From: Paludibacteraceae bacterium
Lineage (GTDB): Bacteria > Bacteroidota > Bacteroidia > Bacteroidales > Paludibacteraceae
NCBI GenBank assembly: GCA_031292565.1
Contig: JARLGW010000012.1
Coordinates: 186,001-250,000 of the forward strand
DNA length: 64,000 bases
Direction of reading: 5' to 3'
Positions 1 through 64,000 of this stretch are shown here, piece by piece; position 1 is the stretch's first letter; each line of letters opens with the position of its first letter. The notes under the pieces were generated by a model that did no database searches, was not told where the DNA came from, and saw nothing but the letters and a program-made list of their open reading frames with translations. Made by a program: the position numbers and the translations under genes.

Positions 1-715
1 ACAGGAATGATATGATGCATAAAATTAACCCGCCTATGATAAAATAAAGATGAAACGATGGCGGAGTGTAAATTAACCCCACCGATAGTGGAAATAGGCC
101 TAATCCCAACCCAAAAAGAATGGTAAAGTATCCCCTGATAAAGATGGATGCTTTATTGTTGTTGCGAAAAAAAATATAACTTAAAACATTAAACACAAAG
201 TATTTGACTGCTAAAAATACCATTATAAGCAGGGCAAATAACCCTAGATATATTATTTTATTCTGAAACGATAAAAAGCAAGCTTGCTTGTAAAGTAGCA
301 CGTGAAGAAACAATGCCCCGGAGAAAACTAGAATAAAAATAAAGTGGAAACTAAGTTGGTTTTGCCTTAAAGAGGAATCGATAAAAATACTGGATCTTTC
401 CTTCAAGTAAAAAAAATCTTTAATTGTTTCCAACATCATTTTCCGCCCACGGGTAAAAACATACCCGTAAAGTAAGAATATGATTAACAGTAAAATAGGG
501 GTTAATGTTTCGGATGCCACATTTTGTGGTAGTGGGGTGCCTACAAACCCGGATAAATTTTTTGCAACTTGTCGTAAAGAATCGGCTACCACTATTTGAA
601 CGGAATCTGTTCGGTGTATGGCTCCTAATGAGTCACGAACTACGTTTATCAGGCTGTCATCCAAATGAGTATTGGCTGTTTGGGATAATATGGTTGAATC
701 GGCAACTATGGACAT
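1..715 (-). CDS. DUF4271-like membrane protein, C-terminus beyond window edge
   Basis: Minus-strand reading frame from ATG at 715 (MSIVADSTILSQTANTHLDDSLINVVRDSLGAIHRTDSVQ...LLIIFLLYGYVFTRGRKMMLETIKDFFYLKERSSIF) runs to the window edge; hydrophobic segments and family resemblance. Confidence 0.7.
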   Translation of the reverse strand, partial: MSIVADSTILSQTANTHLDDSLINVVRDSLGAIHRTDSVQIVVADSLRQVAKNLSGFVGTPLPQNVASETLTPILLLIIFLLYGYVFTRGRKMMLETIKDFFYLKERSSIFIDSSLRQNQLSFHFIFILVFSGALFLHVLLYKQACFLSFQNKIIYLGLFALLIMVFLAVKYFVFNVLSYIFFRNNNKASIFIRGYFTILFGLGLGLFPLSVGLIYTPPSFHLYFIIGGLILCIISFL

Positions 716-719
716 AACA

Positions 720-1301
720 TTAAATAACAGCAAAGTTCAACGTGTTATATTCCCATTTCGATTCATTTTCGATAGCAGCCAGTACCTGATCGGGTAGGCT
801 CACTACTTGCCACATTATGGCATGTTCTGCTTTCATGAACTTTTCTTCTATCGCTTTTTTCAGCATCTCAATAAGTGGATTGAAATATCCTTCTATATTT
901 ACAATTATAATAGGTTTTGGGTAAAGCCCCAATTGTTTCCAAGTGATAATTTCCAACAGCTCTTCCATCGTGCCACACCCACCCGGAAGGGCAATGGCTG
1001 CGTCGGACATGGAGGCCATTCTTGCTTTACGCTCGTGCATAGTTTCGGTCACAATTAGGTTTTTTAAGCCCTTGTGGTTCCAATTCTCTTCCTGCATAAA
1101 GCGGGGGATGATTCCGGTTATTTCACCGTTATGTTTTATCATTGAATCGGCTAACGAACCCATTAGCCCGACATGTCCACCTCCATAAACACAATGTACA
1201 TTATGCTTGGAAAGATATTTTCCGAGTTCTTCTGCCGCGCTAAGATACTCTTGATTTGCTTTTGCACTGGCGGCACAATATACACATACGGTTTTAACCA
1301 T
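720..1301 (-). CDS. LOG family protein (TIGR00730, lysine decarboxylase-like nucleotide phosphoribohydrolase)
   Basis: GGGHVGLMG and PGGCGTMEELLE motifs. Confidence 0.9.
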   Translation of the reverse strand: MVKTVCVYCAASAKANQEYLSAAEELGKYLSKHNVHCVYGGGHVGLMGSLADSMIKHNGEITGIIPRFMQEENWNHKGLKNLIVTETMHERKARMASMSDAAIALPGGCGTMEELLEIITWKQLGLYPKPIIIVNIEGYFNPLIEMLKKAIEEKFMKAEHAIMWQVVSLPDQVLAAIENESKWEYNTLNFAVI

Positions 1302-1405
1302 CTTATTCTTTTGGTTCTACAAATGTAACCTTCCCGTTTTTGGCTACAAAAATACGGTTTTCTTTCTGTATATTTGATTTTTATTTGATAGAATAACTAA
1401 ACTCA

Positions 1406-2455
1406 ATGAATGAATTGTGTGATAAAATATTGCTAACTGGAGCTACCGGAATGCTGGGAGCTCATTTGTTATGGCATTTGCTTCAAAAAGGAGCGAGGGT
1501 AAGAGCGTTGAAACGAAAACGAAGCGACTTTGAGCAAACAGAGTTAATTTTTCATTTCTACAATGATAAATTAAGCCGTTACGTCAAGCAAATAGAGTGG
1601 GTGGAGGGTGATGTGCTCGATGTCTTGTCGGTGGAAAAAGCCATGCAAGGGATAGACACGGTTTATCATTGTGCCGCCAAAGTTTCCTTTTCCAATCAAG
1701 AGGATAATTTGACTGATATAAACGTAAAAGGTACTCAGCATGTAGTGGATGCGGCGTTGAAAAATGGGGTGCGACGGTTTTGCTTCGTTAGTTCCATTGG
1801 TGCATTAAGTGCTTCGGTCAAAGAGGGTATGGTGGACGAGTGTTGTTTTGGAATCGTTGAGGCTAATGGGTCTGCTTACTCACGAAGTAAATATTATTCG
1901 GAAAAAATAGTGTGTGATGCTATAGACAAGGGGTTGCCCGCCGTGATAGTAAATCCCGGAGTAATAATGGGCTATGCCAAACCGGGCAATGGTACCATGC
2001 AGCTTTTCACGATGGTGCGAAATGGCTTACAGGTTTATACCAATGGCGGATCGGGCTATGTGTGTGTGGATGATGTATGCCGGGCTATGATACTGCTTAC
2101 CGAAAGTGTTATTACCGGTGAGCGTTTTATTCTGGTAAGCGAAAATCTCTCGAACCACGAATTGCTAAATATGATCGCGGACTCGCTAAAGGTAGGCCGG
2201 CCATTTATAAACGCTTTTCGTCCGTTGCTCATGAGTGTGGCTTGGGTGATGGAAATAATACAAAAGATAACGGGTAAGAAGGCTTTTATTGATAGGGCTA
2301 CGGCAAGGGTTACGCTAAACCGAACGTATTATTCCTCCGAAAAAATAAACCATCGGATAGGGTTTGAGTTTACCCCAATTCAAGCTTGTGTGGAAAAAAT
2401 AGGTGCTGTTTTAATCCGCGAAAATCAAACCGTTTCTACCGTGCACAGTATTTGA
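1406..2455 (+). CDS. NAD-dependent epimerase/dehydratase (extended SDR)
   Basis: N-terminal TGATGMLGAHL Rossmann motif, YSRSKYYSE catalytic region. Confidence 0.88.
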   Translation: MNELCDKILLTGATGMLGAHLLWHLLQKGARVRALKRKRSDFEQTELIFHFYNDKLSRYVKQIEWVEGDVLDVLSVEKAMQGIDTVYHCAAKVSFSNQEDNLTDINVKGTQHVVDAALKNGVRRFCFVSSIGALSASVKEGMVDECCFGIVEANGSAYSRSKYYSEKIVCDAIDKGLPAVIVNPGVIMGYAKPGNGTMQLFTMVRNGLQVYTNGGSGYVCVDDVCRAMILLTESVITGERFILVSENLSNHELLNMIADSLKVGRPFINAFRPLLMSVAWVMEIIQKITGKKAFIDRATARVTLNRTYYSSEKINHRIGFEFTPIQACVEKIGAVLIRENQTVSTVHSI

Positions 2456-2462
2456 ACTCCGT

Positions 2463-2513
2463 TAATGATAATAAAAAGGAGGAGCTAACAGCTCCTCCTT
2501 TTTATTATCATTA
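2463..2513. terminator. Bidirectional terminator hairpin between convergent genes
   Basis: TAATGATAATAAAAAGGAGGAGCT-AAC-AGCTCCTCCTTTTTATTATCATTA, 24-bp arms. Confidence 0.85.
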
Positions 2514-2530
2514 GGCATCTTTTCCATTGT

Positions 2531-4978
2531 TTAAAACTCTTCAGAGCTGTTATCATCATTCGTATTGTTGTCTTCTAGGTTATTCTTTTTATTGTTTTTC
2601 TTTTTCTTTTCGTTGTTGGTTCCAAAATTGTAGGATACTGTAAATCTACAGGTAGGGCCAAGCGGAACAGCCTCATAATATTGTTCAAATTTTGTTGAAG
2701 AGGTTGTATTTACCGTTTTGCGGGTGTGGAATACATCTTGTACTGTAAGCGCAAGGGTTAACTTACGTTTGAATAGAGTCTTTTTCAAGCCTAAATCCAT
2801 GTAATATTGTTTTTCGCTTTGGCCTTGGTTAATAGCTTGAGGCGAAATATAGTTTCCTGACAATTGGCCGGATAATGTTTTGCTAAACAGAAAGTTAGCA
2901 ATTAAGCGTGCAGTCCAGGAGAAATTATCCGAGCCATTTACAGGGATCGTTTGTCCATCGGAAAGAGTAAGATTGCTGAATAATAATTTACGGTAATACA
3001 TATTAAGGGTAGTAGTAAAATTCATGAATCTGGCCATGGAGTTTTGATAAATGATTTCTAATCCGGTTGATTCCGAACGACTTACATTCATGTACGTGGT
3101 GTTGAGTACCCCTTGATTAAGAAAACTTACTTGCTGTATCACATTTTCTGTCGAATGGAAATAGAGCGAAGACGATAGTGTGTTTTTATCCCAGGTTTTG
3201 ATGTGGTTCAATTCAAAAGAGTTCAGATATTCAGGCTTCAGATCAGGATTTCCATAACTGATATTGGTCGAATCGGATACGTCTTTATAAGAATTTAGTT
3301 GTCGTCCCTTTGCTAAATTTATTCTTCGGGTATAATTTAATTGTATTTCATTTTTATTGGGCAATGAATAGGAAAGAAATACCGATGGAAAAGGCTTAAG
3401 ATATTTTTTTGTGCTGGCATTTACTCCATTGGTAGAGTTATCAATAACAATATATTCACCCCTTACCCCAGTTTGAATACTCAACTTGTTGATGCTTGTG
3501 CTATAAGTTCCATACAACGAATATACCTGGCTTTTGTATTCATAATCATTATACAATAAGGGCATTGATTGATAGGTTGAGTCCTCAAAGTTTAAAGAGT
3601 TAGAGGTACTTGTTTTGTCCTGCAAAGCAATATCCAATCCCGTTTCCAGTTTATTCTTTTCGTGGAATTTTTTGGAGAAATCGCTTTTCAGTTCCGCACT
3701 TTTGTTATTCCCCGTAGTCTTTTGTTTTTGATTTAATGTACTTGCCACCCCTTGGTTTACCCCTTGAATATAAGTTGCATCAGCATCCGAATTGAAAAAG
3801 GAATAAGATAAACTAGAATTTAATTCGGTTTTTTTATCCAGTTGTAACGAATGTTCCAGCACCGTGTTTCCACCTGTTCGATGATTATTTGATGTGTTTG
3901 TCCGGTAATAATCACTCAACGTTGTAGCTGCGCTATCTTTCAAGTAATCCAAGTTATTTGTTCCATCACGGCTACCGCTTATTACAAATCCCGAAATGCC
4001 GATGGTATTCTTTCTGTCAGGATGATAGTTTACACCATATCTGGTCATAAATCCTTCTAAATCATTTCGTTGCTTGCTTTGCTGGTATAAAGTGTAACGA
4101 AGCATATTGCTGCTGTTGTAGTAATATCGGTTCACCGTGGCATCAGTTCCATAATTGTAGTTTCGAAATCCTAAGGTGACATAACCGTCGAATTTCCCTG
4201 CCGTAAAATTAATATTAGCACCTTCATTTTCGCCCAACTTTCCTTTTGCCGGATAGATTAACCCTGAGCTCACATTTCCGAAGATACCGGCTTTTCTATC
4301 TTCTTTCATCACCAGATTAATAATGCCCGCGCTTCCTTCCGCGCTATATTTTGCCGATGGGTTGGTAATAAGTTCTACGGATTGAATGCTACCCGCTGGC
4401 ATCTGATCCAGCACTTCACCTTGGTTATCATCGGTAAGTCCGGCTGGTTTGCCATTAATCCAAATTACTACATTTGAATTGTTGCGTAAAGATACGTTTC
4501 CGCTGTTGTCCACGCTTACGGATGGGATATTTTGCAACACATCGGTGGCACTTCCTCCGGAAGCCGCCATAGTTTGATCCACCGAAAACACTTTTTTATC
4601 AGGCTCAAATTTTACCTGAGGGGCTTGTGCTACCACTTCAACTTCTTTTAAAGCTCTTGCATCATCAGCTAAAAAAACAGAGCCTAAATCAACGTGAGGA
4701 TTTTTCCCGCTTATCGTAATTTTCTTATTTATGGTAGTATAGCCCATAAAACTTATTTTCAGGGTATAACTCCCGATATCAATTTTGTCCAGTTTAAAGG
4801 AACCGTCTTCTGCCGAGATTATTGATTTTACGGGAGTTTCTCCTTTCATTAAAGCAACAGGGACATATTGCATGGGTTTGTTGCTACTTTGTTCAATTAT
4901 GGTTCCTTTTAATGATACCTGAGCGTACATTGTAATAGAAACGATTAAAAAGAGGAGTGATAGGAATTGTTTTTTCAT
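2531..4978 (-). CDS. Outer-membrane beta-barrel protein (TonB-receptor-like, N-terminal carboxypeptidase-regulatory-like domain)
   Basis: Signal peptide MKKQFLSLLFLIVSITMYAQ; plug-like region; C-terminal barrel. Start placed at 4978 rather than 5092. Confidence 0.87.
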   Translation of the reverse strand: MKKQFLSLLFLIVSITMYAQVSLKGTIIEQSSNKPMQYVPVALMKGETPVKSIISAEDGSFKLDKIDIGSYTLKISFMGYTTINKKITISGKNPHVDLGSVFLADDARALKEVEVVAQAPQVKFEPDKKVFSVDQTMAASGGSATDVLQNIPSVSVDNSGNVSLRNNSNVVIWINGKPAGLTDDNQGEVLDQMPAGSIQSVELITNPSAKYSAEGSAGIINLVMKEDRKAGIFGNVSSGLIYPAKGKLGENEGANINFTAGKFDGYVTLGFRNYNYGTDATVNRYYYNSSNMLRYTLYQQSKQRNDLEGFMTRYGVNYHPDRKNTIGISGFVISGSRDGTNNLDYLKDSAATTLSDYYRTNTSNNHRTGGNTVLEHSLQLDKKTELNSSLSYSFFNSDADATYIQGVNQGVASTLNQKQKTTGNNKSAELKSDFSKKFHEKNKLETGLDIALQDKTSTSNSLNFEDSTYQSMPLLYNDYEYKSQVYSLYGTYSTSINKLSIQTGVRGEYIVIDNSTNGVNASTKKYLKPFPSVFLSYSLPNKNEIQLNYTRRINLAKGRQLNSYKDVSDSTNISYGNPDLKPEYLNSFELNHIKTWDKNTLSSSLYFHSTENVIQQVSFLNQGVLNTTYMNVSRSESTGLEIIYQNSMARFMNFTTTLNMYYRKLLFSNLTLSDGQTIPVNGSDNFSWTARLIANFLFSKTLSGQLSGNYISPQAINQGQSEKQYYMDLGLKKTLFKRKLTLALTVQDVFHTRKTVNTTSSTKFEQYYEAVPLGPTCRFTVSYNFGTNNEKKKKNNKKNNLEDNNTNDDNSSEEF

Positions 4979-5061
4979 GATAACGGTAATTTGTAACATG
5001 TTTTGATAAACAAATATTGAACCAAAGTTATAGACTGAATTTTGATGTAAAGGTTTAAAAT

Positions 5062-5096
5062 AAAAATGGGATTTTACCATGTAAAATCCCATTTTT
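5062..5096. terminator. Rho-independent terminator downstream of pyk
   Basis: AAAAATGGGATTTTAC-CAT-GTAAAATCCCATTTTT. Confidence 0.7.
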
Positions 5097-5113
5097 AAAT
5101 TTTTTAATGAAGA

Positions 5114-6568
5114 TTAAAATCCCGGAAGTTTATATCTCTTCTGGTCATGTAAAATTTTCTTTACTTGATTTATTTCCAGGAATGTGGTTCCTGCTCCGGG
5201 GCCAAAGCTTCCGCTTAGATAAGAAATATAATCTTCGTCTAATATTTTTCCTTTTTCACGTAAATCGCCCATGGCATCTAGCAAGTATTCTCTTGAATCT
5301 GCTCTTTCTGCTTGGTAACTTGCAAAAACGCCGTATGAAAGGGCTAACTCGCGCATGGTACGTTCCTTATAGCAAATGGCTAGTACGGGGTTTGTGCTTC
5401 TAAATGCAGCTAAATATCGGGCGGTACGTCCGGTAAAACTATCGGTTATGATAGCTTTTGTTCCTAACTTATAAGCTGCTTTTGCTGTTTGTTCGGCTAG
5501 GTATGCAGTAGTGTCAGGTTCCTTGGAATTAGCACTGTATTTAATTTTTATATCATTTTCGGGTACTTTACCGCTTTCTGCTTCTTCTGCAATTCTCGAC
5601 ATGGTTTGAACCGCTTCTAGCGGATATTTTCCGTAAGCGGTTTCGCCACTAAGCATGATGGCATCCGTACGATAATAAATAGCATTTGCCACGTCGGTTA
5701 CTTCTGCACGGGTAGGGCGGGGATAGTTTATCATGGAGTGTAGCATTTGGGTAGCTACAATTACCGGTTTCTTTGCATTTACAGCTTTGCGGATAAGCAG
5801 ACGTTGTATGCCCGGAATTTTTTCTTGAGCAACTTCTATTCCTAAGTCACCACGGGCAATCATTACACCATAGGCTACTTCCAAGATTTCGTCAATATTG
5901 TCAACGCCTTCTTGATTTTCAATTTTGGCAATGATTTTAATCTGGCTATGTTGTTCGTCTAATATTTTCTGAATATCTAAAATATCACGTCTGTTGCGGA
6001 CAAATGAATGAGCGATGAAATCAACGTCAAGCTTGATAGCTAACCCGATATTCTTGATGTCTTTTTCAGTTAATGAAGGGAGGTTGATTCGGACTCCGGG
6101 TACGTTTACACTTTTACGACTACCTAATTCTCCGTCATTTAATACTTCACAAGATAAAAAATCATCGCCTTTGTCAATAACTTTTAAATCAATTTCTCCG
6201 TCATCAAACAATATATCACAACCAATGGCTACGTCTTGAACAATACTGGTATAAGAAACCGCGATACAATCTGCTGTACTTAAAACGGTAGGATCGCCTA
6301 TAATTTTTACTTTATTTCCGGTGCTTAAGTGAATGGGCTCACCATCGCTGGTTTTTGTCGTTCTAATTTCGGGCCCTTTCGTGTCAACAAGAATAGCAAT
6401 TTTATTTGAAACTGCTCTTGTGTTTGAAATTACACGATTAAATCCTTCATCATCAATGTGGGCTGTATTCATCCGAACTACATTCATTCCGGCTTCGTAC
6501 AAATCTTTAATAAAATCAACATCACAGCGTAAATCTGAAATTGTCGCTACAATTTTTGTATGCTTCAT
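5114..6568 (-). CDS. pyk: Pyruvate kinase
   Basis: MKHTKIVATISD, DTKGPEIRT, IARGDLGIEV, KPVIVATQMLHSM motifs. Confidence 0.97.
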   Translation of the reverse strand: MKHTKIVATISDLRCDVDFIKDLYEAGMNVVRMNTAHIDDEGFNRVISNTRAVSNKIAILVDTKGPEIRTTKTSDGEPIHLSTGNKVKIIGDPTVLSTADCIAVSYTSIVQDVAIGCDILFDDGEIDLKVIDKGDDFLSCEVLNDGELGSRKSVNVPGVRINLPSLTEKDIKNIGLAIKLDVDFIAHSFVRNRRDILDIQKILDEQHSQIKIIAKIENQEGVDNIDEILEVAYGVMIARGDLGIEVAQEKIPGIQRLLIRKAVNAKKPVIVATQMLHSMINYPRPTRAEVTDVANAIYYRTDAIMLSGETAYGKYPLEAVQTMSRIAEEAESGKVPENDIKIKYSANSKEPDTTAYLAEQTAKAAYKLGTKAIITDSFTGRTARYLAAFRSTNPVLAICYKERTMRELALSYGVFASYQAERADSREYLLDAMGDLREKGKILDEDYISYLSGSFGPGAGTTFLEINQVKKILHDQKRYKLPGF

Positions 6569-6575
6569 CTGGTTT

Positions 6576-7007
6576 CTAGGGTTTTAAAGTTTTATTTATT
6601 ATTGCTTGAATTGCTAATTGATAAGATTGTAGCCCGAAGCCGCTAATACTTCCCCAGCATACAGGCGAGAGGTAGGAGTGGTGGCGAAATTCTTCGCGGA
6701 CAAATACATTTGAAATATGCACCTCAATCACCGGTGATGTGATGCCTTTTATAGCATCGGCAATGGCGACTGACGTATGGGTATAAGCTCCTGCATTTAA
6801 TACAATTCCATCAACTGCGAATCCCGTTTCGTGTAGTTTGTCAACAATGGCTCCTTCATGATTGGACTGAAAATAAGTGAGTTGATGCTCAGAAAAAATG
6901 GTTTGAAGCTTATTAAAATAAGATTCAAAATCTTGAGACCCATAAATTGTAGGTTCGCGTTTTCCTAACAAGTTAAGGTTAGGTCCGTTGATAATAAGGA
7001 TATTCAT
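6576..7007 (-). CDS. aroQ: Type II 3-dehydroquinate dehydratase
   Basis: MNILIINGPNLNLLGKREP, NAGAYTHTSVAI, EVHISNV; start chosen at MNILI. Confidence 0.95.
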   Translation of the reverse strand: MNILIINGPNLNLLGKREPTIYGSQDFESYFNKLQTIFSEHQLTYFQSNHEGAIVDKLHETGFAVDGIVLNAGAYTHTSVAIADAIKGITSPVIEVHISNVFVREEFRHHSYLSPVCWGSISGFGLQSYQLAIQAIINKTLKP

Positions 7008-7169
7008 GAATAAATGGGTTTTTTGCAAAATTAGTTCTTTTTTTCACGTTTTTAAATGTAAAGTTGCATATTTTTATTCTTTTTGTGCATATTAACTATT
7101 TGTTTCATAAAATATGAATTTTCATTACATTTGAAATGTAAAGAATTTTTTATTTTCAACAAAGTTATT

Positions 7170-7721
7170 ATGAAAAAATTTTTATCTTTTATATTATTAT
7201 TCAGCTGTTTATATGTAAGTGCCCAACTTAAAAAAAATGCTCCGCTACCCATTATTGACCTTACATCGCAAGTAAATTTTGGACATAAAACGCTGTCAAG
7301 CCGTAATGTTGATATAATCGTGGTGCATTCCACCTACTTTCATGGCGCAGATTCGTTTTCTATTTCCGGCGTTTTAAAGCAATTTAAAGAGAACAACGTT
7401 TGCTCTCATTATATTATTGGGCGTGGAGGTCAGATTTATTCCACTGTGAAAGAGAACAATATCGCTTATCATGCTGGGGTGAGCGAGCTACCGGGAACTA
7501 AAAGAACGAATATAAATTCTACATCAATAGGAATAGAAATAATAAATTCGCCAACTGTGCCTCCCACCGATGCTCAATATGAATCGTTGGTTAACCTGGT
7601 GGAGGAAATTAAGAAGCATCACCCCATCAAGTACATAGTTCGCCATAGCGATATTGCTCCTGGGCGAAAAACCGATCCTTGGATGTTTCAATGGGAAGTG
7701 TTTAAGAACTTTGTAAAGTAA
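7170..7721 (+). CDS. N-acetylmuramoyl-L-alanine amidase (amidase_2-like), secreted
   Basis: Signal peptide MKKFLSFILLFSCLYVSA; IIVVHSTYF, SHYIIGRGGQIY, HSDIAPGRKTDP. Confidence 0.88.
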   Translation: MKKFLSFILLFSCLYVSAQLKKNAPLPIIDLTSQVNFGHKTLSSRNVDIIVVHSTYFHGADSFSISGVLKQFKENNVCSHYIIGRGGQIYSTVKENNIAYHAGVSELPGTKRTNINSTSIGIEIINSPTVPPTDAQYESLVNLVEEIKKHHPIKYIVRHSDIAPGRKTDPWMFQWEVFKNFVK

Positions 7722-7774
7722 ACCCCTACGCACGGTGCCAGGCCTTTCGGTACTGAGCGAAGCCGAAGGCAAAA

Positions 7775-7798
7775 AAAGGCTCATTTTCATGAGCCTTT
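7775..7798. terminator. Hairpin between convergent genes
   Basis: AAAGGCTCAT-TTTC-ATGAGCCTTT. Confidence 0.65.
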
Positions 7799-7816
7799 CA
7801 ATTTCAATTTCAATTT

Positions 7817-8716
7817 TTATTTTTTCAGTGTAAAACTTCCGCTACCGATAAGCCTGCCTTCTGCAAACATATCTACTTGATATGTTCCCGGCATTAACGT
7901 TTCGTCCACTTCCCAATACAATACATCTTTTATCCGTTCTCCTTTGTATTCAATGTCTTTTTTAATGGAGTATTGAATGTTTTTATTTTCGTAAGGGAAC
8001 ACGTTGCCGGCATTCTTTGTCAGCACCTCGTAGTTTGGTTTGGTAATGCGGGCATAGATAGTTTTTTGTCCCACTTTTGCCGTTACGTTTTTAGCAACAT
8101 TAAATGTAATAGCTATATTCTTGATTTTGCTTAACTTATCTGTTTTTTTATCCCTTTTATTAAACGTTTCTACGGTGAAGTTATCTGCTTCTAATTGAGC
8201 GGCTCTTCCCACTACTTCGGTCAACGATTGTTTCTCTTTCGATAGTTGGGTAGTAGTTTGAGTCAATTCCGTATTTTTCTGCTTTACTTGCGTGTTTTCA
8301 GTTACCAACCCTTTATTAACCCGGTTGAGTGAATCTACCTGATGGATATAGTTAATCAACACTTTACGCACCGTGGTAAGTTCTGCTTTTAATTCTGCCA
8401 ATCGTTTTCCGTTGGTCGATTTTACTGTATGTAACTCATCCAATAGCATACGTATTTTTTGTTTCTGCGTGTCGAGCAGTTTTACCAACGAATCGTTATG
8501 GATGTTGGTATTATATCCATCCACTTCAATAGCAAGGTCTTGAACTTCTTTCTCTGTTTGCTTTTTTTCGTATTCCAAAAGTTCGGACGACCCCTTTAGG
8601 TCTTCTTGTTGTTTAGCAACTTCTTTTTGAGTATGATAAAGTTTTATGCTTAAAAAAGCGATTGCAGTTACAAATACTGCAATAACAACGGTAATAATGA
8701 TAGTTTTCTTAGACAT
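7817..8716 (-). CDS. Membrane-anchored coiled-coil protein, unknown function
   Basis: N-terminal TM helix, long Glu/Lys/Gln coiled coil, C-terminal beta-rich domain. Confidence 0.7.
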   Translation of the reverse strand: MSKKTIIITVVIAVFVTAIAFLSIKLYHTQKEVAKQQEDLKGSSELLEYEKKQTEKEVQDLAIEVDGYNTNIHNDSLVKLLDTQKQKIRMLLDELHTVKSTNGKRLAELKAELTTVRKVLINYIHQVDSLNRVNKGLVTENTQVKQKNTELTQTTTQLSKEKQSLTEVVGRAAQLEADNFTVETFNKRDKKTDKLSKIKNIAITFNVAKNVTAKVGQKTIYARITKPNYEVLTKNAGNVFPYENKNIQYSIKKDIEYKGERIKDVLYWEVDETLMPGTYQVDMFAEGRLIGSGSFTLKK

Positions 8717-8822
8717 AAAATGACAACTTAATAGTGTAAAACAAACATTTTGCGCAAAGTTATTCTTTTTAGAAATATGTACAAATAAAAAGCCGAACTT
8801 ATTGAGTCCGGTTTTTTAGGTT

Positions 8823-11153
8823 TTATTTTTTGGTAAATCGTTTTTTCTTAGGCTTTTCCGACTTGTCTTCTTCTTCAATCAGCTTGATACATTCTTCCAG
8901 CGTTAGTGCTGCCGGATCTTGTTTCTTCGGAATTTTATAATTGCTCTTTTTGTACACGATGTATGGGCCAAACCGTCCGTTCAAGATTTGAAGGTCGGGC
9001 TCTTCCGTGAATGTTTTTATCATTTTGTTTTTATCCTCTTCCCTTTTTTTTTCAATTAATTGGATGGCTGTTTCGGCGGAAACCGTCATCGGGTCTTCTG
9101 TTTTCGGTAAAGAGATAAATTTACTGTTGTGCTTAATATATGGACCAAAGCGTCCTATAGCCACGGTCATTTCTTTATCCTCAAATTCGCCCAGCGAGCG
9201 GGGAAGCTTAAACAGTTCCAAGGCATCTTCCAGTGTAATGGTTTCCATGCTTTGGTTTTTTAGCAAAGATGCAAACAGTGGTTTTTCCTCATCTTCCGCC
9301 AAACCGATTTGCACCACGGGGCCAAAGCGACCTATCTTAACTGAAATAGGACGGCCTGTTTTAGGGTCAGTGCCCAAAACGCGTTCGCCCACTTTATGAT
9401 CGGTCTTTGCTTTCGAAGCTTCCACCGTGGGATGAAAATCTTTGTAGAAAGCATCAATGGTTTTTGTCCAAGCCGTTTTTCCTTCGGCAATTTCATCAAA
9501 TTCTATTTCCACGTTGGCCGTGAAATTATAATCCATAATATTGGGGAAAAAGCTGAAAAGGAAATCCGTAACCACAATACCTATATCGGTTGGAAACAGT
9601 TTCGATTTTTCAGCATTAACCGTTTCGTCTTTAATTTCGTCTTTAATAACACCTTTAGCCAAGGTAAGCATATTGAATGGGCGAATTTCCCCTTCGCGGT
9701 CTCCTTTTTCCACGTAACCGCGGTTTTGCACGGTGGAAATAATAGGAGCGTAGGTGGAAGGACGACCGATGCCCAGCTCTTCCAACTTGCGCACCAAGCT
9801 GGCTTCAGCGTAACGTGCAGGCTTTTGAGTGAAACGTTCTTGAGCCGTGATGTCTTTCATGTTAAGTACCTCGTTTACTTTCAACGGAGGTAGCATACCT
9901 TCATCTTCCTGTTCATTTTCTTCGTCGGTCGATTCCAGGTAAACTTTAAGGAAACCATCGAATGTAAGCACTTCGCCATTGGCTATAAACTTTTCATCAG
10001 AGGTTGAAATATCTATGGTTGCGGTAGTTCGTTCTAGTTCGGCATCAGCCATTTGTGAGGCGATGGTACGTTTCCAAATCAGTTCGTACAAGCGTTTCTC
10101 TTGGGCACTACCTTCTATTTTGTGTTCGTTAATGTATGACGGACGGATGGCCTCATGAGCCTCTTGTGCCCCCTTGCTCTTGGTTTGGTATTTGCGCACC
10201 TTTGAATATTTTTCACCCGCCATGCTGATAATTTCGGCTTTGGTGGTGCCGATAGCCAAATCCGAAAGGTTCACGGAGTCGGTACGCATATAGGTTATTT
10301 TCCCCGATTCGTAAAGCCCTTGCGCTATACGCATGGTTTGGCTTACCGAATAGCCCAACTTGCGGGCAGCTTCCTGCTGCAAGGTGGAGGTGGTAAACGG
10401 TGCTGCCGGCGATTTTTTTGCCGGCTTGGTTAAAATATTTTCGATGCTGAATTGTGCGGTTTTACATTTTTCCAAGAAGAGTAATACTTCTTCTTTTGTT
10501 TTCAACCGATTATGCAATTCGGCTTTCAGCTCAACGATTTTGTTGTTTTTATCGGGAACAAGGAAAATGGCCGAAACTCGATACGCGGCTTCGGGTGTGA
10601 ATTTTTGAATCTCCCGTTCTCTATCTACAATTAGGCGCACGGCAACGGATTGAACTCGTCCGGCGGATAATGAGGGTTTAATTTTTCTCCACAACACAGG
10701 CGACAGCTCAAAACCCACGATACGATCTAGTACCCGGCGGGCTTGTTGTGCATCCACCAAATTAATATCTATATCCCGTGGATTTTCGATGGCGTGGAGG
10801 ATGGCATTTTTCGTGATTTCGTGAAAAACGATACGCTTTGTTTTTTCTTTTGGCAATTCCAGCACCTCGCTTAGGTGCCACGAAATAGCTTCTCCCTCGC
10901 GGTCCTCATCGGACGCTAGCCATACCATCTCGGCTCCCTTGGCAGCTTTTTTCAGTTCGCCTACCAGTTTTACTTTATCTTTCGATACGGTGTATTGCGG
11001 TTCGTAATTATGCTCAAAGTCAATTCCTAAGCCTTTCTCACTTAAATCGCGAATGTGCCCGAAACTGGACAAAACGGTATATTCCGTTCCTAAAAATTTT
11101 TCTATGGTTTTCGCTTTGGCGGGGGATTCGACAATGACTAAATTTTTGGGCAT
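8823..11153 (-). CDS. topA: DNA topoisomerase I
   Basis: MPKNLVIVESPAKAKTIEKFLG, ITYMRTDSVNLS, C-terminal repeated GRFGPY motifs. Confidence 0.97.
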   Translation of the reverse strand: MPKNLVIVESPAKAKTIEKFLGTEYTVLSSFGHIRDLSEKGLGIDFEHNYEPQYTVSKDKVKLVGELKKAAKGAEMVWLASDEDREGEAISWHLSEVLELPKEKTKRIVFHEITKNAILHAIENPRDIDINLVDAQQARRVLDRIVGFELSPVLWRKIKPSLSAGRVQSVAVRLIVDREREIQKFTPEAAYRVSAIFLVPDKNNKIVELKAELHNRLKTKEEVLLFLEKCKTAQFSIENILTKPAKKSPAAPFTTSTLQQEAARKLGYSVSQTMRIAQGLYESGKITYMRTDSVNLSDLAIGTTKAEIISMAGEKYSKVRKYQTKSKGAQEAHEAIRPSYINEHKIEGSAQEKRLYELIWKRTIASQMADAELERTTATIDISTSDEKFIANGEVLTFDGFLKVYLESTDEENEQEDEGMLPPLKVNEVLNMKDITAQERFTQKPARYAEASLVRKLEELGIGRPSTYAPIISTVQNRGYVEKGDREGEIRPFNMLTLAKGVIKDEIKDETVNAEKSKLFPTDIGIVVTDFLFSFFPNIMDYNFTANVEIEFDEIAEGKTAWTKTIDAFYKDFHPTVEASKAKTDHKVGERVLGTDPKTGRPISVKIGRFGPVVQIGLAEDEEKPLFASLLKNQSMETITLEDALELFKLPRSLGEFEDKEMTVAIGRFGPYIKHNSKFISLPKTEDPMTVSAETAIQLIEKKREEDKNKMIKTFTEEPDLQILNGRFGPYIVYKKSNYKIPKKQDPAALTLEECIKLIEEEDKSEKPKKKRFTKK

Positions 11154-11291
11154 AACTGATGAAATTTAGGAGAGAGTATTAAAATCGGATGCAAAATAAC
11201 AAAAACAAGTGCCTATAATCCAAATTTTTATATAGTTATTTTTAAAACGAATAAATTGGCAAGATGTTTTTTGTGTTAAGGATAATATACA

Positions 11292-11324
11292 AAAAAACTT
11301 CATTCGGAGAGAATGAAGTTTTTT
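11292..11324. terminator. gpmI terminator
   Basis: AAAAAACTTCATTC-GGAGA-GAATGAAGTTTTTT. Confidence 0.75.
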
Positions 11325-11339
11325 CTATATAGTTTGTAA

Positions 11340-12866
11340 TTAGTCTATTAAGGCTTTCCCGGTCATTTCTTTTGGCTGCGGGATGCCCATTATTTTGCAA
11401 ATAGATGGTGCCACGTCGGCCAGCACGCCGTTTTGAAGTTTAGCATCCTTGTTTTCGCTTATATATACAAATGGCACAGGGTTTAAGGAGTGTGCCGTGT
11501 TGGCCGATCCGTCTTGGTTTACCGCGTTATCCGCATTTCCGTGGTCGGCAATAATAATTATTTCGTATCCGTTGGCTTTGGCTGCTTCTACCGTTTCGTT
11601 TAGGCAGGCATCTACGGCAATTACGGCTTTTTGAATGGCTTCATACACACCCGTGTGGCCTACCATGTCGCCATTGGCATAGTTCACCACGATGAAATCG
11701 AATTTTTGTTTCTTAATTTCGGCCACCAAGGCATCTTTCACACCGTAGGCACTCATTTCGGGTTTCAAATCGTAAGTAGCTACTTTAGGCGAAGGGATAA
11801 GGATTCGTTCTTCCCCGTCAAATTCTTTTTCACGTCCCCCGTTGAAGAAGAAGGTAACGTGAGCATATTTTTCCGTTTCAGCAATGTGCAATTGCTTTTT
11901 ATTCAGGTGCGAAAGGTATTCACCTAGAGTGTTTTGTACATTGTCCTTGTCAAACAAAATATGTACACCTTTATAATTATGGTCGTAAGGAGTCATGGTA
12001 AAGTATTGCAGGTTCGGGATGACTTTCATGCCGAAATCGGGCATATCCTCTTGCGAAAGCACCACGGTAAGTTCTTTGGCGCGGTCGTTACGGTAGTTGA
12101 AGAACAACACTACATCGCCTTCTTCAATTTTGCCAACAGGTTTTCCGGCTATATCCACGTGCACAATTGGTTTGATAAATTCGTCGGTAACGCCTTCAGC
12201 ATACGATTCCTCCATAGCTTTTACCATGTCGGTTGAAGCTTTGCCCGTACCGTTTACCATCACGTTGTAGGCTTCTTTCACACGCTCCCAACGTTTGTCA
12301 CGATCCATCGCATAGTATCGACCCACAATGGAGGCAATTTTACCACCTGTTTTAGTCAAGTGGGCTTCCAATTCTTCTATAAAGCCTTTACCGCTCTTAG
12401 GGTCGGTATCACGGCCATCCATAAAGCAATGTACGAATGATTTCTCTATACCGTATTCTTTCGATATTTCGGTTAGCTTAAGCAAATGTTCCAGCGAGCT
12501 GTGTACACCGCCGTTTGAAACCAACCCAAGGAAGTGAATGTTTTTATTGTTTTCTTTCGCGTAAGTGTATGCACGAATAATTTCAGGGTTTTGCAGGATG
12601 GTGTTTTCACGGCAGGCTTTGTTTATTTTTACCAAATCCTGATACACGATACGGCCTGCACCAATGTTTAGGTGACCCACTTCTGAGTTACCCATTTGTC
12701 CGTCGGGCAAACCCACGTTTTCTCCCGAAGCTTGCAATTGCGAATGTGGGTAGTTGGCCAATAAAGAATCCCAATAAGGCGTTGGTGTACACGATATGAC
12801 ATCCGACTTGGAGTGGTTGCCCAAACCCCATCCGTCGCAAATAATTAATAAAGCTTTTTTGCTCAT
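11340..12866 (-). CDS. gpmI: 2,3-bisphosphoglycerate-independent phosphoglycerate mutase
   Basis: [34 protein letters not shown] motifs. Confidence 0.97.
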
Positions 12867-13028
12867 AATGTTTTGATTTATTTTGTATTGATTGATAGCG
12901 GATTTGTGAGAAATGCAAAGGTAATAATTTATCGAATAGGAAATTCGTTGGGGGAGGCAATTTTGGCGTGAGTGGTTGTGTTTCGCTGCTTTGCCTTCGG
13001 TTCCGCTTCGGCACGAGGGGTCGCAAAA

Positions 13029-14006
13029 TTACTTATTCCTCTTCACCACGTAATCCATAGCTGTGACAAGAGTATTCACAATTTCTTTGTTGGAGAAATC
13101 GGCAAGCAAGTCGATGGCCTTTTGGCGGTATTCCTCCATGCGGAATTCGGAGTATTCAATACCCCCCTTTTTGTAAGCCAGGTTGATAAAGAACGCTATG
13201 GCATCGACATCCAGTTCGGGCATTTTTAGCAGGCGGTCGGCCTCTGCGCGTTCCTCGTTGGATGCGTGGTGATAAGCATAAATAAGCGGTAAGGTAATTT
13301 TCTTTTCACGTATGTCGTTGGCCGTAGGTTTGCCAATTTCCTTGCTATCGGAAAAATCGAAAATATCATCTTTGATTTGGAAACAAAGGCCTAAATATTC
13401 GCCAAACAAGCGTAGTTTTTCAATCTGCTCATCGGTGGAAAGCACTGCTGAAACGGCTCCGGTGTACATGCAGGTGGAGAACAATACGGCGGTTTTCTTG
13501 GTAATGATTTGCAGGTAATTTTTTTCGTCGAACTGAGGGCGGTTATAGTTTTCCAGTTGAAGCAATTCGCCTTCGGCAAGTGTTTTGCCAAGGTTGGTAA
13601 AAGCATCGATGAGGCGTTTGTCGTCAAACTTTCCGGCATACGAAAACACTTGCGAAAGCAGGTAATCGCCCGAAAGCACGGCCACTTTATTATTAAAAGC
13701 ATTGTTTATAGAAGGAGCTCCACGTCGTTGCGGAGTTTCGTCCACCACGTCGTCGTGGATGAGGCTGGCCGTATGTAACAGCTCCAAGCCGATGGCGGCA
13801 AAATAGGTTGAATGATTCACATTTCCGCAAAGTTTAGCGGCCAACAACGTAAGTATCGGGCGGATTTGTTTGCCTTTAGTAGCAAGTACATGGGCATAAA
13901 CCTGTTTTAAGATGGGGTCGTTTGTCTTAAACGATGCCACAAAAAGTTCCTCGAACTTAGCAAACTCGGCAGCTATAGGTTTCTTTATGACTAGAGAATC
14001 ATTCAT
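13029..14006 (-). CDS. Polyprenyl synthetase (octaprenyl-diphosphate-synthase-like)
   Basis: LIHDDVVDETPQRRG (FARM) and QIKDDIFDF (SARM). Confidence 0.93.
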   Translation of the reverse strand: MNDSLVIKKPIAAEFAKFEELFVASFKTNDPILKQVYAHVLATKGKQIRPILTLLAAKLCGNVNHSTYFAAIGLELLHTASLIHDDVVDETPQRRGAPSINNAFNNKVAVLSGDYLLSQVFSYAGKFDDKRLIDAFTNLGKTLAEGELLQLENYNRPQFDEKNYLQIITKKTAVLFSTCMYTGAVSAVLSTDEQIEKLRLFGEYLGLCFQIKDDIFDFSDSKEIGKPTANDIREKKITLPLIYAYHHASNEERAEADRLLKMPELDVDAIAFFINLAYKKGGIEYSEFRMEEYRQKAIDLLADFSNKEIVNTLVTAMDYVVKRNK

Positions 14007-14175
14007 CTGCTTTAATTTTCAGGCTACAAAAATAATATTTTACTAACAGATAGCCTCCTAAATGGTAATGTAATACGCAAAATTTAATACTTTTACCGAA
14101 ATATAGTTAATATTGCCTTGTGAAATTAATACAATTTCATGGACATACAGCGAAAATTTATTTTATCTTTCATTT

Positions 14176-16983
14176 ATGAAAAAACTATTTTTACTCGACG
14201 CGTACGCCTTGATTTATAGAGCTTACTACGCATTTATCAAAAATCCACGCGTTAACTCTAAGGGACTAAATACTTCGGCCATCTTCGGTTTTGTTAACAC
14301 GCTGGAAGATGTATTGAAACGCGAAAACCCTACCCATATAGCCGTAGCATTCGATCCATCGGGACCTACATTCCGGCATGAAGCGTATGAAAAATACAAG
14401 GCCAACCGCGAAGAAACGCCGGAGGACATCCGTAAAGCGGTGCCCATTATCAAGCAAATAGTGGAGGCCTACCGCATCCCCGTGCTACAAGTTGCAGGTT
14501 TTGAGGCCGACGACGTTATCGGTACGCTTGCCACCAAAGCATCCCACGCGGGCTTCGATGTGTATATGATGACTCCCGATAAAGATTATGGACAGTTGGT
14601 GAATGAGCATGCGTTTATTTACAAACCCAAATATGGGGTGAACGATTACGAAGTGCTTGGCATAGAAGAGGTAAAAGCAAAATTTGAACTGGACAACACG
14701 GCACAAATTATCGACCTGTTGGGCTTGATGGGCGATGCTTCGGACAACATCCCCGGTTGCCCCGGCGTGGGCCCGAAAACGGCAGTGAAGCTGTTGAAGG
14801 AATTTGGCAGCATTGAAAACCTCCTGCAAAATACCGATAAGCTGAAAGGCTCCGTCAAGGAAAAAATAGAGGAGAACAAAGAACAGATAGAATTTTCGCG
14901 CTTCCTAGCTACCATCAAAATTGATGTGCCTATCGAGTTCGACGAGGATAAATTGGTGCTGGAAAAACCGGATGAGGAAAAATTGAAAGAACTCTTTATC
15001 GAGCTTGAATTTCGGAATATGCTGGTTAAACTGGGAGCTTCCACGCCGACACCTGCAAGTGCCCCCACGGCATCCACCCCAAAGCAACAGCCTTCGGCTC
15101 AAACATCTTTGTTTGGCGATATGGATCCTGAAACGCAGGAAATAGAAGTAGTTGCATCCGCTTATAGCCATCTAGCCAATGCCGATACCACCCCTCACAG
15201 CTACAAGGCGATGGACACGAAAGAAAAACGAGCTGAGTTGCTGCAACAACTATTGGCTCAAACTTCGGTGTGTTTCGATACCGAAACCACGGGCTTGGAT
15301 GTGTTCAACATCGAGCTGGTGGGCATGTCCTTTTGTTGGAAAAAGGGGGAGGCGTATTATGTACCGACACCGGCTAACCAAACCGAGGCACAAGCCATTG
15401 TAGATGAATTTAAACCGTTTTTTGAAGCAGAAAATATTCAGAAAATAGGGCAAAATATAAAGTACGACCTCTTGGTGCTGTCCAACTACGGCGTGAAAAT
15501 CAGGGGCAAGCTCTTCGACACCATGATAGCGCATTACCTGTTGCAACCCGAATTGCGGCACGGCATGGATTACCTGGCGGATATTTATTTGAAATACGAT
15601 ACCATACATATTGATGAACTGATAGGTGCGAAGGGGAAAAACCAACTCAACATGCGCAGCGTGGCACTGGATAAAATAACCGAATATGCTGCCGAGGATG
15701 CTGATATCACTTTCCAACTAAAGAAAAAACTGGAAAAAGAGATTGCCGACAACAAGTTGGAAAAGCTTTTCTACGAAATTGAAATGCCGCTCATGGTAGT
15801 GCTGGCCGATATGGAAAAATCGGGGGTGCTGATTGATGGTGTGGCCTTGAAACAGTCGTCGGAAATTCTTACCCGGGAGATGATTAAAATTGAAGCGGAG
15901 ATACATAAGCTGGCCGGGTTTGAATTTAATGTAGGTTCGTCTAAGCAAGTGGGCGAGGTGCTGTTCGATCGGCTCAAGGTGGTGGATAAGGCCAAGAAAA
16001 CTAAAACGGGGCAATATTCCACCAGTGAGGAAGTACTGGAAACCCTACGTGGCAAGCACCCTATCGTGGACAAAATTCTCGATTACCGTGGGTTAAAAAA
16101 ACTCCTCAGCACTTATATTGATGCCTTGCCCGCGTTGATTAATCACCGAACAGGCAAGGTACATACTTCTTTCAATCAAACAGTTACAGCCACGGGTAGA
16201 TTAAGTTCTACCAACCCGAACCTACAAAACATACCGATACGGGATGAGCAGGGGCGCGAGATTCGGAAGGCGTTTATTGCCGAAAAAGATTGTGTATTTC
16301 TTTCCGCGGATTATTCGCAAATCGAGTTGCGCATCATGGCGCATTTGAGTGAAGATCCGCACATGATTGAGGCCTTCAATTCCGGGCAGGATATTCATGC
16401 TGCCACGGCTGCCAAAATCTATCATTTGCCTCTCGAAGAGGTTACAAGCGATATGCGCCGCAAGGCTAAAACGGCTAACTTTGGTATTATATATGGTATC
16501 TCGGTGTTTGGGTTGGCCGACAGGCTTACCATTCCTCGTGGGGAGGCGAAGGAACTGATTGAAGGTTATTTTGCCACCTATCCCAAGGTGAAAGAATATA
16601 TGGACAAGTGTATCGTGGTAGCCCGCCAGCATGGTTGGGTGGAAACCCTGCTGGGGCGCAAACGCTACCTGCCCGACATTAATTCGCATAATGCCGTGGT
16701 GCGGGGTTATGCCGAACGGAATGCCATCAATGCCCCGATACAAGGTACGGCAGCCGACATTATTAAAATAGCAATGGTGAACATACACCGTCGCATGAAG
16801 CAGGAAAACTTGCGTTCCACCCTGGTGTTGCAAGTGCACGACGAGTTGAACTTCAACGTGCTCAACAGTGAAGTGGATGCCATGCAACGTCTTGTGGCCG
16901 AAGAAATGGAAAATGCCATCCAATTGCGAGTACCGCTTAAAGTAGATATCGGTGTGGGGTTGAATTGGTTGGAAGCGCATTAA
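14176..16983 (+). CDS. polA: DNA polymerase I
   Basis: MKKLFLLDAYALIYRAYYAFI, DTETTGLD exonuclease motif, ADYSQIELRIMAHLS, VLQVHDEL; start at MKKLF. Confidence 0.97.
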   Translation: MKKLFLLDAYALIYRAYYAFIKNPRVNSKGLNTSAIFGFVNTLEDVLKRENPTHIAVAFDPSGPTFRHEAYEKYKANREETPEDIRKAVPIIKQIVEAYRIPVLQVAGFEADDVIGTLATKASHAGFDVYMMTPDKDYGQLVNEHAFIYKPKYGVNDYEVLGIEEVKAKFELDNTAQIIDLLGLMGDASDNIPGCPGVGPKTAVKLLKEFGSIENLLQNTDKLKGSVKEKIEENKEQIEFSRFLATIKIDVPIEFDEDKLVLEKPDEEKLKELFIELEFRNMLVKLGASTPTPASAPTASTPKQQPSAQTSLFGDMDPETQEIEVVASAYSHLANADTTPHSYKAMDTKEKRAELLQQLLAQTSVCFDTETTGLDVFNIELVGMSFCWKKGEAYYVPTPANQTEAQAIVDEFKPFFEAENIQKIGQNIKYDLLVLSNYGVKIRGKLFDTMIAHYLLQPELRHGMDYLADIYLKYDTIHIDELIGAKGKNQLNMRSVALDKITEYAAEDADITFQLKKKLEKEIADNKLEKLFYEIEMPLMVVLADMEKSGVLIDGVALKQSSEILTREMIKIEAEIHKLAGFEFNVGSSKQVGEVLFDRLKVVDKAKKTKTGQYSTSEEVLETLRGKHPIVDKILDYRGLKKLLSTYIDALPALINHRTGKVHTSFNQTVTATGRLSSTNPNLQNIPIRDEQGREIRKAFIAEKDCVFLSADYSQIELRIMAHLSEDPHMIEAFNSGQDIHAATAAKIYHLPLEEVTSDMRRKAKTANFGIIYGISVFGLADRLTIPRGEAKELIEGYFATYPKVKEYMDKCIVVARQHGWVETLLGRKRYLPDINSHNAVVRGYAERNAINAPIQGTAADIIKIAMVNIHRRMKQENLRSTLVLQVHDELNFNVLNSEVDAMQRLVAEEMENAIQLRVPLKVDIGVGLNWLEAH

Positions 16984-17042
16984 ATTTGTTTCACTTATAA
17001 TTAACTAAATTTTTGAATAATTACATTACAAATCATTACTCT

Positions 17043-18065
17043 ATGGATAAAAGGGAATATTGGTTAGATAACTTGAGGGCAGTTTCTACCTTTGCCGTTA
17101 TTTGTTTGCATGTTGTGGGTATATTAATATATAACAAAGAATTACCAATATCGATTTGGATGATTGGAAATGTTTATGATAGTTTGGCAAGATTTTGTGT
17201 ACCCGTTTTTTTTATGATTTCTGGATCTTTACTCTTGAGTAAAGATTATACTTTGAAAGAATTTTTTAATAAAAGAATTTTAAAAATTATTCCACCCCTG
17301 ATTTTTTGGAGTTTTATTTACATTTTTATAGACATCTTTTATCATTCGCATGTTGTTGGAGATGTACATTTTACTTTGATTCAAATCGTAAAAACAATTA
17401 TTAAAAAGCTTTTTTATGGAAGCGTGGGTCATCTATGGTTTGTATATACATTACTTGGCCTTTATTTATTAACACCTATTTTAAGAAAATGGGTTAAAAA
17501 TTCGTCAAGGGGTGAATTAAGATATTTTCTAATTATTTGGTTGATTACAATTTTATATGCAGCGCCTGAAGTAAAAAAATATTTGCCACAAATAGAGTTA
17601 TTAAATTTTTCCGGTTATGTCGGTTATTTTGTATTGGGTTATTATTTAACTAATTATGAAAGCAAGGTGAAAAATTTAGATGTGTTTCTTATAGCTATTG
17701 GTCTTTTAACAACCATCTTGTGCACTTATTTTGCATTTTCTCTTGGAATGGATTACATTTATTTTCATACATTCTTAACATATAATGTGTTAATTACTTC
17801 AGCCGGAATCTTCCTTCTATTTAAATTCAGAGAATTCAAATCTGAAATCGTGAAAAAGGTTTTATACCCGATAAGTAAATATAGTTATGGAATATATCTT
17901 TCCCACGTTTTCGTGCTGAAAATATTCTTTAAAATAGGAATAGATGCAAATTTCATTAATCCGATATTAGCTGTTCCAATAGTCACCTTATTTTGTGCTG
18001 CAATATCTTTTCTAATAATCTTTTTGGGAAGTAAAATTAAGTATCTCAATAAGATAATTGGATAA
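17043..18065 (+). CDS. Acyltransferase 3 family membrane protein
   Basis: MDKREYWLDNLRAVSTFAVICLHV and multiple TM helices; AT-rich compared with neighbours. Confidence 0.85.
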   Translation: MDKREYWLDNLRAVSTFAVICLHVVGILIYNKELPISIWMIGNVYDSLARFCVPVFFMISGSLLLSKDYTLKEFFNKRILKIIPPLIFWSFIYIFIDIFYHSHVVGDVHFTLIQIVKTIIKKLFYGSVGHLWFVYTLLGLYLLTPILRKWVKNSSRGELRYFLIIWLITILYAAPEVKKYLPQIELLNFSGYVGYFVLGYYLTNYESKVKNLDVFLIAIGLLTTILCTYFAFSLGMDYIYFHTFLTYNVLITSAGIFLLFKFREFKSEIVKKVLYPISKYSYGIYLSHVFVLKIFFKIGIDANFINPILAVPIVTLFCAAISFLIIFLGSKIKYLNKIIG

Positions 18066-18073
18066 TAACAGAT

Positions 18074-18718
18074 ATGAAAGCAATTATAATAGGTGCTTCT
18101 GGTGCCACAGGAAAGAGTTTAGTTAGCAGGCTGTTGCAGGCCGACGAGTTTTCGGAAGTTACCGTGTTGGTGCGGCACAACGTATTTGAAGCTCATCCGA
18201 AGCTGAAACAGATCGTGGTAGATTTTGAACGATTGAACGATTTTGCCGAACATATTACCGGAGATGTTGCTTTTTCATGCATGGGTACAACCTTGAAAAT
18301 TGCCGGAAGTAAGGCCGCGCAATGGAAGGTGGACTATGATTATCAATACCTGTTTGCACAAATTGCCTGCCACAATGGGGTGCCTGCTTTTGTGTTACTA
18401 TCCGCTCAGAATGCCAATGCGAGTTCTTCTATTTTTTACAGTAAAATGAAAGGCCGGTTGGAAAAGGTGGTAGAAGAATTGCATTTCAATAAACTCATCA
18501 TCCTGCAACCCAGCCTCTTGATACGACCAAATACAGACAGACTCACGGAGAAAATAGGGTTGAAAGTGATTAGAGCTTTTAACAAACTTGGTCTTCTGGA
18601 AAAACTAGCTCCGCTTCATGTGAATATGGTGGCGGCTGCCATGATTAAGAGTGTAGGTGCATTTAATGCAATGGTAAAAAAGATTGGGGTGAAAGAAATA
18701 GCCGAATTAGGAAAATAA
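18074..18718 (+). CDS. NAD(P)H-binding (SDR-like) protein
   Basis: MKAIIIGASGATGKSLV Rossmann motif. Confidence 0.82.
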   Translation: MKAIIIGASGATGKSLVSRLLQADEFSEVTVLVRHNVFEAHPKLKQIVVDFERLNDFAEHITGDVAFSCMGTTLKIAGSKAAQWKVDYDYQYLFAQIACHNGVPAFVLLSAQNANASSSIFYSKMKGRLEKVVEELHFNKLIILQPSLLIRPNTDRLTEKIGLKVIRAFNKLGLLEKLAPLHVNMVAAAMIKSVGAFNAMVKKIGVKEIAELGK

Positions 18719-18732
18719 GTGCCACCCCTACG

Positions 18733-18756
18733 GTGCCTGAGCGAAGCCGAAGGCAC
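18733..18756. repeat. Dispersed palindromic repeat GTGCCTGAGCGAAGCCGAAGGCAC
   Basis: Related copies near 7748-7770, 12992-13014 and 57568-57591. Confidence 0.65.
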
Positions 18757-18778
18757 GACAAGGGTATAAAGACTAAAA

Positions 18779-18798
18779 TATCCCTATAAATAGGGATA
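18779..18798. promoter_or_regulatory. Inverted repeat TATCCCTA-taaa-TAGGGATA upstream of AraC-type regulator
   Basis: Perfect 8-bp arms. Confidence 0.45.
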
Positions 18799-18830
18799 AC
18801 AATTTCCCGGATAATGAGTTATCTTTGTAC

Positions 18831-18847
18831 TTTAGAATGATTCTAAA
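18831..18847. promoter_or_regulatory. 17-bp palindrome TTTAGAAT-G-ATTCTAAA, candidate operator
   Basis: Perfect palindrome just downstream of a TATCTTTG -7-like box and 8 bp before the start codon. Confidence 0.55.
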
Positions 18848-18855
18848 TTAGAGTT

Positions 18856-19416
18856 ATGAAGCTATACATCAAAAATATGGTTTGTGACCGATGCAAAATG
18901 GTTGTGCAATCGGAATTTGACAAATTAGGCATTCAGCTTCATTCGGTTGAACTGGGAGAGGTGGATACTGTTTCCGAAGTAGATTCCATTCAAAAGGAGC
19001 AGCTTTCGGATGGATTAAGTGCGGTTGGTTTTGAATTGATTGATGACAAACGTGCACGAGTGGTAAATAAAATTAAGTCGCTCATTATTGAATCTATTTA
19101 TAACACCGACGGGTTGCTAAAGGTAAACCTGTCGGCCTACCTCTCTGATATATTGCATCAGGATTACTCCACCCTAAGCAAACTTTTTTCGGAGATAGAA
19201 AATACCACTATCGAGAAATACTACATATCGCAAAAAGTGGAACGGGTAAAAGAATTACTTACCTACGACGAACTAACTTTGAGCGAAATAGCCCTAAAAC
19301 TAGATTACAGCAGCACCGCTTATTTGAGTAAACAATTTAAGGACGTAATGGGCATTACCCCAAGTGAGTACAAGAAATTGCAACTCAAAGGCCGCAAAAC
19401 GTTGGATTCGCTATAA
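18856..19416 (+). CDS. AraC-type HTH regulator with N-terminal HMA-like metal-binding segment
   Basis: MKLYIKNMVCDRCKMVV (MxCxxC), C-terminal LTLSEIALKLDYSSTAYLSKQFKDVMGITPSEYKK. Confidence 0.85.
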   Translation: MKLYIKNMVCDRCKMVVQSEFDKLGIQLHSVELGEVDTVSEVDSIQKEQLSDGLSAVGFELIDDKRARVVNKIKSLIIESIYNTDGLLKVNLSAYLSDILHQDYSTLSKLFSEIENTTIEKYYISQKVERVKELLTYDELTLSEIALKLDYSSTAYLSKQFKDVMGITPSEYKKLQLKGRKTLDSL

Positions 19417-19446
19417 TCTTATAAAATTCACCCAAAATTTCGTAAC

Positions 19447-19463
19447 ATTTTCCACTGGAAAAT
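19447..19463. promoter_or_regulatory. 17-bp palindromic candidate operator ATTTTCCA-C-TGGAAAAT
   Basis: Perfect palindrome directly upstream of AACTTTG -7-like box of the permease gene; same core as 39418-39430. Confidence 0.65.
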
Positions 19464-19507
19464 AAAGAACTTTGTAGAGTATTATTTACTTAAAAATAAA
19501 ACTCAAG

Positions 19508-20746
19508 ATGATGAATTATATTTTGCCATTTATCAGTCTGCTGAACGAAATGTCGCCCTATCTTCTGTTTGGCTTTTTAATTGCCGGGGTACTCAAGGTA
19601 TTTGTGCCCAAGGAAAAATACATCAATCATATAGCCAAACCCAATTTTCGTTCCGTTATGTGGTCGGCATTGGCCGGGGTGCCGCTACCGTTGTGTTCGT
19701 GTGGCGTAATTCCCACCGCCATGTCTTTGCGCAAAGAGGGAGCTAGTAAAGGTGCCACCGTGGCATTTCTTATTTCCACTCCGCAAACGGGGGTTGATAG
19801 CATTGCCGCCACTTATTCGCTGTTGGGATTGCCATTTGCGTTGCTTCGTCCTATCATCGCTTTTGTTACGGGTATTCTGGGTGGAGTGGCCACTAATAAA
19901 CTGGACAAAACGACTTCGTCCGATGTGCTACCCACGGAAGACGACGAGGCGGATTATAAAGAAAAAAACAAGTTGTTGCGAGTGCTGCACTACGGTTTCG
20001 TGGAAATGATACAAGATATAGGCAAGTGGCTGATAATAGGTATTATTGCCGCCGGGCTGATAGCCATTTTTATCCCCGACAGCTTTTTTGCCGCGTATCT
20101 TCACAACCCGTTGCTCAATATGTTTATCGTGTTGGCTATCTCGGTGCCCATGTATATATGTGCCACGGGGTCTATCCCCCTGGCTGCCGTGCTGATGATG
20201 AAAGGTTTATCGCCCGGAGCTGCCTTGGTGCTTTTGATGGCCGGGCCTGCTACTAACGTGGCCACCATTACCGTGGTGGGCAAAGTGCTGGGCCGGAAAA
20301 CATTGGCTATTTATTTAGGGAGCATCGTGTTGGGTTCGATGGCTTTTGGCCTGATGATAGATTACCTGTTTCCCGCTTCATGGTTCAGCATGGGGCTGAT
20401 GAATCACGACATGATGCACGCTCATCATCACGATGGCTTTTCGCTTGTAAAAGAGGTATCATCTATTTTATTGGTGGGGTTGATTATTAACGCGTTTTTA
20501 CAAAAATATTTGTATTCTTTACGGCTTAAAAAATTAGCAACTATGGCACAAGTGTATAAAATTGGTGGCATGACCTGCAATCATTGCAAAGCCACTGTGG
20601 AAAAAAATTTGGCAAAGGTAAACGGAGTAACTTCCGTACAAGTGGATTTGGAAAAAGCCTTGGCTTACGTAGAGGGGACCCCATCGGACACCGATGTGCA
20701 AAAACTGGTGGATGAATTGGGCTACGAGTATAAAGGAAAGGAATAA
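19508..20746 (+). CDS. SO_0444-type Cu/Zn efflux permease with C-terminal HMA domain
   Basis: PLCSCGVIPTAMSLRKEGASKGATVAFLISTPQTGVDS permease motif; HAHHHDGF His-rich loop; C-terminal GGMTCNHCKATVEKNL. Confidence 0.88.
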   Translation: MMNYILPFISLLNEMSPYLLFGFLIAGVLKVFVPKEKYINHIAKPNFRSVMWSALAGVPLPLCSCGVIPTAMSLRKEGASKGATVAFLISTPQTGVDSIAATYSLLGLPFALLRPIIAFVTGILGGVATNKLDKTTSSDVLPTEDDEADYKEKNKLLRVLHYGFVEMIQDIGKWLIIGIIAAGLIAIFIPDSFFAAYLHNPLLNMFIVLAISVPMYICATGSIPLAAVLMMKGLSPGAALVLLMAGPATNVATITVVGKVLGRKTLAIYLGSIVLGSMAFGLMIDYLFPASWFSMGLMNHDMMHAHHHDGFSLVKEVSSILLVGLIINAFLQKYLYSLRLKKLATMAQVYKIGGMTCNHCKATVEKNLAKVNGVTSVQVDLEKALAYVEGTPSDTDVQKLVDELGYEYKGKE

Positions 20747-20752
20747 TAATAT

Positions 20753-20783
20753 CTCCCTAGCCCTTTTTAGGGGGCGGGGGGGA
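20753..20783. repeat. CCCTTTTTAGGGGGCGGGGGG intergenic repeat overlapping the dusB 3' end
   Basis: Related elements at 50021-50038, 52771-52798 and 52903-52924. Confidence 0.55.
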
Positions 20784-21750
20784 GCGTTATTCCATCCATA
20801 ATGCTGAACAAATCGTCCAACTTCTCAGCTCGTAGCATAGCAATGCGGGTATCCCGAAAATTTGGAATGCCTTTAAATAAAGGGGTGGCTGCCAAATGCC
20901 GGCGACTGTGGATAATGCCCCGTCGTTCGTCGAGCCATTCAACGCTATTCAGCACATGCTGTTTGATAATGCGCATTTGCTCCTCAAAAGGAAGTGGATC
21001 CATATTTTCGCCCGTTTGTAAATAGTGTTTTACTTCTTTAAAAATCCAGGGCTTGCCTATCGAGCCCCGGCCTATCATCACGGCATCCACGCCATATTTA
21101 TCAAAACATTCTTTAGCACGTTCGGGGGTGGTAACGTCGCCGTTGCCAATAATCGGGATGTGCATGCGGGGGTTGTTTTTCACCTCACCAATCAGCGTCC
21201 AGTCAGCATCCCCTTTGTACATCTGTGCACGCGTACGTCCATGAATGGTAAGAGCTGCTATACCACAGTCCTGAAGCTTTTCGGCCAGGTCAACAATCAC
21301 CTTGTTATCATCGTCCCAACCCAAACGGGTTTTCACCGTAACGGGGAGCTTTACCGCGTCCACCACGGCTTTGGTTATTTCCAGCATGCGCGGAATGTCC
21401 CGCAACAGCCCGGCTCCGGCACCTTTCCCGGCCACCTTTTTCACCGGGCACCCAAAATTCAAGTCTATAATTTCCGGTTTGGCGGCTTCGGCAATTTTGG
21501 CGGCTTCGGCTACCGCTTCGGCATCACGCCCGTATATTTGAATAGCCACGGGGCGTTCTTCATCATAAATAGAGAGTTTCTGCTCCGTGCGTTTCACGTT
21601 GCGAATCAGTGCGTCTGCCGACACAAATTCGGTATATACCATGTCTGCTCCAAACTGTTTGCACATCAGGCGGAAAGCTGGATCGGTAACATCTTCCATC
21701 GGAGCTAGAAACAGTGGGTAGGGGTTGAATTCTATATTGCCTATTTTCAT
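20767..21750 (-). CDS. dusB: tRNA-dihydrouridine synthase (DusB family)
   Basis: LAPMEDVTDPAFR, NFGCPVKKVAGKGAGAGLL, IGRGSIGKPWIF. Confidence 0.95.
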   Translation of the reverse strand: MKIGNIEFNPYPLFLAPMEDVTDPAFRLMCKQFGADMVYTEFVSADALIRNVKRTEQKLSIYDEERPVAIQIYGRDAEAVAEAAKIAEAAKPEIIDLNFGCPVKKVAGKGAGAGLLRDIPRMLEITKAVVDAVKLPVTVKTRLGWDDDNKVIVDLAEKLQDCGIAALTIHGRTRAQMYKGDADWTLIGEVKNNPRMHIPIIGNGDVTTPERAKECFDKYGVDAVMIGRGSIGKPWIFKEVKHYLQTGENMDPLPFEEQMRIIKQHVLNSVEWLDERRGIIHSRRHLAATPLFKGIPNFRDTRIAMLRAEKLDDLFSIMDGITLPPAP

Positions 21751-21884
21751 CTTGTTGCGTTAAGGGAGTACAAAAATAGTTTTTTTTAATCATAAGGAGA
21801 TAAATTGGTTGAAACCTTGTAATTTTGCGGGTCGTTATTAAACAATAAGATGCAAAGATGGATAGTCTTTGATTTCAGAAAAAT

Positions 21885-23144
21885 ATGACTAGAAAAGAAA
21901 TCGAAATAATGGCTCCGGCAGGCTCGTGGGAAAGCCTTTCCGCTGCAATTAAGGCAGGAGCCAATTCCGTGTATTTTGGTATTGAAAACCTCAATATGCG
22001 CTCCCGCTCCTCCAATAATTTTACCACGGATGATTTGAAAGAAATTGTTCGCATTTGCAACGAAGCGGACATAAAATCGTATCTCACCATCAACACGGTG
22101 ATTTATGACAACGACCTTTCTTTGCTATTCAAAATTGTGGATGTGGCCAAAGAAAGTGGTGTTTCGGCTATTATTGCCGCCGATGTGGCCGTGATGGCTT
22201 ATGCCCGTGGGCAAGGCGTGGAGGTGCATCTTTCCACCCAACTGAATATAGCCAATGTGGAGGCCTTGAAGTTCTATGCTCAGTTTGCCGACGTGGTGGT
22301 GTTGGCGCGTGAACTCAACATGGATCAGGTGGCCGCTATTTACAAGGAAATTGTGGAGCAACAAATAAAAGGGCCTAAGGGAGAATTAATCCGCATCGAA
22401 ATGTTTTGCCACGGGGCTTTGTGCATGGCCGTTTCCGGCAAATGCTATTTAAGCCTGCATGAAAAAAACTACTCGGCCAACCGGGGGGCTTGCATGCAAA
22501 TATGTCGCCGGGGCTACATCGTGAAGGAGAAGGACAGCGATATGGAACTGGAGGTGGATAATGAATATATCATGTCTCCTAAGGATTTGAAAACTATTCA
22601 TTTCCTCAATAAGTTGTTAGATTCCGGTGTGCGGGTACTTAAGATTGAAGGCCGTGCGCGTGGTGCAGAATATGTGAACACCGTGGTGAGCTGCTACGGC
22701 GAGGCCATACAAGCATATTTGGACAACGCGTATAGCGAAGAGAAAGTGGCCGACTGGGATAATCGACTAAAGCGTGTATTTAACCGGGGCTTCTGGGATG
22801 GATATTATTTGGGGCAACGTTTAGGCGAATGGACATCCAAATACGGCTCCGAAGCCACGGTGAAAAAAGTATATATAGGTAAGTGTACGAATTATTTTGT
22901 CAAATCCGGTGTGGCGGAATTTCTAATTGAAACGTACGACCTTAATAAAGGTGAAGAAATAGTTATTACCGGCCCCACTACCGGAGCGTATGAAGCCAAG
23001 GTGGATGAAATCCGGCTTGATGGCAGTTCGGTGGAAAAAGCAGTGAAGGGCGATGTTATTTCCATTGCCGTAACCGAACGTATCCGCCGCAACGACAAAC
23101 TGTTTAAGTGGGTGGATGCAAGCTTGGTAAAGGATTCGCAGTAA
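21885..23144 (+). CDS. U32 family peptidase (collagenase-like / RNA hydroxylation type)
   Basis: IMAPAGSWESL, EMFCHGALCMAVSGKCYLS, NRGACMQICRRGY. Confidence 0.93.
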   Translation: MTRKEIEIMAPAGSWESLSAAIKAGANSVYFGIENLNMRSRSSNNFTTDDLKEIVRICNEADIKSYLTINTVIYDNDLSLLFKIVDVAKESGVSAIIAADVAVMAYARGQGVEVHLSTQLNIANVEALKFYAQFADVVVLARELNMDQVAAIYKEIVEQQIKGPKGELIRIEMFCHGALCMAVSGKCYLSLHEKNYSANRGACMQICRRGYIVKEKDSDMELEVDNEYIMSPKDLKTIHFLNKLLDSGVRVLKIEGRARGAEYVNTVVSCYGEAIQAYLDNAYSEEKVADWDNRLKRVFNRGFWDGYYLGQRLGEWTSKYGSEATVKKVYIGKCTNYFVKSGVAEFLIETYDLNKGEEIVITGPTTGAYEAKVDEIRLDGSSVEKAVKGDVISIAVTERIRRNDKLFKWVDASLVKDSQ

Positions 23145-23192
23145 ATGAATAACGAAAAATAATAGTTGAATAATCATAAAAAGTTAGATGTA

Positions 23193-24578
23193 ATGAAATT
23201 GAAATTTTTAATCTTCGGTAGTTTAGCCTTGTTGCTGTTTTCGTGTAAGTCACAGCTAAACACTTCAAAACCCAATGAAGCCTATTTAGCTTCTCAAGTA
23301 GAAAACAAACCTTCAACGGTTTCGTTGTCGGTAGATTTGGACATCCCTCAGTTGGAGAAAAGTTTGAATAACAACCTGAAAGGTTCTATCTATGAAGACA
23401 ATAAGTTGGAAGATGACAACTTAATGATGAAAGTTTCCAAAACGGGGGATATACACTTTGCCGTGAATGGAAATAAAATTGACTGTGTGTTACCCTTAAA
23501 GGTTTGGGTGAAAACAGGGTTCAAGAAAGAATTGTTTGGCTTAAAAGCCGAAAGTTATTATGAAGCCAACGGGGCTTTGACGGCGAACGTGAGTATCGCT
23601 TTTGTGTTGCAAAAAGACTGGACGCTTAAAACGCAAACAACGATTAACGGTTATCAATGGACTCAACGGCCAACTATTCAGGCAGCGGGGGTAACTATTC
23701 CTATTACCACGGTGGCCGATATTACTATAAAATCGTTGAAAGGAAAAATAAGCTCTATAGTGGATAAAAGCATTGACAATAAAGCAGATATGCACAGCAA
23801 ACTGGAGCAAACCTGGACGGAATTGCAAGACCCGATGTTGGTTAACAAGGATTATAATATGTGGCTCAACATTAAACCGTTGGAGATTTATACAACACCT
23901 ATAATAGGTGCCGGCAAACAGCTTCATATTAATTTGGGCTTGAGTAGTTTGATTGAAACGTCGGTTGGAGCAAAACCTGTTGTTGTGGCTAAAAATAAGT
24001 TACCTGAATATAAAGTGGTTAGTTCCATACAGCCTGATTTTTCCATCTATTCAAAAGTTAGCATTACGTATGACAAACTTACCGAAATTGCCAAGAAAAT
24101 GGTGGTTGGGCAAGAGTTTGCACAGGGGAGTAAAAAAGTGCGCATAGATAGCTTGACTTTCTTCGGACAGAATGATTATTTGGTGGTGCAGGTTGCCGTG
24201 TCGGGTTCGGCCAAGGGTATTATTTACTGCATGGGTAAGCTTACTTACGATAATAACACGCAAATGCTTTCGGTAACGGATTTTGATTTTGAATTGAAAA
24301 CACGTAATGTGCTTTTAAAATCGGCTAACTGGTTGTTGCATAAAGAATTTTTGAAGAAGATAGAACCGATGTTGAATATTTCTTTAAAAGATCAAATGGG
24401 TACCATGATTTCCTCCGGGAATAGTTTCTTGAAGAACTACCAAATTCAAAAAGGAGTGTCGCTCAACGGGAATCTGAAGAACGTATCGTTCAATAAAATA
24501 ACGATTACGAAAGATGCCATCGTGGTAAACGGCGAAGTAAGCGGTAACGTGAGAATTGCAGTAGGCGATTTGTTTTAG
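23193..24578 (+). CDS. DUF4403-like lipoprotein
   Basis: Lipobox MKLKFLIFGSLALLLFSC; overall resemblance. Confidence 0.72.
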   Translation: MKLKFLIFGSLALLLFSCKSQLNTSKPNEAYLASQVENKPSTVSLSVDLDIPQLEKSLNNNLKGSIYEDNKLEDDNLMMKVSKTGDIHFAVNGNKIDCVLPLKVWVKTGFKKELFGLKAESYYEANGALTANVSIAFVLQKDWTLKTQTTINGYQWTQRPTIQAAGVTIPITTVADITIKSLKGKISSIVDKSIDNKADMHSKLEQTWTELQDPMLVNKDYNMWLNIKPLEIYTTPIIGAGKQLHINLGLSSLIETSVGAKPVVVAKNKLPEYKVVSSIQPDFSIYSKVSITYDKLTEIAKKMVVGQEFAQGSKKVRIDSLTFFGQNDYLVVQVAVSGSAKGIIYCMGKLTYDNNTQMLSVTDFDFELKTRNVLLKSANWLLHKEFLKKIEPMLNISLKDQMGTMISSGNSFLKNYQIQKGVSLNGNLKNVSFNKITITKDAIVVNGEVSGNVRIAVGDLF

Positions 24579-24605
24579 GTACGAGTAAAGGATTATATAG
24601 ATAAT

Positions 24606-24644
24606 AAGGAACGCCTTCTCGAAACATTCGGGAAGGCGTTCCTT
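24606..24644. terminator. Hairpin between convergent genes
   Basis: AAGGAACGCCTTC...GAAGGCGTTCCTT then T-tract. Confidence 0.8.
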
Positions 24645-24647
24645 TTT

Positions 24648-25706
24648 TTATTTGTTCACGTAAACTGTTTGAGTAGGGAATGCAAAATTCAATCCACTGG
24701 CATTGAATTTTTGTAAAACATACAGGTTTACTGCTGATTGCGTTTCCAGAATATCGCTTTCTTTTTTTATAAAATAATAGCAGGTAATGTTTAGTGAAAA
24801 CTCTCCGTAACCGGCAAAGAAAACCAAAATTTTATTTTCAATGGAAGAAAAATTGTCAGGTAAAACTTTAAGTAAATTCATTGCCAATTCCATTTTTTCG
24901 GTGGTAGTGTCGTAAGTCAATCCCAGTTTCAACTCTACCCGGCGTGATGGTTCCTGTGTAATGTTTTCCACGTTGCTATCCACAATCTTGTAGTTAGGGA
25001 TGGTTATCACGCGGCCTTCCAACGTGCGTAAGCGGATACTACGCATCCCGATGTCTTCCACAAAACCGGTAAAGCCCGATACGGCAACCAAATCACCCAT
25101 GCGGAAAGGCTTATCGGCAAAGATGGTAAATCCTCCAAAGATGTTTTTCACCGTGTCTTGAGCAGCCAAAGCAAAGGCCAAACCTCCAATACCCAGACCG
25201 GCTAGCAGAGCACCCACATTTATCCCCGCGTTGTTGAGCGACATGATAGCTCCTATCACCCAAATAATTACGCTTAATGCTTTTTGAATTAACGAGATAA
25301 CGTGTCCGTCCAAATTATTGGACTCTTTTTCGGCCAACGGAATCAGATATTCTCGTATTAAGGAGTTGACCAATCGGGCGGCAAACCACGTGACGTTTAA
25401 CACGATAAGTATTTTGTACACCAGGCTCATGCCTTTGTCAAAGCCGGGGCTTAGATGCAACCGATCGATGCTGAACCAAAAACCGGCCAAAATAATGGCG
25501 GCCACCATCGGTTCCTCCAGCATGTCGATAATAATATCGTCCAAATTGGATTTTGTTTTGGCCGTGAGCTTTTTAAGCACTTTTCCACTAAACCAATATA
25601 AAAGTTTCCCTGCTAGGATAGACGCTAGAATAATTCCCAGCGAAATAACCCAGTCTTTAATGGTGTCGCCGTAAATTTTTTGTAGAAAAAAGTCTCCTGA
25701 ACCCAT
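24648..25706 (-). CDS. Mechanosensitive ion channel (MscS family)
   Basis: GIGGLAFALAAQDTVKNIFGGFTIFADKPFRMGD. Confidence 0.93.
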   Translation of the reverse strand: MGSGDFFLQKIYGDTIKDWVISLGIILASILAGKLLYWFSGKVLKKLTAKTKSNLDDIIIDMLEEPMVAAIILAGFWFSIDRLHLSPGFDKGMSLVYKILIVLNVTWFAARLVNSLIREYLIPLAEKESNNLDGHVISLIQKALSVIIWVIGAIMSLNNAGINVGALLAGLGIGGLAFALAAQDTVKNIFGGFTIFADKPFRMGDLVAVSGFTGFVEDIGMRSIRLRTLEGRVITIPNYKIVDSNVENITQEPSRRVELKLGLTYDTTTEKMELAMNLLKVLPDNFSSIENKILVFFAGYGEFSLNITCYYFIKKESDILETQSAVNLYVLQKFNASGLNFAFPTQTVYVNK

Positions 25707-25728
25707 AGTCTGTAAATTTAATTTGTAT

Positions 25729-26142
25729 TTAGCTCAACGAAATAACGCGTTTTCCATCCGGCTCTTCTACTATATTTACCGTCGTGCAATCGGGTGGCAA
25801 CAAGTTATCAATTTTTTCAGGCCATTCAATAAAGCAGTAGGCACCGCTGTAAAAATAATCTTCATAGCCGAAGTCGAAAGCCTCTTCCGTGTTGTTAATT
25901 CGATAGAAATCAAAATGGTATATGGAATCGCCCTTGGCACTCAAGTATTCGTTTACAATGGCAAACGTGGGGCTGTTAATTACATCCTTCACACCCAGTT
26001 CTTCGCAAACGGCTTTAATAAAGGTGGTTTTTCCGACACCCATGGAGCCGTAAAAAGCAAATACCCGCTTGTTGCCCATCCGGTTGATAAATTCGCGGGC
26101 GGTATTCCGTATTCCTTCCAGTGATTCAATGGTTAATTGCAT
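25729..26142 (-). CDS. tsaE: tRNA threonylcarbamoyladenosine biosynthesis ATPase TsaE
   Basis: FYGSMGVGKTTFIKAVCEELGV, INSPTFAIVNEY, FIEWPEK. Confidence 0.93.
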   Translation of the reverse strand: MQLTIESLEGIRNTAREFINRMGNKRVFAFYGSMGVGKTTFIKAVCEELGVKDVINSPTFAIVNEYLSAKGDSIYHFDFYRINNTEEAFDFGYEDYFYSGAYCFIEWPEKIDNLLPPDCTTVNIVEEPDGKRVISLS

Positions 26143-26259
26143 ATTTTTTGTCTTTTAGCCAAGCACAAAAATACTCAATGTGAGCGAAAGCTCAAAGCTA
26201 TTTGAATTTCTCTTATAATGAATAAGATAAAGAATAAAAACATGGATGAAAGAAAAAAT

Positions 26260-26289
26260 TTTGTATGTGGATGATTTACATTATTTTTG
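26260..26289 (+). promoter_or_regulatory. Bacteroidetes-type promoter of efp (TTTG ... TATTTTTG)
   Basis: -33-like TTTG, 18-nt spacer, -7-like TATTTTTG about 60 bp upstream of efp. Confidence 0.5.
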
Positions 26290-26347
26290 CAGTCCCAAGT
26301 TAGGGGATAACTAAAAAGTAACAAACAAATAATAAATATTTATTTTT

Positions 26348-26911
26348 ATGGCTACTACAGCAGATATTAAAAATGGCATGTGTCTTGACATCGACGGTCA
26401 ATATTTTTTCATTGTAGAATTTTTGCATGTTAAACCGGGAAAAGGTCCTGCCTTTGTGCGTACCAAATTGAAGAACGTGATGAATGGGCGCGTGATTGAC
26501 AAAACATTTAATGCAGGTATTCGCATCGAAGAAGTTCGTATTGAAAGAAGACCATATCAATATTTGTATAAAGATGATATGGGTTACAATTTCATGAATG
26601 CAGAAACATACGAACAAATTTCCATTGATAAAAACCTTATTAACGGTGTTGATTTCATGAAAGAAGGAGATACTATTGAAGTAGTTCTTCATGCACAAAG
26701 CGAAACAGTATTGTATGCCGACCTTCCTACTCATGCAATTTTGGAAGTAACTTACACTGAACCAGGTCTAAAAGGCGATACTGCTACCAACACTTTGAAA
26801 CCGGCAACGGTAGAAACCGGTGCCACCGTACGTGTACCATTATTCATCAATGCAGGTGAAAAAGTGAAGATTGACACAAGAGACGGTTCTTACGTGGAAA
26901 GAGTAAAATAA
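26348..26911 (+). CDS. efp: Elongation factor P
   Basis: [27 protein letters not shown]-terminal [18 protein letters not shown]. Confidence 0.96.
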
Positions 26912-26934
26912 GAATATATTTTTAATTTCGGTAC

Positions 26935-26979
26935 AAACAGAAAGTTGTCTTTTTTAAACAGAAGACAGCTTTCTGTTTT
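26935..26979 (+). terminator. efp terminator
   Basis: AAACAGAAAGTTGTCTT...AAGACAGCTTTCTGTTT then T-tract. Confidence 0.8.
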
Positions 26980-27067
26980 TTTTGTTTGAAATGAAGACCC
27001 TGCCTAATTTGAAATTTTGTATAAAATGGATGTTTTTGCTAAAATTTTACCCGAATTAATGCATTTA

Positions 27068-27117
27068 TATTGTATTTATGTATAAATTTGCATTTGAATA
27101 AGAATATTTATGCAAAA
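27068..27117. promoter_or_regulatory. Putative ArgR operator / promoter region
   Basis: TTTGCAT...TTGAATAAGAATATTTATGCAAA inverted AT-rich repeats upstream of argR. Confidence 0.4.
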
Positions 27118-27183
27118 GTTAAACAGGCTTCACTCATAGATATTTATAATTCGAGGAGGAAACGCAGCCCTTAATTTTTAGCA

Positions 27184-27657
27184 ATGAAAAATAAAAAAAT
27201 CAGACATCAAATCATTACAGAGATCATCAGCAACTCTTCAATAGGGAGTCAGGATGATTTATTGAAGGTGCTTGCCGATAAAGGTTTTTCATTGACACAA
27301 GCCACTCTTTCGCGCGACTTAAAATCGATGAAAGTGGTAAAGCAACCTACCGAAAAAGGGGAGTATCATTATATACTTCCGGCTCAGGGTGTAATGGCTG
27401 AAGGAGAGGCTTCTCCCGAAAATGACAGTTCATTTGTTCAAAAAGGGTTTTTATCCTTGGAGTTTTCGGGCAATATGGCTGTAATTAAAACCAGGCCGGG
27501 CTATGCCGCCGGTATTGCTTCGGATATTGATTCTAAGTCCAACACGGAGTTTTTAGGGTCGATAGCGGGCGATGATACCATCTTGTTAATTATTCGGGAA
27601 GAAGTGTCCCGTGAAACTGTGTTAGAAATTCTTTCGTCAACGATACCCAATATTTAG
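27184..27657 (+). CDS. argR: Arginine repressor
   Basis: N-terminal winged helix (ITEIISNSSIGSQDDLLKVLADKGFSLTQATLSRDLKSMKVVK), C-terminal SIAGDDTILLIIR. Confidence 0.93.
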   Translation: MKNKKIRHQIITEIISNSSIGSQDDLLKVLADKGFSLTQATLSRDLKSMKVVKQPTEKGEYHYILPAQGVMAEGEASPENDSSFVQKGFLSLEFSGNMAVIKTRPGYAAGIASDIDSKSNTEFLGSIAGDDTILLIIREEVSRETVLEILSSTIPNI

Positions 27658-27679
27658 GGTTTAAATTTTATAAATAGTA

Positions 27680-28312
27680 ATGGAAACGGATAAGGTTGAA
27701 ATATTAGTTGCTAACGAGAGCCATCTTGATTATGTTGACATTATTTTACAAACCATAGAAAACGCAGCGAAAGCTCGTGGAACTGGTATTGCAAAACGAT
27801 CGCCCGAATATATCCACAAAAAAATGGATGAAGGAAAAGCTATTATTGCTTTTGTAAATGGTGAGTTTGGTGGGTTTTGTTATATTGAATCGTGGGGTGA
27901 CAAAAAGTTTGTTGCCAACTCCGGTTTGATTGTAGTGGAAAAGTTTCGTGGCCATGGATTGGCTAAATTGATTAAGAAAAAAGCCTTCGAGCTTTCGCGA
28001 ACCAAATTCCCTGATGCAAAGATATTCGGGCTTACCACCGGGTTGGCCGTGATGAAAATAAATTCCGAATTGGGTTACAAGCCCGTTACTTTTTCCGAGC
28101 TGACCAAGGATAAAGAATTTTGGAAAGGATGTGAAGCTTGCGTGAATTTTGATATTCTGCAACGCAACAACTATCGTATGTGCTTGTGCACAGGGATGCT
28201 ATACGACCCTGCTGCCGAAGGCAAGAAGAAAAAAAAGAGTACGTGGAAAACGGTGTTTAAAAAAATTCTGACACTTCCCATCGCTCCTTTTAAAGACAAA
28301 AAAGAAGAATAA
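27680..28312 (+). CDS. GNAT N-acetyltransferase in arginine operon
   Basis: VVEKFRGHGLAKLIKKKAFEL GNAT motif A; position between argR and argG. Confidence 0.85.
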   Translation: METDKVEILVANESHLDYVDIILQTIENAAKARGTGIAKRSPEYIHKKMDEGKAIIAFVNGEFGGFCYIESWGDKKFVANSGLIVVEKFRGHGLAKLIKKKAFELSRTKFPDAKIFGLTTGLAVMKINSELGYKPVTFSELTKDKEFWKGCEACVNFDILQRNNYRMCLCTGMLYDPAAEGKKKKKSTWKTVFKKILTLPIAPFKDKKEE

Positions 28313-28329
28313 TATATACAACATAATAT

Positions 28330-29532
28330 ATGAAAGAAAAAGTATTATTAGCATTTAGTGGTGGGTTAGACACCTCCTTTTGCGCTATATATTTGGCAAA
28401 AGAAAAAGGATATGAGGTGCATACCGCTATTGCTAACACGGGCGGTTTTAGTGCCGATGAACTAAAGGTGGTAGAAGAAAAAGCGTACAGATTAGGAGCT
28501 AAATCGCATGTAGCCCTTGATGTTACCACGGATTATTATGAAAAAAGCATCAAATACATGGTGTTTGGCAATGTGCTTCGTAACGGGACGTATCCTATTT
28601 CAGTTAGTTCCGAACGAATTTTCCAGGCAATAGCCATCATCGAATATGCCAAACAAATTGGTGCCGATTATGTGGCTCATGGTTCTACCGGGGCGGGCAA
28701 CGATCAGGTACGTTTCGACCTTACGTTTGAAATCCTGGCTCCCAAAATAAAGATTCTTACACCAACCCGCGATATGGTGCTTACCCGCGAATATGAAATC
28801 AATTATTTGAAAGAACACGGCTATGAAGCTGATTTCAAAAAGATGGAATATTCTATCAACAAAGGTTTGTGGGGAACTTCCATCGGTGGAAAGGAAACCT
28901 TGAAATCAGACCAAACCTTGCCCGAAGAAGCTTATCCGTCGCAGATAACTAAAAAGGCAGAAGAAACCTTGACTATTGATTTTGTGCAAGGTGAGATTAC
29001 GGGTGTGAATGGTAAAAAATACACGAATAAAATAGAGGCTATTAATGCTGTTGAGGCTATCGGTTCGCAATTTGGAATAGGCCGCGATATGCACATTGGC
29101 GATACCATTATCGGCATCAAAGGCCGTGTAGGGTTTGAAGCTGCCGGAGCATTGCTTATTATCAATGCCCACAAAATGCTGGAAAAACATACGCTTACCA
29201 AATGGCAACAGTATTGGAAAGACCAATTGGGAACCTGGTACGGTATGTTTTTGCACGAAGCTCAATACCTAGAACCCGTGATGCGTGACATGGAAGCTTT
29301 CCTTCAAAGTTCGCAGGCAAACGTTACCGGAACGGTGATAATTAAGCTTCGCCCATACAGCTACACGCTGGTAGGGGTGGATAGCACCTTCGACCTGATG
29401 AAAACCGACTTTGGCGAATATGGCGAAGTAAACAAGGCCTGGACAGCAGATGATGTAAAAGGTTTCACGAAGATCTTGGGCAACCAAATGAAGATTTTCT
29501 ACAACGTACAGAAACGAAACAATAAGGAATAA
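28330..29532 (+). CDS. argG: Argininosuccinate synthase
   Basis: LLAFSGGLDTSFCAIYL, HGSTGAGNDQVRFD, ENNLWG-type region (INKGLWGTSIGG). Confidence 0.95.
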   Translation: MKEKVLLAFSGGLDTSFCAIYLAKEKGYEVHTAIANTGGFSADELKVVEEKAYRLGAKSHVALDVTTDYYEKSIKYMVFGNVLRNGTYPISVSSERIFQAIAIIEYAKQIGADYVAHGSTGAGNDQVRFDLTFEILAPKIKILTPTRDMVLTREYEINYLKEHGYEADFKKMEYSINKGLWGTSIGGKETLKSDQTLPEEAYPSQITKKAEETLTIDFVQGEITGVNGKKYTNKIEAINAVEAIGSQFGIGRDMHIGDTIIGIKGRVGFEAAGALLIINAHKMLEKHTLTKWQQYWKDQLGTWYGMFLHEAQYLEPVMRDMEAFLQSSQANVTGTVIIKLRPYSYTLVGVDSTFDLMKTDFGEYGEVNKAWTADDVKGFTKILGNQMKIFYNVQKRNNKE

Positions 29533-29537
29533 AACAG

Positions 29538-29570
29538 AAAAAGGACTAAGCTCAAAACTTAGTCCTTTTT
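29538..29570 (+). terminator. argG terminator
   Basis: AAAAAGGACTAAG-ctcaaaa-CTTAGTCCTTTTT. Confidence 0.8.
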
Positions 29571-29592
29571 GTTTGTATCGGTTTGTTGAAGT

Positions 29593-30693
29593 TTACACGT
29601 TAAAGCGGAAGTGCATAATGTCGCCATCCTGCACCACGTAGTCTTTGCCTTCCACGTTCATTTTTCCGGCTTCTTTGCAGGCTGCTTCCGAGGTGTATTT
29701 TACAAAATCATCATATTTAATTACTTCGGCACGGATAAATCCTTTTTCAAAATCGGTGTGAATTACGCCTGCACATTGTGGAGCTTTCCATCCTTTTTCG
29801 TAAGTCCATGCCCGTACTTCCTGTACCCCGGCAGTGAAATAAGTTTGAAGTTCCAACAGGTGGTAAGCCGCTTTGATAAGGCGTGCAACGCCCGATTCTT
29901 TCAGCCCTACTTCTTCCAAAAACATTTGGCGTTCCTCGTAAGTTTCCAGTTCTGCAATGTCGGCTTCCGTGGCGGCGGCCACGATAATTATTTCGGCGTT
30001 TTCTTCGGCTACCGATTTCTTCAACGCGTCCACGAAGGCATTACCGTTTACGGCACTAGCCTCGTCCACGTTGCAAACGTACATCACGGGTTTGTCCGTT
30101 AGCAGGCAAAGGTCTTTTATCAGTTTCTTTTGCTCTTTGTCTATTTGTACCGTGCGAGCTGATTTTCCTTGTAGCAGGGCTTCTTTGTATAGTACCAGTA
30201 TGTCGTACACGGCTTTGGCCGCTTTGTCGCCTCCGGTTTGAGCCTGTTTTTGCACTTTGCCGATGCGGCTTTCCACCGTTTCCAAGTCCTTTAGTTGTAG
30301 CTCGGTATCTATAATTTCTTTGTCACGCACAGGGTCGATAGATCCATCCACGTGTGTGATGTTGTCATCTTCGAAGCAGCGAAGCACGTGCAGGATGGCA
30401 TCCGTTTCGCGTATGTTGGCTAAGAATTTATTACCCAGACCTTCCCCTTTACTGGCTCCTTTTACCAGTCCGGCAATATCTACAATTTCAACGGTTGTAG
30501 GCACAATGCGTTGTGGGTTAACTAGTTCAGCCAGTTTGTTAAGTCGCTCGTCAGGAACGGTAATAACACCCACATTGGGTTCAATGGTACAAAAAGGGAA
30601 GTTTGCCGCTTGCGCTTTTGCATTAGAAAGACAGTTGAATAAAGTAGATTTACCTACATTAGGCAAACCAACGATACCGCATTGTAAAGCCAT
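29593..30693 (-). CDS. ychF: Redox-regulated ATPase/GTPase YchF
   Basis: GIVGLPNVGKSTLFNCLSNA, DIAGLVKGASKGEGLGNKFL. Confidence 0.97.
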   Translation of the reverse strand: MALQCGIVGLPNVGKSTLFNCLSNAKAQAANFPFCTIEPNVGVITVPDERLNKLAELVNPQRIVPTTVEIVDIAGLVKGASKGEGLGNKFLANIRETDAILHVLRCFEDDNITHVDGSIDPVRDKEIIDTELQLKDLETVESRIGKVQKQAQTGGDKAAKAVYDILVLYKEALLQGKSARTVQIDKEQKKLIKDLCLLTDKPVMYVCNVDEASAVNGNAFVDALKKSVAEENAEIIIVAAATEADIAELETYEERQMFLEEVGLKESGVARLIKAAYHLLELQTYFTAGVQEVRAWTYEKGWKAPQCAGVIHTDFEKGFIRAEVIKYDDFVKYTSEAACKEAGKMNVEGKDYVVQDGDIMHFRFNV

Positions 30694-30777
30694 GATACAA
30701 AGTTTTTAATTAAAAAGGATTACAAAGGTAGATATTTCGGAGTCAACAATCAAGAGGGTTTGTGGATTGTGGGGGAA

Positions 30778-31404
30778 TTATAATTGGCCGTTTTCTACCA
30801 GCGTGATAACCCGTTCTATAATTTTATCTTTATCGTTTCCGTCGTATTCCTCTTTAAGGTTAGCTCCGAATAGCCGAGCCACACCTTGCCAAAAGGCGGC
30901 GATAAGGGGCCCTCTATATAGCTTGATAAGCTCGTAGGAGGTCATGCTGGTTTCCCGGTCAATCATTTTAATTAAGAGCTTTCCCTGATTAAATGTCAGA
31001 TCTCGTATATCGGGTTCATACTTTTTCTTTACTTCGTGTTCCAGGTTCTTCAGATACTTTTTCCGATCTTTTTCTGCCGGAATTTTTTTCAAATCGTCGT
31101 TCGCTTTGTTTAGGGTGTATGATACCACCCGGGCATAAGGAAGGGCTTTCTTTACATCACGCACGGTTTTCCAGTAAAATTTTTCCTGCGATTTGTTTTT
31201 GAATTTAAGCGGTGGATATATATAGATGGATGATAGAGTCCCTAGGTATATGGTGTCGTTGTTTGGCAAAACCTCTACCTGGTAGAGTATTCGGTTTTCG
31301 TAAATACTGTAAATTACTCTTCCTCCATTCTGTTGTTGTGCTTTGTTTTCCAAACAGAACAAGCATAGAATGAATATCCACCCTATTTTAGATAAATTAT
31401 TCAT
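30778..31404 (-). CDS. DUF4294-like secreted protein
   Basis: Signal peptide; NDTIYLGTLSSIYIYPP, Lys/Glu-rich coiled region. Confidence 0.7.
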   Translation of the reverse strand: MNNLSKIGWIFILCLFCLENKAQQQNGGRVIYSIYENRILYQVEVLPNNDTIYLGTLSSIYIYPPLKFKNKSQEKFYWKTVRDVKKALPYARVVSYTLNKANDDLKKIPAEKDRKKYLKNLEHEVKKKYEPDIRDLTFNQGKLLIKMIDRETSMTSYELIKLYRGPLIAAFWQGVARLFGANLKEEYDGNDKDKIIERVITLVENGQL

Positions 31405-31491
31405 AATGCAAAATTAGCAATTTGTTCAATCCAATAGTTTTAAATATAACAACAATTAAGATTATTCAATAATTAGGCCATATTATAAAAG

Positions 31492-31526
31492 AAAAGAACC
31501 TTATCTGTTTAAAGATAAGGTTCTTT
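31492..31526. terminator. Terminator for the 31550-32164 gene
   Basis: AAAAGAACCTTATCT...AGATAAGGTTCTTTT. Confidence 0.8.
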
Positions 31527-31549
31527 TTAAAAGTTATTTAGAGTAAAAA

Positions 31550-32164
31550 TTACTTTCTGCAAATGGGTACATAAAAAATTATAGTTCGTGTGATTTCAGG
31601 ATTCCTTTTGTCATGATATTCAATTTCTCGTACAGGCGAACTTTTATCTAATTTGAATTTGGATTTAGGCAACCATTTTTCATAAATATATTTTTCCACT
31701 CTCAGTATAGTCGGAGCCCATGAATTCTCATTTTCCACATGGATATGAAAAGCTGCATAAGAGATAGGAGGTACTTCTACCGTTTTTAGCCCTACCGGAA
31801 CGTTATCAAAATCATGTACAATATCCCCGATTAGGTATTCCCATGAATCTTCGTTGTCGGAAGCTTTTCTTATCGCGATAAAACTGTGCTCTTCTTTTTT
31901 GTTCTTGATTAACCCTTTTTCTTTGGTAAGTTTGTATTCTTTCCAAAGGAAACGGTCATCTTCCACAAACGTTTTTCTGCTCGTTTTTGTTGAGACTCCA
32001 ATTACTTTTATTGGTTCTTTTAATGTAACGATTTTTGGTTTTGGACTTTTTTTGGAACCAAATATCGTATAATACAATAAAAGTAATAAAAAGGCAACAG
32101 AGGGAATGAGTGCTGCAACAATATTTAGAGCCGAAAAAGACTCAAGAATAGTCAATAGGTTCAT
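31550..32164 (-). CDS. Membrane-anchored protein with GyrI-like / effector-binding domain
   Basis: N-terminal TM helix; VPPISYAAFHIHVENENSWAPTILRVEKYIYEKWLP...IIFYVPI resembles AraC_E_bind/GyrI-like fold. Confidence 0.55.
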   Translation of the reverse strand: MNLLTILESFSALNIVAALIPSVAFLLLLLYYTIFGSKKSPKPKIVTLKEPIKVIGVSTKTSRKTFVEDDRFLWKEYKLTKEKGLIKNKKEEHSFIAIRKASDNEDSWEYLIGDIVHDFDNVPVGLKTVEVPPISYAAFHIHVENENSWAPTILRVEKYIYEKWLPKSKFKLDKSSPVREIEYHDKRNPEITRTIIFYVPICRK

Positions 32165-32339
32165 AAATAATTGTTTTTTAGGTTATTAATTTTTTAATTG
32201 TAAAAGCAATAATACTATTTGTTTAAGCAAAAATATGATAAATTTTTTTAATGTGATACTTTTTGATGACAAATTATTAACAGTTCAAGATATTTTATTA
32301 TAAAAAGCCTTCTTTAGGGCTTTGCGTGACAAACTTTTT

Positions 32340-33074
32340 TTAAAACAAAAATTGAACTTCTTTAAATGCAAATTTTAGTATTTCTCCATTTTTTTCTTCA
32401 AGAACCAAATGCCCGCTAGGCAATACTGATTTTATTTTGGCTTCAAAAACGCTGTCGCTTGATTTGTATGGATAATATCCATCTTTTCTAAACAGGTTTT
32501 CTTTATAGTCTAAAACGGTATTTGTTTCATTATTATTGCATAGCTCTACATATCTTGTTAATAAATTGTTCTGCAAGGTTTTTAAAAGATCATTAAGCTT
32601 GTACGTTTCTCCAGTAAGTTGTTTTAGCGAAACGGGATTTGGTGCGTTACTTCTGAATATTTCCTGATTTACATTAATCCCGATTCCGGCAATACACGTG
32701 TTGATAGAATTACCCTTTATGGTGTTTTCAATCAGAATGCCTACCATCTTTTTATTTCCTACATAAATATCGTTTGGCCATTTAATGCTTACCGTTTCAT
32801 TTTTCAGCAATGGCTTCAACGTATCCACGATAGCTAACGAAACGGCTTGGGATAATATGAATTGTTCTGCTACTTCCAAAAAATCAGGATAGAACAGGAT
32901 GCTAAATAAAAGATTCTTATTTGGCTCGGATTCCCACGAGTTTCCGGTTTGTCCTTTTCCTGCCGTTTGGAAATCAGTCCATACAATGGTACCCTCTTCC
33001 AGTTTCTCTTTTTTCTGTAATTCGGATAGATATTCGTTAGTTGACGTGGTTTCCGATATGTGTATGATGCTCAT
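32340..33074 (-). CDS. birA: Biotin--[acetyl-CoA-carboxylase] ligase
   Basis: TSTNEYLSEL, TDFQTAGKGQTGNSWES, VSIKWPNDIYVGNKKMVGILIE. Confidence 0.94.
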   Translation of the reverse strand: MSIIHISETTSTNEYLSELQKKEKLEEGTIVWTDFQTAGKGQTGNSWESEPNKNLLFSILFYPDFLEVAEQFILSQAVSLAIVDTLKPLLKNETVSIKWPNDIYVGNKKMVGILIENTIKGNSINTCIAGIGINVNQEIFRSNAPNPVSLKQLTGETYKLNDLLKTLQNNLLTRYVELCNNNETNTVLDYKENLFRKDGYYPYKSSDSVFEAKIKSVLPSGHLVLEEKNGEILKFAFKEVQFLF

Positions 33075-33096
33075 TTTGGTAAAAGTTTACGTTCTT

Positions 33097-34506
33097 TTAT
33101 TTAGCCACCGACAACAATAATTTTTCTATCTCCTCAATTACCGATTTTCTTGAACCTGTATAGTTGTTTACCAAAACAGCAAACGCGTATTGCTTGTTTT
33201 TCCAGTCTATGTATCCGGCGAAGCATTGTACATCAAAAATACTGCCACTTTTCGCGTGTACCTTTCCTTCTAGCCGTGTACCTTTCAATAATTTCCGTAC
33301 CGTTCCGCTTTCGCCCGCAACTGGTAGTGTTGATATAAAAACATTTTTGTAGGAGCTTTTGTTTGCTTCAAAGGTGAGTAAATCGACAAAAAACTTTGCA
33401 GAGATGGCATTGGAGGGTGAGAGTCCGCATCCGTCGTTAATGATAAACCCCGAAATATCAAGCCCTTTGCTTTTCCAAAAGTTTTTTATCACGCTCACGG
33501 CATCAGTTATATTTGCTTGTTTTGCCTTTTGCAAGGCCAAATAATTGAACAGATGTTCGGCATAATGATTATTGCTTTTGTAATTGATGTTGCCTATAAT
33601 TTCTTTCAGGGTAGGGGAGGTTTGGGTGAAAAACGTGGTACGTGTATTTCCCGTAATTACATCTGCTGTTGCCGGTTGCGTTACTTCAACTCCATTTGCA
33701 ACGAGGTTCTGCCTGAATACTTGCGCGGCGTATAAGGCTGGGTAGGGAATATCGCCTTTGGAAACAAATTCTTTTCTGTTGGCCGGAATCTCTCCATAAA
33801 TAGAGCGGTCGTTGCTGTAAGGAGCACCATAAAAGTAAGCACTGTCGTCATTAATATTGGCCGATTTCAGGAAGAGTTTAAACCGCAAGTCGGGCATAAG
33901 GGGCTCCACTCTGATAATTTCGGGAGTAGTGCCTGCTTCGCCAGAGTTGAAATATACTTTATAGGTATCGTCGTAGATGGAAATCCCGTAAGCTCCTGCC
34001 GCGTAATAGTTGCCCATGTCCTCCCATGTCCATCTGGGAGGGATGCCTTGGGTGTCATATAGCGTTCCGTCGCCAATCACGGTTCCAGTTATTTTTTTTA
34101 TGCCGAGTTGTTTTACCGCTGCTGTCCATTTATCCAGGAAAAGACTGTCACCCATGTATTTCGATCCCAAGGTGGGGTCACCACCACCTAATATATAAAT
34201 GTTCCCGTTGAGCACCCCGTTTTCTATTGTTCCGTCATATTGTAGTTTGGTGGTAAAGGTAAAGTCGGGACCCAGAATTTCTAACGCGGTGGCGGTAGTT
34301 ACCAGTTTGGTTGTTGAGGCCGGAACGGTGTTTTTATCCGCCCGGTGTTGCAATATGGTTTCCCCGGTTTCCACATCTTTTATCATCACGCTGAGGTTGG
34401 CTCGTTTCATATCCGGGGCATTGACGAAGGCGTTTACCGCCGACTGGGAGATGGCTAACGAGGAGTATAGGCTGGCTGCGAGTAATAGTAAGGGCGATTT
34501 TTTCAT
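33097..34506 (-). CDS. dacB: D-alanyl-D-alanine carboxypeptidase/endopeptidase (PBP4, S13)
   Basis: PASTTKLVTTATAL (SxxK), DGCGLSPSNAISA (SxN), VHAKSGSIFDVQCFAGYI (KSG). Confidence 0.94.
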   Translation of the reverse strand: MKKSPLLLLAASLYSSLAISQSAVNAFVNAPDMKRANLSVMIKDVETGETILQHRADKNTVPASTTKLVTTATALEILGPDFTFTTKLQYDGTIENGVLNGNIYILGGGDPTLGSKYMGDSLFLDKWTAAVKQLGIKKITGTVIGDGTLYDTQGIPPRWTWEDMGNYYAAGAYGISIYDDTYKVYFNSGEAGTTPEIIRVEPLMPDLRFKLFLKSANINDDSAYFYGAPYSNDRSIYGEIPANRKEFVSKGDIPYPALYAAQVFRQNLVANGVEVTQPATADVITGNTRTTFFTQTSPTLKEIIGNINYKSNNHYAEHLFNYLALQKAKQANITDAVSVIKNFWKSKGLDISGFIINDGCGLSPSNAISAKFFVDLLTFEANKSSYKNVFISTLPVAGESGTVRKLLKGTRLEGKVHAKSGSIFDVQCFAGYIDWKNKQYAFAVLVNNYTGSRKSVIEEIEKLLLSVAK

Positions 34507-34539
34507 GAGATTGTAATTTCTTAATCACGAAAGTACAAA

Positions 34540-34574
34540 AAAATGAGCACCATTACAGTAATGATGCTCATTTT
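34540..34574. terminator. Terminator between dacB and the 34606-35229 gene
   Basis: AAAATGAGCA...TGCTCATTTT. Confidence 0.65.
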
Positions 34575-34605
34575 ACGGGTATGATTTTTATGGTAACCCC
34601 GATGG

Positions 34606-35229
34606 TTATTTGCTGACAAGGAAAAATATAACGGTTTTTGTAATAATTTCGGATAGAAGTATTGAAACAATAAATGATACAATGGCTTTAGTTCCTTTTA
34701 GGTTGGCGGAAATGGCGTAGGCTTTATACATCCATATTACCATCCAAACAATGCTGATTATGGTTGATAGCATGAATAAGATAAATAAACCTAATTGAAA
34801 AGGATTAATATCTACCTCGTTACCCATGTTGGCAAATTCGTGTAAGAAATAAGCCGATGCTTTTTCCAGCGGGGTAAATGCCCCAATAAAAACGGAAAGG
34901 AATAGCGGCAACCGGGCAAAAGCCTGTGTGCCAAGTACGTCAACAATCCGTACTTTTGATTTTGATAAAATAACCGACGAAATATATAGTACACCGGAAA
35001 TGGTTATCCAGTTTATAACCCCTTCGCTTAGAAATATTAAATTTTGTTGTAAGCTCCACCCGGCGGTGGAATAGTTGTTAAGCCCGATATGGATGTCCAG
35101 CACCCCATCCAGATGGATAGGCCCGAAACAGGCAAAGATGGAGGTGATAAGGATGCCCGCCAATCCCCATAATAGGGTTTTGGTTCCCGCTATGTATGTA
35201 AACGGGTTCAAGATTTTTGAGTAATTCAT
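34606..35229 (-). CDS. Multi-pass membrane protein (possibly Yip1-like)
   Basis: Several TM helices; no decisive motif. Confidence 0.6.
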   Translation of the reverse strand: MNYSKILNPFTYIAGTKTLLWGLAGILITSIFACFGPIHLDGVLDIHIGLNNYSTAGWSLQQNLIFLSEGVINWITISGVLYISSVILSKSKVRIVDVLGTQAFARLPLFLSVFIGAFTPLEKASAYFLHEFANMGNEVDINPFQLGLFILFMLSTIISIVWMVIWMYKAYAISANLKGTKAIVSFIVSILLSEIITKTVIFFLVSK

Positions 35230-35243
35230 AATCTGTATTTTTT

Positions 35244-35528
35244 TTAAATTTCCATTTCTTTAATTCTAACAATAATTTTGTCAAGCAGATTTCGCACGGT
35301 GGGGTAGCTTAGGTTCATTTCTTTGGCCATTTCTTTTAAGCTTCCGCTGTGCTTGACAAAGCTCAATACGAAATCCTGCTCTTTCTTTTCAAACCGGGCT
35401 AACACGGGGAAATCAAAATCTCCATTTATCTCCGTGTCGCAATTTGTGCAGCCTAAACGCTTTATTTTCAGCTTGGCATGGCATGCCGGACAATTAACGG
35501 GTAAGATTTTTTCTATCATATAAAGCAA
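35244..35528 (-). CDS. DUF2089-like zinc-ribbon / HTH protein
   Basis: CPACHAKLKIKRLGCTNCDTEI, MAKEMNLSYPTVRNLLDKII. Confidence 0.8.
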   Translation of the reverse strand: MLYMIEKILPVNCPACHAKLKIKRLGCTNCDTEINGDFDFPVLARFEKKEQDFVLSFVKHSGSLKEMAKEMNLSYPTVRNLLDKIIVRIKEMEI

Positions 35529-35741
35529 TTTTTATGCTTGCAAATATACTATTATTATTGAATAAAGTAAATAAAATATTTAATAATGTGTATGTGTTAC
35601 TTGATAAAGTTTAGTTTCTACTAAAAAAACAACTTTCTTCCAAAAATAGTCGTACTAAAAAGAGTATTTAATTACCTAATTAATTATATTTGCAGAAAGA
35701 AATGAATTAAACAGAACCAAAACACTAAAACAAATAAAACT

Positions 35742-36377
35742 ATGTCAGTATTAGTTGGAAAAAAAGCACCTGTATTTCATGCAAATGCAGTAGTAAATGG
35801 AGGTGAAATTGTAGAAAATTTTTCATTAAGTGATTATGTAGGGAAAAAGAATGTAGTATTTTTCTTTTATCCTGCCGATTTTACTTTTGTTTGTCCTACC
35901 GAAATCATTGCTTTTCAGGATAAGCTTGCCGAATTTGAAAAGCGCGATACGGTAGTGGTAGGTGCATCTGTCGATTCTCAATTTTCTCATTGGAAATGGT
36001 TGCAGACTGAGAAAAAAGAGGGTGGTATTAAAGGAGTGAATTTCCCTTTGGTAGCCGATAGTGCATTTACTATTTCAAAAAATTATGATGTCTTAGCCGG
36101 CGATTTTGATTATAACGAAGAAGGAGAGCTCGTTTTCAACGGAACGCCTCAAGCCTACAGGGGGCTGTTCCTTATTGACAAAGCCGGGGTGGTAAGACAT
36201 CAGGTGGTTAACGATATGCCGTTGGGTCGTAGCGTGGACGAAGCGTTGCGTATTATTGACGCATTAGCGTTTTTTGAAGAAAACGGTGAAGTGTGCCCTG
36301 CCAATTGGCATAAAGGCGACAAAGGACTAAAAGCTACCCAGGAGGGTATTGCTTCTTATTTAGCAGCGAAAGAGTAG
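35742..36377 (+). CDS. 2-Cys peroxiredoxin (AhpC family)
   Basis: FFFYPADFTFVCPTEIIAF, resolving EVCPANW. Confidence 0.94.
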   Translation: MSVLVGKKAPVFHANAVVNGGEIVENFSLSDYVGKKNVVFFFYPADFTFVCPTEIIAFQDKLAEFEKRDTVVVGASVDSQFSHWKWLQTEKKEGGIKGVNFPLVADSAFTISKNYDVLAGDFDYNEEGELVFNGTPQAYRGLFLIDKAGVVRHQVVNDMPLGRSVDEALRIIDALAFFEENGEVCPANWHKGDKGLKATQEGIASYLAAKE

Positions 36378-36590
36378 ATTGGGGCAAAACGAAAGTTTTG
36401 CATAAAAAAAAAGGGTATCGAAATCAATTTTCTTACCCTCTTTTCTTTTGTATGCTTTGCTGGATTGATGCACTTTCGTGGTGGCTCTAAATCCGGTTGA
36501 ATTTTGCAGCGACAATTCCCTGTCCGCTTTTTTCACGGCTTTGATGTAATCTTCCGTGGTGATTCGGTTCATTTGTTTTTTCTTTTTCAT
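36360..36590 (-). CDS. Small basic hypothetical protein (~76 aa)
   Basis: MKKKKQMNRITTEDYIKAVKKADRELSLQ...; shorter start chosen; resembles small conserved Bacteroidales proteins; slightly overlaps the peroxiredoxin stop. Confidence 0.5.
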   Translation of the reverse strand: MKKKKQMNRITTEDYIKAVKKADRELSLQNSTGFRATTKVHQSSKAYKRKEGKKIDFDTLFFYAKLSFCPNLLFRC

Positions 36591-36685
36591 AAATAATGGT
36601 TTTTGAAAAAGCAAATTTAGAGAATATAAATGAATTATATCATCTAAAATTATGCAAGAGATTATGTTGAGATATTTGGAAGCGG

Positions 36686-36871
36686 TTATTTGCTTAAATA
36701 CATAGCTTGCATGCCACAGTAACGGATGCACTTTCCGCAATCAATACATTTTGATTCGTCAATAATGGGTAGTCCCACCCCGGTTTGTGATATGGCCCCG
36801 GTAGGGCAAACTCTTAATAATGGGCATTTGTGGTTTTGCGGACACGCGTGCTTGTCAATATTTATCGCCAT
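36686..36871 (-). CDS. Small 4Fe-4S ferredoxin-type protein
   Basis: CPQNHKCPLLRVCPTGAI and CIDCGKCIRYCGMQA. Confidence 0.88.
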   Translation of the reverse strand: MAINIDKHACPQNHKCPLLRVCPTGAISQTGVGLPIIDESKCIDCGKCIRYCGMQAMYLSK

Positions 36872-36876
36872 ACGTT

Positions 36877-37689
36877 TTATTTTTTTGCAATAATTAAAAA
36901 TTGTGGAAATTCTTTTTCTCCCTTGCGGGTTTCTTTTTTTATCCGGTTAAAGGTTTCACACAGAACAAATTGAAATCCGGTTTTGCTCAACAGTTCGCAT
37001 AAGTCATGCTCGTCGAATCCGTTGTGAGGAACCTCCTCGTCGTGAAAGCTACCGTCCTCTTTTACCAGGTCGGCAATGGCTATATAGCCTCCCGTTGTTA
37101 ATTTAGCATACATCTCGCCCAAAAGCGATGCCGTGTCCTCAATATGATGGAATGTCATCGACGAAACAATTACATCCACGGCACTGGTCTGCATATCCCC
37201 GATGCCCGGAGAAACAAATTCTATCGCTTCTGAATTTAATTCCAGGTCAGCAACTTTTTTCTTTAATACCTCAAGCATGGACGGAGAGTTGTCAACCATC
37301 ACTAACGATTTCACGTAAGGAGCAAATTGCAACCCTACCAACCCCGTGCCACAACCGAAATCCATCAACCTCGTTTCCGGTAGGATTGGTATGGTTTCCA
37401 TCACGCGGCGCACAAAGCTTTCGGCCATTGCCACCCGTCGGGCATTTTGATCCCACCCTGAGGCTTTATCTTCAAATTTATCCGTGGTGTCGATAGCCGG
37501 GTACCCCATTTCTTTCAATTTTGCGTTTACCCGGTTCAAATCCACTTCCGGTGTATGATCCATCACCAGCTGTTTAGCTGCAATATTTGCTTCGATGCCA
37601 TACACCCCGTTAATTTTCAGTAAGGTATTATTTATGGTGTTTACGCAATGAGCACATTGCATATTTTCCACGTTCAACGTAGTTTTCAT
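36877..37689 (-). CDS. HMA-domain::SAM-dependent methyltransferase fusion
   Basis: N-terminal MKTTLNVENMQCAHCVNTINNTLLKINGVYGIEANI (HMA MxCxxC), then MDFGCGTGLVGLQF and SSMTFHHIED (class I methyltransferase). Confidence 0.88.
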   Translation of the reverse strand: MKTTLNVENMQCAHCVNTINNTLLKINGVYGIEANIAAKQLVMDHTPEVDLNRVNAKLKEMGYPAIDTTDKFEDKASGWDQNARRVAMAESFVRRVMETIPILPETRLMDFGCGTGLVGLQFAPYVKSLVMVDNSPSMLEVLKKKVADLELNSEAIEFVSPGIGDMQTSAVDVIVSSMTFHHIEDTASLLGEMYAKLTTGGYIAIADLVKEDGSFHDEEVPHNGFDEHDLCELLSKTGFQFVLCETFNRIKKETRKGEKEFPQFLIIAKK

Positions 37690-37693
37690 TTGT

Positions 37694-37996
37694 CTAGGCT
37701 AAACTGTTTATAACCGATTCCATTTCCGCAACGGAACTGATCCCGATTTTTTTCCATATTACTTCTCCATTCTGAAAAATCATAAGGGTAGGCACACTCC
37801 TAATGCCAAGCTGCATGGCAATGCCGCGATTGTCGTCAACATCAATTTTTACAATTTTAGCCTTGTCGCCAATATGAGCTTTCAGGTTTTCTAAAATAGG
37901 CTTCATTGATTTACACGGGCCACACCATTCGGCAAAAAAGTCAATCACTGTTGGCTGCTCACTTGCTATTAGATTTTTAAAGCTTGTTTTTTCCAT
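37694..37996 (-). CDS. Thioredoxin
   Basis: FFAEWCGPCKSMKPIL, IRSVPTLMIF; start at MEKTS. Confidence 0.94.
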   Translation of the reverse strand: MEKTSFKNLIASEQPTVIDFFAEWCGPCKSMKPILENLKAHIGDKAKIVKIDVDDNRGIAMQLGIRSVPTLMIFQNGEVIWKKIGISSVAEMESVINSLA

Positions 37997-38000
37997 GTTA

Positions 38001-38252
38001 TTAATTGATTTCTTCAAAATTGACTAACACGTCTTCATTTTTATCTACACTCGGCTGCTCCCTTGTCGATGTACTACAACCGTTTGTACCACAACATGAT
38101 ACATTAAGCAAGGCAAAAATTATAAACCATGCACTTACAAATAGCAAGATGTATTGGCTTGAATCTACACCGTAAATAGCTATCAAAGAGCCAATAAACA
38201 GGCGAAAATAGCGGCTGAACGACCATCCTCTGAAAAAACTGAATATCTTCAT
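38001..38252 (-). CDS. Small membrane protein, DUF2892/YgaP-TM-like, Cys-containing tail
   Basis: FRLFIGSLIAIYGVDSSQYILLFVSAWFIIFALLNVSCCGTNGCS. Confidence 0.68.
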   Translation of the reverse strand: MKIFSFFRGWSFSRYFRLFIGSLIAIYGVDSSQYILLFVSAWFIIFALLNVSCCGTNGCSTSTREQPSVDKNEDVLVNFEEIN

Positions 38253-38476
38253 TTTTGTTTCGGTTTAACTGAATTAAAGACCAAGAGTCCTAACACTGCA
38301 CCATAAGCAGTACTTATATATGGATTCCCGGTGATGGGGCAGGTGCCTGAGGCACATCCTATAAAGTGCCAGTAGGCATATCCCCCAATTGCCCCTACAA
38401 CTATTCCAATAATAGTGATACGGTGTTTTTTTAAAAAATCCAATATTTTGTTTTTCATGCAGTTCTTAATAAACAA
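38249..38476 (-). CDS. Small membrane protein, DUF6132-like
   Basis: IGIVVGAIGGYAYWHFIGCASGTCPITGNPYISTAYGAVLGLLV; 4-bp ATGA overlap with next gene. Confidence 0.75.
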   Translation of the reverse strand: MFIKNCMKNKILDFLKKHRITIIGIVVGAIGGYAYWHFIGCASGTCPITGNPYISTAYGAVLGLLVFNSVKPKQK

Positions 38477-38479
38477 TGG

Positions 38480-38947
38480 TTATTGAACTTTTAGCACATC
38501 TTTAATAGCTTCCTTAATAGTTGCTTTGGGCAATGCACCCATCGCTATTTGTGGATTTCCACCTACCGGGCAGAAATAAATAGTGGGTATGCTTTGGATT
38601 CCGAAAACAGAGGCCAATTCTTGTTCTGCTTCCGTATCTATTTTATAAACATAAATTTTACCATCATATTCTTCTGCTATTTGTTCCAGGATGGGAGCTA
38701 CTGCTTTACATGGTCCGCACCAGTCGGCATAGAAATCTATGATACAAGGTTTGTCACCCAAATATTTCCACTCAGTTGGGTTCTTCTCAAAGTTCATCAC
38801 TTTTTCGAGAAACATTTGTTTGGTTAGATGAATTGTTTTCATTTTGTTTTGAGTTTTATTATTGTTTTCTTTTTCTTTTTTCTGTTGATGATTACATGCC
38901 GTGAACGCTCCAATAAGTATCAGGCTGTAAAGGATAATTTTCTTCAT
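38480..38947 (-). CDS. Thioredoxin-fold lipoprotein
   Basis: Lipobox LIGAFTAC; DFYADWCGPCKAVAPIL; IQSIPTIYF. Confidence 0.92.
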   Translation of the reverse strand: MKKIILYSLILIGAFTACNHQQKKEKENNNKTQNKMKTIHLTKQMFLEKVMNFEKNPTEWKYLGDKPCIIDFYADWCGPCKAVAPILEQIAEEYDGKIYVYKIDTEAEQELASVFGIQSIPTIYFCPVGGNPQIAMGALPKATIKEAIKDVLKVQ

Positions 38948-38974
38948 TTTGTTTTTGAATTACACATTATATTA

Positions 38975-39355
38975 TCAACGGATGGCCGTGGAGGTTTGTT
39001 CATTCTGGCATTTGAAAATAGGTTGAAGTATTTCCGGGATTTCAATCTGGTTGATTTCAATCTGCTTCAAAAGAGCTGATCCTTTTTCTGTTAACTCAAA
39101 ATTCATATACCGTTTGTCGCTCGATCCGATTGACCGGGCAATGTATTCCATATCTTCCACCGCTTTAATCAGTTTGGATACATGCGAAAACTTCAACCCT
39201 ATTTGTTCTGCTATTTCGCTGGATGAAAGTGTTTTCCCTTTCAGCGAGCAAAGTACCAGCCCTTGGTTAATACATATCCCAAAAGCTTGATCGAATTGCT
39301 CTTCAAAAGCATTGATCGCTTTGTAAATATCCTTTATCAAACATATACATTCCAT
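38975..39355 (-). CDS. MarR-type winged-helix regulator
   Basis: LSSSEIAEQIGLKFSHVSKLIKAVEDMEYIARSIGSSDKRYMNFELTEKG; several Cys residues. Confidence 0.82.
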   Translation of the reverse strand: MECICLIKDIYKAINAFEEQFDQAFGICINQGLVLCSLKGKTLSSSEIAEQIGLKFSHVSKLIKAVEDMEYIARSIGSSDKRYMNFELTEKGSALLKQIEINQIEIPEILQPIFKCQNEQTSTAIR

Positions 39356-39384
39356 AGTAAATTGTTTCTATAGTAAATTATTAA

Positions 39385-39432
39385 TGCAAAGATAACACCA
39401 TTTTCCATTAAAAACAATTTCCAATGGAAAAT
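39385..39432 (-). promoter_or_regulatory. Promoter/operator of the MarR-Trx-methyltransferase operon
   Basis: Minus-strand TATCTTTG -7 box (39388-39395 region); palindrome TTTCCA-A-TGGAAA at 39418-39430 plus second half-site ATTTTCCATT at 39400-39409. Confidence 0.6.
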
Positions 39433-39733
39433 AATTTGTTAAAGAAAATGAAAGGGTGGTGTGGCCGTGTTTATTAACTTGAGTTCGATATAAGAATGTA
39501 TTTTTTGCCGTAGGCAATATATATCAATAAAAAAGTAAAAACGGAAAGAACCGATTCCCCAAGAGGGGATAGATATATGTATTTTTTTGTGGGAAAAGAA
39601 GTTTCTTTTCTACGCAGAATAATTGTCTGTTTGTCAAATGTATCTTGTATCTAACACAGGTTATTAAATAATATATAGCCCGGTTGCTTCAATTTTTTTG
39701 AAATGAGTATCTTTGTTAAATAAATTCTCTGAC

Positions 39734-41524
39734 ATGAAAAAATACTGTTCCAACCCGTTCAATTATACTCGCAGGCAAAGCAAAGAAATTCAAGTAGGCA
39801 ATACCCCTATGGGGGGGGGGTGCCCTATCAGAATACAGTCGATGACCAATACTAATACACTTGACACTGAAGCCTGTGTGGCTCAAAGCATCCGCATTAT
39901 TGAAGCCGGGTGCGAATACGTGCGCCTCACGGCTCAAGGCGTACGCGAAGCCGAGAACCTGAAAAACATACATGCCCTGTTGCGTGAAAAAGGATACAAT
40001 ACACCCTTGGTGGCCGATATACATTTTAACCCCAAAGCTGCTGAAGTAGCTGCCTTGTACGTGGAAAAGGTTCGCGTAAATCCGGGCAACTTTGTGGCAA
40101 CTGCTATTGATGGAGAGGCATCGGGGGTAGATGAATTTCAAAAAGTAAAGGCTAAAATAATTTCGTTGATAGATATTTGCAAAGCGCACAACACGGCTCT
40201 TCGCGTGGGGGTGAACCACGGTTCGCTGTCCGAACGCATCATGGCTAAATATGGTGACACTCCTCAGGGCATGGTAGCCTCAGCCATGGAATTTTTACGC
40301 GTTTGCAAAGAGGAAAATTTCCCTCATGTGGTTATCTCCATGAAAGCCTCCAACACCTTGGTGATGGCGCAAAGCGTGCGCCTGCTGGTGGTTGCCATGA
40401 ACGACGAGGGCATGGATTACCCGCTCCACTTGGGTGTTACCGAAGCCGGCGATGGCGAAGACGGGCGGGTGAAATCGGCTGTCGGCATCGGAGCATTACT
40501 GGCCGATGGCATTGGCGATACCATTCGGGTTTCGTTGAGTGAAGACCCCGAACTGGAAATCCCCGTGGCCAAGAAATTGGTGGATTATATAGGGTTGCGT
40601 GCCAATCACAATGAAATAAAAGCAACAGCGTTTGAAGGCTTTAACCCGTTTGCTTATGCCCGACGAGCAACCCATGAGGTGCGTAATATCGGTGGTGCCC
40701 ATGTGCCCGTGGTGATTGCTGCTGCTAACGATTCGTACACCCTTTTGCCCGATTATATATTGGGTAAATGCGTGATACCGTATCAGACTTTTGTGCCTAC
40801 GCCCAACGTGCATCCATGCTACAAGGCCAGTGAGATAGATGCCTTGCTAGCGAGTGATGAAAAAGTGAAATTTTGGGAATTATCCTATCCCGACCTTAAC
40901 AAGCAAGTGCTTGATACATTGAAAGAAAGTCGGGAAATAGTAGTGTTACTTACCTCCACCCATGCTAACCCCGTGGGCGAAACGCGGGCATTTTTTCATG
41001 CCTTGATGAGCGAAGGCATTACCACGCCCGTGGTGCTTTGCCATACCTACAATACGAATGACGTGGAGGCACTGCAAGTGCAAGCGGGTGCCGATTTTGG
41101 AGCCTTGCTGCTGGATGGTTTTGGTGATGGCATTTTGATCCGAAACACGGGCAACATCTCCAACGATCAACTGCTTTCCACCGCCTTTGGCATTTTGCAA
41201 GCCGCCCGTGTGCGTGTAAGCAAAACCGAATATATTTCCTGCCCCAGTTGTGGGCGTACCTTGTTCGACCTACAAACTACCATTGCCCGCATTAAAGAAA
41301 AAACGGCACACCTTAAAGGCCTTAAAATAGGCATCATGGGCTGTATCGTAAACGGTCCCGGCGAAATGGCCGATGCCGATTACGGCTACGTGGGAGCTGC
41401 CGCGGGCAAAGTGAACCTCTACAAGAAACAAACCTGCGTGGAAAAGAGCATCCCTGCCGAAGAAGCCGTGGATAAATTAATAGAACTGATTAAGGAGAAC
41501 GGCGATTGGGTGGAAAAGAAATAA
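39734..41524 (+). CDS. ispG: 4-hydroxy-3-methylbut-2-en-1-yl diphosphate synthase
   Basis: PIRIQSMTNT, GSLSERIMAKYGDTPQGMV, SCPSCGRTLFDLQ, GIMGCIVNGPGEMADADYGYVG. Confidence 0.96.
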   Translation: MKKYCSNPFNYTRRQSKEIQVGNTPMGGGCPIRIQSMTNTNTLDTEACVAQSIRIIEAGCEYVRLTAQGVREAENLKNIHALLREKGYNTPLVADIHFNPKAAEVAALYVEKVRVNPGNFVATAIDGEASGVDEFQKVKAKIISLIDICKAHNTALRVGVNHGSLSERIMAKYGDTPQGMVASAMEFLRVCKEENFPHVVISMKASNTLVMAQSVRLLVVAMNDEGMDYPLHLGVTEAGDGEDGRVKSAVGIGALLADGIGDTIRVSLSEDPELEIPVAKKLVDYIGLRANHNEIKATAFEGFNPFAYARRATHEVRNIGGAHVPVVIAAANDSYTLLPDYILGKCVIPYQTFVPTPNVHPCYKASEIDALLASDEKVKFWELSYPDLNKQVLDTLKESREIVVLLTSTHANPVGETRAFFHALMSEGITTPVVLCHTYNTNDVEALQVQAGADFGALLLDGFGDGILIRNTGNISNDQLLSTAFGILQAARVRVSKTEYISCPSCGRTLFDLQTTIARIKEKTAHLKGLKIGIMGCIVNGPGEMADADYGYVGAAAGKVNLYKKQTCVEKSIPAEEAVDKLIELIKENGDWVEKK

Positions 41525-41627
41525 AAGCATTTATTTTTTTTACAGGCTCTACTAATTATCATTAAAAGCTCCAACTTTCTTTCCCTTCCGGCTGTTTTAA
41601 AAACAATTATTTTAAAACAAGCAGGCT

Positions 41628-42662
41628 ATGAAAACAAACCTATTCTATATAAGTATCTGGTTCGTTTGGTTAGGCATGGCTTTGCCTGCTTGCAGCCAAA
41701 CATCTAAAAATAAAACAACTATGGATACAGTTAATAAGTCGGATCAGGAATGGAAGAAGGAGCTGAGTGCCGAACAATATTACATCCTGCGTGAAAAAGG
41801 AACGGAAGCTCCTTATACAGGTAAACTGCTGATGGTTAAAGATAAAGGCATGTACCGATGTGCAGCCTGTGGCAATCCGCTTTTCAGTTCGGAGGCCAAG
41901 TTTGATTCGCATTGCGGTTGGCTAAGTTTTGACAAAGAAATAAAAGCAGGCACTATTAAAACCCAAGTGGATAAAAGCCACGGCATGGAGCGCACGGAAA
42001 TTATATGCGGCAGGTGTGGTGGGCATCTTGGGCATGTGTTCAACGACGGGCCTACCGAAACCGGTTTGCGCTATTGCGTAAATTCCGTTTCGCTGGAGTT
42101 TGTGCCTGAAAAAGAAACCCAAACCACTGATACTATTACCTTTGGTGGAGGCTGCTTTTGGTGCATGGAGGCTTTGTTTCAAAGGCTGAAAGGGGTAACG
42201 TCGGTTACCTCCGGGTATTCAGGCGGGAAGATTAAAAATCCCACGTATGAAGAAGTTTCCACGGGGACTACCAATCATGCCGAAGTTGTGCAAATTGTGT
42301 ATAAACCCAAAGAAATTAAGCTGGCCGATATGCTGGATGTTTTCTTCGCCTTGCACGACCCTACCACGCTCAACAGGCAGGGCAACGATGTGGGTACGCA
42401 ATATCGTTCGGTGATTTTTTACAGGAACGAAAAACAAAAGGAGGTAGCGGAGGAAGTTATTACGCGCTACACTCGCGAAAAGGTTTTTGAGAAACCTATT
42501 GTTACCAAAGTAGAACCGTTTACAGCATTCTACAAAGCGGAGGATTATCATCAAAACTATTACAATGGAAATAGCGACCAGCCTTATTGCCGCATCGTAA
42601 TCATGCCCAAGCTTCGCAAGCTCGATCACCTCTTCAAAAGTAAACTGAAAAGCGATAAATGA
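41628..42662 (+). CDS. msrBA: Bifunctional methionine sulfoxide reductase B/A lipoprotein
   Basis: Lipobox; Msr[22 protein letters not shown]...[11 protein letters not shown]; Msr[20 protein letters not shown]. Confidence 0.95.
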
Positions 42663-42865
42663 CAGAATGGCGGCTATTTTTCCTGTAAAGCTGTCATTGT
42701 GGCATTTGTTTGATTCTTGTTTATTTTTTGTAATTTATTGTTTATCAATATAATATATAATATTCTAAAATTTCATTCTTATTCTGGCAAAAAAATTGAT
42801 CCTTCTGTTTTTGAAAATGAATTAAAAAAACAATACATGTTTAATTATTAAAAACGGAGGTTATT

Positions 42866-43312
42866 ATGTCACTAATTAGAAGAAATGAAAATTACCCAAC
42901 CTGGTCGAACTTTTTCAACGATGTGTTAAATCATGATTGGGATGTTTCCTTCAACACCAATTATTCGGCACCAAATTCCAGCATGCCGGCAGTCAACATT
43001 AAAGAGGATGCCGATAAATTTGAAATAGAATTGGCTGCGCCTGATATGGCAAAAGAAGATTTTAAACTGGAGTTGAAGAGCAACGTGTTAACTATTTCCG
43101 GCGAAAAGAAAACCGAGGATGAAAAGAAAGAGGGCGAGAAATATACGCACCGGGAATTTTACTACAAGAGCTTTACCCGTACATTCACGCTTCCATCAAC
43201 AACCGATGGCGAAAAAATTGCTGCTAAGTATGATAAAGGAGTATTGAAAGTATCGGTTCCTAAACGGGATGAAACCAAACCCAAACCATCCAAACTAATA
43301 GAAATTGCCTAA
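42866..43312 (+). CDS. Hsp20/alpha-crystallin small heat-shock protein
   Basis: PAVNIKEDADKFEIELAAPDMAKEDFKLEL, KYDKGVLKVSVPK. Confidence 0.95.
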   Translation: MSLIRRNENYPTWSNFFNDVLNHDWDVSFNTNYSAPNSSMPAVNIKEDADKFEIELAAPDMAKEDFKLELKSNVLTISGEKKTEDEKKEGEKYTHREFYYKSFTRTFTLPSTTDGEKIAAKYDKGVLKVSVPKRDETKPKPSKLIEIA

Positions 43313-43449
43313 TGTTTTTGAGTAAAGAAAGGCCGTTGATTTGTAAAAGTCGGCGGCTTTTTTTGTTTGGCAATTAGCGATAGAAATTTGATTTTTCATA
43401 CATAAACATGTTCCTTTGCATGAAAATAAAAAAGCAATCAAATACTACT

Positions 43450-44502
43450 ATGCCAAACTCTACATCCAACACCTGCCTTTTGGGTATGTCCGGCGGAACG
43501 GACAGTTCCATGTCCGCCATGCTATTGCAGGAGCAGGGCTACACGGTAAAAGGCGTAACCTTCAGGTTTTGGGATAGCGATGGCTCCGAACAGCATTTGC
43601 AAGATGCCAGGGAGATGGCTCGAAAGTTAGGAATTGAGCATTTTGTATATGATGCCCGCGAATCATTCCGGCTGGAGATTGTGGATTATTTTATTTCCGA
43701 ATATCTGGCCGGGCGTACACCCGTTCCATGCGTGAAATGCAATAATCAATTAAAATGGAAGCTACTATTGGAGCTCGCCGAACAGCACGATTGCAATGCA
43801 ATTTCCACCGGACATTATTGTAACGTAAAAGAAAAAGATGGGCTGCTACATATAGCCCAAGGGGTTGATCCTGATAAAGATCAATCCTTTTTTCTGTGGG
43901 GATTACCTCAAGAGATATTGCAAAAAATGGTGCTTCCGTTAGGGCAACTTACCAAAGTGCGCGTGCGTGAAATGGCAGCCGAAAGAGGCTTCTCTTACAT
44001 CTCTAAGAAGAAGGACAGCTTGGGCGTTTGTTTTTGCTCCAACGATTATCGTCCGTTTCTACGAAAATACGCTCCTGATTTTAATTTTGAAAAAGGTTCG
44101 TTTGTTGATGAAGAGGGTACGGTTTTGGGCGAACACCAAGGCTACCCGTTTTATACCGTTGGTCAACGCCGCGGGTTGGGTATTTACCTCAACCGAGCTG
44201 TTTTTGTAAAAGAATTACTTCCGCAAACCAATACCGTGGTATTAGCCCCGCTAAAGAGCATGTATAAAAACGAGTTTTACCTCAAGGAATGGAATTTGAT
44301 AAATGAGGCTGATTTCACCGGGTTTTTTGATATTATTACCAAGATACGCTACCGGAAGCAAGCCACGCCAAGCCGGGTGGTGAAGCAGGAAAACGGGTTA
44401 CTTAAAGTAGAGCTGGCCGAACCGCTGGAAAGTATTGCACCGGGGCAGGCTGCTGCATTTTATCGTGACGATTTGGTGTTGGGCGGTGGAATTATCGTGT
44501 AG
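43450..44502 (+). CDS. mnmA: tRNA-specific 2-thiouridylase (MnmA family)
   Basis: LLGMSGGTDSSMSAMLL, TPVPCVKCN, DQSFFLWGL, YTVGQRRGLGI; start at MPNST. Confidence 0.93.
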   Translation: MPNSTSNTCLLGMSGGTDSSMSAMLLQEQGYTVKGVTFRFWDSDGSEQHLQDAREMARKLGIEHFVYDARESFRLEIVDYFISEYLAGRTPVPCVKCNNQLKWKLLLELAEQHDCNAISTGHYCNVKEKDGLLHIAQGVDPDKDQSFFLWGLPQEILQKMVLPLGQLTKVRVREMAAERGFSYISKKKDSLGVCFCSNDYRPFLRKYAPDFNFEKGSFVDEEGTVLGEHQGYPFYTVGQRRGLGIYLNRAVFVKELLPQTNTVVLAPLKSMYKNEFYLKEWNLINEADFTGFFDIITKIRYRKQATPSRVVKQENGLLKVELAEPLESIAPGQAAAFYRDDLVLGGGIIV

Positions 44503-44510
44503 AAAAAGAA

Positions 44511-44536
44511 AAGGGCTTTGCCGAAGCAAAGCCCTT
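44511..44536. terminator. Hairpin between convergent genes
   Basis: AAGGGCTTTGC-CGAA-GCAAAGCCCTT. Confidence 0.75.
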
Positions 44537-44544
44537 AACCTGAA

Positions 44545-47349
44545 TTATTTTGTACTCTTGGGGTTCATTTTGAACTCAATACTGTTCTGCTGTATCAGCA
44601 ATGCTTTTAGGGTTTGCTTGATGCTTTCGGCAGTGATTTGGTTTACCGCTTTCTCGTAATCGCTCACCATGTTTATTTTATCCTGTTCGTTCAGTATAAT
44701 GGCCGATTTCCACCAGTTGTTTTCCTTCTGATTTTCGTTGTATCGTTTCAGTAGGTTTTTCTTCACTTTATCCAAGTCGTCTTTTCGTGGCCCCACCAGC
44801 GCAACGCTGTCCAGCTCTTGTTTCGCAATGCTAATCAGTTTATCTGCTTGTTTGGGGTTTGTGTCGAAACGGATGCCCAGCATGGCCTGTTCCTGTGGTT
44901 GATTTGTTACCGAGCCATCCACGCGGGTACCGTATGTACCTCCTTCATCTTCCCTCAGGCTTTCGGTGTAGCGAATATCCATTATATCGGCCAACGCTGC
45001 CATATTTACCCTGTTGGTCAAGTTGAAAGGCATGCCTCCCCATTGGAAAAGGTAAACGGAAGTGCGTTCTACCTGCATCTCTTTATCAAAATCCTTCACC
45101 AGTTTGCCCGATGGATAGCGCACGTTGTTGTCTTTCCATGTTTCGTGATTCTTTGTTGTTTTTAATCCGCCCAAATAGCTGAGGATATATGGCTTAATGC
45201 TATCCAAATTGATACTTCCCACAAATACAAAGGTAAAATCGGCCGGATTTGCAAACCGTTGTTTATAGATGGCGTAGGCTTTATCCTGATCTACTTTTTT
45301 AAGCGTTTCCAGGTTCATTAAAATGGCTCTGGGGCTGTGGTTGCTTAGCACCATAGACAGGGTGTCCTTAAAAGTTTTTCTAGGATCTGTATTCGCGTTG
45401 GCCAAGCTTGTTTGCAGTTCCTGCATGTAGGCGGCATAGGCCATTTCGTCTTTCCGTGGAGCGGTAAACGTTAAGTAGGTAAGTTTTAAAAGAGTTTCAA
45501 AATCTTTCACTGACGAGGAGCCGTTGACGTTTTCACTATATGTGTTAATGTCAGTTGATATGGAAACATTTTTGCCTGAAAGAATTTGATTCAGATCAAG
45601 TTTCGAGAATTTGCCTAGCCCGTTGTTGCCTATAATATCATCTGCCAACTTTGCAGAAGGCAGATCGGCTGCTTTTTCAACCAACGAAGTTCCGCCATCG
45701 CTGAAAGCGGTAAACAATATCTCGTCGTTTTTAAAGTTGGTATTTTTGAAAATAACTTTTATCCCGTTGCTTAGTTGCCATTCGGTGGTACCAAACACGT
45801 CGTTTTTTTGTTCTTTGGTAATTGTTCCGGCCTTTGGCTTTTTGGCGAGTAAGGGCTTATCTATTTTTTTATCTTTATATGGTTCCACGTAATTTTTTCG
45901 TGCATCCGTAATGGCTGCACGCACTTCGGTTTCGGTGGGTAGTTTAACACCCGCTTTCTGAGGAGCCGAAATATCCACAATCATGTTGTTATTGGTAATA
46001 TATGATTGTACAATCTTGTTTACCAGTTGCAAATTGATTTTCTCCTTCAATGCTTTTTTAGCATAGTTATATTCCCATGCAATGCCAGGTATAGGCTCTA
46101 GTTCCAAAAAATTGCGCATGTACTCCTGCACATAGCTGCTGCTTTTTTCTTTATCCCGCTCGTTGTAGGCTTTTTCATAGTTGGCCAGCATTTGCTCTAT
46201 TGCCCTGTCCAATTCGGGTTGTGTAAACCCATAGCGTTGGGTTCGTTCTATTTCTTTTAGTAGAGATTCCAAGGCGGGTTTTTCTTGCCCTTCTTTGGCT
46301 ACAACGCCCATTATGAAGGCGTCGGACGAACGTGTTATGTCTCCATAGTAACTATATCCAGTTACAAAAGGACAGGCAGCGTTTCTTTTCAGTTTTTCAA
46401 AACGATTATTCAGCATGGCTGAAATCAGGCTGTTTACTAAATTTAGGTTATATCCTTCTTCCGAAATTTTTTGTGCATCAGGAAGCGGTTTGTGTTTATA
46501 TTCAATATCAAAAGAAGCTACACTTGCTTCCCGATCGGTAACAATGGAAACAATAGGTTCCTGGTTGTCCGGTATGGTATATATAATTCGTTTGGCAGCA
46601 TTTACCGGTTTGGGTATATCGGCAAAAAGGCGTTTGATAGTTTGTTCCGTTTGCTTTACATCTACATCTCCTACTATAACAATTCCTTGCAAGTCGGGTC
46701 TATACCATTTTTTGTAGTAAGCTCTTAGCGTGTCGTAGCTAAAGTTGTTTATCACGGCGGTGTCTCCTATCACATCTCGTTTAGCATATTGCGATCCCGG
46801 ATATTTTAATTTATTGCCTTCTTTCCACATGCGGCGTTCGGCATTTGCTCCCGTGCGCCATTCTTCGCGTATTACACCTCGTTCTTTATCAATTTCGTCT
46901 CCATCCAAACTGATGAAGCTCGACCAGTCGTGTAAAATAAGAATAGAACTGTCCACAATGCTAGGTCGCACAGTAGGGATACCTCGCAGCATATACACGG
47001 TTTCGTCCAACGAGGTATAGGCATTTAAGTTTGTACCGAATTGAGCTCCAATGGTTTCCAAATAATTTATCAGGGCTTTCCCGTGAAAGTTCTTGGTGCC
47101 GTTGAATGCCATGTGTTCTAAAAAATGGGCTAATCCGTTTTGGCTATCTTCCTCCAAGATGGCTCCTACCTTTTGTACGATGTAGAAATCGGCTCTTTTT
47201 TCGGGGAGCTTATTATAGCGAATATAATAGGTGAGGCCATTGTCTAGTTTCCCGTAGTGGATAGCAGTATCCATAGGGATTTTTTGTTGAGCTAGCAGAG
47301 AGGTAAGTCCGTACACAAACGATGCAAAAACCAAGAGTAATTTTTTCAT
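44545..47349 (-). CDS. M16 family metallopeptidase (insulinase-like, full-length)
   Basis: Signal peptide; GLAHFLEHMAFNGT (HxxEH); repeated two-domain architecture. Confidence 0.94.
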   Translation of the reverse strand: MKKLLLVFASFVYGLTSLLAQQKIPMDTAIHYGKLDNGLTYYIRYNKLPEKRADFYIVQKVGAILEEDSQNGLAHFLEHMAFNGTKNFHGKALINYLETIGAQFGTNLNAYTSLDETVYMLRGIPTVRPSIVDSSILILHDWSSFISLDGDEIDKERGVIREEWRTGANAERRMWKEGNKLKYPGSQYAKRDVIGDTAVINNFSYDTLRAYYKKWYRPDLQGIVIVGDVDVKQTEQTIKRLFADIPKPVNAAKRIIYTIPDNQEPIVSIVTDREASVASFDIEYKHKPLPDAQKISEEGYNLNLVNSLISAMLNNRFEKLKRNAACPFVTGYSYYGDITRSSDAFIMGVVAKEGQEKPALESLLKEIERTQRYGFTQPELDRAIEQMLANYEKAYNERDKEKSSSYVQEYMRNFLELEPIPGIAWEYNYAKKALKEKINLQLVNKIVQSYITNNNMIVDISAPQKAGVKLPTETEVRAAITDARKNYVEPYKDKKIDKPLLAKKPKAGTITKEQKNDVFGTTEWQLSNGIKVIFKNTNFKNDEILFTAFSDGGTSLVEKAADLPSAKLADDIIGNNGLGKFSKLDLNQILSGKNVSISTDINTYSENVNGSSSVKDFETLLKLTYLTFTAPRKDEMAYAAYMQELQTSLANANTDPRKTFKDTLSMVLSNHSPRAILMNLETLKKVDQDKAYAIYKQRFANPADFTFVFVGSINLDSIKPYILSYLGGLKTTKNHETWKDNNVRYPSGKLVKDFDKEMQVERTSVYLFQWGGMPFNLTNRVNMAALADIMDIRYTESLREDEGGTYGTRVDGSVTNQPQEQAMLGIRFDTNPKQADKLISIAKQELDSVALVGPRKDDLDKVKKNLLKRYNENQKENNWWKSAIILNEQDKINMVSDYEKAVNQITAESIKQTLKALLIQQNSIEFKMNPKSTK

Positions 47350-47467
47350 TCTTCTGTAAAATTTAGCGTAAAGATGGGAATAAAGATATTTTGACTGAGA
47401 GTCAACTGTGTAAAGGTAGATATATTGCTTGTAAATGGTAAAGAATTTCAGATTTTTTCAAAAAAAA

Positions 47468-47490
47468 AGTCCTGTGAAACTCACAGGACT
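47468..47490 (-). terminator. Terminator of Lys/Ala-rich peptide gene 1
   Basis: AGTCCTGTGA-AAC-TCACAGGACT with A/T tracts. Confidence 0.75.
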
Positions 47491-47510
47491 CTCCGAAAAA
47501 GTCTTTTCTC

Positions 47511-47702
47511 TTACTTTTTAACAGCTTTTTTAGCAGCAGCTTTAGTAGTAGTTGCTTTTTTAGCTGTGTCAGCTTTAGCTTCTTTTTTAGCTTCTTTTTT
47601 AGCAGTAGCTTTAGTTGCTTTTTTAGCTGAAGTTTGAGCCATAACACTTGTTCCACCAATTAATGCAACTGATAAAAACAAAGAAATAATTAATTTTTTC
47701 AT
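47511..47702 (-). CDS. Secreted Lys/Ala-rich mini-protein, copy 1
   Basis: MKKLIISLFLSVALIGGTSVMAQTSAKKATKATAKKEAKKEAKADTAKKATTTKAAAKKAVKK; signal peptide and matched terminator. Confidence 0.72.
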   Translation of the reverse strand: MKKLIISLFLSVALIGGTSVMAQTSAKKATKATAKKEAKKEAKADTAKKATTTKAAAKKAVKK

Positions 47703-48066
47703 AACAGTAATATTTATTTTTGTTTGACGCTGTAAAAGTATATATCCATCTGACATGATATACTTCGTTAGCATAATTTAATAAATATATGTTATATTTA
47801 TTTATTTTTGTTAAAACAAGAGATTGCTTATCCATCTCTATTTGCTTATAAATTAATATATTAAAAAAAAATAGGCTGGTATTAATTAATTTTTTTTTGA
47901 TGAAATTTTGTGAACAGCGCAGGTTAAAATACTATCAACAAGTTTTTTATACCCGTTTTTCTTCAAAAAAATTCTTAGAAATAAATAATCATGCATTATT
48001 TGAATAATAATTATGCAGAAAAATGGTTACTTGTTAGAAATAATTTAGGTTTGTCAAGGCACAAAA

Positions 48067-48094
48067 AAAAGCCTATAATTTCTTATAGGCTTTT
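48067..48094 (-). terminator. Terminator of Lys/Ala-rich peptide gene 2
   Basis: AAAAGCCTATAA-TTTC-TTATAGGCTTTT. Confidence 0.8.
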
Positions 48095-48119
48095 CCTTTT
48101 CTTTTGAAAATTTCTTTGC

Positions 48120-48314
48120 TTATTTGCTTTCTGCAGCTTTAGTTGCAGTAGCTTTTTTAGCTTTATGAGCTTTTACTGTTTTTGTAGTTTTCTTTACAGA
48201 ATCAGTTTTAGCTTCAGTTTTAGCTTTAGCAGCTTTAGCTTTAGGTGCAGCCATAACGCTAGTTCCAGCGATTAAAGCAGTAGCAAGAAACAAAGAAATA
48301 ATTAACTTTTTCAT
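48120..48314 (-). CDS. Secreted Lys/Ala-rich mini-protein, copy 2
   Basis: MKKLIISLFLATALIAGTSVMAAPKAKAAKAKTEAKTDSVKKTTKTVKAHKAKKATATKAAESK; paralog of copy 1. Confidence 0.74.
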   Translation of the reverse strand: MKKLIISLFLATALIAGTSVMAAPKAKAAKAKTEAKTDSVKKTTKTVKAHKAKKATATKAAESK

Positions 48315-48709
48315 GATAGTAAAATTTTTATTTGGTTTGACGATGTAAAGGTATATTTCATTTTGAAATAATATTCATCGTTAACATAATTTACACTAAA
48401 AAGCTTTTTTCATTTTATTCTTGTTAAATATTTCGTTTGTAATATTTTATAAATAGCTAACAACCAAATGATTATGGTATTTCAATTTAGTGTATATTAA
48501 TAAATTCTAAGCAGAAAAGCAGGTTCTTATTCTAGAAATACTTCCAAATTAAAGCACCATTATCGGGCTTTTGCGCTCATTTTCTCTTAGAATTAAAGAA
48601 AAATACATTTTTTGCTGAAAAATTAAAGAAAAATTTCTGTAATAGGCTCAAATAAATTACTTTTGCAGCCATTGAATAATGTATAAAAATACGATTAATA
48701 ACAGCCATT

Positions 48710-50017
48710 ATGCAAAAAACTTACAAAGCTGTATCGGCAGCTGAAGCCGTAAAGGTAATTAAGTCTGGAGACCATGTGCATTTGAGTTCCGTGGCCAGTG
48801 CTCCGCAAGTATTGATTAACGCCATGTGTGATAGAGGTCGTGCGGGTGAGTTGAAAAATGTATATATTCATCATCTACATACCGAAGGGCCTGCACCATA
48901 TACTAACCCTGAATTTGAAGGCATATTTCAGCACAACGCGTTTTTTGTTGGAGCCAATGTGCGCAAAGGGGTCCAAGCAGGCATTGCCGATTATATTCCT
49001 ATTTTCTTAGGTGAAACTTCACGCTTGTATCGCGATGGATACATTAAATGTAATGTAGCTATGGTGCAAGTATGTCCTCCTGACGAACATGGATATGTAT
49101 CATTAGGAACTTCCGTGGATGCTAGTTTGGCTGCTATCGAAACTTCCGATTATACTATTGCTGTTGTAAATAAAAACGTACCACGTTCATTTGGTCAAGC
49201 CATGATACCCATGAGCATGATTGATATTTTCGTGGAAGACAATACGCCGCTGGAACCTGCTCATTTTTCCGAACCCGACGCTCTCGAAACAGCTATCGGA
49301 CACAATTGTGCCGAACTGATTGAAGACGGTGCTTGCTTGCAAATGGGTATCGGGGCTATCCCCAATGCAGCTCTTTCCTGCTTGAAAAACCATAAAGACT
49401 TAGGTGTTCACACCGAGATGTTTGCCGATGGCGTATTGGAGCTAGTAGAAAGCGGTGTAATAACCGGGGCAAATAAAATGGTGGATAAAGGCAAACTGGT
49501 TTCAACCTTCTTGATGGGTTCGCAACGTGTGTACGACTTTATAAACAACAACCCTCAGGTATTAATGATGGATGTGGCTTATACCAACGATCCGTTTATC
49601 ATAGCTCAACAACCTAAAATGACAGCTATCAATTCCGCTTTGCAGGTTGATCTCACCGGGCAGATTTGTGCCGATTCCTTAGGCACCAAATTTTATTCGG
49701 GAGTAGGTGGGCAAATCGACTTTATATATGGTGCAGCCAGATCGAAAGGTGGAAAAGCAATCATTGCCATGCCTTCGGTAACCAATAAAGGTCAGAGTAA
49801 AATTGCGCCAACCTTGCTTGATGGGGCTGGAGTAGTTACTACCCGTAACCACATGCATTGGTTTGTAACGGAATACGGATCGGTAAACCTATATGGAAAA
49901 TCGTTGCAGGAACGTGCTAAGCTTATTACCAGCATTGCACATCCCGATCATCGCGAATCGCTTGAAAAAGCAGCCTTCGAACGCTTTGGTTCTCATTATC
50001 GTTTTGTATCGAAATAG
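48710..50017 (+). CDS. Acetyl-CoA hydrolase/transferase family (CoA-transferase)
   Basis: QMGIGAIPNAALSCLKNHKDLGVHTEMFADGV; GGQIDFIYGAARSKGGKAIIAMPS. Confidence 0.92.
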   Translation: MQKTYKAVSAAEAVKVIKSGDHVHLSSVASAPQVLINAMCDRGRAGELKNVYIHHLHTEGPAPYTNPEFEGIFQHNAFFVGANVRKGVQAGIADYIPIFLGETSRLYRDGYIKCNVAMVQVCPPDEHGYVSLGTSVDASLAAIETSDYTIAVVNKNVPRSFGQAMIPMSMIDIFVEDNTPLEPAHFSEPDALETAIGHNCAELIEDGACLQMGIGAIPNAALSCLKNHKDLGVHTEMFADGVLELVESGVITGANKMVDKGKLVSTFLMGSQRVYDFINNNPQVLMMDVAYTNDPFIIAQQPKMTAINSALQVDLTGQICADSLGTKFYSGVGGQIDFIYGAARSKGGKAIIAMPSVTNKGQSKIAPTLLDGAGVVTTRNHMHWFVTEYGSVNLYGKSLQERAKLITSIAHPDHRESLEKAAFERFGSHYRFVSK

Positions 50018-50049
50018 AAGGACACCCCTAAAGGGGTCAAGAATATATA

Positions 50050-50090
50050 AACAATAGTTGTAGGGTTTGCTTTACAACTATTGTTGTTTT
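50050..50090 (+). terminator. Terminator downstream of the CoA-transferase
   Basis: AACAATAGTTGTA...TACAACTATTGTT then T-rich. Confidence 0.65.
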
Positions 50091-50103
50091 TAGGACAGCT
50101 AAA

Positions 50104-50300
50104 AACTCCGTTAGGAGTTGTCTGTGCACAACCCCCGGTTTCAACTGGGGGAAAAGGTAAAAAGCAAAGCCTAAACCCCATCGGGGTTTCCTTGGTTACT
50201 CTTCACGATGGGCAACTCCTACCAGAGTTAGCTTTCGCTTGCTAGTTATCTCCTCCGGTTAAAACCGAAGGTTATTATAGGGTAACTCCTGACGGAGTTA
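50104..50300. repeat. Cluster of short palindromes (REP-like)
   Basis: AACTCCGTTAGGAGTT 50104-50119; CCCCCGGTTTCAACTGGGGG 50132-50151; AAACCCCATCGGGGTTT 50173-50189; AACTCCTACCAGAGTT 50214-50229; CCTCCGGTTAAAACCGAAGG 50252-50271; TAACTCCTGACGGAGTTA 50283-50300. Confidence 0.7.
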
Positions 50301-50508
50301 AAATAGCATCACCTTTTTTTGAGCTGAAGCAAAAAAGTAAAGAACAAATTACTCCCGCATAAATAAATTGTAGCACAGATTTGGAAATCTGCGCTAGCGT
50401 TTTTCTAACCTTTCCCCCTCCGCATTGTTATATCCAAAGTTGAAATCAGATTTTAACATAACAGAATTATACTGTAACTTTGTAGTAACTTCTTAAAAAG
50501 CGATACCC

Positions 50509-51564
50509 ATGAATGAATTGACCCAACAAGCCATTGGTTTATTGAAAGAACTTATTGCCATCCCTTCATTTAGCCGTGATGAAACCCTTGCCGCCGATGC
50601 GTTGCAACGCTACATCGAAAGCCAGGGATATACGGTAAACCGCAAGGGCAATAACATTTGGCTCATGTCTCCCGGCTTCGACACCAATAAACTCACCCTG
50701 TTGCTCAATTCGCATATCGATACCGTGAAGCCTGTTAACGGGTGGACGATAGACCCCTTTACCCCGATTGAAAAGGACGGAACATTATACGGCCTTGGCA
50801 GCAACGATGCCGGGGCTAGCGTGGTAAGCCTGCTGCATGTATTCTTTGCTTTAACGGAAAAGACTCAAGCCTACAACCTTATTTTTGCTGCCTCGGCGGA
50901 AGAAGAAGTATCGGGGGCAAATGGTATGGAAAGCCTGCTAACGGATTTACCCCACATTGATGTGGCCATCGTGGGTGAACCTACAGGCATGCAAGCTGCC
51001 ATTGCCGAAAAAGGCCTTATGGTGCTGGATTGCTCTACTTACGGTAAAGCCGGACATGCGGCTCGCGATGAAGGCGACAACGCCATTTACAAAGCGTTGC
51101 CGGACGTGGAATGGTTTAAAAACCACCGCTTTGAAAAAGAATCCGATCTGCTGGGCGAAGTGAAAATGAGCGTAACCATGATTAACGCGGGTACACAACA
51201 TAATGTGATTCCCGATTATTGTTCCTTCGTGGTGGATGTGCGTTCCAACGAATGCTACACTAATGAGGAATTGCTGGACGAAATTGTAGCCAACGTGTCG
51301 TGCACCGTGAAAGCCCGTTCCACCCGCTTAAATTCTTCCGGCATAGACGAAAACCATCCTATAATTAAGCGGGCGGCAGAGCTTGACTTATCTACCTATG
51401 GTTCGCCAACTCTTTCGGATCAGGCATTGATGCCATTTCCCAGCGTGAAAATGGGACCCGGCGATTCCGCCCGTTCACATACAGCCGACGAATATATTTT
51501 TTGTAACGAAATAGAAACCGCTATTACAATTTATATACAATTGCTCGACGGGCTATTTTTATAG
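50509..51564 (+). CDS. M20 family metallo-hydrolase (acyl-ornithine deacetylase-like), paralog 1
   Basis: LLLNSHIDTVKPV, SAEEEVSGANGME, VGEPTGMQAAIAEKGL. Confidence 0.9.
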   Translation: MNELTQQAIGLLKELIAIPSFSRDETLAADALQRYIESQGYTVNRKGNNIWLMSPGFDTNKLTLLLNSHIDTVKPVNGWTIDPFTPIEKDGTLYGLGSNDAGASVVSLLHVFFALTEKTQAYNLIFAASAEEEVSGANGMESLLTDLPHIDVAIVGEPTGMQAAIAEKGLMVLDCSTYGKAGHAARDEGDNAIYKALPDVEWFKNHRFEKESDLLGEVKMSVTMINAGTQHNVIPDYCSFVVDVRSNECYTNEELLDEIVANVSCTVKARSTRLNSSGIDENHPIIKRAAELDLSTYGSPTLSDQALMPFPSVKMGPGDSARSHTADEYIFCNEIETAITIYIQLLDGLFL

Positions 51565-51657
51565 ACTCGAAGTTGTTTAATTTGCATATTAAACAACATA
51601 ATTACAGCACGATATGCTTTTTAAACAGGCTTGTAAACGGGTTGTAATTTAAACGAC

Positions 51658-52767
51658 ATGTCTATGACGGAATTAGCCCAAAATGCAATAGAACTGTTAA
51701 CACGGTTGATTGCTATTCCTTCCTTTAGCTGTGAAGAAAAAACCGCGGCAGATGTTTTTCAATCCTATGTAGAAAGCCGGGGGTACACCTGCCACCGCAG
51801 AGGTAATAACCTGTGGATGATGTCCCTCTTTTACGATGAAAGCAAACCCACGTTGATGCTCAATTCGCACATCGACACCGTGAAACCCGTAAGGGCATGG
51901 ACAAGAGACCCTTTTGCTCCTACCGTGAACGATGGAAAGCTCTTCGGCTTGGGTAGCAACGATGCCGGAGCCAGTTTGGTAAGCCTGCTCCATGTGTTTT
52001 TCGAGTTGGCCAAAAGGCCGCAACCCTACAACCTTATTTTAGCTGTTTCGGCGGAAGAAGAAATTACCGGCTCAAACGGTATGGAGCTGCTGATGAACGA
52101 ACTACCCAAAATTGATGTAGCCGTGGTGGGCGAACCTACCCGGATGCAAATGGCCGTGGCCGAAAAAGGCTTGATGGTGCTTGATTGCAAGGCCATAGGC
52201 AAAGCCGGACACGCTGCCCGCGAGGAAGGTGATAATGCAATATACAAAGCATTGCAGGACATCGAATGGTTTCGCAACTATCGTTTCCCACGGGTATCCG
52301 ATTTTTTGGGCGAGGTAAAAATAACGGTTACGGTAATTAAAGCCGGATCGCAACACAACGTGGTGCCCGACCGTTGCTCCTTCGTGGTAGATGTGCGCAG
52401 TAATGAACTTTATAGCAACAGTGAGATTCTGGAAATCATAAAGCAACACGTGGCCTGTACCATCAAACCCCGTGCGTTTCTGCTCAAATCATCGTTTATT
52501 GATACCCGTCATCCGTTGGTAAAACGAGCAAAGGCAATGGGGCTGGAGCTTTTCGGTTCTCCCACCACCTCCGACCAGTCCTTCGTGTCGTGCCCCAGCA
52601 TTAAAATGGGGCCCGGCGATTCCGCCCGCTCGCACACGGCCGATGAGTTTGTTTATCTACACGAGATTGAAAATGGTATCCGCACGTATTTGGAGCTGTT
52701 GGACGGGCTCACCATCCCAACCCATCAAGACAGGATGAGGCATCAAAGAAGAAAAGAATATATTTAA
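51658..52767 (+). CDS. M20 family metallo-hydrolase (acyl-ornithine deacetylase-like), paralog 2
   Basis: LMLNSHIDTVKPV, SAEEEITGSNGME, VGEPTRMQMAVAEKGL; highly similar to paralog 1. Confidence 0.9.
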   Translation: MSMTELAQNAIELLTRLIAIPSFSCEEKTAADVFQSYVESRGYTCHRRGNNLWMMSLFYDESKPTLMLNSHIDTVKPVRAWTRDPFAPTVNDGKLFGLGSNDAGASLVSLLHVFFELAKRPQPYNLILAVSAEEEITGSNGMELLMNELPKIDVAVVGEPTRMQMAVAEKGLMVLDCKAIGKAGHAAREEGDNAIYKALQDIEWFRNYRFPRVSDFLGEVKITVTVIKAGSQHNVVPDRCSFVVDVRSNELYSNSEILEIIKQHVACTIKPRAFLLKSSFIDTRHPLVKRAKAMGLELFGSPTTSDQSFVSCPSIKMGPGDSARSHTADEFVYLHEIENGIRTYLELLDGLTIPTHQDRMRHQRRKEYI

Positions 52768-52770
52768 ATT

Positions 52771-52798
52771 TATCCCCTTTAGGGGATTAGGGGTGATA
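52771..52798. repeat. TATCCCCTTTAGGGGATTAGGGGTGATA intergenic repeat
   Basis: Starts 3 bp after the M20 stop; family members at 20753, 50021 and 52903. Confidence 0.6.
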
Positions 52799-52860
52799 AA
52801 ATAATTAGTTAATTATAAATACTTTATTTCCATCTCAATGCACTATGGATTTAAAAAAGA

Positions 52861-52897
52861 AAACCGATAGTAATACGCTAATTACTATCGGTTTTTT
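52861..52897. terminator. Hairpin terminator between convergent genes
   Basis: AAACCGATAGTAAT-acgcta-ATTACTATCGGTTT then T-tract. Confidence 0.8.
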
Positions 52898-52926
52898 TGT
52901 ATACCCTTTTGGGGCTGGGGGCTACG

Positions 52927-53937
52927 TTATTTAATATCCCCTTCTTTAATCAAATATTCGGCTATTTGCACGGCATTTAATGCTGCACCCTTTTTAATTT
53001 GATCGCCTACGCACCAAAAAGTAAGTCCGTTAGGATTTGATAAATCTTTACGGATACGGCCTACAAACACGGGATCTTTTCCGGCCACGAACAAAGGCAT
53101 TGGATACACCTTGTTAGCAGGGTCGTCTTGAAGGATAACGCCTTCGGCTTTAGCAAATGCCTCGCGGGCAGCTTCCATCGAAATGGGTTTTTCGGTTTCC
53201 AACCAAATGGCTTCGGAGTGTGCACGAAGCGAAGGTACACGCACGCATAGGGCACTTACCTCTATATTCGAGTGCATAATTTTGCGGGTTTCGTTGTACA
53301 TCTTCATTTCTTCTTTGGTGTAACCGTTGTCGGTAAACACATCTACTTGAGGAATAACGTTGTAGGCCAACTGATAGGCAAATTTGCTCACGGTAGGTTC
53401 TTCACCGTTTACAATTTGTGCATATTGTTCGGACAATTCGTCCATGGCAGCTGCACCCGCACCTGAGGCTGCTTGATATGTGGATACATGTACACGTTTG
53501 ATGTGTGATAGCCCTTCGATGGCTTTCAGTGCTACTACCATTTGTATAGTAGTACAGTTGGGGTTGGCAATAATACCACGTGGGCGTGCCTTGGCATCCG
53601 CCGCGTTTACTTCGGGTACTACTAGCGGAATATCGTTTTCCATACGGAAAGCACTGGAGTTGTCAATCATTACAGCTCCAAATTTTGTGATGTCGGTAGC
53701 AAATTCTTTAGAGATACTAGCTCCGGCAGAGGTAAAGGCAATGTCAACACCTTTAAAATCATCGCCATGAACCAATTCTTTTACTGTGTATTTTTTTCCC
53801 TTGAATTCATAAACGGATCCTGCACTGCGCGACGAACCGAACAATAATAGTTCGTCAATCGGGAAATTTCTCTCTGCAAGCACGCGCAAAAATTCTTGTC
53901 CTACCGCGCCACTTGCTCCTACAATTGCTACTTTCAT
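52927..53937 (-). CDS. asd: Aspartate-semialdehyde dehydrogenase
   Basis: [34 protein letters not shown]. Confidence 0.95.
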
Positions 53938-54061
53938 TTTTTATTAAATAATGGGTTTGTAAAAAAATCCAAGCTTTAAAAATAATATATTTGTAAAATG
54001 TTCAAGATGAACAAAATTTCTACAAAGTTAGTCTATTTCGATTTAAAAATAAAAAGATACG

Positions 54062-55021
54062 ATGAGAAGATTCCTCTTAATTTTATGTCTGACAAATTCC
54101 CTGTATCTGTTTTCGCAGGTTCAGGACGATTTTTCCGACCGGAATTTCACCGATAACCCCGAGTGGGGCGGCACTCTTCTCCATTTCACGGTAAATGATT
54201 CGCTCCAATTACAATCCAATGTCAAGGGAGCTTCCGTGTCGTATCTCAGCACACTTTCCGAAGCCATTAAAAATGCCGAGTGGCGATGTAGCCTGAAAAT
54301 TACGTGTAGCCCTTCGACAAACGATTATGCTTGTTTCTATTTAACCTCGGAATACGCTAACGTGACCAACACAAACGGCTATTACGTGGAGGTAGGAAAC
54401 GCGGACGGTGCAGTTTCGCTGTACAGGCAAAACGGGAAAACCAAGACTGAAATTATAAAGGGCACGCCCGGCAGAGTGAACACAAACATTATAAAGGTAA
54501 AAGTGACCCACGATTCGTTGGGCAACTGGCAGTTGTACTCAAAGCGGATGGGTGAGCCCGACTTTGTGCGGGAAGGAATCGTTTGCGACACCACGTATCA
54601 AACCTCTTATTTTGCAGGGGTGCTGTTTTCAAACACGGCAACAACGGGTTCCGATTATTATTTTGACGATATAAAAATAACGGGTGACAAATATATGGAC
54701 ACTAAACAGCCTGTGTTACCCTCCATCCGCACTCTGGGGCATAACCGGCTGGTGGTAACGTTTTCGGAATTTATTGCTTTTGCCGGAGCCGATTTCTTTG
54801 TTTCAAACGGGGTGGGAAGTCCTATCGCTTCTACAGTGAGCGACGACGGGCTGACGGACACGTTGACCTTTGCCTCGGATTTTGTATTGAAAACCGTCTA
54901 TACGTTTTCAGCCAACAATGTGTTTGATTTGAGCGGAAATGTGTTGACACAAAAGGACTATGAATTTAGCCTTACGGATGAGCCGTCGCAAGACGATTTA
55001 ATTAAGAATGAAAAAAAATAA
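54062..55021 (+). CDS. Secreted protein with Ig-like C-terminal segment, unknown function
   Basis: Signal peptide MRRFLLILCLTNSLYLFS; DDFSDRNFTDNPEWGGTLLHFTVNDSLQLQ; lacks an obvious lamin-tail domain. Confidence 0.65.
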   Translation: MRRFLLILCLTNSLYLFSQVQDDFSDRNFTDNPEWGGTLLHFTVNDSLQLQSNVKGASVSYLSTLSEAIKNAEWRCSLKITCSPSTNDYACFYLTSEYANVTNTNGYYVEVGNADGAVSLYRQNGKTKTEIIKGTPGRVNTNIIKVKVTHDSLGNWQLYSKRMGEPDFVREGIVCDTTYQTSYFAGVLFSNTATTGSDYYFDDIKITGDKYMDTKQPVLPSIRTLGHNRLVVTFSEFIAFAGADFFVSNGVGSPIASTVSDDGLTDTLTFASDFVLKTVYTFSANNVFDLSGNVLTQKDYEFSLTDEPSQDDLIKNEKK

Positions 55022-55025
55022 ACGG

Positions 55026-55988
55026 ATGCAAGAAACCTATTCCATACCAACCCTTGAAGGCCGACAACGGGTATTAATTGCCCCTCTCAACTGGGGGCTG
55101 GGGCATGCCAGCCGTTGCATCCCTATCATTAAAAAATTAATTTCCGACGGACATTGTGTTGTATTGGCGGCAGATGGCTACCCGCTGGAGTTGCTTAGGC
55201 AGGAATTCCCGGAGCTTCCTTTTGTTACATTTCCTTCGTTTTCCGTGCGCTATTCGTCGGGAAGGTCGCAAGTGGGAGCTATGCTCAAAAGCCTGCCTCG
55301 CATATTAAAAGGCATCGTGCAGGAATATTATCGGTTGCAAGGGCTTATCAGGGAGGAAGACATTACTTATGTTATTTCCGACAATCGTTTCGGATTGTTC
55401 ACCCCGCTGGTGCCTTGCGTGTATATCACCCACCAACTGATGATTAAAATGCCGCGTGGGCTCAAGTGGTTGGAACCCGTGGCGTGGCTGGTACATCGCT
55501 TTTTTATTACCCGCTACAATGCCTGTTGGATTCCTGACCTGCCGGGAAGTGATGGTTTGTCCGGCCACCTGGCGCATAAATACCCCTTGCCACGCAATGC
55601 CCGCTTTATCGGGTTTCTTTCCCGTTTCAGTTGCACGCCGGACATCGTTCCGGCAGAAACCTTTCATACCGTGGCGGTGCTTTCGGGACCCGAACCGCAT
55701 CGTGGGTTACTGGAAAAGGAATTAATGGATAAATGGCTGGGACGAGAGGGACGTGTATTAATTGTAAGGGGGCAGCCTGCCCCGGAAGTGCAACGCGAAC
55801 AGCGGGAAAACATTACCCTCGTTTCCCACCTGCCTGCCACCGAACTTAAAGCCCAACTGCTGGCGGCGAAGGAAATTGTTTGCCGCTCCGGCTATTCCTC
55901 CCTGATGGACTTACGGGTACTCCACCGCAAAGCTACCCTTATACCCACGCCTGGGCAAACGGAACAGGAGTATTTGGCGGAGAATTAA
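55026..55988 (+). CDS. MurG-like glycosyltransferase, apparently truncated at the C-terminus
   Basis: RVLIAPLNWGLGHASRCIPIIKKL; ends abruptly at LIPTPGQTEQEYLAEN*, where family members usually continue. Confidence 0.75.
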   Translation: MQETYSIPTLEGRQRVLIAPLNWGLGHASRCIPIIKKLISDGHCVVLAADGYPLELLRQEFPELPFVTFPSFSVRYSSGRSQVGAMLKSLPRILKGIVQEYYRLQGLIREEDITYVISDNRFGLFTPLVPCVYITHQLMIKMPRGLKWLEPVAWLVHRFFITRYNACWIPDLPGSDGLSGHLAHKYPLPRNARFIGFLSRFSCTPDIVPAETFHTVAVLSGPEPHRGLLEKELMDKWLGREGRVLIVRGQPAPEVQREQRENITLVSHLPATELKAQLLAAKEIVCRSGYSSLMDLRVLHRKATLIPTPGQTEQEYLAEN

Positions 55989-57379
55989 TTGATTAATATC
56001 AATGGCTCTAGTAGGTCGATTTTATTTATTAAATAATCAATAGAAATTGTTGAAGCTACAAGCGATGGTTTAAAGCGTTTTAAATGATTTAAAAAATCAT
56101 TTTGATCTAATTTTGTTATCAAGTTAAGTTCTTCGATAGCTCCATTTTTCCTGATTAAGACTTCTTGAGTTTCTAAACTATTGTTGTAAAATGTTAATAG
56201 AAAAGTTTCAGCGTCTATAAGATATCTTGTTTCAACAACATTGATAAATATGTTTTCAATATTATTTATTAAATTTTGGATAATAAGACTTTTCTTTTTA
56301 ATATTATTATATACATCTTCGTTGAAATATTTCAAGTGAATTAATATAAGAAATGTTGTTGGAAATAAGTAATAATCTAGATTAAAACATTTTAAAGTTA
56401 ATCGAATATGAGCAAATATTTTTTCTTGTTGTCTTAGAGTATATTTATAGTTAAAAAATAAATCTTTAGTAAAGAGAAAAAAATTATCTCCGTCATTTTG
56501 CAAAAAATCATTTTTTGTTCGAGATTCTACATCGAAAAATTCATGAAATTTGTAATATTCATAAAGATAACTACAAAACAACCCTGATTCAGGTTCCGGT
56601 AATTGATATTCAAGGTCAATAAATCGTCTTAAATATTCGGTAGAATCAATTTTATAACTACCATAATATCCTTGCACAGAGTGACTTAATTGAATTTTAT
56701 CAATGGATAAAACAAAAACGATTCCTTCGACAGAGAAGAAATGTTTTACTTTCTCCAAGACTTCAACAGCGTAATCGGGACGACATCGGTCGAGCTCATC
56801 AATAAAGAAGATAAGTGGTTTATTGTTACAGGTTTCTTTAATATATTCTTCAAGCTCAGTTTTAAACGTTACCAAGTTTTTCTTTTTTTCAATATAGTTA
56901 TCTACTTCTTTTTCTAAAATCTCTGTTGTTGCTTCTAATGATTTCTCAATAACATCTAAGACGGTATCAGTATTTAGGTATTTAGAGGCTATGCCTTTGG
57001 CTAATGCGGGTAAAACACTTTTAGCTATAACAACACTTTTTTTTACTAATGAGTTATATTTTTCTCCTTTTTCCCCAACAATACTATTCAATTCTCCAAG
57101 TAGAGCTGTTAAAGGTTCGTTGGCAAAATCGTTTTCCCACGCATTAAAATAGATTGTTTTGTAACTCTTAGGTTCTTTTTCCAATTCCTTTTTCCACATT
57201 TTTACAAATGTAGTTTTTCCCGTGCCCCATTTGCTATCAAGGGCAAGTACGAAACCATCAGCATAACTTTCAACAATAGCCGTTAAAGTATCAGCATGTT
57301 TTTTTCTATCAAGTTTACAATATTTGAAAGGCTCGTCATCGGGAATTTCGGGGTCTTTATGTTTAATAGGATTACTCAT
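55985..57379 (-). CDS. KAP-family P-loop NTPase
   Basis: LDSKWGTGKTTFVKMW (Walker A), IYFNAWENDF, LIFFIDELDRCRPDYAVEVLEKVKHFF (Walker B); AT-rich. Confidence 0.9.
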   Translation of the reverse strand: MSNPIKHKDPEIPDDEPFKYCKLDRKKHADTLTAIVESYADGFVLALDSKWGTGKTTFVKMWKKELEKEPKSYKTIYFNAWENDFANEPLTALLGELNSIVGEKGEKYNSLVKKSVVIAKSVLPALAKGIASKYLNTDTVLDVIEKSLEATTEILEKEVDNYIEKKKNLVTFKTELEEYIKETCNNKPLIFFIDELDRCRPDYAVEVLEKVKHFFSVEGIVFVLSIDKIQLSHSVQGYYGSYKIDSTEYLRRFIDLEYQLPEPESGLFCSYLYEYYKFHEFFDVESRTKNDFLQNDGDNFFLFTKDLFFNYKYTLRQQEKIFAHIRLTLKCFNLDYYLFPTTFLILIHLKYFNEDVYNNIKKKSLIIQNLINNIENIFINVVETRYLIDAETFLLTFYNNSLETQEVLIRKNGAIEELNLITKLDQNDFLNHLKRFKPSLVASTISIDYLINKIDLLEPLILIN

Positions 57380-57433
57380 AAATCATTTTATTTAATCTAC
57401 GTCAAAGATAAAAGATTTTGTTTAGAATAAAAA

Positions 57434-57557
57434 AGGTTTCGGTGCTCTGCACCTTTCTTGGATGGTTAAATTCTTGCTACAAATATTACGATGCTCTGCA
57501 CTTCAAAATCAGCTAAAAAAGATAAAGAAATATTGAAGGTGCAGTGTGCCGAAAGGT
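57434..57557. repeat. Inverted REP-like pair around 57.5 kb
   Basis: AGGTTTCGGTGCTCTGCACCTTTC (57434-57457) versus inverted GAAGGTGCAGTGTGCCGAAAGGT (57535-57557); third partial copy GATGCTCTGCACTTC (57490-57504). Confidence 0.55.
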
Positions 57558-57567
57558 ATTATATCAA

Positions 57568-57591
57568 GTGGCTTCGACTTCGCTCAGCCAC
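57568..57591. repeat. Dispersed palindromic repeat GTGGCTTCGACTTCGCTCAGCCAC
   Basis: Reverse-orientation relative of 18733-18756. Confidence 0.6.
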
Positions 57592-57645
57592 CGGGTAGTG
57601 GTATTTGTATTTTACTCACAAATCACCTACTCGCTCCTCACTATA

Positions 57646-58644
57646 TTACAAATTATTGTTATGCACGCTATACATGCTGGTAATGTTTTCCACCGTCCAG
57701 GTGTCCTCGTCGGTGTAAGGATATTGACGGTGTGTGCAATTCTCTTTGCCGCATTGGTGGCAAAGAGCTTCAATGCAAGCGTCCATGTGTATGGTGAAAT
57801 CCATTTGTTCGGGGTACTGGCTTCTCACTATGTTTTGTAGTATTTCACTCTCGTTGTGGGCTTCCTGCACGTTGATATACCAAGGCACCACCAGGTCGCA
57901 ATCCACATGATATACATTCCCGTATTTTAGCATGCGCAGATTGTGTATTTCCACCCAGTTGGAGGTCTTGTTTTTCCATAAAATATCGGCAAGCTTTTTT
58001 ATGGCTTTAAAGTCCGTTTCGTCCATCAAGTGAGCCGTGGTTTCTTTCAATATTTTATACCCGGTATATATGATGATGATACCTAAAATAATGGCAATGA
58101 CACTATCCAGCCAGCTTATCTTGGTAATCCACAGCAGGAGCAACCCGATAACCAGTCCGATAGTTGAATACGTGTCCGATTGTAAATGTTTGCCTCCCGC
58201 TTTCAGAGCCATGGAGTTATGTTTTTTGCCTGTGTAGATGCTATACCAGCCCAGTATATAATTGAGTAATCCGCCTATGCCCACAATAAAAATACCCACC
58301 CCCAAATCTTCGATGGGGCTTGGCACAAAAAAGCGTTTCACCGCCTCAATAATAATCATGATTCCGGCTAGCAGGATGAGGAACCCCTCCACCGAAGCCG
58401 AAAGCGATTCCACCTTTCCATGCCCGAAAGGGTGGTTGGCATCGTGTGGTTTCAATGCCACGCTGATACTGATAACGGAAAGGAACCCGGTTACCACGTT
58501 GACGATGCTCTCCAGCGCATCTGTTAAAATACCCACGGAGTTGGTTAAGAAAAAAGCAGCCAGCTTTCCGGCAAGAATCAGGATGGAAACGCATACTATT
58601 TGTTTCTGTACCGTGAGTTTGATACGGGAATCGTTGTGAGACAT
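57646..58644 (-). CDS. Cation diffusion facilitator transporter with Cys/His-rich tail
   Basis: LTDALESIVNVVTGFLSV, HPFGHGKVESLSASVEG; C-terminal CIEALCHQCGKENCTHRQYPY. Confidence 0.92.
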   Translation of the reverse strand: MSHNDSRIKLTVQKQIVCVSILILAGKLAAFFLTNSVGILTDALESIVNVVTGFLSVISISVALKPHDANHPFGHGKVESLSASVEGFLILLAGIMIIIEAVKRFFVPSPIEDLGVGIFIVGIGGLLNYILGWYSIYTGKKHNSMALKAGGKHLQSDTYSTIGLVIGLLLLWITKISWLDSVIAIILGIIIIYTGYKILKETTAHLMDETDFKAIKKLADILWKNKTSNWVEIHNLRMLKYGNVYHVDCDLVVPWYINVQEAHNESEILQNIVRSQYPEQMDFTIHMDACIEALCHQCGKENCTHRQYPYTDEDTWTVENITSMYSVHNNNL

Positions 58645-58789
58645 AGATTTTTCTTTTTTACGTAAATCAGGGTAAAACTACACAAAAGATAAAAACAAAC
58701 AAATTTTATTCTCGTTATATCTCTTTGCATTGTCATTTCTCTTTCCTCAAAAAAATTATGTACCTTCGTAAGTCAAAAAAATAAAAACC

Positions 58790-60751
58790 ATGATAGATCA
58801 ATCCACTGTTGACAGAATATTGGAAACCGCTCAAATAGAAGAGGTTGTTTCCGATTATGTTACGCTTCGCAAGCGAGGTGTCAACTTGATTGGGTTGTGT
58901 CCGTTTCATAATGAGAAAACGCCCTCCTTCACCGTGTCACCCGCCAAGGGAATTTGCAAATGTTTCGGTTGCGGTAAAGGGGGGAACTCGGTGAACTTTA
59001 TCATGGAGGTGGAGCAGATTTCCTATTACGAGGCGTTGAAGCTTTTGGCTAAAAAATACAATATAGAGATTGTAGAGCGTGAACTCAGTCCCGAACAGCA
59101 AGCCCAACGCAATGACAGGGAAAGCATGCTGATTATAAACGAATATGCTCAAAAATATTTTTCCACCATTTTGCATGAGCATATTGATGGCAAATCAATA
59201 GGGATGAGCTACTTCCGCGAACGGGGTTTCAACGAGGACATTATTCGTAAATTCCAACTGGGGTATAGTCTGGACCAGCGGGATGCCTTTTCGCAGGACG
59301 CGCAAAAACAAGGATATAAAAAAGAATTTCTGGTAAAAACGGGCTTAACGCTTGAGCATGAAAGCGGGCAACTGGCCGACCGTTTTCGCGGGCGGGTGAT
59401 GTTTCCCGTGCATTCGCTTTCGGGCAAGGTAGTGGCCTTTGGCGGACGGGTGCTAAAGAAGGACGAGAAGACGGCAAAATACGTTAACTCACCCGAAAGT
59501 GAAGTCTATCACAAAAGCAATGAGCTATACGGCATTTACTTTGCCAAGCAAAGCATTGTGAAGCACGACCGCTGCTTCCTAGTGGAAGGTTATACGGATG
59601 TAATATCCATGCACCAGTCGGGCATCGAAAATGTGGTGTCCTCGTCGGGTACCTCACTCACGCAAGGCCAGATACGGTTGATACACCGATTCACGCCCAA
59701 CATCACGGTAATTTACGATGGCGATGCCGCCGGAATTAAAGCCTCTATCCGTGGTATAGACATGCTGCTGGAGGAGGGGATGAACATCAAGGTGGTGCTG
59801 CTGCCTGATGGGGAAGACCCGGATTCGTTTGCCAAAAAACAGAATGCTTCGGACTTTATTGCTTATATAGAGAAAAACTCGGTTGATTTTATCCGCTTCA
59901 AAACCAATTTGTTGCTGGAAGAAGCGGGTAACGACCCTATTAAACGGGCTGGCTTGATTACCGACATTGTGCGTAGTATTTCGGTGATACCGGACAACAT
60001 TATCCGTTCGGTATATATAAAGGAATGTAGCAGCTTGATGAGCATTGACGAAAAAGCGTTGTATTCCGAGATTAACAAAATTAAGCGAACTAAGTTTGAA
60101 AAGGATATAGAGCGACAAGCCAATCCCCGGCTTGCACAACCCCCTGTTATTTTAACGGGAGAAAACGCGGCGGCTTCCACCGTTGAAAACATTTATCGGT
60201 TGGAAGAGTTGAGCATCCTGCGCTACGTGGTTCGCTATGGCGAGCGGGTGCTGTTTCAAGGCGAGCAAGAAACGGAAGCGGGTGTACAGGAAGTGCCTGT
60301 TACGGTTATTTCGTTTATTGTTATGGAATTGGATTCCGACAATATTTTGTTTCACGACCCGCAGCATAGTTTATTGTTGGAAGAAGCAAAAAGCCAACTG
60401 GATAATCCCGCTTTTGTGGCTGAACCGTATTTCTTGAATAATCCGAACCCTACTATTAGCCGCCTGGCACTGGATTTGGCCACGGATAAATATACGCTTT
60501 GCAAATCGCAAGCCGAGCAGATGGATAAAGAATCCGACCATCTGCAAGAACTGGTGCCACGTGCCATTTACGAACTCAAGAACCGGATTATCCTCGACCG
60601 CATCAAGCAAAAAATTATGGAACTAAAAACGGCTAACGAGCAAGAGGATACCGCCTACATGGACAGGTTGATGACGGAAATAAACGACCTCAACCACATA
60701 AAATCACAGCTTTCCAAAACCTTGGGCGAACGGATCATTATTCGCTTGTAG
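58790..60751 (+). CDS. dnaG: DNA primase
   Basis: CPFHNEKTPSFTVSPAKGICKCFGCGKGGN zinc finger; VEGYTDVISMHQSG; YDGDAAG Toprim. Confidence 0.97.
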   Translation: MIDQSTVDRILETAQIEEVVSDYVTLRKRGVNLIGLCPFHNEKTPSFTVSPAKGICKCFGCGKGGNSVNFIMEVEQISYYEALKLLAKKYNIEIVERELSPEQQAQRNDRESMLIINEYAQKYFSTILHEHIDGKSIGMSYFRERGFNEDIIRKFQLGYSLDQRDAFSQDAQKQGYKKEFLVKTGLTLEHESGQLADRFRGRVMFPVHSLSGKVVAFGGRVLKKDEKTAKYVNSPESEVYHKSNELYGIYFAKQSIVKHDRCFLVEGYTDVISMHQSGIENVVSSSGTSLTQGQIRLIHRFTPNITVIYDGDAAGIKASIRGIDMLLEEGMNIKVVLLPDGEDPDSFAKKQNASDFIAYIEKNSVDFIRFKTNLLLEEAGNDPIKRAGLITDIVRSISVIPDNIIRSVYIKECSSLMSIDEKALYSEINKIKRTKFEKDIERQANPRLAQPPVILTGENAAASTVENIYRLEELSILRYVVRYGERVLFQGEQETEAGVQEVPVTVISFIVMELDSDNILFHDPQHSLLLEEAKSQLDNPAFVAEPYFLNNPNPTISRLALDLATDKYTLCKSQAEQMDKESDHLQELVPRAIYELKNRIILDRIKQKIMELKTANEQEDTAYMDRLMTEINDLNHIKSQLSKTLGERIIIRL

Positions 60752-60833
60752 TATTTTTTACGTCTAAATTTCCTTCAAAAAAGAAATACAAATTAGATAT
60801 TTCCTATCTTTATCTTTTCTTTAATTAAAAATT

Positions 60834-62759
60834 ATGAACCACGGATTTGTAAAAATAGCCGCCGCCATACCTTCGGTGAAGGTGGCCGATTGCCAATCGA
60901 ATACTGAAAGCATACTGGGGCAGATACGCCAATGCATAGAACAGGAAGTGCAAATAGTGTGCTTCCCCGAACTGGCCATCACCGCCTACACCTGTGCCGA
61001 TTTGTTTCACAACCATTTGCTGCTGGATGAGGCTGAAAAGTCGTTGACCTACTTGCTGGAACAAACGAAGAGGCAATCTATCGTGTGCATCGTGGGGATG
61101 CCGGTGAAATCGCGCAACCAGTTGTTCAATGCCGCCGTGGCGTTTCAAAGAGGAAAGATACTGGCCGTGGTGCCTAAAACATACCTGGCTGCTTACAACG
61201 AGTTTTACGAAACCCGTTGGTTCTCGTCTGCTCAAGATGTGGTGGCCAAGGAAGTAAGCCTTTGCGGACAAATGGCTCCCATTGGTTCGGACATCATCAT
61301 GCGGAATCAGAAGTTTTCGTTCTCCATTGAGATATGCGAGGATTTCTGGACTCCCGTTCCGCCTAGCAGCTTTCAGGCTTTGGCCGGGTCGCAGCTTATT
61401 TTCAACCTTTCGGCTTCCAACGAGCTGATTGGCAAGAATAATTACCGCAAGCAACTCATCACCCAGCAATCAGCCCGTTGTATAGCTGGTTATGTATATG
61501 TATCGTCCGGCTTTGGCGAGTCGAGTACAGATTTGCTTTTCTCCGGCAATGGTATTATTGCCGAAAACGGACTTATCATTGCCGAAAACGAACGCTTCTC
61601 ATTGGATGAGCAATTGGTGGTTACCGATATAGATATTGAACGTATGAGTGGCGACCGTCAAAAAAATACTTGCTTTATGCAAGGTCTTTCACCATTGAAA
61701 ACGGATAGTAATTTCCGTATCGTTCCATTTGAACTTCCTGTTTACCAACGCTTTGTATTGTCAAGAGATGTATTTCCATTCCCATTTATCCCAACCGGGT
61801 TGGAGCTGAACGACCGTTGCCACGAAATATTCAATATTCAGATGAATGCGTTGGCTGTTCGCCTGCACCACACGGGTATTAAAACCGTGGTGGTGGGTAT
61901 TTCCGGTGGGTTGGATAGTACGCTGGCTTTACTCGTTTGCGTGAAAACGTTTGACAAGATGGGCTTACCTCGTAAAAACATTCAAGGTATTACCATGCCG
62001 GGTTTTGGCACTACCGATCGCACCTATAATAATGCCAGGCAATTGATAGAAAAACTGGGGGTAACTTTCCGTGAAATTGATATAAAGGATGCTTGTATTC
62101 AACATCTTAAAGATATAGAGCATGAGGGCGAACTGGATATTACGTATGAAAACACGCAGGCTCGCGAGCGCACCCAAATACTGATGGACATTGCCAATCA
62201 GATGGGTGGTCTGGTTATCGGTACGGGCGACCTGTCCGAACTGGCTCTCGGCTGGGCTACTTATAATGGTGACCACATGAGCATGTATGCCGTGAACAAC
62301 AGCATACCTAAAACGTTGGTTCGCTACCTGGTAAAATGGGTGACGGAAAACAAGATGGAAGAAGCCGCCAAACATATTTTGCTCGACGTGATAGATACAC
62401 CTGTGAGTCCTGAATTGCTTCCGGCAGATGAAAACGGTGATATTGCGCAGAAAACCGAAGATGTGGTAGGCCCTTACGAGCTGCACGATTTTTACCTGTA
62501 CTATATGTTGCGTTACGGGTTCCGTCCGTCTAAAATATATTTCCTGGCACAAAAAGCTTTTAAAGGAAAATATGACAACGACACTATCAAGAAATGGCTC
62601 AAGGTATTCCTCCGCCGTTTCTTCTCGCAACAATTCAAACGATCTAGTATGCCAGACGGGCCAAAAGTTGGTTCGGTAAACCTCTCACCTCGTGGTGATT
62701 GGCGCATGCCAAGTGATGCTTCTTCTCGCATGTGGCTTGATGAGGCTGAAAAATTGTAA
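60834..62759 (+). CDS. nadE: Glutamine-dependent NAD+ synthetase
   Basis: N-terminal nitrilase (FPELAITAYTCADLF, FSIEICEDFW), C-terminal VVVGISGGLDSTLALLV. Confidence 0.96.
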   Translation: MNHGFVKIAAAIPSVKVADCQSNTESILGQIRQCIEQEVQIVCFPELAITAYTCADLFHNHLLLDEAEKSLTYLLEQTKRQSIVCIVGMPVKSRNQLFNAAVAFQRGKILAVVPKTYLAAYNEFYETRWFSSAQDVVAKEVSLCGQMAPIGSDIIMRNQKFSFSIEICEDFWTPVPPSSFQALAGSQLIFNLSASNELIGKNNYRKQLITQQSARCIAGYVYVSSGFGESSTDLLFSGNGIIAENGLIIAENERFSLDEQLVVTDIDIERMSGDRQKNTCFMQGLSPLKTDSNFRIVPFELPVYQRFVLSRDVFPFPFIPTGLELNDRCHEIFNIQMNALAVRLHHTGIKTVVVGISGGLDSTLALLVCVKTFDKMGLPRKNIQGITMPGFGTTDRTYNNARQLIEKLGVTFREIDIKDACIQHLKDIEHEGELDITYENTQARERTQILMDIANQMGGLVIGTGDLSELALGWATYNGDHMSMYAVNNSIPKTLVRYLVKWVTENKMEEAAKHILLDVIDTPVSPELLPADENGDIAQKTEDVVGPYELHDFYLYYMLRYGFRPSKIYFLAQKAFKGKYDNDTIKKWLKVFLRRFFSQQFKRSSMPDGPKVGSVNLSPRGDWRMPSDASSRMWLDEAEKL

Positions 62760-62790
62760 GCACAGCTTAATTTTTTAATTCACAATTAAT

Positions 62791-62824
62791 TAACCCTCTT
62801 TGTTTGAAAAAATAAAGAGGGTTA
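62791..62824 (+). terminator. nadE terminator
   Basis: TAACCCTCTTT...AAAGAGGGTTA. Confidence 0.7.
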
Positions 62825-62915
62825 TTCTTTTAAAGAGGGCTAATAAATTGCAATCTCTACATTGCAATTTTCAATTTTATCCTACCTTTGCATTTTCACT
62901 TCTAAATCTTTTGTT

Positions 62916-64000
62916 ATGCATGTTGATTTAAAATTTCATTTTCAACCTAAGTTTTTCGAAAGCATAAAAACATACAACAAGGAGAAGTTCTTTGCCGATT
63001 TGATGTCGGGTATTATTGTGGGCATCGTGGCTCTACCATTGGCCATTGCTTTCGGTATAGCTTCGGGGGTTACTCCTCAACAAGGATTAATCACGGCCAT
63101 CATTGCCGGCTTTGTTATTTCTTTCCTGGGCGGTAGTAGTGTACAAATAGGGGGGCCTACAGGTGCTTTTATTGTTATTGTTTACGGTATTATTCAGCAA
63201 TACGGTATTCAAGGATTGATGATAGCCACCTTGCTAGCAGGCGTTATGCTTATACTCATGGGCGTTTTCCGGCTGGGTACCGTTATTAAGTTTATTCCAT
63301 ATCCGGTAGTGATTGGGTTCACGGCTGGTATCGCGGTAACGATTTTTACCACGCAGATAAAAGATTTTTTCGGACTAAGTATTGCTAAAACACCCGGAGA
63401 TTTTGTGGGTAAATGGGCTACTTATTTTCAACATTTCGACACGGTTAATTATTGGGCGTTGGGTATGGGTGCGTTAAGCGTTCTGCTTATTTTCAATAGT
63501 TCCAAGCTGATAAAAAAAATTCCCGGTTCGCTTATTGCCATTATCGTGATGACGGTGGCTGCCTTTTTATTGCGTAAATATCTTGGAATAACGAATATAG
63601 AAACTATTGGCGACCGCTTTACCATTCAGGCTACATTGCCTAAACCACAAGGTTTTGAGCTGAACATGGAAGTAATCACCCATTTATTGCCTCCAGCGTT
63701 TACCATTGCTTTGCTGGGAGCCATAGAGTCCTTGCTTTCGGCCACGGTAGCCGACGGGGTTACGGGCGATCATCATCATGCAAATACCGAACTTATAGGC
63801 CAAGGTGTAGCCAATATATTGTCGCCGCTTTTTGGTGGAATACCTGCCACGGGGGCAATAGCCAGAACCATGACGAACATAAATAACGGTGGACGCACTC
63901 CGGTGGCCGGGATGGTTCACGCGGTGGTGCTGTTGCTCATCTTGCTTTTCCTTGGGCCACTTACCAAATACATCCCGATGGCTTGTCTGGCCGGTGTGCT
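62916..64000 (+). CDS. SulP family anion transporter, C-terminus beyond window edge
   Basis: Open frame MHVDLKFHFQPKFFESIKTYNKEKFFADLMSGIIVGIVALPLAIAFGIASGVTPQQGL...GGPTGAFIVIVYGI continuing to the window end. Confidence 0.92.
   Translation, partial: MHVDLKFHFQPKFFESIKTYNKEKFFADLMSGIIVGIVALPLAIAFGIASGVTPQQGLITAIIAGFVISFLGGSSVQIGGPTGAFIVIVYGIIQQYGIQGLMIATLLAGVMLILMGVFRLGTVIKFIPYPVVIGFTAGIAVTIFTTQIKDFFGLSIAKTPGDFVGKWATYFQHFDTVNYWALGMGALSVLLIFNSSKLIKKIPGSLIAIIVMTVAAFLLRKYLGITNIETIGDRFTIQATLPKPQGFELNMEVITHLLPPAFTIALLGAIESLLSATVADGVTGDHHHANTELIGQGVANILSPLFGGIPATGAIARTMTNINNGGRTPVAGMVHAVVLLLILLFLGPLTKYIPMACLAGV

Follow-up and report, generated by a model that had tools for sequence, protein, structure and literature searches.

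The usual ligands of HMA domains are Cu(I) or Zn/Cd/Hg, rather than As(III). In ArsM, the arsenic is held by conserved cysteines (PMC12607644), and E. coli YgaP consists of a rhodanese and a membrane domain (PMC4730233). In the window (the whole stretch of DNA that was analysed, 64,000 nucleotides from a Paludibacteraceae bacterium), an HMA domain is fused to a class I SAM-dependent methyltransferase in a protein of 270 residues (HMA-MT; 36877..37689, minus strand). This agrees with the preliminary description, which had proposed such a fusion: both domains score above their Pfam cut-offs, the three motifs quoted there are present and AlphaFold predicts two folded domains.

The reading frame of HMA-MT is complete, begins with ATG and has exactly the boundaries reported earlier. 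The HMA part comprises approximately residues 1–65 (37495..37689, minus strand) and carries a CxxC motif (C12xxC15); residues 4–63 match the Pfam family HMA (PF00403) with 47.7 bits against a cut-off of 24.8, which places the domain in this family. The methyltransferase (MT) part comprises approximately residues 70–270 (36880..37482, minus strand) and is assigned by its Pfam matches and conserved residues, with residues 101–241 matching Methyltransf_31, 11, 23, 25 and 12 at 52–55 bits, all above the cut-offs. In the AlphaFold model, obtained with an alignment of 72 sequences (mean pLDDT 92.6, pTM 0.79), residues 2–60 form a beta-alpha-beta-beta-alpha unit and residues 71–269 a class I MT fold, and the lower confidence falls mainly on residues 61–80 (pLDDT about 69–80), at the linker and the MT part's first turn. 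The Rossmann-like fold and the motif I sequence DFGCGTG, as seen when considering the Pfam, AlphaFold and Foldseek results, identify the MT half as a class I SAM-dependent enzyme. The Foldseek matches of HMA-MT include BioC, UbiG, TehB and OvoM, among others (E about 1e-12 to 1e-14); these are general class I MTs, and a functionally specific relative was not found by this search. A sequence-profile search of the PDB also retrieves generic methyltransferases only.

The preliminary description had made its view depend on conserved HMA cysteines, and C12 and C15 of the metal-binding CxxC motif are indeed invariant in the three fusions and the 20 stand-alone orthologues aligned with them. The MT part corresponds to a small class I SAM methyltransferase; its near-invariant residues, four of them histidines, are D133, S135, H181, H182, D207, G213, F215, H216, H222 and G224. 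Judged by the predicted secondary structure, H181, H182, H216, H222 and D207 sit in loops following beta-strands, on what is the substrate-binding face of class I enzymes. The only conserved cysteine column of the MT part is that of Cys113 of motif I, present in 45 of the 68 MT-only relatives. The junction between the two parts is very short, as shown by the start codons of the MT-only genes, which align a few residues past the end of the HMA domain.

Several described families were considered for the two halves. The earlier remark that this is not an obvious ArsM holds: the MT part scores 25.7 bits against NCBIfam PRK11873 (cut-off 263), and ArsM-type cysteines are not conserved in the 68 MT-only relatives. 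Since ArsM holds arsenic by conserved cysteines and the MT part is without them, HMA-MT does not belong to this family. The HMA part stays below every NCBIfam cut-off for the copper chaperone CopZ (NF033795, 40.5 bits against 91; NF033794, 34.6 against 95; NF047957, 31.5 against 85). For the tellurite methyltransferase TehB (PF03848), the MT part reaches 14.7 bits against a cut-off of 20.4, the likeness being in the fold only, and for the corrinoid-protein-associated methyltransferase CpaM (NF043040) 55.2 bits against 180. The NCBIfam equivalogs of UbiE/COQ5 are also rejected (37.7 bits against 158 and 36.3 against 216); the broad Pfam UbiE/COQ5 model PF01209 is passed, with 26.8 bits against 20.1. 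The PADLOC match of HMA-MT to mads_2 concerns the generic MT part alone.

HMA-MT is encoded by the sixth gene of a tight run of seven on the minus strand, from 39355 to 36686, with intergenic gaps of at most 27 bp. The first gene encodes a MarR-like regulator (38975..39355; HTH_27, MarR), with conserved cysteines in CxI[KR]-[DN] near the N-terminus and in LC-x-L, both near-invariant in the family alignment. It is followed by a TrxP-type thioredoxin lipoprotein (38480..38947), whose closest solved structures are the thioredoxins 2l5l and 3hxs/3hyp, the last two of which we take to be Bacteroides fragilis TrxP. Two small membrane proteins come next, DUF6132 (38249..38458, or from a possible alternative TTG start at 38476), with the motif GCxxGxC, and a YgaP-like protein (38001..38252), with the tail SCCGTxGC and a weak similarity to PF11127 that is below the cut-off and seen in its relatives only. 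The two cysteines of DUF6132 are conserved in 44 of 44 sequences, and those of the YgaP-like protein in 93 and 98% of 41. A cytoplasmic-type thioredoxin with WCGPC (37694..37996) precedes HMA-MT, and a 61-residue ferredoxin (36686..36871) closes the run, its seven cysteines being invariant in 35 of 35 homologues. The operon family to which this run belongs is defined here by DUF6132, YgaP-like and TrxP genes that neighbour HMA or rhodanese genes on one strand, as is the case in the window. A description of the seven-gene operon was not found in the papers searched.

The ferredoxin and its 35 homologues share an unusual first half, CPQNHxCPLxxxCP, and the seven-cysteine ferredoxin recurs next to TrxP, DUF6132 and MarR genes in other Bacteroidales. 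Directly 3' of it lies a gene for a small basic protein (TxxxYIKAVKKADR), which is kept in the three fusion genomes (window, 36360-36590, minus strand; L112, 6432-6638; L113, 7065-7295), and in the window and L113 this gene is followed by that of AhpC.

Both halves of HMA-MT have separate counterparts. Scans with a YgaP-like profile find this gene in 41 of 200 genomes of the family, and in about 25 of these 41 the gene order is DUF6132 – YgaP-like – HMA – TrxP, with a stand-alone HMA protein of approximately 85 residues, whose CxxC motif is kept without exception in the 20 members aligned with the fusions. Against a profile built from these stand-alone operon proteins only, the three fused HMA domains score 45–50 bits (45 for that of the window), and the next HMA domain of the window's genome scores 16; because of this difference, the fused HMA is most likely the orthologue of the operon HMA, rather than a CopZ or CopA domain that was recruited. 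The family of the MT half consists of stand-alone methyltransferases of approximately 200 residues, found in many phyla (30–43% identity) and without an HMA domain. The three fused MTs make up a single clade (100/94) in a tree of 71 sequences, and the MTs grouped with them are from the same family and order, which fits one fusion event. The fusion protein thus looks like a single, genus-restricted join of two units that are separate in relatives.

The identical seven-gene order is present in L112 (genome G342) and L113 (G362), both from species of the window's genus, whose full-length fusion proteins are 55 and 53% identical to HMA-MT; since these two other species carry the same protein in the same operon, an assembly error is excluded. 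The content of L112 is the same as that of L001, a Paludibacteraceae MAG and the sole full-length match among 72 relatives in the genome_contigs search. A common architecture would have refuted the preliminary description, but among the genomes searched the fusion is uncommon, being seen in the window's genus, a small anaerobic group, only: three of the four genomes of the genus, and three of the 200 of the family, carry the full-length fusion, which was found in none of 294 other genomes of the order and 395 other genomes of the phylum. The samples are even draws from larger groups, with one genome per species, so that further fusions may exist. In L086, L090, G107 and others with in-frame partial matches upstream of the MT gene, an unfused HMA gene beside it was not found, and a plasmid search gave generic MTs only. 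The literature searched has nothing relevant on HMA-methyltransferase fusions or on DUF6132. Both kinds of domain are well known; it is sound to conclude that the fusion is a genus-restricted architecture within a conserved operon, neither of which was found described.

Apart from the fusion, the MT and the HMA operon also have links. DUF6132 lies within 4 kb of the MT gene in six of 60 Bacteroidales MT loci (P about 6e-7 with an assumed background of 0.5%, which is our own estimate), and two of the six (L302 and L280) also have a ferredoxin or TrxP. Within the family, 24 of the 28 genomes with the HMA operon have the MT, as against 19 of the 172 without it (Fisher P 1.6e-15); this co-occurrence is partly due to ancestry, because one or two genera account for most such genomes. 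In L114 and L116, the MT gene is within about 5 kb of the HMA operon. A methyltransferase beside HMA and TrxP genes in L223 was rejected as an unfused counterpart and is not used as evidence, as it is a different methyltransferase (15% identity). Across phyla, a strong recurrent neighbour of the MT-only genes was not found. Because this widespread MT-only family is without consistent neighbours, the ancestral MT substrate may be unrelated to metals. By eye, DUF134-like and NifX-like genes can be named beside the MT-only gene in L114 (9033-12155) and L127 (6791-8705), together with a C_GCAxxG_C_C-type protein in L127.

The operon of the window also has a candidate operator. A 13-bp palindrome, TTTCCATTGGAAA (39418..39430, minus strand), lies 62 bp before the start codon of the MarR-like regulator, and the sequence TATCTTTG (39387..39394, minus strand) resembles the Bacteroidota −7 promoter element, TAnnTTTG. 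The palindrome, as TTTCCAWTGGAAA, is conserved 5' of the TrxP/DUF6132 operons that carry MarR, and this in three families of Bacteroidales. With at most one mismatch, TTTCCANTGGAAA is found 5' of the first gene in eight of 12 MarR-bearing operons (the window, L210, L211, L159, L162, L192, L198 and L237), including those in which MarR is the last gene, whereas only two of the approximately 60 operons or gene pairs that lack MarR have it. On this evidence, which is indirect but strong, the palindrome is probably the operator of the MarR-like regulator. In a genome-wide regulon search, the sites apart from that of the operon are mostly inside genes. Elsewhere in the window (18856-20746, plus strand), a small regulator, which combines an HMA-like CDRC motif at its N-terminus with an AraC HTH, precedes an ArsP_1 permease with a C-terminal HMA domain, and the palindrome TTTCCACTGGAAA (19449-19461, plus strand) lies between these two genes. 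In the sister genome G342, TTTCCACTGGAAA is located between polA and dusB (L316, 1501), where the pair with the permease was not seen.

Related operons contain further enzymes. Rhodanese genes occur in five of them (L159, L160, L161, L162 and L165), in L165 together with a CoA-disulfide-reductase-like protein. ArsM-like MTs are encoded in related TrxP/YgaP-like or DUF6132/ferredoxin operons (L171, 5377-6021; L172, 5296-5943; L193, 3-587); they are cysteine-rich, have the motifs CCLSCGG, SNCTxNH and CWAGA, and score 185–193 bits against PRK11873, and the L171 operon also has an ArsR-type regulator. The ArsM-like enzymes, rhodaneses and CoA-disulfide reductase point to soft-element chemistry, and the operon can be understood as a thiol-redox and soft-element module. 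It is plausible, as initially suggested, that the HMA domain serves substrate delivery or a metal-gated activity of the MT. In the light of the operon context (thioredoxins, cysteine-bearing membrane proteins, a seven-cysteine ferredoxin, a two-cysteine MarR-like regulator, and rhodanese or ArsM-like enzymes in related operons), a role with soft metal(loid)s or sulfur is more probable than it was from the sequence by itself.

Our preferred reading, which we hold tentatively, is that HMA-MT works as a metal(loid) or sulfur methyltransferase that is loaded through thiols, its capture site being the separate HMA domain instead of catalytic-domain cysteines. Thiol-reactive stress would cause the MarR-like regulator to release the operon, and the two thioredoxins and the ferredoxin would keep thiols reduced, including those of the HMA CxxC motif. 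The HMA thiolate pair could then capture a soft thiophilic species, either a metal or metalloid ion or a sulfur species from the relay, and present or report it to the attached MT, which would methylate a thiophilic substrate for detoxification or export. In this mechanism, the ligand, the substrate, the direction of transfer and the physiological role are what we infer. Several points count against this reading: the MT-only family is widespread and without consistent neighbours, the MT part has no conserved cysteine apart from that of motif I, and shared ancestry confounds the co-occurrence. In addition, other HMA domains act simply in regulation or docking, and both the fusion and the YgaP-like gene are missing from G314, the fourth genome of the genus.

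It is possible, if rather unlikely, that the HMA domain is such a regulatory or docking unit, whose metal binding or redox state at the CxxC motif switches or localises an ordinary MT with a small, non-metallic substrate. This would be in agreement with the many MT-only relatives, which across phyla have neither an HMA domain nor recurrent neighbours, and with the predicted structure of two well-formed domains and a lower-confidence linker; however, this operon family has both HMA and MT genes also in other genera than that of the fusion, and a common pathway, not regulation alone, is thereby suggested. An unlikely explanation is that loss of a stop codon joined two neighbours that continue to work independently, the HMA domain serving the thioredoxin and membrane relay and the MT its own reaction. 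The very short junction, with the MT part starting where MT-only proteins have their start codons, would be expected in that case, as would the restriction to one genus with MT-only and HMA-only forms in relatives, but three species keep both domains intact at 53–55% identity, whereas decay or splitting would be expected of a neutral fusion. An arsenite methyltransferase in which the HMA thiols replace the ArsM cysteines for binding arsenic appears very improbable. The ArsM-like enzymes of related operons, one with ArsR, and an SBF-family protein (an Acr3-type candidate), which the three fusion genomes all have and the fourth lacks, would fit an arsenite substrate; against this stand the low PRK11873 score of the MT part, its lack of ArsM cysteines and the metal preference of HMA domains given above, and a sister species has, in addition to the fusion, a separate ArsM-family gene above the cut-off beside the SBF protein.

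The findings tie together an apparently undescribed Bacteroidota gene set (TrxP, DUF6132, YgaP-like, HMA or rhodanese, and seven-cysteine ferredoxin), which gains a testable regulator and a candidate operator. As the fusion joins an uncharacterised operon metallochaperone and a widespread uncharacterised MT family, a result on this one protein would inform both. If the HMA domain does load the substrate, the protein would represent a novel design for a metal(loid) methyltransferase. The full proposal is that of a new kind of methyltransferase for metal(loid)s or sulfur, whose soft substrate is loaded for methylation with SAM by a detachable HMA metallochaperone domain, and which is part of a Bacteroidota thiol-redox operon that is under MarR control and undescribed; this is quite unlikely to hold in its entirety.

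When compared with described systems, the fused HMA domain has the fold and the CxxC motif in common with the PF00403 metallochaperones CopZ, MerP and Atx1; it differs in being fused to an enzyme and in being nearest to the uncharacterised, operon-specific HMA. The MT half shares with ArsM the class I SAM-dependent fold, and ArsM-like genes occur in related TrxP/YgaP-like operons; it is a member of the uncharacterised small class I MTs (Methyltransf_11/25/31) with the pattern MTxHHIxD ... GxFHxxxxxxHxGF. The thioredoxin lipoprotein of the operon matches Bacteroides TrxP (PDB entries: 3hxs and 3hyp) with E about 1e-47, but TrxP corresponds to a single component of the operon. With E. coli YgaP, the likeness is a weak match of the small membrane protein's relatives to PF11127, below the Pfam cut-off, and in some related operons a rhodanese gene adjoins the YgaP-like gene, whereas the operon of the window is without a rhodanese and has HMA-MT instead.
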